The translations under genes were made by a program, and so were the position numbers. Positions 1 to 64,000 of a stretch of DNA of 64,000 bases are shown here, in pieces (position 1 is the first letter of the stretch; every line of letters begins with the position of its first letter). The stretch is from Plumapathes pennacea. Its lineage: Eukaryota > Cnidaria > Anthozoa > Antipatharia > Myriopathidae. The stretch lies in NCBI GenBank assembly GCA_964036295.1, contig OZ038470.1:15630436-15694435 (forward strand), in the 5' to 3' direction. The notes under the pieces were generated by a model, which saw only the letters and a list, made by a program, of their open reading frames with translations, was not told the origin of the DNA and did no database searches.

Positions 1-1300
1 CAAATTAACTCATACAGTCTGCCAAGCAACGTTCTCAGAATTTAATACTCAAATTTTGAACTTGGTCGGCCGTCGTAGTACGGGAAAAAAGGAACATTGA
101 TTTTCCAATTTTGAATTGATAGGCAGTACAATGAAATAGGCTTCCTGTGAAATTTGTTTTTACTCTGGGACTGCATGCACCAAACTCAGACATGCATATT
201 TAATGAGCTCGAATTGTTTTGTATATGAACCCGTTCGTTCAAAACAGCATGATTTCTCCCAGAATCAAAGCAAAACTTAAACGGTTTACTTCAAATTACA
301 TACACGGGCTTCAGACCTAGTCATAATTCTAAGGGCTTGTGAACGATTCTCGCTGAAATCACCGCATGTCAGATTACAACATTTGTTACAGTTTTGTCTT
401 GAAAGAAAAAAATAAGACCTCTGACTAAATCATTCAAGACTTCCGATTGCTCTGAGCGAATACGGTAGCCGAAACTGGCGACAGAAGCGTATGAAAACAA
501 TACTTCGAGGGAAAATGATCTGCATACAGATTTTGATACATTCTTGAAGTGATCGAGTTACAAGATACGGGTAGAATATTTGTCACGGTGATTGTTCGAT
601 TTCCACTGACTAACCTTTTTTGCTTGTCCTTTCTGAATAAGTACGTAAGTTTAACAAAAAACGGCGTCTGAAGCTCCCAATTTGCTTTCAAGCGCTGTTC
701 CCTTTGCGGAGCTGTTTCTTCAGCACGCTTCCGTTCATGATGCTGTCGGTTATAACATGTTTGTCGTCTTTTCTCTAGACGTATTTGGTGCTGTTCGATC
801 GTTTCACGATTTCGCCTTCCCTGTGTCTGTTCCCTTCCCTTTTAAATACGAGCTTCGCGAGATCTTTCTGTTTCAAGTTTTCCAGTTTTCAAATTCATAT
901 TCGTGAACACAGTTACGTACAATTGTTGCTTCGTTCAAACCTTTTTTGACCTCGCTTTGACGCTAATCGATAATTATTATTACATCATTGCCTTAGGCAC
1001 AGATATTCTTTAGTCTTTACATGAAGTGTTGTCTGCCCCTTGACTGACAGACGAACATTAGATTTCGAGATGGCGACACGCTTGGACTCTCAAAATAACG
1101 AGAAACTGCACCGTTAGCTTCTTGATTATTACCCTCGCTTACGTTCGGGAATAAATCAATATCAGTTATTAACAGAGGTTAAACAGTGTTTCACTCAAAA
1201 GCAAATTTGATTCAAATAATTGAAAACTTCAACTTCTGAAATAAGACTAGAGTTAGTTTCGGCCGGTGTTTGCGTGTTCGTGTTCGTGTGTGTAGTTTTT

Positions 1301-2835
1301 AAGGTCGGCGTCTCACGAAAGTGAGAAGCACGACCTTGTTGCGGCCACGACACCGTCAGTCCGTCAGTCAGTCCGTCAGTCAGTCCGTCATCTGTGTCAA
1401 CAATAGGCTTCCAAATTAGGAAGTTTATTCCAAATTTGGGCACGATCACGCATGATGAAATACATTTCAAGAGATCGATTAACTTTAAAGGCACGGAATC
1501 ATACGACCTTTTAATCACGGCTTTTGGTGAAAGTATGAATGCGGAAGATGCTCCAAAGGTTTATACTTGCTCTTGGCCGATACCTCGAGTGTTTCAAGCA
1601 TCGCCCGATTTCCTGATAAACTCTGAGTGAAAACAACATTTCATACTGGCGTAACGGTACGGACTTTATATCGATCGTGTAGTTATTATTTTGTGTGAAT
1701 GTTTCAGTCGGTTGACCGTACACAGGAACCCGGCGTTCATCTCTATCGACACTCATTGTGCAGTGGACGCGCGCGATTTAGTTGTTTACATTCCTCAGTT
1801 TAAATTTGCCTGGATAACTTACCGCAAGACTTGAAGTATATTGTGTATGCCGAAGCCCTTGAACGAAAGGTTACTTTGGTGTTCTTCGTTGATAATGAGT
1901 TACAATATTATTAAGAGTTTGCTCGAACGAACTATGCAAGAAAACAACACATTCTTGTACGTATGTACGTATTCAGTCATCCGGTTAATATTTATCTGTT
2001 TCATCGGATTACCGAGACCGTAAATATGTGAACCTTCTATGACAGGTCATTCATGTGACTATAATAAACTTCACTCAAAAAGCATTTTGTATTCGTCGTC
2101 ATTTGAAACCCGAGTTAAAGATTACCGCGTGAATATGTATACCGCTTAGAAGGAAGTTACGCCGCTCAAAATGATTTAAACACCGGTAAAGCGGGCAAGG
2201 TTTGTGCACTTTAGAATAATAATATCCTGTCAATGTTCGCTTTGAGTTGAAGGGATTAGGCCACTTTGAGGTTTACGAGAAGTTATTTGACTCTCTGAGC
2301 TGAGCCGATTGCCTCATTAAATATGCATGTTACGCTTGATTGAGTGCAAGCGTGTTGCCCTCACAGTGGTAAAGCGTGATGTCTTACTTTGCAAAATTTT
2401 CCATTCGAATCTCTAAACATACACAGCTGCTGCACAAACGTGTGCAAAGTTTCAAATCGCTAGCCCTACTGACAGCAACCAGATAGCTCCATACTGAACT
2501 CTCTTATTTAGCATCAGTTCTAAATCAAAGGAACCATTAACACCAAATAGGAGGGTTTAGTGTTGAGCAATTTGAACTTCAATAGCCCACATCTCAGCTG
2601 TTCAATGCGCTAAAGAGCTAATTTTTTGTGTGACCGTTTTTAGACAGGGCATTCCACAGAATTGTCTAAAATCCATATTCCAATATTTTTTGTGACATCA
2701 CTTTACCACTATATTCACTCAAGGCAATCCCTACTTTAGAGCAGTTAAGACACAAGCCTGTTGTACGGACTAGACCACAACCAAAGTCTGCCAATCAAAA
2801 AGATAGCCGACCTTACAGCGGCATCGCTGCTTTGA
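1301..2835. mobile_element. 1.5 kb insertion private to copy 1
   Basis: Copy 2 reads straight through this site (at about 14318), as does copy 3, so the block is an insertion in copy 1 or a loss from the others. The left end starts AAGGTCGGC, and the inverse GCCGACCTT lies near 2807-2815, which suggests terminal inverted repeats of a non-autonomous DNA transposon, although the right boundary by alignment is about 20 bp further out. It contains a short GTCAGTCC tandem repeat at 1350-1390. No transposase-like protein was recognised. Confidence 0.65.
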
Positions 2836-2962
2836 TTTGGTTTCGTTTTGTGGTATTGTACGTTGCATTAATTTTTTTTTGTTTTTGCACCATTTGGACA
2901 ATTTGTCATACTGTGTGTAAAAGAAAGTGCTCCAAAAAGCGCGATCACAAACTTTTCCAGTT

Positions 2963-3210
2963 TATTTTATGGAAAACAAAGCACAGAAAAAAAGTAGACT
3001 TACCATCGGTAAAGTGAACAGGAAAGCCACGAGAAATCGGTCATGGGTGTTCATCTTATAGCACAGCGGCCTTATGAACTGCTCCCTGAAAGACCGTTGA
3101 ATGTCCAAGTAATGCGCCTGGTGCAAGTTACACAAAGCAATTATGGCCGTGCCAAGAGGGAGCAGGTGCCAATCATATACAATTCGGTAGGTCACGAGAT
3201 CCACTGCTAC
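2963..3210 (-). other. Exon-like segment of unrecognised protein, copy 1
   Basis: On the minus strand a segment with a TTTTTTTAG acceptor-like start (about 3212) and a GATG|GTAAGT donor-like end (about 3001) encodes a hydrophobic stretch with the motif QRSFREQFIRPLC. I do not recognise the family. Copies 1 and 2 lack 22 bases present in copy 3, which shifts the frame at the end of the segment, so the copies may be dead. A variable A-rich run (AAATAAAT repeats here, pure A in copy 3) sits beside the acceptor. Confidence 0.4.
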
Positions 3211-3500
3211 TAAAAAAATAAATAAATAAATAGATAAATAAATAAATAAAAAACGGTTTGTTGTATTTTGAATAATGGCAAGGAAAGTAAGTTGCGCCCG
3301 CGTGACTGTCAAATTGGGTCAGCCGACGTCTGTGTGGGATCGTGCAGTCAAGTGGAAATCGCTTCAGTGTTGTTTTGATTCGTTTTGCTTTGCTTATATT
3401 CACAAGGTGGTTCATGTGTGTGTGTGTGTGTGTGCTGTTGTTGTTGTTGTTGTTTTTCTAAACTGACCACACTCAAAAATCAGCTGCGAAACTCAAAAAT

Positions 3501-3869
3501 ATGACTTATCTGATATTCCATCATTTGGTGATATTTCGTGCAAAGCAATCCCTACTCTACACACGACTGCCATACTGTGCCATGACCGTGGATCGGTATT
3601 GCGCTGTGGTGTTTCCCATGAGGTTCGTATTTACGAGGGGCCGGGTGGGAATGGCAGTTATACTGACTTGGCTCGTATCAATAGCAGCTCGCCTACCGTA
3701 TTTTTTGCCCTGCAACTACCTGTGCAAGAAGGAAAAATCATACGGTGTGCGAGCAAAACAGATTTACCTGTTAGCCTCTGTTGCTAACGCTCTGTGTTGT
3801 ACCTCTCATTTGTCAGATATTCCTGCAGCACAGTTCCTTGTGACGTACGTTTCTGGCGGTTCTTTTTAG
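3501..3869 (+). pseudogene. Rhodopsin-family GPCR fragment (TM3-TM4), copy 1
   Basis: The translation contains AMTVDRYCAVVFPMRF, the DRY motif at the end of TM3, followed by a TM4-like stretch (MAVILTWLVSIAARLPYF). TM1, TM2 and TM5-TM7 were not found nearby in the same strand, so this is a fragment. Copy 1 has six T residues where copies 2 and 3 have seven, so its downstream frame differs. I infer a pseudogene or detached exon that travelled with the duplicated unit. Confidence 0.6.
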
Positions 3870-4107
3870 CTCACGGTAACTCCGCTCTCAACCTTCATTG
3901 TGTCTTGTTTAGTTCAGAATTTTGTCAGGGCTTCAAGCACGTTTTATGTCTCGGATGTCTCGGATGTATCACGATAAGAAACAAGAATGATCGTCGAGCA
4001 AAACGTAAATTCTGCCAGGCAATTGTTTGTCTTATATATATATATATATTGAAGGCAAAATTAAACTCGAAAGGAATGTGACAATTTTTTAGTGAGCAAT
4101 TGTTTGT

Positions 4108-4218
<111 letters not shown>

Positions 4219-4387
4219 TGAAGGCAAAATTAAACTCGAAAGGAATGTGACAATTTTTTAGTGAGCTATTGTTTTTTTTTAACAACTTTAACAACAACAT
4301 CAAGTTCAGCATATAGGTATCCACATTGACAAGGTACTTCTGTATGTATTAATGAAATATGTCTATTTTCCTTGTTCCTGTCTTCAG

Positions 4388-4518
4388 CATAACTTGTGTT
4401 GTGACAACTGTCACTCACATGTGGCTATGGCACCGAATCTGATGAGTTACGACAGATCATCATCATGGAACATGGTCAAGTTGGCATTTTATATGCTAAT
4501 TCATGGGAAGTATGTCAG
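4388..4518 (+). pseudogene. Displaced copy of TMEM222 exon 5, unit copy 1
   Basis: These 131 bases are almost identical to exon 5 of the complete TMEM222 gene at 29272-29402, with the same CAG acceptor, GTGATG donor and flanking intron (about 4302-4760 matches 29188-29650). Exons 1-4 and 6 are absent here. One change turns the MALNLM motif into MAPNLM. It cannot encode TMEM222 alone and is best read as a captured exon. Confidence 0.88.
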
Positions 4519-5553
4519 GTGATGCAAAATGTCTCTTTTTCTGCCATTTTTTACTATGTACATCTATACCATAATCATGTGCAATTCGCAAGGCTGAGAT
4601 ATTTTTTGCGGGCCACCTGATGATAAAACTTGGCAGGCAGAGTAGAGAACTGAGAGTGTAGACTTATTGAATTCACACAACACTAAGTATAACTATATTA
4701 CTGATAGCCCCAATCTCCGAATTACAACCTCACAAACATTGTTACGCACACGTGTATGCACAATGACAATTTCAATGTGATTAAACTTCATATTTGTGGC
4801 TGAAAATTTAGAAATCCTGATGGTGTAACGACTCTAATAAAGGATCTCAATAAGTACATTCTAAAACATTACAACAGTGTTCATTTCCAACTCATGAACT
4901 GTCAAATAAAACCTGAAGCTGTGTAAATCAAATGGAAGCTCTCAATGAGTACATTCTAATAGCAGTGTCAAATGAAACATACGTTTTTGTTGAGCGGAGC
5001 TCGCAATTTTAAACGTTTTCGATATTTTAATTCAAATGGAAACATGGCCGTATATAAGATTAACTCCTTGGCCTTAACTTCCACTCCGACTACTTTATAA
5101 AACTAGCAAAACAACCGCAAAAAATAAATGCTTAAATTGTGTGTACACCTTTTTTACGGTGAGAGATCATCGCACGAAACTGTTGAAACGACAGAAAATT
5201 CAAGCTGTACAATCTTTGGCTTGTAAGGCCTCACGAATATTCCAATTGGTTTAAAACACTTTCTATAACATAATAAGTTGTGCACAAGAAAATCTGCGCT
5301 GACACACGAGCGGCCATTGGCAGACCCTCATGAACAAACATTTGTATTCATTTTTTATGACAGCGTCAAGTTATTTGGACTCCGAACTTAAGATCATTGC
5401 TGATCCCAATTATATTAAACTGTCAAATGAAACATGCGTTTTGGTTGAGCGGAGCTCGCAATTCTAAACGTTTTGAATATTTTAATTCAAATGGAAACAT
5501 GGCCGTATAAGGTTAACTCCATGACCTTAACTTCCACATAAATTTCATTGATC

Positions 5554-12649
<7,096 letters not shown>

Positions 12650-14445
12650 GCTGAAAAATAAAAAGCCACTAGAACCAGAGGAAAAAAATTGAGAAATGCT
12701 AATGTCACCCGTATTTTATAGGGGGTCCTTGTAGTTCGATATAATAGGTTAATATGATGGGAAGCAGGTGATCACGTCTTGTTATAATAAAATATTGATG
12801 TTACTAGAAATGCGATAATCGCAGATACCCCCTCGCTCTGCCATTGATAGCCTTTGTTTTACCAAAATGTTGACTCAATCTTTTCGTCGAAGTCAAGTGC
12901 TACACGCAAAGGAAGGAGAAAAAGAATGGTGTGTGTTATACTTTTGCGTTGAAAAAAGAGTCGATTACGCGACGAAGTACGTATTTCCCATGGTCGGCAC
13001 GTCAAATTAACTCATACAGTCTGCCAAGCAACGTTCTCAGAATTTAATACTCAAATTTTGAACTTGGTCGGCCGTCGTAGTACGGGAAAAAAGGAACATT
13101 GATTTTCCAATTTTGAATTGATAGGCAGTACAATTAAATAGGCTTCCTGTGAAATTTGTTTTTACTCTGGAACTGCATGCACCAAACTCAGACATGCATA
13201 TTTAATGAGCTCAAATTGTTTTGTATATGAACCCGTTCGTTCAAAACAGCATGATTTCTCCCAGAATCAAAGCAAAACTTAAACGGTTTACTTCAAATTA
13301 CATACACGGGCTTCAGACCTAGTCATAATTCTAAGGGCTTGTGAACGATTCTCGCTGCAATCACCGCATGTCAGATTACAGCATTTGTTACAGTTTTGTC
13401 TTGAAAGAAAAAAATAAGACACCTGACTAAATCATTCAAGACTTCCGATTGCTCTGAGCGAATACGGTAGCCGAAACTGGCGACAGAAGCGTATGAAAAC
13501 AATACTTCGTTGGAAAATTATCTGCATACAGATTTTGATACATTCTTGAAGTGATCGAGTTACAAGATACGGGTAGAATATTTGTCACGGTGATTGTTCG
13601 ATTTCCACTGACTAACCTTTTTTGCTTGTCCTTTCTGAATAAGTACGTAAGTTTAACAAAAAACGGCGTCTGAAGCTCCCAATTTGCTTTCAAGCGCTGT
13701 TCCCTTTGCGGAGCTGTTTCTTCAGCACGCTTCCGTTCATGATGCTGTCGGCTATAACATGTTTGTCGTCTTTTCTCTAGACGTATTTGGCGCTGTTCGA
13801 TCGTTTCACGATTTCGCCTTCCCTGTGTCTGTTCCCTTCCCTTTTAAATACGAGCTTCGCGAGATCTTTCTGTTTCAAGTTTTCCAGTTTTCAAATTCAT
13901 ATTCGTGAACACAGTTACGTACAATTGTTGCTTCGTTCAAACCTTTTTTGACCTCGCTTTGACGCTAATCGATAATTACTATTACGTCATTGCCTCAGGC
14001 ACAGATATTCTTTAGTCTTTACATGAAGTGTTGTCTGCCCCTTGACTGACAGACTGACTGACAGACAGACGAACATTAGATTTCGAGATGGCGACACGCT
14101 TGGACTCTCAAAATAACGAGAAACTGCACCGTTAGCTTCTTGATTATTACCCTCGCTTACGTTCGGGAATAAATCAATATCAGTTATTAACAGAGGTTAA
14201 ACAGTGTTTCACTCAAAAGCAAATTTGATTCAAATAATTGAAAACTTCAACTTCTGAAATAAGACTAGAGTTAGTTTCGGCCGGTGTTTGCGTGTTCGTG
14301 TTCGTGTGTGTAGTTTTTTGGTTTCGTTTTGTGGTATTGTACGTTGCATTAATTTTTGTTTTTGTTTTTGCACCATTTGGACAATTTGTCATACTGTGTG
14401 TAAAAGAAAGTGCTCCAAAAAGCGCGATCACAAACTTTTCCAGTT

Positions 14446-14695
14446 TATTTTATGGAAAACAAAGCACAGAAAAAAAGTAGACTTACCATCGGTAAAGTGA
14501 ACAGGAAAGCCACGAGAAATCGGTTATGGGTGTTCATCTTATAGCACAGCGGCCTTATGAACTGCTCCCTGAAAGACCGTTGAATGTCCCAGTAGTGCGC
14601 CTGGTGCAAGTTACACAAAGCAATTATGGCCGTGCCAAGAGGGAGCAGGTGCCAATCATATACAATTAGGTAGGTCACGAGATCCACTGCTACTA
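14446..14695 (-). other. Exon-like segment of unrecognised protein, copy 2
   Basis: Same segment as at 2963-3210, with a few substitutions (for example Asp to Asn in the MNTHD motif). It has the same 22-base deletion as copy 1. The acceptor-like and donor-like ends are kept. Confidence 0.4.
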
Positions 14696-14876
14696 AAAAA
14701 AATAAATAAATAAATAAATAAATTGTTGTATTTTGAATAATGGCAAGGAAAGTAAGTTGCGCCCGCGTGACTGTCAAATTGGGTCAGCCGACGTCAGTGT
14801 GGGATCGTGCAGTCAAGTGGAAATCGCTTCAGTGTTGTTTTGATTCGTTTTGCTTTGCTTATATTCATTAGGTGGT

Positions 14877-14911
<35 letters not shown>

Positions 14912-14964
14912 TGTTGTTTTTCTAAACTGACCACACTCAAAAATCAGCTGCGAAACTCAAAAAT

Positions 14965-15252
14965 ATGACTTATCTGATATTCCATCATTTGGTGATATTT
15001 CGTGCAAAGCAATCCCTACTTTACACACGACTGCCATACTGTGCCATGACCGTGGATCGGTATTGCGCTGTGGTGTTTCCCATGAGGTTCGTATTTACGA
15101 GGGGCCGGGTGAGAATGGCAGTTATACTGACTTGGCTCGTATCAATAGCAGCTCGCCTACCGTATTTTTTTGCCCTGCAACTACCTGTGCAAGAAGGAAA
15201 AATCATACGGTGTGCGAGCAAAACAGATTTACCTGTTAGCCTCTGTTGCTAA
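14965..15252 (+). pseudogene. Rhodopsin-family GPCR fragment (TM3-TM4), copy 2
   Basis: Same fragment as in copy 1 with the DRY motif intact. An extra T in the run near 15165 moves the frame after TM4, and it ends soon after at a TAA. No other transmembrane segments of a receptor are visible around it. Confidence 0.6.
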
Positions 15253-15492
15253 CGCTCTGTGTTGTACCTCTCATTTGTCTATTTGTGATATTCCTGCAGC
15301 ACAGTTCCTTGTGACGTACGTTTCTGGCGGTTCTTTTTAGCTCACGGTAACTCCGCTCTCAACCTTCATTGTGTCTTGTTTAGTTCAGAATTTTGTCAGG
15401 GCTTCAAGCACGTTTTATGTCTCGGATGTATCACGATAAGAAACAAGAATGATCGTCGAGCAAAACGTAAATTCTGCCAGGCAATTGTTTGT

Positions 15493-15547
<55 letters not shown>

Positions 15548-15740
15548 AAGGCAAAATTAAACTCGAAAGGAATGTGACAATTTTTTAGTGAGCTATTGTT
15601 TTTTTTGTTTTTTTTGTTTTTTTTTTTTTTTTTAACAACTTTAACAACAACATCAAGTTCAGCATATAGGTATCCACATTGACAAGGTACTTCTGTATGT
15701 ATTGATGAAATATGTCTATTTTCCTTGTTCCTGTCTTCAG

Positions 15741-15871
15741 CATAACTTGTGTTGTGACAACTGTCACTCACATGTGGCTATGGAACTGAATCTGATGAGT
15801 TACGACAGATCATCATCATGGAACATGGTCAAGTTGGCATTTTATATGCTAATTCATGGGAAGTATGTCAG
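15741..15871 (+). pseudogene. Displaced copy of TMEM222 exon 5, unit copy 2
   Basis: Second displaced copy of the 131-base exon with intact splice signals. A different change gives MELNLM instead of MALNLM, so each displaced copy has its own non-synonymous hit while the parent gene keeps the expected residue. Confidence 0.88.
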
Positions 15872-16453
15872 GTGATGCAAAATGTCTCTTTTTCTGCCAT
15901 TTTTCACTATGTACATCTATACCATAATCATGTGCAATTCGCAAGGCTGAGATATTTTTTGCGGGCCACCTGATGATAAAACTTGGCAGGCAGAATAGAG
16001 AACTGAGAGTGTAGGCTTATTGAATTTACACAACACTAAGTATAACAATATCACTGATAGCCCCAATCTCCGAATTACAACCTCACAAACATTGTTATGC
16101 ATACGTGTATGCACAATGACAATTTCAATGTGATTAAACTTCATATTTGTGGCTGAAAATTTAGGAATCCTGATGGTGTAACGACTCTAATAAAGCATCT
16201 CAATAAGTACATTCTAAAATATTACAACAGTGTTCATTTCCAACTCATGAACTGTCAAATAAAACCTGAAGCTGTGTAAATCAAATGGAAGCTCTCAATG
16301 AGTACATTCTAATAGCAGTGTCAAATGAAACATACGTTTTTGTTGAGCGGAGCTCGCAATTTTAAACGTTTTCGATATTTTAATTCAAATGGAAACATGG
16401 CCGTATATAAGATTAACTCCTTGGCCTTAACTTCCACATAAATTTCATTGTTC

Positions 16454-16710
16454 CTAGGGTCTAATTATCATTATGGAAGCCTTAGCTGAGTAGGAGTAGC
16501 CTCTCCAGGTCGACCAGTTGATTCCGTCGGCGAAGGAGGAGTGGTGCCCACCCTGGTGGTATCGACCATTAAGATTTGACGCGTGGCAAGCGCTGTACCA
16601 CCAGGCGCCCTTATATATTTGGGAACAGCTGCCACCAAGCTTATCATTATCTCGGTCTTTGGTGCTGAAGGGCCTGCCATTATGCCAGCCGAGCGAGTTA
16701 CCCGCCGAAC
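16454..16710 (-). CDS. Extra intact terminal fibrinogen exon of copy 2
   Basis: This 257-base exon has the same length, the same CAG acceptor and phase as the last exon of gene B (17892-17636), and an open frame to a TAG stop. It encodes the C-terminal half of a fibrinogen domain with DRDND and the two conserved cysteines, and ends ...[14 protein letters not shown], closer to the usual end of the family than exon 9 (...[14 protein letters not shown]). It could be an alternative last exon of gene B or a relic of a lost neighbour. Copy 1 has lost the equivalent block (join near 5086). Confidence 0.7.
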
Positions 16711-17635
16711 CTGAAGCATATATCAGTTATTTCATAAAACTGAGCATAAAAGTACACGTGTCCAGAAATACACCACTGAGGTGTGATCATTGGTAGAGGA
16801 AGGAACATTTTAGCCTGATAGGAGTGGAGAGAAGGGAGGTGGATCGCTCCACTCGCCTTTCTCCGGTTTTTCAATTTTTTCTTATTGTTTATGTTGAAAG
16901 TATGCTTTCTGAAAGTGTATTTAATTTTGTACAAATATTCTGAAAGTCTTTCCCAAAATCGATCAGGTAATTCCGTTTCTTGTGTGGTGGAAGTACTAGA
17001 CTTTGCGTACGTGATCATGATTGTTACAAGATTCATATAACTGTGACAATTAAACTTTTTAGTGATAAAAAAGTCAAATTAGTTTATAAAACGTTTAGCA
17101 CTATAGAGTGGTTATATGCCAAGGTAAAATCCCCGTTGTAATACTAAGATATTGTTTTTTTATTTTAATTTCTTCATATTGTAATGACTACTTTATAAAA
17201 CTAGCAAACCCACCGCAAAAAATAAATGCTTCAATCGTGTGTACACCTTTTTTACGGTGAGAGATCATCGCACGAAACTGTTGAAACGACAGAAAATTCA
17301 AGCTGTACAATCTTTGGCTTGTAAGGCCTCACGAATATTCCAATTGGTTTAAAACACTTTCTATAACATAATAAGTTGTGCACAAGAAAATCTGCGCTGA
17401 CACACGAGCGGCCATTGGCAGACCCTCATGAACAAACATTTGTATTCATTTTTTATGACAGCGTCAAGTTATTTGGACTCCGAACTTAAGATCATTGCTG
17501 ATCCCAATTATATAAACTGTCAAATGAAACATGCATTTTGGTTGAGCGGAGCTCGCAATTCTAAACGTTTTGAATATTTTAACTCAAATGGAAACATGGC
17601 CGATGACCTTAACTTCCACATAAATTTCATTGATC

Positions 17636-25210
<7,575 letters not shown>

Positions 25211-25734
25211 GCTGAAAAATAAAAAGCCACTAGAACCAGAGGGAAAAAATGAGAAATGCTAATGTCACCCGTATTTTATAGGGGGTCCTTCTAGTTCGAT
25301 ATAATAGGTTAATATAATGGGAAGCAGGTGACCACGTCTTGTTATAATAAAATATTGATGTTATAAATCAACATCAGAGGTTAAACAGTGTGTCACTCAA
25401 AAGCAAATTTGATTCAAATAATTGAAAACTTCAACTTCTGAAATAAAACTGGAGTTAGAATAAAACTGGAGTTAGTTTCGGCCGGTGTTTGCGTGTTCGT
25501 GTTCGTGTTCGTGTGTGTGTGTGTCCGTGTGTGTGTGCGTGTGCAAATGCGAGTATGTGTGGTTTTTTTGGTTTCGTGTTGTGGTGTTGTACGTTGCATT
25601 ATTATTTTTTTGTTGTTTTTGCACCATTTGGACAATTTGTCATACTGCGTGTAAAAGAAAGTGCTCCAAAAAGCGCGATCACAAACTTTTCCAGTTTATT
25701 TTATGGAAAACAAAGTACAGGAAAAAAAGCAGAC

Positions 25735-25968
25735 TTACCATCGGTAAAGTGGTCTTGATCCATTGAGACGAAAAACAGGAAAGCCACGAGAAATCGGTCA
25801 TGGGTGTTCATCTTATAGCACAGCGGCCTTATGAACTGCTCCCTGAAAGACCGTTGAATGTCCAAGTAATGCGCCTGGTGCAAGTTACACAAAGCAATTA
25901 TGGCCGTGCCAAGAGGGAGCAGGTGCCAATCATATACAATTCGGTAGGTCACGAGATCCACTGCTACT
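25735..25968 (-). other. Exon-like segment of unrecognised protein, copy 3
   Basis: Third copy of the segment. It carries 22 extra bases near 25752-25773, giving a reading frame that runs through FFVSMDQDHFTDG to the same donor, so this is probably the ancestral form. A run of about 23 A residues precedes it on the plus strand. Confidence 0.4.
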
Positions 25969-26235
25969 AAAAAAAAAAAAAAAAAAAAAAAAAAACTGTT
26001 TGTTGTATTTTGAATAATGGCAAGGAAAGTAAGTTGCGCCCGCGTGACTGTCAAATTGGGTCAGCCGACGTCAGTGTGGGATCGTGCAGTTAAGTGGAAA
26101 TCGCTTCAGTGTTGTTTTGATTCGTTTTGCTTTGCTTATATTCATTAGATGGTTCGTGTGTGTGTGCTGTTGTAGTTGTTGTTGTTGTTTTTCTAAACTG
26201 ACCACACTCAAAAATCAGCTGCGAAACTCAAAAAT

Positions 26236-26637
26236 ATGACTTATCTGATATTCCATCATTTGGTGATATTTCGTGCAAAGCAATCCCTACTCTACACACG
26301 ACTGCCATACTGTGCCATGACCATGGATCGGTATTGCGCTGTGATGTTTCCCATGGGGTTCGTATTTACGAGGGGCCGGGTGAGAATGGCAGTTATCTTG
26401 ACTTGGCTCGTATCAATAGCAGCTCGCCTACCGTATTTTTTTGCCCTGCAACTAAAAAACGAATTTTGTCCTGTGCAAGAAGGAAAAATCATACGGTGTG
26501 CGAGCAAAACAGATTTACCTGTTAGCCTCTGTTGCTCACGCTCTGTGTTGTACCTCTCATTTGTCAGATATTCCTGCAGCACAGTTTCTTGTGACGTCCG
26601 TTTCTGGCGGTTCTTTCTAGCTCACGGTTCTTTCTAG
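26236..26637 (+). pseudogene. Rhodopsin-family GPCR fragment (TM3-TM4), copy 3
   Basis: Third copy, with MTMDRYCAVMFPMGF in place of MTVDRYCAVVFPMRF. It has a 15-base insertion after TM4 (about 26454-26468) and stays open to 26637. It is the last recognisable item of the duplicated unit before single-copy sequence. Confidence 0.55.
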
Positions 26638-26870
26638 CTCACTCCGCTCTCAACCTTTATTGTTTCTTGTTTAGTCCAGAATTTTGTCAGGGTTTCACAA
26701 ACACGTTTCGTGTCTCGGATGTATCACGATAAGAAACAAGAATGATCGTCGAGCAAAACGTAAATTCTGCCAGGCAATTGTTTGTCTTATATATATATTT
26801 ATTGAAGGCAAAATTAAACTCGAAAGGAATGTGACAATTTTTTAGTGAGCTACTGTGCTACTGATTTTTA

Positions 26871-27907
26871 GATAACACTAAATAAGGTACCTGCACTGGC
26901 AAAATTTGCCATTTTTGAACGAAATTTGAAAAAATCATTAAAAAAGTAGAAAATAAGATTATTTGCTGTGATTTTTTGTTTGGACCAAGTAGGCATCACA
27001 AAATCACTTGGTAAAAACACACCACCTATTTTATACTTGAATTATCCGCAGGAACCCCTGCTGGCTCGACATCATACTTTCACGTTTTTCTACGCGGCAA
27101 TACAAGATATGTCGATAAAATTCACACATATTATTCTAATCGTTATTTAGTAACTTTCTGTGGTTGGCAAACCACGATCTTATTTTATTTCACGCGACAT
27201 CGGATCAGAGAGATAAGTGTTGATCAAAAAATTGCAAGTAAAATTTTGCCGATCGCCAACCACACGATCCTTTAGAATGGTTTGTTTCTACATTTGGAAT
27301 TCAGCCGGCATATCACCTATGTAGAGTGGCGTTGGTATTCTCATTACGAAATTGCATCGAACAAGGTGATTTAAGTTCGTACGTTATATTTCTATTTTGT
27401 CATTACACAATGGTCTATTGTCAAGGGCGTTAAAAGTTGTGTATGAATAATTCTTTACTTCAATAATTTCAACAGATAGATATTTTAATGCTATATCCAC
27501 ATCCATGTAAATTCTTTTTTCTTTTTTTGGCATGTAAAATTACTTTCAAAATATATTACAGTAATATTACTTAATTCCAGGTTTGTGAAATGAATTTAGA
27601 CATTGTTTAGGTAAAACGCAAATAAGACTTTGGAAGATAGCTTTAATTTCACAGCGTTCGCTTTTTGTGTGATGAAGCGCCATGATATTTTTCACTCCCA
27701 AAAAGGTGAAGTAATACGGGCAACATTTTCTTGCAACTTGTCGCGCAATAAAGTTGTGGACTGTTGTTGCACGTATTACTACTATGCACGCAACTTGTTC
27801 TGCAATAAAATTTCGTGTTGCAAGTTACGACATGTTACCGAATCGAACAAATCAATATATGACGTCACCGCCGCGCGCCAAAAAAGCTGGGTCGAGTCCA
27901 TCACTGC
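26871..27907. other. Single-copy spacer upstream of TMEM222
   Basis: Sequence absent from copies 1 and 2. I see no exon, RNA gene or clear mobile element here; it is AT-rich and presumably includes the TMEM222 promoter at its right end. Confidence 0.6.
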
Positions 27908-27920
27908 GCCGCCATATTGG
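27908..27920 (+). promoter_or_regulatory. YY1-type element at the TMEM222 start
   Basis: GCCGCCATATTGG, the reverse complement of the classical YY1 core (CCAATATGGCGGC), lies 10 bases before the TMEM222 start codon, a typical place for this site in housekeeping promoters. Confidence 0.55.
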
Positions 27921-27929
27921 TGGACGAGA

Positions 27930-29797
27930 ATGGAAGAAGACTTGGAAAAAAACAATATGTTTGATTCCGAGATCAACCTGCCGAAAGTAGACATACTTCG
28001 TGGCCGCTTTCCCTACTGCATCGTCTGGACCCCTATTCCTTTGCTAACGTAAGAAATGATCATTAGTCGATGTGATCGGTGCATTTTTTTTTTTTTTTTG
28101 ACAAGCTCGTACATTCATATTGTATCTATTTGGCAGATTTGCTTTGTGGTTCTTTTTGTTTATCAAAGTTAGGGCCGTGCAATCTCTGTTTTACCATGAT
28201 TAGTATTTATACAGGCACAAACTATTATCATATCAGCTGCTTTCTCTCTCATTTAGTGAAATTAATTGAAAGCAAGACGAGTTATCAACAAGATGTTGTG
28301 TGCAGCAAGCGATCTTTTAGGTTGGTCTTTGATCAAAATGCTATGAGATTGGAGAAAGGCTAAACTATGTATTACCCAAAGGAGATAAATTGATTGGTAG
28401 TTTTTAATTCGTTCTGATTTTAGATGGTTGTTTCCATTTGTTGGTCACATGGGCATCGCCATGTCGTCTGGAGTGATTCGAGACTTTGCAGGACCTTACT
28501 ATGTTTCAGTGAGTTCAAGTTAGTTACTATTTGCCATTAGTACTCTACCACATTAATATAAGCGTACTGTATGTCTATCCATAACACTTTCTGTGCAAAA
28601 CTGAGGCCTTGGTTTAGAAAGTCTATAAGATCTATAAAATGTCTGCTGCAAGACCATTTACCATTTAGTAACTCTTGTCTCAAAAGTAATCTGGCCCATC
28701 ACAGTTGTGCTAGAACCAAAAACTCTGATCTTACTTAAACAGTAATATCAGTTTTTTGTTTTAGGAAGATGACATGGCATTTGGAAGACCAACAAAGTGA
28801 GTTTTAAACTACTGTAGTATTTTACTCTGCTCCTTTTTCCAAGAGACAGCTAAATATTGACAAATTATGATATTACCAACCACCCAAGAGATATAGGGAC
28901 ATATTTCTGCTTGATGGAAAATAAAGACCTGCGCACTTTTAAATTTGTGTCATGACTCAGAACGGTGAACCCAAACAAAGAATAATTTTAGGACTTTTCA
29001 GTGTTTTGTTTGTTCAAATTTGTTGACTGTATTCGTTTACATTGTTACAAGACCGTGTACATGTCTTTTGTTCAGGTACTGGAGATTAAATCCAGCCAAA
29101 GCAGCAAGTTCACAGAACAACTGGGATATTGCTGTATCTTCTGCCTCAGATGAATACAAACACCGAATGGTATGCATCAATAATTAAGTTCAGCATATAG
29201 GTATCCACATTGACAAGGTACTTCTGTATGTATTAATGAAATATGTCTATTTTCCTTGTTCCTGTCTTCAGCATAACTTGTGTTGTGACAACTGTCACTC
29301 GCATGTGGCTATGGCACTGAATCTGATGAGTTACGACAGATCGTCATCATGGAATATGGTCAAGTTGGCATTTTATATGCTAATTCATGGGAAGTATGTC
29401 AGGTGATGCAAAATGTCTCTTTTTCTGCCATTTTTTACTATGTACATCTATACCATAATCATGTGCAATTCGCAAGGCTGAGATATTTTTTGCGGGCCAC
29501 CTGATGATAAAACTTGGCAGACAGAATAGAGAACTGAGAGTGTAGACTTATTGAATTCACACAACACTAAGTATAACTATATTACTGATAGCCCCAATCT
29601 CCGAATTACAACCTCACAAACATTGTTATGCACACGTGTGTGCACATTGCAGAATTTTATCGGCATGTTTCCGTCTTTTTATCTGACGCAATTATTTGTT
29701 TGACATCTCTTCCAATAGCTTTGCCGCCTTTCTCAAGACCTGGCTGCCGTTTACGGTTATTCTTGTTTCAGTGATCCTTATTTTTACGCTGCTGTGA
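27930..29797 (+). CDS. TMEM222: Transmembrane protein 222 (RTE1/DUF778 family)
   Basis: Six exons: 27930-28048, 28424-28508, 28765-28796, 29076-29169, 29272-29402, 29719-29797. They sum to 540 bases (179 residues; the human protein is about 208) with GT-AG junctions and continuous phase. Recognisable family segments are RFPYCIVWTPIP, GHMGIAMSSGVIRDFAGPYYVS, the DDMAFGRPTKYW stretch, the CCDNCHSHVA cysteine/histidine motif and the final hydrophobic helix after FLKTWLPF. The start has A at -3 and G at +4. TMEM222 is a small multi-pass membrane protein related to plant RTE1, with no firmly known mechanism. It lies just downstream of the tandem array, and its exon 5 with flanking intron has been copied into array units 1 and 2. 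It converges with TCF19. Confidence 0.93.
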
Positions 29798-30542
29798 TCT
29801 GACAGATACTCACTAGGGACATTCATCAATCTCTTTGAGCACTGAACACTTTGATGTTCACAAGCAAGCACGAGGGTGATGAAAGAAACTTTGGTGTCAC
29901 CAGTTAACACAAAAATGCTAGACACAGCTTGAAAATTATGTTGAGAACATACAGTACATGTAGAATGTTCAATGTGATGTAAATACTGTAAGAAGGCCAT
30001 TTGCTAGTCAATGTGAAATTTAATTACAAACTTCATATGCCCTGCTAAGTTACATAGATTTTATTTTAAACCAAATGTCAGGTCTGTATGGAGACAATAC
30101 TGGCCCACCGGGCCTTGGCAGTATGGACCACATCGCTTTGACAAGGCCATTACAAAGCATTATAAAACCTTGCATTCAGCCCAGCTTCTTCTAATAATAA
30201 ATTTGTTAATGTGCAGTAATGTTGTAGTAATTTTCAGCAGAGGTCCACAGAACATGTAATCTGTTTCAAGCTGTCTCTTTAAAAAGTAACTATAAACTAT
30301 AATAAGCTAAGGACTGTCCAGCCCTCCAAGCCAATCTAATGCACTGTTTACATCTGGAAATGTGTAAATGCTGATGCATGAAAACAGAAGACAAAATAGG
30401 GACAAAAGAAAGTACCTGTAGTCTTCTGAAACGGATCAGGTGAAAATGGCTTGCCACTTGCTGTCTATTTTCTGTGTCCTGAAATTGGCAGCTGAAGGAT
30501 AAATTTGGAAGACACTAGACTCTGATTCACAGGACTCCCTCA
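29798..30542. other. Convergent 3' spacer between TMEM222 and TCF19
   Basis: No further exon recognised. The block should hold the 3' UTRs of both convergent genes. Confidence 0.5.
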
Positions 30543-32999
30543 TCACACACAGCCACAGTGGAACTTGGCAGTCTTGGGTTTAACCGACTTGAGAGTAAGT
30601 CCTGTACATTTAACATGATACCACTCGTCACAGTCATCACATTGTACCCAGGACACCAGGTGTTGCTTGTCATGTGGGTGGATACAGTCTACTGATGCGC
30701 AGGAATTTAACTTCGTGACTTCTTCAATACTTGTGTGGAGACGTCTCTTGGTATTCTTGTGTGGCAGTGTTAGTTTTCGGCGTTTCCTTGATACCACTGA
30801 AAATGACAAAATGTATAAGCCAGGTTCAATGTTTGCATGGATCTTACAGATAGAGCAGTTTTTGGATGGCTTTCATAAAACCAAAGCAGTCTTATTGTAC
30901 ACTGATCAGAAGCCAAAATAGTCTGCATTTGGTTTTACTTTGAAGAATAAACCAATCAACAGTGTGAGGAAACGGCATCACCACTTGCTTGTGTGAGAAC
31001 CTTGCGATCAGGTTTTGCTTTTGTTCCTGATTGGCAGACAATACAGTCAAACATTTCTGGGCCAATCCAAAAGCATAGCAAATGCAAAACCAAAGCAATC
31101 CTGGTTACTTTTGACAGCCACCGAAAACTGCTCTAAAGCAACATTTCAATGTCATTATTTAGATGGTACTGGGGTCAATAAATTATCATACTTCACCTTT
31201 TGTTCCTTTGCTTTCGACATCAACTTTTCCATCCTGTATTCGCATGCTTGTGAATCCACTTCTTTGACACACTGGGTCATCATTAGGTGTTGGCAAATTA
31301 TTGTTGTTTGTAACTCCTGAGGTATTGGGGCCTTCAAGGGAGAATATCTCATCATCACTCTCACTCATTGCATCTCCTGCAGCTATTGCGAATGCTAAGA
31401 GATCATCATTTTCCTGATCTGAATCACTGACTTTAGAACTGCAACCACTGATGCTAAAGTTCCTTTCCTCTAATGTTACATTCGACCTGAGAAATTAAAA
31501 AATGAATATTGTAAGTTTAGATTGAGAATTACAGTGTCATAATTTGTTGGTACATTACAGTACATGAGAAGCACAAAGCATAGAATACATATCGACTATG
31601 TTTTATGGTCACTGTTGAGATGAAATACAGTAGCATTTCTCACTACATCACTCATACATATTCTTCTTCATTGGTTGGGAGAATTTTGCATAAACAAGAG
31701 AGTTTGTACATACAGTACATAAACTGTTGAAAAGTATTTCTGCCACAGAATATTATTAGTCTTCATTCGGTTGGGTTAGGAATTCTGGAATAGGAATAGC
31801 TAAAATGACCCAAAGTGTACTGTTGCATGTTCCAGGGGAAATTTTGTATCTCTACTAAGTCCATTCAAAACCAAAGAGTTTTACCAATCAACATAGCTTA
31901 TTCCTATTCCAGAATAGACCCAATTGAATGTGGCCTTAGTGTCACTGTGAACAATCAAGGATACTTTACCTTCCATTTTTATGTACAGTAGAATCCAAAT
32001 TCTCCATCCAGGTAGAACAGCTTGGTGTGCATGGGGTCAGGAATGAAGACAAATTCGGCAAACAGGGAGCCACGGGAGCGAGGGGTGTTTTGGGGGAACT
32101 CTTCCCTTGCACTGAATTACTTGCAGTTGCCGATCGTGGAGCATTCAAATCACTGGATTCATCATTTGTGTAGATTTCCTCAAACTGAAAAGACAAACAG
32201 AAATAAATTGGACCATATCAACTTGAACTCCTCTGAATCTAACCTGACCTGCAGAAAACATTGTCCTGGTCCCCCTGCACCAACTACTCATACTAAACCA
32301 TATTTTACAGGAGGTGCCCCCAGGATCACGCTACCTGCTGGTACAAGTTGTGCTTTGTTATATAAATACAGTTGTAGCACACTTCAATTTACAGAATAAT
32401 TAATGTATGAACAGTTGGCATGCCTATAGTGACTTAGGGATCAGCTCGGGAGGGTTCCCGTGGTCCATGGGACAATTTTTCTTCATATGAATAGGGCCTA
32501 CAGAGAATTTGGCAATACACCTTCAACACCTATTCTGCTGAAGAAAGCTGATTTAGTTCAACAGCACTGTAACAGTCATGTTACAGTATATATGTTGCTT
32601 TACCTGAAAACGAAACTCCGACTTCTGCTGTTGTGCAAAAGTGCCCGGACTCAAAACAGCACCTCTGGTGTGTCCAAATGTCACTGTATCCCCTGGAGAC
32701 AATTCTATGGTATCAGCAACCTTACAGTCATTGACATAGGTACCATTTAGACTTGTATCACACAGTTTGAAGACTGTTTTGTCGTTTGTGTCTTTTTGGG
32801 TGGTGATTCTTGCATGTAGCCTGGATATCAATGCCTTGTTCTTCAATGAGTCCAAGAAAATGTCAGAGCTGGCTGCATTCCGTCCAATTACTGTCACCTC
32901 TTTGTTCAACCTGGGTCGAGGAACAAACAGTTTCCCGTCAGTCGTTTTAGAACCAGAAAACTGCAAGATAACAATGTATCTCGATTCTTCTGATAGCAT
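30543..32999 (-). CDS. TCF19: Transcription factor 19 (FHA + PHD finger)
   Basis: Four exons: 32999-32604, 32184-31970, 31486-31197, 30796-30543, totalling 1155 bases (384 residues; human about 345), with good GT-AG junctions. Residues 1-132 form an FHA domain with the conserved GR (39-40), SRLH (59-62) and NGT (85-87) that bind phosphothreonine. The last exon is a PHD finger with the Cys4-His-Cys3 pattern (CASVDC ... WVQCDDCDEWYHVKC ... HCGC), and the middle is acidic and Ser-rich. FHA plus C-terminal PHD is diagnostic of TCF19, a nuclear chromatin reader linked to cell cycle and histone H3K4me3 binding. I chose the ATG at 32999 because the protein then begins as in the family. Upstream sequence is open for 24 more codons, so an upstream exon is possible. 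Confidence 0.93.
30853..31133. mobile_element. TIR element filling TCF19 intron 3
   Basis: The ends are GAGCAGTTTTTGGATGGCTT and the inverse AGCCACCGAAAACTGCTC, flanked by TA on both sides, as for Tc1/mariner-type MITEs. It makes up most of the 400-base intron. Related copies lie at 34763-35133 and about 53030-53240. Confidence 0.75.
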
Positions 33000-34135
33000 A
33001 TCGTAGGGTATTTCTCGTAGCCATTCCAAAGTATCAACAAATCCTCGTTCGATAAAATGTGCAAAGTGACATCTGAAATTGGAGAAGTGAAATTTCGCCT
33101 CACGTGTATTAAATCACGCGCGCGTAAAAGCTTTGACGCATAAGACAAGAGCAAAACTCCACGCATAACAATTAAATTCCCGAAGTAATGCAGGTAATCA
33201 CACATTCCATTCACAACATCGAAATTTTAAATGCGCACCAAAATATATCACCAACGTTCTGTAACGTTGCAGGCTTCCCGATGCGACGAAGTCTGTATAC
33301 CGGCCTGGTCTGCTGATAACTTTCCGTCATAATTGGGTGAGGTTTTACCGAAGAAGATCGTTGTAGATTGCAGATGATCAGCTGTTTTACGTTGACTTCA
33401 CTGTTTGCAAAACAAAGGCGTCCGGAGTTGTTTCATTTCACGCGCTAAAAGATCACATGATATTTAACAACGCGCGTGGATTGCTGGGTAAAGCGCCTCG
33501 ATTTGAAACTACGTTTGGAAAATGACAAAAGAATAGAAAGGAAAGGAGAGACAAGGAAATTAAATATTGAAAACATAAAAAAGAAAGGTAGCAAAGTCCA
33601 AAGAACTACAAACCATACCTACCATAGATTTTTATTTATTGACTCATATTTTAAACTTTCAAAGCTTTCTCAAAAGTAAATAATTTAGAAATCATGCAAT
33701 CAAGCATGCAATGAATGCTATATAAATATATTTACACAGGGTGAGTGTGCATAAAAATATGACTATAAAAAATAGCTACTGTACAACCACTGATCTATAA
33801 CTTTAACCAGCAGGCCAGAGTGCCAACTCTCCCACTTTATGTGAGAGTCTCCCGCACGAACACAGAATGTTGGTTCATGATTTTGAACTTTTTTTTTGCG
33901 TTCTCCAACATCCTGCACGTATGAAGCTCAATAAAAAGTGCCATTTCTTAATCAACTTTGATACTCGACATCATGTAAGTAAATATCATAGAGAACTGGT
34001 TTTTGATACTTGTTCCAATGAAAGCTGATTATCTCACTTCTCACTTCTCATTACATCACTCAAACATTAACTTCTTGAATGGATGGAAGAATTTGTACAA
34101 TATGTTTGTCAAAGGGGTTTACATCATTCAATAAA
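33000..34135. other. TCF19 upstream region and SHLD3 3' spacer
   Basis: Includes the presumed TCF19 promoter (CpG-containing stretch 33100-33480). The remainder, 33500-34135, is AT-rich with no recognised exon. Confidence 0.5.
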
Positions 34136-36738
34136 TCAGAGAGTCATTATGATTCCTTGTGGATGAATACAGTAGGAAAACACGCCAACGTTCCCAAGCC
34201 CATTTTCGAGGATGCTCCGCACCTGAAAGGATGATGAAGAAAGTGTTAAATGGCCCATCTGTAATGTAACATGACAATGAATCAAAGCAATTATCTTAAC
34301 AGGTTCTAAACAGTATCAGAGAAAGAGTATTTCCTCTAATAAAATGGATGCTTCCCTAAATAACACACAAGAATTATGTGTACATCTGCTGTGCAACTGT
34401 GGGGCAACATTCATAATTTTGTCAACTCTTCCAATCACAATTTATTCTCACCTTCAAGGAATGGATGAAATCACAGTACAACCAGACTTCCAGATTAGTT
34501 TTCTAAACAGATAAATCAGAAAAAAAATTATAGCTTGAAGGATACTAATAGCCAAGTTTCATTACATAAAAGAGAGCAAAAAAGGGAATAGAGTTGGAAG
34601 AACAGAAAGAGACAGGAAGAGACAGGTAGGGGATACTGTAGGTACTGTATATTTAATAGGAAAAATGAAATAATAGGAACATTTGCAAAAAACATTGTAA
34701 AACTCAGTATTAGAAGCACTATATTACTACACTTTCAAGGCCATACACTTACAGTTTGTATAGAGCCATTTTTATATGACTGTCGAAAGTAATCATGTTA
34801 TTGCTTTTGGTTTTGTGTTTGCTACACTTTCCAATAATATTGGTCCTAACAAGTTTAGCAACAATCTTGGCCAATCAATAGCAAAAGCAAAACCTGGTTG
34901 CAATATTCTAACACAGGAAAGCAATAAAAATTGGCAATGGCACGTTCTCGCACTGCTGATAAGTAAAACCAATCACAATTATTTGGTTTTGGTTTTGCTC
35001 AATCATACATGTACTTATACTAATATTATTAGAATTAATAGTTATTGGTCATGGACATGTTTTTGTTCACCTCATTAGTTGGCTCTGTGATATGCTTTGG
35101 TTTCAGTTTTCGACAGTCATCCAAAAAGTGCTCTAATATGCAGTTTGACTGTAATTACCTTATATCTAGCATTGCAGTGTGGTAGATGTCCTTGTTTCAT
35201 GAAATGGCACACTTTTGTCCACAGCTCTCCAATGGTTAGAAATCTGGCTACAGTGAAAGCAGTTACTTGTCTCATGTATATATATATATATAGATACTGA
35301 CAGTATGAAATGCAGAAATGCACAGTGAAGTATTACAAGAAAATAGTGGCTCCATAATAAAAATATAATCAATAAAATTATTCAATGATAAAGATGATGT
35401 ATCATCATAATACCTCTGTTGGATTTCCTTGTTTCTTTTATAATCCACTTTCCTCTTTGCCAGTAACTGATCTTGTGCAAGATTTTCAGTTCCTCCAAGT
35501 TTGTCTCTTTGAAAGACCATAGCGTCATGTCTTTTGCCTTGACAGTTCTGTGCTTTATTTTAGGAGCAGCACACCACACCTGAAACAGAGGTCACATTCC
35601 ATAAACTCTGAGAGTTTACATGTATTGTAGCTCTCACAAATTCAATCTAATAACAGGATTTAATATTATAGTGTATTGAGAAAATGACAGGTGATCTCTT
35701 GCTTTGATCTGTATTGACAAGGATTTCTCTGAAAATATTCACCAATTTACCTTGAAAATAATTGGTAAGTCGGCATGCACAGTTCTGTGCACTGAATTTA
35801 TGATTTTTTTTATTTGTTGAAAAATAGCTCTCTTCCCATGGAAACATGGTAATCAGACCCTCAACCCAGCAGACTTTCATGAAATGCAAAATCCATACTT
35901 TACTGCACATAACATATGCATGTCAACTCTGCGCAGTGATTTTTAGGTCAAAATGATGACTAAATTGCAAAGAAATTCTTGTTACAAGTCAAACTATCAG
36001 CTTTACTAAACAGTATATTTTCTTCTGAGTAAGTTGGAAAAATTAGGACACATGTATGATAGATACGTGTATTAGGGTGTGAAGTGACATAACATAACAT
36101 AACATGACCATGTACTCACTAACTCACGCTGCTGTACAACAGAGGGTGACAACGAATCCCTTGAGCCTGTCAAGTGCCTGTGAGAGCTTGTCTGAATAGC
36201 TGAGCTTACAGACACTGCAGCTGTTTCTTTGCCTTTCACAAAATATTCCTTTGTACCACCATGACAGTTTAAACTCCTCTGGTAAATTGGACAAAACTCT
36301 TGCAAGACACTGCCAGTCGAAGAGTCTTGTGTTTCATCACACTTTTCTGAAATGGCTTGCAAGGAAGACTTGGATATCTTAGGTGGTTTTGCCTTAAATT
36401 CCAGGGACACAAGGCTGGAACTATCTGAGATTAAACAAAAATTATCAAACAACTTACTGTGCAGTGTAAGAGTGTACAGCTATACAGTTTAATAATGTTT
36501 AAGTTTACAGTTATCCAATGCATGCAATACAAAGGAACTTACCAAACCAAGGGATGAAAGGCTTGAGTTTGACACAGTACCCTTGACCTTCGTCTGTTGC
36601 AGGAGTCCTTGCCAACAGATTGTATGCAACTGTTTCTTCGTCAATGTCATTAAAACAAGAACATGATTCACAGTTTGGTAAACAAATGCATTCCACTCCC
36701 GTTGGCTGGAAAATAGTCACATCATACTCTGAACTCAT
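34136..36738 (-). CDS. SHLD3: Shieldin complex subunit 3
   Basis: Six exons: 36738-36543, 36424-36120, 35579-35414, 35247-35159, 34502-34452, 34222-34136. They total 894 bases (297 residues; human 250) and all junctions are GT-AG and in phase. Known role: SHLD3 links REV7 (MAD2L2) to the shieldin complex, which protects DNA double-strand breaks from resection downstream of 53BP1. Residues 61-65 are FIPWF, the start of the FxPWFP motif that contacts REV7, followed by a KPPKIS stretch (78-83) where the human protein has its REV7-binding prolines. The C-terminal part (168-297) matches the human eIF4E-like domain at LWTKV..F...G.LPHCNA, VWLYCDF and GVFSY.I.P.GIIM. The middle (85-165) is Ser-rich and not conserved. 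The comparison is from memory, not a database search. It is head to head with NECAP. Confidence 0.82.
34763..35133. mobile_element. TIR element in SHLD3 intron 4
   Basis: Ends GAGCCATTTTTATATGACTG and the inverse CAGTCATCCAAAAAGTGCTC, flanked by TA. Internal sequence (TTTGGTTTTGTGTTTGCTAC, CCAATAATATTGGTCC) matches the elements at 30853 and 53030. Confidence 0.75.
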
Positions 36739-36891
36739 GAAGCTAAGACTTACTCCATCTTTTCATACGACAATAGTGTTAACAGAACTTGTATACAGTA
36801 GAACAGCTGAAACCGTGCAAGCCGCCATTTTGGTCGCAAGCTCGCAGCTCGCTCGCTCCAGTCTCAACGCATTTCACTTGGGTGTTTCAAG
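36739..36891. promoter_or_regulatory. Bidirectional SHLD3/NECAP promoter with YY1-type sites
   Basis: The two start codons are 153 bases apart and face away from each other. The spacer has GCCGCCATTTTGG (36821-36833), and the NECAP start itself sits in AAGATGGCGGAC; both fit the YY1 core. Co-transcription from one CpG-type promoter is inferred. Confidence 0.65.
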
Positions 36892-41711
<4,820 letters not shown>

Positions 41712-42521
41712 AGTCAGTTATATTGCATGTTAATATAAATTCCAACGATGAGATATGAAATACCTTTGCAAGCCTATCAATTTACACAGTAACATATCTG
41801 ATCCCCCCTCCCCCCCCCCCCCCCAACAACAACAACAACAACAGCACTTTTCAAACTTTCATCCCAATAGGAGCATTGTGCTAGATGTATCACTCACTTT
41901 ACAACAACCTTTCCAACTGATTGTAATACTATGGGTTTCGTATAAAATTTGGAGGGAAAATTATTAAATACAAGTTCTACAAAAGTATCTAACATACACT
42001 AAGAAACACTAACAGTTTTTTGATTGAATAGTAGTACACCATGCCCCACCCCTCCCTACTTTGCATGATTGTGATTGAAACAGTTCCTCAAAAACAAATA
42101 CATTTTTTTGTGAATCCGAATTCACAGCACTAATCACTTTTTTACAAGCAGTGCCCTCAAATTTCTTTCTGTCTTTCAAAGAGTAGCCAGACAGTATTCA
42201 AGGTCCGCGTATGTGTTGTGTATGTAACCAGTTAGTTAGCCATGAGTGTATGACAAACAATGTCAACATGCACTGTTAAAATGTGAAATATTAGAATTCT
42301 TACAAAAGCATTATTCTTCAAATAAAGGTGGTTGAATAGAAATGATCGTAATAGACTTGCAACAAGTCATATGTATTATAACATGGCTATTTCTGCTACC
42401 AACACTACTAGGTATTACAGCGACTACTATAATACTACTACTATCCAATACTACCACACTTTTACTTCTACTACTACTCACTTCTCTATAACAACAACTT
42501 CTACTACCACAACCTAAACTA

Positions 42522-42908
42522 CAATAGGCCTTTTGCAGCTAGCGGTCACGTGACCTAGCCACCTTAAATCGCCCAGAAATGGAAAGAGCAGGTCGATATC
42601 AGTAAAATGCCCGAGTTTCAGCCCCACATGTTGGATACAAGCAAAATGAGAACGAAAACAAAATTCTTTCTTTTACTAGGATTTGTATGGCTGAATTTGA
42701 CTGGAGAGCACCATTGCAGCCATACAAATCCTAATAAAAGGAAGAATTTTGTTTTCGTTCTCATTTTGCTTCTATCCAACATGTAGGGCTGAAAATCGGG
42801 AATTTTACTATATCGACCTACACTTTCCATTTCTGGGCATCATTTTGACCCTGTTTCTCGATTAAGGGTGGGTAGGTCACGTGACCGCTAACTGCAAAAG
42901 GCCTATTG
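42522..42908. mobile_element. Long palindromic (foldback) element
   Basis: The ends CAATAGGCCTTTTGCAGCTA and the inverse TAACTGCAAAAGGCCTATTG are flanked by TA. Nearly the whole 387 bases is a hairpin: CACGTGACC near each end and about 70 bases of near-perfect inverted repeat around a short loop near 42690-42705 (arms ATTTGTATGGCTG / CAGCCATACAAAT). No coding capacity is needed to explain the reading frames seen in it. Confidence 0.88.
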
Positions 42909-45434
42909 TATCGACTGCGAAACGTATCTGCTCACATTAATGTTAATATCTACTGGCACTATTTCGATTTTCGTCCGCCATGTTCGGATCGCAACTAATC
43001 TAATCTAATCTCTAATCGAAACGTCAAATAGATCACTAAGTTTGTTGTCGCGCAATATAACTGTTCCTCGCAGACTCAATACATATTTCTACGGTTGACA
43101 ATTTTTCTTGCTGGTAAATGGTACTTTTACAGTAATGCTCGCCACTCATGTAAAACTCCATAGCGTTCTTTATACGGGGAAATAAAAAACTCGTCCTATT
43201 ATAAGTCTTTCCGGCAAATCTTGCTGACAGCAAAAAGGACTGAACTCGTAAAAGGATATTGTAGAAACTTTACTCTACTTTCAGTAATCTTTGGAGATGT
43301 AAATCTTTGTTTCCTTTGCCGATCGATTTCTGAGTTTTCCTCTTTATCCCATTTATTTTCAATGTTTCACAGGAAATTTGAGAACTCGAGCATTTAAAAT
43401 TAAATTACAATGAATTCATCCAATATAATTTCTAATTTTTCTAAAGATTTCAGAAGCGGACAGTGTTAAAGTTCACTTCGATGCAATTCCCCCTATTCCC
43501 CGGGATAAGTTCTGCTACGCACTGCAGTAAATAAATGAGAGATTTGACCGAAGTTAGCAAGAATGAGTAAAGCGAGTTTATCACAAAGAAAAGCCGATAC
43601 CTGCTCTTGAATTCACCGCTTTCATTCGGCTTGTCCTTATTTCTTCAGTTTTGTCACAATAGGTAATTACAACTAGTAAGAGATCACAAAACCAATAATA
43701 GGCTTTCAAACGAGCCGCACACCAAACTAAAGGAATCGGCAATAGCTGAAATGATACCCTTGGAAGTTCGAGAAACTTGTTTGCAATGTCAGATTCCCTT
43801 TCTGCGAAAAAATAAAAATAAAATTCGAAACAGTTTCTAGTATAAGCCCAACTTTTCCGAAGAAGTGCCTTTCTCATTTTGTTTTATCTTATTTTAATCT
43901 CTCGTATTCCGATATTTTCGATTTTTTTGGGCTGCTTTGTAAATCGACAACTTCACCGCCAAAACAAAATATTATTCGAATTAGCTCTTTGCGGTTCTTT
44001 TCTGGTGCGAGGTACGGCAATAGCTTTTAATGAACAAATTGGCTTATAATCCTAACTGCTCAAGTCGAATAAAACTATCAGCCGTCTACGTTGGAAAAGT
44101 TTCTTTAATAGTTCACTGAGATGCAGGAAATCACAGTATTTTTTCGCTTCGACTTGGGAATATGTATATTTTTCTACCGCTGTCTCCCCATGGCAACCGG
44201 AAGAAAAAGCGGCAAAGCGGCTTTACAGAAGCGAAAAACAGAAACCCTAAACGTGCAAGCACAAACAGATAAAATTCAATGTAAATTTGTCATTGCGATA
44301 TCGCAGGGTGTTTGTTTTGCTTGATCGCGTTCAACAATGTGCATTTGCTCAGCCGAAACAAAACTTTCACAAAAAATTTAAATAGCCGCCAGCTTGATTT
44401 AAAATTAAATTTCATATATTTGCCGCCAAGCAGCCCGCCGAAAGTGCAAGGAAACGAGTACTCAAAGAACACAGTTGGATATTGCTTACACGCGCGGCTT
44501 GTGGCTGAAATGTTTCGCAAAAGTTAAAGCGGAATATATGAAACTTAAGGAAATTTAAATCATGGTTTATCCAAAATTAAATCTACACCTCAGGAAAATA
44601 TGTTTTTTTGCGGAAAGAGTGTAATGAAAGGTCCGTCGGGTCTTTTGTTTTCAATACGTGTATTCCGGCTTGGCTTTTTTTCTTCCCGGTTGGTCCATTT
44701 CCTCAGCGGAACAGACTCCAAAAAGAGTGAAAAAGAGTCGGCAAACTTAGAAGCGATATCTTAACATGTCAAAGTCGTATTTGTATTTAAAAGTACTGAG
44801 ATACGCAAAAGAGCGGCTCAGAAGACCATTTCTAAAACAAACAATTTTCGGCAGAAATGATCGGCGTGTTCTGAGTTCGTGACGCGGCGCAATTCAAAGT
44901 CCGCGCCTTGGAGGTCAAGGTTGAAACCCCACTTTAAGAACCTGCTCGCACTTGTTAAGAATCGATTATTAGAAGCAAAAATGCGAGTAGCATACACGAG
45001 GGCAAACGCCAGGAATTTCTCATAGCACAGTTCTCTTTAAAACAAAGGCAAGACTGGAAGTACTCCAGCAAAGTCACGTCCCGACTGCACTGTCGCCGCA
45101 AAGTCTACATAAGCCGCATGCAAGCATGGGAAAAATTGACCAAGAAACCTTTCGCTTTGATTAGTTTTGTTGTGTGGTAGAAAGGACGGCTCCCACACGT
45201 TCCATAAGCTCAATACTGCGTGACACAGCAGTGTTCCTTGTGTTTACAAACAACTGAGCCATCTGCTGGAACTTTAGTGAAAAGTTGGAGTGCGGAAAGG
45301 AAACTCACGCGTTTTAAGTGAGAAATTCGCTTCTCCATTTATCTTCGTCGGCTGAGGCTTCTGCAAGTCTGCTTGTTTCACAGCATAAGAAACACTTTTA
45401 GACGCCTATACACCAGTCAGGACTAAACCGAACG
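42909..45434. other. Spacer between NECAP and the BH3 gene
   Basis: No recognisable exon on either strand. Short open frames lack splice partners. The right end (about 45000-45434) is less AT-rich and probably holds the BH3-gene promoter. Confidence 0.5.
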
Positions 45435-45818
45435 ATGGCGGCGAATAACGGACTTCGACCACGAAATGCCCTTCGGAATGACGAGGCAATATTCCATGGT
45501 AGAATTCCCAATGCGCGCGATATTAACAGCTCTGAACGTTTATATTCTCCGCAAAACGTGGGAAGACAGTTAGCCTGGATTGGAGACCAGCTTGAGCTTG
45601 GCACACGCCGTCCTGGAAGATTACAACAGATACGAGAAGATATTGGACGAAGTCTGGCGAGGGCAGGGGATACTTTGGAACGGCGTTTTCTACCAGGATG
45701 GAGACCTTGTGAAATTCTGTGGAATCACGTCCGAGAACTTGACTACAATCATGGCGTTGTTTTCTTGGTCATCGTTTGTCTCATAGGTTATGCAACTGAG
45801 TTCGTGAGAAATTTCTAA
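45435..45818 (+). CDS. Tail-anchored protein with two BH3-like motifs (BAK-like)
   Basis: One uninterrupted frame of 127 residues beginning in a good context (ACGATGGCG). Residues 42-54, VGRQLAWIGDQLE, match the BH3 consensus (L-x-x-x-G-D) and closely resemble the BH3 of human BAK. Residues 70-82, IGRSLARAGDTLE, repeat the same pattern. Residues about 107-121 are hydrophobic (VVFLVIVCLIGYA) and followed by a short charged tail, as in tail-anchored BCL-2 family proteins of the outer mitochondrial membrane. No BH1 or BH2 was seen, so it looks like a BH3-only or BIK-like regulator of apoptosis rather than a full BAK. The gene may be single-exon or this may be one exon of a larger gene. Function is inferred from motifs only. 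Confidence 0.7.
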   Translation: MAANNGLRPRNALRNDEAIFHGRIPNARDINSSERLYSPQNVGRQLAWIGDQLELGTRRPGRLQQIREDIGRSLARAGDTLERRFLPGWRPCEILWNHVRELDYNHGVVFLVIVCLIGYATEFVRNF

Positions 45819-47192
45819 CAGTCCTCTCTCCCGCTTTATTTTGTTTTTAACTTAAAATAGCACGTGTTTAATGAGCAGAGGATTGTGAGCTGCAATTTGC
45901 TCTTTTGTGTTTACAAAACTAAATCATATTAACCGTTGTTCGTTTGCTGCGGACGGAGTTCTTGTTTCTTTTCTCCAGAGCCCCAAGTTCAAACCAGAAA
46001 ACAATGAAACCCAAAGACGCAAAAAGTAAATAGTCTGCTCGCAGCGGTATACAAAACAGTATAGCCACCCCTTCTCAATTTCGAGTATAGTGTAAATTCA
46101 AAATATTTGTGAGTTAACTTATTGAAATTTGGAGAACACTCGATCTGTCACTGAGGTTTCGTTTGTTGCGTGTTATAAATAACTGCTGTAGAAGCCCATA
46201 TTCAGCATTATATATCAGTCGTGTTCTGTATATAGTCTATTCTGCCTATTTGTTCTGCTGATTTCCTCCACCACACATTGCCGACTTGTAAAATACCGCC
46301 GCTTTTGTTCTGTTGTTTGGATAAGATTGTGATTGTCCTCGTTCTTTTGTAAATAAACGAAATTTATCAAAACAAATGGCTTCGCGTGTTTACCACAATA
46401 GATGGAAAGTACCCTGCCGTACCGAGTACAAAGTCCAGGGACAACATAGGTCAATGGCGGAACCACGGATGGTTTTTCGATCACAGCTTTAAACCGCAAA
46501 TTCTCCCAACCTGGGAGGCACCTTTTGGTTTTGTGTAATTTGGGAACCGCGTCAAAAGGTTTACCGGCCTTTGTGCCGCAGCTACTGTCCCGGTCGATAT
46601 GCGTGGAATATCCATTGAGTCGGCAAAAACACAAGTAAAACTCTGTGTACTGTGTTTGATAAGTTTGAACTCAACCGCCTTCAGAAGTACCCAAATTTGC
46701 GGATAAAATTATGATAAATTCCCAGTTACAACACAGAGGGATAGATTGAAACAAGAAAGAAAAGTCCAGAACACAAGTCAAATGCGCAATTGGCAGCCAA
46801 ATGGTACGACTCACTGACAACAAAGTGAACACTGCTATTAGAGTGAACTCACTGAAAATTTTCATATGGAGTGGTCACACTTTTAGGTTTCCTCAGTTTA
46901 TTGAGAGTTCAGGTATTAGAATGTACTCACTGAGAGCTTTTCATTTGAGTAGTTTCATTTGACAGTTCAGGAGTGAAGCGTTTTCTAGGGTTACGGAAAA
47001 GGGGCAAAGGTGTGGAAGGAGGGGGGATGGAAAGATGGAGGACTAGCAACTGAGGAGGGAGGGGTGGGGACTATATTGAGGAGGGAGGGGTAGGAACTAT
47101 AAAGGAGTTTACAGTAGGAAGTTACGTTTGATTAATAAAAGAACAAAGATTTAAAATATCTTCAGTGTCATTCTTCGTGGCTGATGCAGCTT
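45819..47192. other. Convergent spacer between the BH3 gene and the modular exon gene
   Basis: No gene recognised. A 139-codon minus-strand frame at 46215-46634 has no known features. At 47020-47105 there is a GA-rich minisatellite (GGAGGGAGGGGT ... ACTATA, two to three units). Confidence 0.45.
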
Positions 47193-50100
47193 CTATTTTT
47201 TCTTCCGCTTCACAAACTCTTCTCCTTCCTGAAAGTAAAATAACATAAGAACAGCTTCATTGGAGCAGTTTTTGAAAACCTCAATAATCCACAGCTGGAG
47301 AGTGCCCCCACACAGGGGCCACAGTAGGACAAAACAGAAGGAGGAAAGCAGCGGGTAAAGGCAACAAGTAACCCTGCTGGGAATTACCTAAAAAACTAAA
47401 AAAGTTCTGAATTGTTCTTGTGATGTCATTTCGGAAACTTGTACCCAGTCCACCTACCGCTGCTGTGACGTCCATGGATGTTGTTCTTTTGAGTGAGGCG
47501 CGCCTGTATCTCTTGACTTCAGTCTTTTCGCTCTCTCTAAGCAGCTTGGTCTGGTTTCGCGACCCTGTGAGATGCTGCTGTCCAACGAATTCTTCGCCAA
47601 TCTGTGCACCAAAAGAGAATGAACCAATGAGAAGCCGGTTCGGATGCTGTGACCGAACCGCTCTTTGTCATTCTTATGTCTATTTCGTTTGTTACACGCT
47701 TACTGTTTCTGTTTTCCATGAGGAAAACTTAAAATTACGAGCCTACTTTTAACTTCTGAAAAAGAACAGATAAACAGTGTAATCATTCGTTTTTATTTTT
47801 CTTTACCTTGGCTGTCTCCTTCATTGTTAAGTCGCGACGAAGTTGGGGAGGAGACACGGACGGTTCTCCACCAGCTTCTTCGTCTCCTTTCTCTTTTTTC
47901 TTTTTCTCTTCTTCAATTCCACCCGATCTGCTAAGAAACATCTCCGCTTCCTGTGTATGGAATTAAGAAAACTGTATTTTCATTCGGTGGAGCAATGATA
48001 GTTAGATCACCTTCAGTGTTCTTCTGTTTCTCACTAGAGATTTTATACTGCAAGGAGAACTTCGACGTTTGAATTTGGGCTTGGGAGTGAACTGCATCAC
48101 CAAACCAAAAAGCTTTAAAATGTACAGAGATAATCTAGGATTAGCCTAATATCCAGACCTGGCCCCTCAAATTCATCCGAAACGCTGCACACTACCTTAA
48201 CTGTCACATCGATTGTCGAGTTTCGCTGGATCTTCGGACGAGACCCTCGCTTTGATGTATCTTTGTCGACGCCTTCAGTAAAAGCGACTGTTTTGATGCC
48301 GCCGTCTTTTTTGCTTGCGGGCTCATCCTCTACCAATCCACCCATCCTTTCTATGAAATCGTTTCCCTCCTGTGAAGAAACGAAGTCATATGTTCCATTT
48401 CTTGTCTCGTGGTTCAATCTGTTAGTTCAGTCAGTGTAAGTAGGAGTTGTTTCGTGTCTCACCACAAATCCTTTGAAGAAGTACTGTAAAATGTAAGGCC
48501 CAGGTCAAACGACGTATTTCAGACGAGACGAAATAAATTACACTTCGGGTCGACCGAAATTAATTAAGTTCGACTGCTGGGTCAAACGTCGAACTTAATC
48601 GTCAAACTTAATTCCCTCGAAACAAATTCAGAATACAAGAATCAATTTTTTGGGTCAGTGGGAGTTTGAATTTAGTTCGACTCATGAAAAGATCGACGTT
48701 TGACCCCGAGACGATCTCCGGACGTTCTTCCCGTCTGCAACAGACGGAAAGAACGTCTTGGTCGATCCAAATACAATCAGTCGAACTTAATTGAGTCAAA
48801 TGTCGATCTTATCATGAACTTAATTCGCTCAATTTAGTTCGTCTCGTCTGAAGTACGTCGTTTGACCTGGGCCTAATGTATTTACACAGTCAAGAGGGAT
48901 TTTCTGTTACCTAACCGTGGCGGAATCGTACGGCCCTACCTGTAGTATCCAGTGTATCCCCACCTGTCCACGTTAAAAAAGAATTTTTACCTGAGCTGTG
49001 ACGTCCATTGTTGAGTCTCGCTGTAGTTTTGGCTTCTTTGAGCTGCTTTCAGGTGAAACACCAGATGCCCCGTCCTCAGAATCATCGGGAGTTGTGGAGC
49101 CAAGGGTCCGAGTAAGAAACTCGTTGCCTTCCTGCGGCATGCACCGTAATAAGAACAAGAAGAGTAACATTGTTCGCGTGACTTCTCCTTCCAATACATA
49201 ATCAGCTATGTGTGATTCATCACAGAGAAAATGCCCGTTGCTTATAGATTTTTGGTCTGAAATAAAGTAGCAGATTTTGTTTCTTTTGCTGTATTTCGTA
49301 TTTGGTCCGAAATACAGCCAACTCTCTCTCTCTCTAAGGCGGACACTATAATGCTAGTCCTGAGGCCTGAGGGTGTCTAGGTAGGGTATGATTGTATGCT
49401 TTGGCCTGAAATAGGGTAAGTGGATAGATGCCCTCTCAACTTTTCGCGCATGCCAAACATGGACCGGATAGCCTGGGAACGAGGATGGGACCGGATCACA
49501 TGAAACCACAATACTCACGTGCAGCCGGAAGTGCTGGCATTCTTTCAATAACCGCAGCATCAATATCTCACCAGAAACCAAGTAAACAAGTGTTTTGATT
49601 AATCTTTCTTTTCTTGAATCAGTCGCAATTCCCAAGGAAACTAGTCTACAATAATATTATGATGCAATATTTTGTCAATTCTGTTGTGTCAATTCTCACC
49701 TTTGCAGTCGCCGCCATTGTAGACTGTCGCTTGAGCTTGCCAGCGGCAAGAGGTGCGGGTTCTGTTTCATCGGGTCCGGCATTTTCTTCTTCTTTCTGAA
49801 CAGCAGCCTCCGCTTCTCCACTTATTTCATTTGAATTCTCATCCCCTGATTTCACAAAGCCGCCCTCGCGCCAATCCGAGCCACCTTTCTCGCAAAATGC
49901 GATCCCTTCCTGCGGTCAGTTTCGAACGTAAGAACTTTTCAAAAATACGCTAATTTTGGGCTCGCGTTCACACTGCTAGAGTAGATCGCTCCAGGCTTAA
50001 CTCGAGCCGAGTGTCGACGTTTTCTTTTATCTATCTCAGATCGATTTAACTGATTTTCCGAAGTGCGAACACGCGCAACGATATAGTCTCAGACCAGCGA

Positions 50101-50226
50101 GCCGATCCTATTTTAGCCGCGATGCGAGTGTGAACGGAAACTCGAATGAGGACGTGAAGTTCGTACCTCTGCTGTAGCTTGCATGGTTCCAGTCCTTTGT
50201 AACTTTGGTTTATCGTCGGTGGCCAT
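47193..50226 (-). CDS. Modular repeat protein, seven phase-0 exons
   Basis: Exons: 50226-50167, 49909-49700, 49131-48991, 48369-48196, 47950-47807, 47601-47458, 47228-47193. They total 909 bases, 302 residues. Each exon is a whole number of codons and every intron is phase 0. Each internal exon begins with E-G-x-x-F (or EAEMF, IGEEF) and ends with a basic Ser/Thr motif such as PKLQRDSTMDVTAQ, LKRQSTMAATAK or IQRNSTIDVTVK; the last exon is just EGEEFVKRKKK. So six copies of a roughly 20-residue motif are rebuilt across exon junctions. The linkers are acidic and low in complexity. The RxxS/T sites suit basophilic kinases (inference). I do not recognise the family. No signal peptide or membrane segment; likely cytoplasmic or nuclear. 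It is head to head with CEP19. Confidence 0.8.
48496..48874. mobile_element. MITE with 6-bp target duplication in intron 3 of the modular gene
   Basis: Ends AGGCCCAGGTCAAACGACGT and the inverse ACGTCGTTTGACCTGGGCCT, flanked by a perfect direct repeat AATGTA (48490-48495 and 48875-48880). Internal sequence has several further short inverted GTTCGAC/GTCGAAC-type repeats. Confidence 0.88.
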
Positions 50227-50663
50227 GCCTTTGCCTTTACCTTGCGTGTCGTGAACTATGGGTGGCGTCAGACATAGAAAGCGAAGAGTGACCTTACGTC
50301 ACACAAGTGTGCCCTGGAATGGTACCGGAAGTTTTCTTCTCCGCAATTTTTGTCTTTCCGCCCGAGGTGTCCACATTTTATCTCTAGAATGACTTCCAAG
50401 TGACCAGGTCGCTTACGAGAGCCCTTTCTCGTAAGCGACTAGCTCTAGTTACGACCACTTTTTCGAATTCCCGGGGTCATCGCGCGACAGCTCCGTAATT
50501 TGTCCGTCTGTCTGTCTGTACTTTAATCCAGCGGCATTCTTCTTTTTTGCGTGCGCGGAGCGTGGCAGTTAAAGCACCCGCTGACCACATAAACCAACAG
50601 AAAGATGTGATCTGATCATACGGGTGTGCTAGGAAAATCTGTCTTTTGCAGAGTCAGATCCTC
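50227..50663. promoter_or_regulatory. Bidirectional promoter region, modular gene / CEP19
   Basis: The two start codons are 437 bases apart and diverge. The region is CpG-containing with short GTCTGTCTGTCTG repeats near 50508. No single core motif was decisive. Confidence 0.5.
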
Positions 50664-51657
50664 ATGTTCTCACCCCGTAAGTGCGGGGTAAAATACGACC
50701 CACCTACTCTCGTCTTGTACTACGATGATAATTCCACAGGTACGCCATTTGACCTATTTTTAACGATTGTCATTTAACACGAGTAATTTTCGACCCAATC
50801 GATAAAGACTGACTAGCTGCCCTGGTCAAGCCCCAAGTTTTCCGTACGGACTTGCGATCGATCACGAAACGGACTAACAAGTTGCTAGAAAATTAAAGCT
50901 ACCATTTACATCTTTTCATATAAACACAATAGCTATTAGTAGCTTTCAAGTCGGTCACACAAGCAGCTACCCCGGCCAAATTGGAAAAGCCTTGTTTGTA
51001 AATCTTGTGTGACATTTTTTGTGTTTTCAATATGAAATTTTAATCAACTATGACTGTATTGGATGATTATAGTGTTCATACTTTGTACCATTTCTTATCA
51101 GGAAAACTACACAAGAGATCTATGCCATTGAGAGATTTAAAGGAAGGTTCAGAGTAAGTTAGTGATCAGGCCCATTCTCATAGTGTATAAGTCATTTCCA
51201 ACTGTGATAATCAGCTATCGAATAACAAGTTATTCATAATTATGGTTTATGTTTTATTTAAGAACCTGTGTGGCTTCCTGGGGGGAGAAGTGGGGATGTA
51301 CATTAGACATGTAGATGGGCAGATAATATATTAAGCTTCATCTTTTTATAGTATTTCACAGGTTGTGACAGATCTCCAAGACAGCTCTCGTCATGGGAAA
51401 TATCTCAAAGACATTCCATCTGATCAGGTGCAGTATATAATTTATGAACTTAAATTCCAAAGTCAATGTTGTTTCAGAACGGATTTGTATATATATATGA
51501 TATATATATATAACTATTATGTATATATATTAGTCAAAATGTTCTTGTTTGTCTGCTTGCTACCATTTCCTTGCTAAAAGTTGCATTGCAGAGTTGTTGT
51601 GGAGTGTCAGCTGCTTGCAATTTTGCTTAGAATTTCCAACTTGCACCCAATAGTGCA

Positions 51658-51688
<31 letters not shown>

Positions 51689-52287
51689 TCAATTAATGAA
51701 TTATTCTAGTAACAGTGTACTTTCCCTGCAACTTGTCTTACAAGACATTTTTGCAAGACAAATTGCAAAGAGAGGGTGTTACATGGCTTACACTTCTTCA
51801 ATCTGCAACGTGTTTTGTAATGGCATTTCACTGCAAGGTGTTCAACAGGACCTTGATATCATTTTCTTCAACTAATTTGAGCAGAAATGTTTGGAGCTTC
51901 TGCACTTCAAGAACAAAATAACCTAATCTGTAGCTTAACTGTGATAAGTGTAACTTGAATGTGTAAAAAGGTGACTTACACTGTCTTGTAATCACATCCT
52001 GACATGAACTCAAGCTGGAAAAACTGGTCAAAATGATTCAAGACAAAATGAAGGGACTTGACCCCAGGCGCTTTCCTGGAGAAAAGTTGGATCTGAATGA
52101 GGACATGAACAAGCTTGATGACGTGGAACTGAACAAGCGTAAAGCTCTGATGAATGAAACATTCGAAAAAAACCAAGTCAGAGAAGATGACGAAGACTTT
52201 GTTTATGACAAGGAGGTGACTTTTGGTGAAGGAAAACTGGAATCTGGCTGGGATGATGAAGACGAATATTCAGACCCAGAATTCTGA
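50664..52287 (+). CDS. CEP19: Centrosomal protein of 19 kDa
   Basis: Four exons: 50664-50739, 51102-51153, 51352-51427, 52015-52287, summing to 477 bases (158 residues; human about 163). The first three donors are GT; the last acceptor is CTCAAG, weaker than usual, chosen because it keeps the LEKL start seen in the family. Matching segments are the N-terminal KCGVKYDPPTLVLYYD, RSMPLRDL, and the C-terminal DLNEDMNKLDDVELNKRKAL followed by FEKNQ, DFVYDKEV and SGWDDE. CEP19 localises to centrioles and the ciliary base, where it recruits RABL2 and intraflagellar transport proteins to start ciliogenesis. Confidence 0.93.
51656..51681. repeat. (CAA)n microsatellite
   Basis: Eight to nine CAA/ACA units in CEP19 intron 3. 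Confidence 0.85.
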
Positions 52288-53029
52288 GGAAGTGCATATA
52301 TTTTTGACATGAAGAAGGGTTATCTTAGCATAGGTACTGACAGAAAGTAGACATTTTTATTACAAGCAATTTTGAACAGTTGCATATTTTGCTATAAAGA
52401 AGGGCTTATTTTAGAAAAGGAAGCTTGGAAATTTGATGTTTGCTTGTCCTTGTAGTTACAGTGTATTATCAGGAATTCGGGGCAGTTGCATATTTTGGTG
52501 CGAAAACAACAGTTCCTGGCAATCCGAACTGACATTTGGTTGTCCAAATCTCAGGCCAGTTGAGTTTCTCTGATAAAAGAGCCAATTGCTCTGAAATTTG
52601 CCCTAAATGAACCAAATGGCCTTCAAACCTCCCTGTATAGATAAATAACAAAATACACACTTTACCTGTGGTTTGTGGCATCGTTCTTGGGTTTTTCGGT
52701 TCAACTTCTCTCGGCCTGTCTCCACTAGCCAACTTCATGACGTGGAAGCCAAGACGTATGTGAGTGCCGAAAATCAGGTCCAAATTGTTAAGGCAATCTG
52801 ATGACGCTAAGACAAATGAAATGTGGTTTCCAGTTGGTCTTTAAAAAAAGACAAATCTACTATTAAAAGTGCTACTTCGCTATAAATGCAAATTGTGGCT
52901 TGTTCCAGTCTCCCACAACACGTCACCTTCATCCTCGTTCCCAGGGTAGGGGAAAGAGCCTGGGAACGAGGATACATCACCTTATGTTACCAGCGGTGTT
53001 AACCAGCGTACAAAGGCTGTATAAGAACG

Positions 53030-53240
53030 GCTTTCAACCAACCAAAGACAAACGGTAATTTGTGATTGGTTTTACTTTGAAGAGAGAACAAATTAGCAGT
53101 ACGAGGAAACGCCATCATTTCTTGTTCTGATTGACGAAGGATACTACCAACCTTGTTTGGGACCAATCCAAAACCGCAGCAAACGGAAAACCAAACAATC
53201 CCGCGATTAATTTTCGACAGTCATCTGAATACGGCTCCGA
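53030..53240. mobile_element. Degenerate TIR element (same family as 30853 and 34763)
   Basis: Its right part (TTTTCGACAGTCATC, CGGCTC, and AAACCAAACAATCC inside) is the inverse of the start of the element at 34763. The left end is poorly kept. Confidence 0.55.
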
Positions 53241-56200
53241 GAACAGAGAGGTCTTACTTGCAGGGCTTGTAGTGATTTGTCTGAGTCCTGAACATTCATG
53301 ATCTAAAACGGAAGTGAATCCGGATCCTAGACAAGCGGTTGCTTCATAAGTCCTGTTTTAATGAAAAGAGGCGATCTGCAAACACGCTCGCCCCCTCGGG
53401 AGGAGACATGGACGAGGGGGACTTCTCCATAATCTCTCACAATGAAAGCTCTCAATGAGTACATTCTAACAGCATTGTTCATTTTCAACTCCTGAATTGT
53501 CAAATGAAATTTAAGGGTGTAAGCGCTCAAATAAAAGCTCTCATGGAGAATAAATTTGGCAATAGAAATGTCCATGTTGTTATTGAGTGGAGTTCATGTT
53601 TTTAATTTTGTGTTGTTAAATTATGTTAATAGCGAGACACAGAGCTTGACAAACTGGCCGCTTTATAAAGTCAGTGGCCAGAAATAATTTCTATTTCCCT
53701 CCGAGAGTCGATGACTGTGCGCAGACTAAGGAAAAACCGCAAGCAATTGAAATCGGCATGCCACAGATCAAAGAATTCTAGTAGTACCTCGATCGCTGCC
53801 TAACCGCTTAGTTGGTTTTAGCGGGAATTAATAACTCATTCGCAGTGAACGCAAAGCAACACCATAGCAACTACGCGCGAGAACTACACGCGTTTTTTCC
53901 CGCGCGCGCGTGTCATCGTGTGCGCGCTTCCAATCCCTGGCAGTTTGTTTTTTTCTTAATGGCGTCTCCCTGTTCCAGACGTCGCTAGACTTGCATGCCA
54001 TGTCGCAGTCGCACGCCCTGTGCACAGTGTGAAACGCATTGTACGGAAATAACCAGCGATACAAAGGGATTGATTAGGCGATCTGTTGTGAAGACTGGTT
54101 TGGTTTGTGTCGGCGTACTACCGGTTGAAGTATTAAGAAGTGGGCTTAATGTAGCTAAAAATGTAGAATTATTCGGGATCCTATGTTCTGTCCTACAAAC
54201 GAAGGCGCGCAGTTATAACTGAATATAGAAGCTGGTGGACGTAATGATTGACAGCTTTCAATTAGTACATAATCCCACATCTGCTTCTTGAACAATTGAG
54301 ACTGCAGGGGAAGGGCGGGGGTAGCTTTAGGAGCTGGCACCAAGGCTTTTCAGAACACTATGAGCATTGACTAGAAAAATAACTTTCGAAATCCATTGTC
54401 GGCCATGCTTGTTTTTTTTTTAGTCGGCTTTTCTTCTACGTTGAATACAGTTCCCCTAACAACGCATGGGTTTTAATTGCTTATGGACCCCCTCGAAAAA
54501 TTACCACCAACCACCCCTCTGAAGTTGTCATTGAGAAGAAAATGAAATGTAACTGCACGAAAAGCAGCTATATTACGGTAGAGATAGCTTTGTGCCGCTA
54601 TAACTGGTGAACAAATATTGAACGTTTTAGCTATTCTGGGCTCTGTCATTGTTTACTGCAATATTGTAATATATTCTCTCTTCAATTATCGTCCTAAAAG
54701 GATTGCATAAGATCGACTTCAAAATACTTGAGTTGCCCGGCGCTATCGAAAAAAATACGGCATAGTAACTAGCATTTGGAAAAATGATATTGGCGAGCGA
54801 CAAAAAGCGCGCAGTCACTTCTTAAACCGGCCATCGCATGAGTTTAGCGTAAAGGCCCTCCGGCAACATAACTGACAAAAACGCATTTTGCATTTTAAAC
54901 CAACTTATGACGCAAGAAATAGTCATTCGCAGTGTTGCTATGAAGATAGAAATTGTTCACTCCGAAAAAAGGTAGCCAAAATAAGAAAACAATTCTTGTA
55001 CTCTTCTGCGTACATTTCATAAGTTACGTTTACGTATTGGAGTTAAAATATCGGTTTCTGGTTTCGAAGAGATCTAAAGCAGTTATCATCTGCCGGAACT
55101 GTTACAAATTTACAGTGATGGAACACCGAAACAGCTTCTGCACTCCAGTGCGGGTGAAAAAATCCTGTGTATTGATCCTTCACTTTTGTTATGATATTTT
55201 GTCTGTAATTGTTCCGACTGACCTTTACTTGCAGCCCTTGTTTTTTTAAATCCATTTAACTCGTGCGCCATGCAGACGCCTGCTTCAAGAGTTACAAAAG
55301 TTATCTATCACGTGAGTATAATGACTAGCAGACTGATGGTCCTTACGAAATGGCAATATATTTTTGATCCGCTCACGACAAATATCCATTTCCTGTCGGA
55401 TTTTACTGATGAATTGTCAAATGCGTTACTGTGGGCTATTTTATAATTCTGAGTGATGAAATACTACATGGTATTATAGGCTTCCCAGCTACACGAAGAG
55501 ATTCGTTTAGAACTTGGCATTAACAGAATTGCCTAGCTCTCTCTGTTGTGTCTTGGTGCGCCGCTCTCTTTCTCTCTCTCTCGTGTTGCCCTACGCCTTC
55601 ATGTCTTGCCCCCTATAGTTCAATTATGAATTTATAACTCCGCCTCATTTACTGCCCACTATTATTATAATTAAAACGCAACCTTTCTTGTGCTGTCAGA
55701 AGTTTTCCCTTTGAAAGCTCACCTTCCAAATTTATGCAAATTGGAGATCGTCCAATCTTTCTTTCGATCGTTCTTCCCGAATTTGACCGGCCGCTTTTTC
55801 CCGCTTTAGGCTATTGCCCAAACGCTTTTGTGAGTACGTTGATCTGCTCCCTGGACTGTGCAATAGTTGAGTGTCTTGAAAATAATTCTTATTCACACCT
55901 CTATTGTTTTTCTAGGCCGCTCCTGGGGAGCCGTACCCCAGCAACATTGATTCACTGTTGGCCTGGTTCAGTCCAACTAAAGGCTGCTCGTCCGTACAGT
56001 TTCAAAGAAATATCTTGGTGAGCCAGAACGTCGCATAATGGCTGAGTAAGTTGACGCTAATTTTAATGTAACTAGTCTACGCTGCCTTTTACTAGCCGAC
56101 GCGACTTCGCAGTTAAAATGCAAAAACGCCTGTCTTCAAATCAATCGTTCTTTTGAATTGATGTGATGAAAGTCACGAAACATACAATCTGCAGCTGTTT

Positions 56201-58328
56201 TGCCGGGAAAACATAACCACAGCGCGGAGCGACAAACAAAGCACGCAATGACAATCGTTTACTCTTAGATAAAATTCGTGTTAGCACGCCAGAGTATCCT
56301 ATGATATGTCTCTTAATTAATTTTGGTCCCAGTAGCAAGTCTGCCAGCCGTTTTCCCGTGCGTGCGCCTCTTTACAGTATCGCGCGGCAGGGCTCAGCTG
56401 TTATTTTTCCGTGTAACTAAATTTGACATGCAGCTCTCGACGTAAAATATATGCTTCTCCGCTCCGCGGGGTCGTGAGCTAAAATTTCACATTTGCGTAT
56501 ACTGTGTCAAATGTCGCCGGATAGTGATTTTCAGTGGTCCGCAGTTTCTTTTCTCGTCGTAAGCCGACAGACCTACAGACGTAACTTGCTCGGCCAGTCT
56601 GCCGAACGCCCTGTATGCGACGAGTGGTCTCGTCATGAAGTAATTTTACTGACTGTTTGTTTGTGTAGTTTGTTTGGATGGACCTGCGTGCTTTCTGGAA
56701 ACTGGCGAGGCCCAGATCAGTTTACTTCAATGACTTATTTTAATCATCCGGTCGTCGTGTCATAAGTTAACGTTTTCCCTCACTCCGTCCCCGTGTTTTG
56801 TATTTCTCACAAAAGCCACAGACGCAAGAAATCGATATAGAGGTTTATACCGCCAAAATTTACATTTTAAGTCTCCCTGTCCACAAACCAGACTCATTCT
56901 ACTGGGCCCTTTATTAGTTATAATTCACCTCTTCGCAAAAGTATGGATAGAGAACTGATTTTAACTACCGATAACCATCAACAAAATTCGCGATTGAAAC
57001 ACAATAAAACGGCAGAGAAAATTCCAGAAAGGCACTTCCGTTTCTACCCTTTCCCGGCTATCAACTTGAATTTCTGCCAAACGCACTCACCCCCAATATA
57101 GCAGAAAACGATCTCTTGTTGATGTGAGACGTTTATCATTTCAACAATTTTCGGTTTAGGGCGGGTGATGACCGTCTGTATCACTTGACGCTGGTGGTTT
57201 GGCTATTTTGCTCGATGACCTTGGATGTGTGTTGTCATGGGATGGTCGACTATACATTTTCGTGATCAGTTCTGTGCAGAGTAAAGATCAGAATAATATG
57301 AAAAGAGAGCGCGCAGTTTTTTCAGCTTGGCTCGAGCGAATATTGTGTCCAAAGCCATGCCCTAAGCGGCTAGCCTTCAAAATGCCCCAAAATGCGAGCG
57401 TCGGTTCTTTCGGTGTGTATACTCATCAGATCAGCTCTTGTTCTCTTCGACAGCCCTGAATTAGTATGCTGGGCTCTCTCGTAGAATTGAGATGGTTAGC
57501 AAATTAGCAGAGCTGAATTATCGGTCCTTGTTTATGAAATGTTTTTATACATCCGGGTTGAAGAGAGGTGACCGGCTTCCCAAACCTTATTTAGACAAAA
57601 ATTTTAAACTATATTGGATACATAAGTTTTTTTTTTTTTTTTGTCTGATTTTTGAAACTTTAATATCTTGCACAAAATCCACTTGAGATCGCACTATACT
57701 TTCCGTCGGGCTGTTTAACTCCGCAGTATTTTCCTTCCAGGTTTGATCACGCCATTCCTCCCCTGCCCCACCCCCCTCCCCCCTCCAATTCGTTCACACG
57801 TCATTTCATAGTCATATGTTTGCATGCAGCGAGCGCAAAAATACAATTTAGAAGACAAACATTGAAAGGTACGTGTTTAGTTTCCGACTTGATAAACTAA
57901 CATTAAAGGCTACAATAATCAGTGTTCCATTATTTTAACGGCTTTAATTGTGTTACCAGGCCCAATTCTCGCTTCGAAAACTCTGGCCGAGTAGCATTGT
58001 CTAGCATTACCACGTGCTCGTATTTTTCCGTCACAGTTCTTAAAAAAACCTGACAACCTGTCATGTTTAGCAGCCGTCGCGAATTTTTCGTCAGTGCGTA
58101 AACCACTTCACTGTTGGTCTACTCAAAACGTTTTCGAGGCTCTTTCTCTGTATGCAAAACTCGGCGGCTCTGTCAGTTTCTGCAGTGTTTTTGTTTCACA
58201 TCGTTGCTAGTGGTCACCTCTTTGTTCACTTTTTGTAATTTATTCCCTCAGACATGTAGCCGTTTTCTTTGTGTGGTCATGAGCTGAGAATTTCAGAATT
58301 TTTGAGGTCGAATAGACCAGTATGGATA

Positions 58329-58605
58329 GACCAGTTTCTCAAGGTTGCGCGCGCATCCAAGATTCACAAACCACAACTTTCGATATGAGAATTGTTTCGC
58401 GAGTATTCTGTATTCATGCATGACGTACTGTTGTAGAAAACAGCTTTAAAACTCAAGATAGCCGTCCTAACTCAAACAAGAGCGCAGTATGAAGCATTTA
58501 CATCGAGGCCAAACACAGTCCGCTGTGTATATGAAAGCTAAAAATTGAATTAGAAAGTTTTGGCCCATCAAGCGTGGATGCGCACGCAACCTTGAGAAAC
58601 TGGTC
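58329..58605. mobile_element. Foldback element with about 35 bp inverted ends
   Basis: GACCAGTTTCTCAAGGTTGC at the left and the inverse GCAACCTTGAGAAACTGGTC at the right, flanked by TA on both sides. Confidence 0.82.
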
Positions 58606-59766
58606 TATTGATGTAGCTTTTTTGATCAAGTGTTCCACACTGCAATGATAAAACATGTATGACGCGCGAGTTTTTCGCCAGTCGGAAGGGTTGTAACCGG
58701 ATGGCGACCAGCCATATGGTCAGAGTTTTTGTTATGAACCTGAACAACGGGAGGGAATTCACAAAGAAAGAAGAATAGCAAATTCAACCGCACGTACAAA
58801 TATGCTTTTAGAATATAATCGCTTTGGACATAAATGCTTCATCTTTATCATGACTAAAGCAAGATTGAAGAAGTCCCGTCCAATTTGTCTTGTATTACTG
58901 GTCTTTCTATAACATTAATAATTAAAAACACGCGAGAGACTGGTGTTTCTTTTTTCCCATATGGTTTTCTATTTCTGTGTTTGTTAGGCTATCTATATGC
59001 GACCTTGACCGTCCCTGTTGTTTTATCTCTGCGTCTCGCGTGATGCAAGCGCGGCGCGGGCGCTCAGGCGGCGGGATGAACAGGCGCGAAACGCACGGGA
59101 CTCGAGACGGCTTGGCGACAGCGCGCGCAATTTATTAACAAATTTCACCATAAAAGCGTTGAATCTATAAGGACGTCACATTTAGTCTAGACACTGATAA
59201 CAACGCAGTCTAGACTCGGCAGTCGCCGCCTCCCAGACTCGAACGAAAACACCTCGTAATTTGCATGCGCTGTCTCGATAACCCTCACAGCAATTGGTCG
59301 ACCAGCCATGTGGTTTAATTGAGTTTTCATAACGCGAAAATCGATACAAAAGGCAACCAAATAATGTGGTGGGTACCTGTACTGTTTCTTTATTCTCCAG
59401 CCCCATGGGTTTGAATAATTCAGGTTTTGCCTCCTGTCTAATGTGTGGGAAAATAAAACATTGTACTTGTCGCCGTAGAGTTGATTATTCAAGTCTCGTA
59501 TGTTTATTCAAGTCTGAGATTTTATTTAATCGTTGTGGCAGCTGGTGTATGTCAAATCGTTCGTTCATTTGAGCGGCGGCTCATCCCAAATGGCGCTGTT
59601 GACATTTTTTTTCGTTTCTTTCAACAGGCCCATCACGTGCACTGTACGAAAAACAATAACGGTACAAGCAACGCCTCCACTGAGCATGTGCAGTACACAC
59701 GGCCAAAAAAAGAAAAAAATTAATACGTTCACACGAGATGGTCATTTCGTGCAGGGCGATCGATCA

Positions 59767-61866
59767 ATGATGGAAGCCGCATCTATTCATCGCACGGGAA
59801 ACGCGCTGATCAACCAGATTTTACAACAGTACAGAGACATCTCTAACGATTCAATATCGGGGCCAAATAGACTCATGAATAGCACCGACAAGAAAAGGTG
59901 TCGAGCATACAGTGATGTCAAACAGCGCGGTGATGTTGCGTCTAGAGAAAGTTCGAGGAAGGTTACTTATGCCGTGAAGATGCCGCCGAAAGACCAGAAC
60001 GGATTGAAGTTTAAGGAAACCTTGATTGACGGTGTTTCTCTGGTCTGCTTCAGTTTTGGAGGTGAGAAACGTTTATGTTTCAATGAACTTTTGACTAAAG
60101 TCCTCAAAGATTTTAGCTCTCAAGAAATTAGCGTTCTACAAGAGAGACTCCAGATTTTTTGCCCTCGGTGTACCCCACATCAGATGGAATTATTCAAAAT
60201 CGCAGGCGTTCTTCCTTGGCCATGTTCCATGGCCAATCTCATATCGAAAAGCGATGCTTTCCGGCTTCTCGGGTCACTAACATCCACCAGAGTTCCCCGA
60301 AGATCGAGCCGTGTATTCTCAGTCGATAGCTTGGAAGTCTACCACGAGTGTTTTGGGGGCTGTGTGGGAATGCTAGAGATTGAACTGTACAGTGACCCGT
60401 ACAGCAATTGCATAACGTGTTCGCAATGCGATGGAGTTTTCTCGCCGCGAACGTTCGTCACTCACGGCCATTCGTCTGGCGAGAGTCACACATGCCATTG
60501 GGGTTTTGACAGCTCAAAATGGAGGCTTTATTTGATGCTCTGCAATGAGCACCCGACGTTGAAAATGAAGAAACTCTGGGAGATGCTCACGAACAAGTCT
60601 TCTGGCAGCTCCAAGAGAAAAGGAAACCCCGAGCTTCTGAGTTGTGATTCCAAGGGTGATGTCGAGCGTGATTCTGCCAAGAGGGTGCGAGCTGACGGGG
60701 CGAATCTAGACGAAACGTTCAACGGCAAAGATAACGCGATGGAACGTGCTGGAAGCGGAACAGGGATCATTAGCCGTCGATCCGCCTTCCGTCCTTGGTC
60801 TCCATTACAGAATCGCGTAAAGGCGGAGGGAATGGAAATAATTGAGCAGCAAGGAAGTCCACGACTTCCAATTCCTATTCCAGCTCGACTCTTTGCACCT
60901 CACACCATTCCATACATGAGCTCTGAATGCCCATACCCTACGCCACGCTCAGCGCATTACACAGCTCAGTTTCAACCTGAAATTACGGCGCCGGAAACAC
61001 TTCAAGTCGACGAGACCCCAACAAACAGCAGAATGGGAGTTATAACGTCCACTCCTTCAACCAAAGACCCTCACTCTCTCGAGAAAACAGCCAGAGAAAT
61101 GCTGGAAGTTGCACGAAATGAGAAGTGGGAAGCTATGTCTACACAGCCATTGAACGAACAATCCTCTGCGAGGAATGCTGTAAAATTTCTGGAGGAAAAC
61201 ATATATAAAACTTTAATGAATTGCATGGAGAGTGGTCAGCTTCCTTCAGCCAGATCATTGAGTAGTTTAATCGCTCAAAACCTGGGAGAAGATTTGGCAA
61301 GACAAGAGATTACCATTTCTGAAATGTCCAAAGCCAAGGAAAAGCTCGAGAAGGAAGTAGATTCTCTGAAGGAGAACCATGCCCGTAAGATGGAGGAAGC
61401 TTTTGATGAACTGAAAAACACACAGAAAAACCTGCGCCTTCTGGAAACACGACACAGAGAAGAGGGCCAAGAACTCAACAATGTCATCTTCAAACTCAAA
61501 CAAGAAGCGAAGGCTCTCAACGCAGAGAAGAAGGAACTTCTGTCCAGGAACGAGAAGGAGGCAGTCCTTGTGCTGAAGCAAGAGGTTCGAGAGTTGTCCA
61601 TCAAATTGCAAGGCAAAGAGAGTTATTGCTCTGAACTTCAGAACGAGCTTCGTGCTCTTCACGCGTGGATTGATAGTCAAACAAGACCAGTCAAACATTC
61701 GGACGATGGACTAAAGAATTCTGAGTCAGTAATACGAACCCTGTATTTAGTAAACGGAAATGCAACCAGTAAGCACCAGAACAAAACCTTGAGTAAGGAA
61801 AATGGTGTTGGACCCAACAGTGTAGAGAGTTCAGAAGAAGAATCGTCACAACTGGTGCAATTCTAA
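59767..61866 (+). CDS. SKI/SnoN-family transcriptional corepressor, intronless
   Basis: One open frame of 699 residues from the ATG at 59767 (the frame is open upstream to 59533, so a longer N-terminus is possible; human SKI is 728). Residues about 80-172 form the Ski/Dachshund domain (VCFSFGGEKRLCFNELL, IFCPRCTPHQMELFKIAGVLP). Residues about 186-260 form the SMAD4-binding zinc domain (VYHECFGGC, ELYSDPYSNCITCSQC, FVTHGH, TCHWGFDSSKWR). SAFRPWSP at about 339-346 is a SKI-type segment, and about 520-650 is a charged coiled coil. Known role: nuclear corepressor of TGF-beta/BMP signalling that binds SMADs and recruits NCoR/HDAC. A possible poly(A) signal ATTAAA lies at 61899. Whether it is SKI or SKIL is not decidable by eye. 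Confidence 0.93.
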   Translation: MMEAASIHRTGNALINQILQQYRDISNDSISGPNRLMNSTDKKRCRAYSDVKQRGDVASRESSRKVTYAVKMPPKDQNGLKFKETLIDGVSLVCFSFGGEKRLCFNELLTKVLKDFSSQEISVLQERLQIFCPRCTPHQMELFKIAGVLPWPCSMANLISKSDAFRLLGSLTSTRVPRRSSRVFSVDSLEVYHECFGGCVGMLEIELYSDPYSNCITCSQCDGVFSPRTFVTHGHSSGESHTCHWGFDSSKWRLYLMLCNEHPTLKMKKLWEMLTNKSSGSSKRKGNPELLSCDSKGDVERDSAKRVRADGANLDETFNGKDNAMERAGSGTGIISRRSAFRPWSPLQNRVKAEGMEIIEQQGSPRLPIPIPARLFAPHTIPYMSSECPYPTPRSAHYTAQFQPEITAPETLQVDETPTNSRMGVITSTPSTKDPHSLEKTAREMLEVARNEKWEAMSTQPLNEQSSARNAVKFLEENIYKTLMNCMESGQLPSARSLSSLIAQNLGEDLARQEITISEMSKAKEKLEKEVDSLKENHARKMEEAFDELKNTQKNLRLLETRHREEGQELNNVIFKLKQEAKALNAEKKELLSRNEKEAVLVLKQEVRELSIKLQGKESYCSELQNELRALHAWIDSQTRPVKHSDDGLKNSESVIRTLYLVNGNATSKHQNKTLSKENGVGPNSVESSEEESSQLVQF

Positions 61867-63132
61867 ACAGAAATTATTGCATAAATGCCACCAGAAATAT
61901 TAAATATACACCGAAGAAAATATATTTTCTGTTTAAAGAGCTTCGAGTGCTAGGTTCATGCAGTCACTTAAAGGGGTACAATATGTTATTTGCTCGCAAT
62001 TTTTCATGTTGTTGTTAAGGATTATTGGAGCGCAACTTGTTTGGTTTCTATTTGCTCTCAAAGGTACATGCTGCATGCCCGTTGTCTTTTTATCCCCACT
62101 GCCACGCATCGAGTTTGTCTACCACAAGATCTAGATGATCAGATATTGATATTATATTATTACCACACCGCGGGTGTTCGTGTTCCATTCACAATACGCA
62201 CAAAAGAAGAACCAACGACCAGGTGAACACATTTCGTATTCTTTTGGGCGCTACAATGTGCGTTCCGTGGGAGTGTAAACATTTGTACAACGTGCTAAAA
62301 GCAGTCTGTTATCATCAAGACGACAGACTTTAAATTGGGCCGAGAAAAAGCCACGACGCGCATCATTTTGTTCCATGCATAAAGCATGATTCAAATTACT
62401 GAGACATATCGTCTAACTCAGACGCTGGTAGACATAACACATGGTCAAATTTGAACAGATTCGAAAATGATATGGGAAATGATAGAAATAAAGCATGTCG
62501 GATATTTTTGTCGCTGTGTTTAGTTCACGTTTGTAATGGGGAAGTAAATAAAAAAAATTGGTTGAGATATCTTGTGTCTTTGTTTCACATGGCAAATGGG
62601 TTGGAAGCGTGGACTTATCATGCTGTTGGTAGTATTGAACAATTGCGACCTTTGTATTCGTGTTTTTCAGTTCAGCCACCAAAAATGTTACGCTTTACGG
62701 TCAATTTAACATCTTCACTACACTGAAAGTATTCGGGTCGGATCCGCGGCACTACATCAAAGTGAAGGAATGTTGTGTCAAATTTACTAGTCAACTCTTA
62801 GCATTCATCAACAACTCTAGTTAAACCCCAACTTCCCTTCAAGAAAACTAAACAAACTATTTTAAAGTAGGACCCCATTCGAAATATTTTCGGCGTACAG
62901 AAAGCGGTGCAGCCATAGGGTTGCGCCGTTCAATTTGGGCTTCCACTCGCTGCAAACTGCACCTCATGGAAGGCAGGTTTCAAAGGCGGAAGAAGGACTG
63001 CATGAGATTTGCGAGAAAAGGTCAATGCACTAAAGAAGTTCAGAAGTGATGACAGAAATTAGGTATGAAATTCAAGAATGAGGTGTTCAGTCGCCAATAT
63101 CTCGCCATCTTCCTTATTTCTTGCCCTGGCCC

Positions 63133-63240
63133 CTATTAACCAGATAAATCGCTATCCAGTGGATAATTTTTAACATCTAAGCTTATTTTATCAACTGGAT
63201 AAGATTTTATCCAGTGCGAATAGCGCTATCCACTCAGTGA
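63133..63240. repeat. TATCCAGTGGATAA-type inverted repeat remnant
   Basis: Three to four copies of TATCCA(C/G)T(G)GATAA in both orientations around 63150-63230 suggest the end of a short inverted-repeat element. Confidence 0.5.
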
Positions 63241-63394
63241 ACAACCCGCGAGGCCTGTGTGCTATTTGTGGGGATTTTAGAGGAAAGGGTCGGTTTTGTT
63301 GTAGTTTGGCAACGATATGAAGGTTTAAAACAACACACTAGCTTCGTTGAGGAGACTTCAGTAAACAATGTACTGACGAAACACTGAATATGAC

Positions 63395-63540
63395 TATGGA
63401 ACTGTGTATCAAAACACTGCCACAAACACTAAGCACTGAATCTGACAGTGGAGAACTGTGTATCAGAACTACTGCCCACAAAAACAAAACACTGCCCACA
63501 AAGCTCCAAAACACTGAATCTGACGGCTATGGGACTGTCT
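63395..63540. repeat. Irregular tandem repeat
   Basis: Repeating ACTGTGTATCA, ACACTGCC(C)ACAAA and CACTGAATCTGAC modules in variable order. Confidence 0.6.
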
Positions 63541-64000
63541 TAGTGCTTGTTGTGTGTGTGTGTGTGTGTGTGTGTTGAATGTACTCATGTAGGTATATAT
63601 ATGGCAGTATGTTCACATGTCACTTTGTGTATATGTTATTGCATAATGTGTAGGTGTCATACTCGTGTACACGTTACAGTACCTAAAATCTGGTCAATTT
63701 ACCGAACCTACATACATTAATGATATACTATACATGCATACATCACAACATGCACATCTACAGTGTAGATGCATGCGTGCATAATGTATAAGTTGGGTAG
63801 GTTAGGCAAACTGACCAGACTTGCGTGCTATATCATGTAAACGAGTGCACCTATGTACGCATGGCTTGTATGTACTTCTTTGTACACATGTGTATTTTAT
63901 ACTCTGTAATCATGTATGTGTCAGGGGTATGTTTGCATATATGTATGTTTGTTGGTAGGTAGGTAGATAGACTAAGGGTTATGCATGATATACATGTGTG

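Follow-up and report, generated by a model that had tools for sequence, protein, structure and literature searches.

A probable SHLD3 orthologue in the coral Plumapathes pennacea, with candidate shieldin partners in the same genome

Results

Structure and neighbourhood of the gene

The window analysed is a stretch of 64 kb (C9:15630436-15694435) from the genome of Plumapathes pennacea. Its minus strand contains a predicted gene of six exons (36738..34136), whose spliced coding sequence of 894 bases specifies 297 amino acids plus the stop codon. Coding exon 1 (36543..36738, donor gtaagt) contains the ATG, with an in-frame stop 5′ of it, and extends from the N-terminus to the sequence FIPWF; exon 2 (36120..36424, acceptor ctcag, donor gtgagt) contains the putative REV7-binding sequence KPPKIS and a linker. 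The C-terminal domain begins in exon 3 (35414..35579) and continues through exon 4 (35159..35247; TIGELWTKV...LPHCNA), exon 5 (34452..34502; EVWLYCDF) and exon 6, which includes the stop codon (34136..34222; SYCIHPQGIIMTL). The junctions are predicted from canonical sites and phases: all five introns start with GT and end with AG, and the exon phases are compatible. An earlier note on this DNA had proposed six phase-consistent exons coding for 297 residues, and its coordinates proved exact; the motifs that it listed (FIPWF, KPPKIS, LWTKV, LPHCNA, VWLYCDF and GIIM) are all found in the spliced product. The coding sequence of human SHLD3 is presumably a single exon, versus six here.

A polyadenylation-like AATAAA (33635..33640, minus strand), identified as a sequence match only, is situated ca. 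500 bases 3′ of the stop codon. Upstream, a gap of 153 bases (36739..36891) separates the gene from a NECAP-like gene on the plus strand (ATG at 36892), with a DUF1681 (NECAP) domain scoring 215.4 bits. Since both genes are divergent and only 153 bases apart, they probably share a promoter within this gap.

No synteny was seen by eye, among the window ORFs listed, with TRAPPC13 and TRIM23, the neighbours of human SHLD3, and a search of the 64-kb window with Rfam gave no matches. Downstream, on the same strand, there is a gene with FHA (52.4 bits) and PHD finger (28.9 bits) domains, like vertebrate TCF19 (30546-33113). Positions 1-25000 contain a tandem duplication (period ca. 11-13 kb), a recent local expansion that includes fibrinogen-like and EGF-like genes (by eye); the eight 300-base blocks sampled were all copied at that distance with 96-100% identity. 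On the plus strand, one ORF (45402-45815), possibly coding for a BH3-only apoptosis protein as judged by eye, combines a BH3-like stretch (LARAGDTLERRF) with a hydrophobic C-terminal segment. The same strand contains the C-terminal part of a CEP19 homologue (52003-52284, 82.7 bits) and an uninterrupted frame of 778 residues (59530-61863). The NECAP, FHA-PHD and CEP19 genes in the neighbourhood of SHLD3 argue for an animal genome.

The deduced product belongs to the SHLD3 family

The earlier note had assigned the product to SHLD3 (shieldin complex subunit 3), an assignment that direct comparison sustained. Using BLASTP, the spliced model matched human SHLD3 with an E-value of 2e-13 (58 of 247 columns identical, 23%); the human sequence used agrees with PDB chains over residues 1-74, and database entries bearing the name shieldin complex subunit 3 match it in full. 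We also constructed a profile from 14 close homologues of human SHLD3, mostly named SHLD3 and from amniotes where named, which share 23-29% identity with the model. This profile scored 64.6 bits on the spliced model (E 5.7e-17, for a nominal 100,000 sequences), whereas 20,000 shuffled versions of this protein gave 10.2 bits at most. Likewise, the Smith-Waterman score against alligator SHLD3 was 189, with a maximum of 79 in 3,000 shuffles. When the profile was run on the 2,746 ORFs of at least 15 residues in the window, its sole match at E ≤ 10 was the ORF containing exon 4, with 14.3 bits.

These scores bear on whether the gene might be a pseudogene, or its model an artefact of splice sites chosen by hand, as could be suspected from the shortness of exons 5 and 6 (51 and 87 bases), from the predicted nature of the junctions and from the existence of a second possible donor for exon 2, eight bases earlier (36128). 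Use of the alternative donor would break the frame. Moreover, the frame of 894 bases is free of stops across all six exons, whose splice sites are canonical and whose phases agree, and the SHLD3 alignment spans the junctions with a score that would be hard to get by picking, making this explanation very improbable.

The family signal is located mainly in the C-terminal part. A profile of residues 140-250 alone scored 52.6 bits (E 2.7e-13), against no more than 15.5 in 20,000 shuffles, bearing out the C-terminal match described in the earlier note. The REV7-binding stretch alone (residues 30-65) scored 9.6 bits, which is inside the shuffle range (best 11.9) and not significant. The profile of residues 1-75 scored 13.5 bits (best shuffle 8.9) and that of residues 76-139 had no match in the spliced model. 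Of 62 columns invariant among the 14 homologues, 35 are kept in the model, distributed as 12 of 18 in residues 1-75, 5 of 8 in 76-139 and 18 of 36 in 140-250.

A profile search had been proposed as a check on the assignment, and no family better than SHLD3 emerged from Pfam or the PDB. Searches with the spliced model produced no Pfam family at E ≤ 10 and a single, non-significant PDB match by sequence (E 0.61). Pfam did not return a SHLD3 family with the human protein either, only two chance matches below cut-off. The spliced model alone, searched against 5.8 billion proteins, gave 384 candidates, none of them at E ≤ 10. In the protein database, human SHLD3 produced 161 matches and a mixed alignment query 151; in both cases, the entries with a species name among the 120 listed were from mammals, birds and reptiles, although many of those listed lack a species name, and there may be SHLD3 entries from fish or invertebrates. 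Taken together, the sequence comparisons indicate that this gene is very probably a SHLD3 homologue, most likely a one-to-one orthologue, in a non-vertebrate animal.

Conservation of functional residues

The model shares with human SHLD3 (FLJ26957) the sequences FIPWF and PPxIS, a linker between the N- and C-terminal parts and, along the C-terminal domain, the motifs W-x-K, LPxCNA, W-x-x-CD and G-x-I; it differs in length, with 297 residues instead of 250, and in three functionally relevant positions, namely the last proline of FXPWFP, the first proline of PxxxpP and K243. In the human protein, FXPWFP and PxxxpP bind closed REV7, according to the available text of PMC7181697, and the double mutation H242A/K243A abolishes DNA binding by the C-terminal domain, as described in the available text of PMC10082759. 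In the first motif, FIPWF is kept and the last proline is replaced by Asp, at a position occupied by P or S in the 14 homologues. In the second, P57, P58, I60 and S61 are kept and the first proline (human P53) is replaced by Phe. The likeness to the REV7-binding region pointed out in the earlier note thus holds in part: FIPWF followed by PPxIS occurs in the right place, but each motif is one proline short and the stretch is not significant by itself. In the DNA-binding pair, H242 is kept and K243 is replaced by Pro. Because of the changes in two motif prolines and in K243, a REV7 clamp on this SHLD3 appears plausible but altered, and DNA contact by its C-terminal domain is less certain.

The C-terminal domain and the eIF4E fold

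The C-terminal domain of SHLD3 has a predicted eIF4E-like fold, according to the available text of PMC10082759, which would be the overall fold common to this domain and the eIF4E/4EHP family, although a sequence match is absent. Our evidence on the fold comes from a model of alligator SHLD3, made with 19 sequences; its mean pLDDT was 55, with blocks of the C-terminal domain at 64-85. Compared with the PDB, this model found human 4EHP at rank 2 and wheat eIF4E at rank 4, with weak E-values of 0.03-0.04; there were no matches at E ≤ 0.001, and unrelated designed and natural proteins scored alike. These matches agree with the eIF4E-like fold as published, without proving it.

This resemblance raises the question of whether the gene codes for a divergent eIF4E/4EHP-like protein with SHLD3-like words arising by chance, to which the published fold and the weak ranks of 4EHP and eIF4E would lend some support. 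Nevertheless, the spliced model did not match eIF4E families in sequence, either in Pfam (none at E ≤ 10) or in the PDB, and its score with the SHLD3 profile is high, so that this interpretation is hardly credible and the gene is better regarded as SHLD3.

Candidate partners in the same genome

The remaining components were sought in the same genome (290 Mb, 24 contigs). The SHLD2_C family identified a region (C7:15325267-15325701) with 41 bits, over a cut-off of 27, and matched none of 14 control genomes. The corresponding gene (C7:15325249-15328086, minus strand) was modelled with three exons (4087-3979, 3867-2650 and 2055-1250, in locus coordinates) coding for 710 amino acids. Its deduced product contains the domains SHLD2_OB1 (146.5 bits), OB_SHLD2_2nd (49.5 bits) and SHLD2_C (38.5 bits), all three over cut-off, and a CxxC...CxxC zinc-ribbon pattern. 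Human SHLD2 (FAM35A) has the same OB1, OB2 and C-terminal OB domains in a longer protein (904 or 835 residues in the available text of PMC6003645). By eye, the N-terminus of the model contains a hydrophobic strand followed by KAP, like the human REV7-binding strand, a likeness that failed a shuffle test, with 1,468 of 5,000 shuffles aligning as well. Comparison of the model with PDB sequences did not retrieve SHLD2, and gave only a chance match (E 0.58). A second SHLD2_C match (C1:12874762-12875079; E 0.019, 21.6 bits) was not counted as SHLD2; this region contains an intact frame of 352 residues, OB-fold/zinc-ribbon-like, which is probably RPA1-like as judged by eye.

An exon-by-exon search of the genome for SHLD1, which has low power, gave four weak matches, none over cut-off, the two best being near-identical copies of one element with internal stops. 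The search for SHLD1 and SHLD2 suggested in the earlier note therefore yielded SHLD2, with its three domains, but not SHLD1.

REV7 was found on a single contig (C1:33083622-33087355), where four exon matches follow one another in the expected order; the best is 74% identical to human REV7 and the other three 39-57%, and two of the four are weak when taken singly (E 0.07 and 0.9). When joined, these pieces scored 187 bits against human REV7 versus 41.5 against MAD2, and 25.4 bits with the HORMA family (cut-off 24); a genome search with HORMA by itself did not pick up REV7. Since the REV7 proteins of vertebrates resemble one another far more closely, the divergence of this REV7 outside its best exon argues against a vertebrate, as does that of SHLD3 (23-29% identity with the 14 homologues). 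An alignment by eye with human REV7 shows E101 and P188 retained, and Ile in place of L186; Q200 is also kept and Y202 replaced by Phe, as deduced from the last match, which is short and weak.

For RIF1, the Rif1_N family scored 19.5 bits in the genome search and 23.2 bits with the neighbouring pieces (cut-off 23), rising to 72.8 bits when exon pieces chosen by eye were joined. The predicted genes thus place SHLD2, REV7 and RIF1 in the same genome as SHLD3. The earlier note had envisaged a 53BP1-REV7-shieldin module of early animals; SHLD3, SHLD2, REV7 and RIF1 were found here, and SHLD1 was not detected in our search.

Discussion

In the human SHLD3-REV7-SHLD2 architecture, as described in the available text of PMC7181697 and PMC7923543, SHLD3 is clamped by REV7 and recruits a second REV7 together with SHLD2. 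By analogy with the human work, the N-terminus of the coral SHLD3 would be trapped under the safety belt of a closed REV7, and would also hold the SHLD2 N-terminus and another REV7 in the open state; its binding to both partners is inferred from that work. SHLD3 would so link a RIF1-bound break to the ssDNA-binding OB folds of SHLD2, and shieldin at the break would limit 5′ resection and favour end joining. Contacts with DNA and for recruitment would probably be made by the eIF4E-like C-terminal domain, whose chemistry may have changed, a possibility suggested by the loss of K243.

Alternatively, the SHLD3 homologue may bind REV7 in the service of translesion synthesis, mitotic control or meiosis, with the shieldin function appearing later. 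The changes in two prolines of the REV7 motifs, the loss of K243 and the failure to find SHLD1 would all fit such a scenario. However, the same genome contains a SHLD2 gene whose three OB-fold domains exceed their cut-offs, and to our knowledge there is no use for SHLD2 apart from shieldin. We thus regard a role in another REV7 pathway as unlikely, and favour a role of this SHLD3 in shieldin.

A SHLD3 gene was not to be expected in this lineage, since shieldin has been described mainly in vertebrates. The literature is divided on invertebrate SHLD2: in the available text of PMC6003645, orthologues of FAM35A/SHLD2 occur in vertebrates and not in invertebrates, whereas that of PMC6156606 mentions SHLD2 and SHLD1 in 'a few of invertebrates'. 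According to the available text of PMC11616998, which cites a review, there are no shieldin orthologues in yeast, fly, worm, zebrafish or frog. In our literature search, no title or abstract start among the matches listed names an invertebrate SHLD3, although database entries may exist, and we found no paper joining shieldin with Nematostella or SHLD3 with coral.

Since SHLD3 occurs with SHLD2, REV7 and RIF1 in one non-vertebrate genome, the shieldin machinery seems to predate the vertebrates by far. We consider it rather probable that early animals already possessed a working REV7-SHLD3-SHLD2 end-protection machine, acting with RIF1, well ahead of antibody class switching, that its first role was general control of end resection, and that it was repeatedly lost, since the literature describes flies and worms as lacking it. 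The occurrence of SHLD3 and SHLD2 in one non-vertebrate genome separates the age of this machine from that of class switching. Additionally, this SHLD3 shows which residues in contact with REV7 stay and which may change, and points to invertebrates as the place to test the ancestral role of shieldin.
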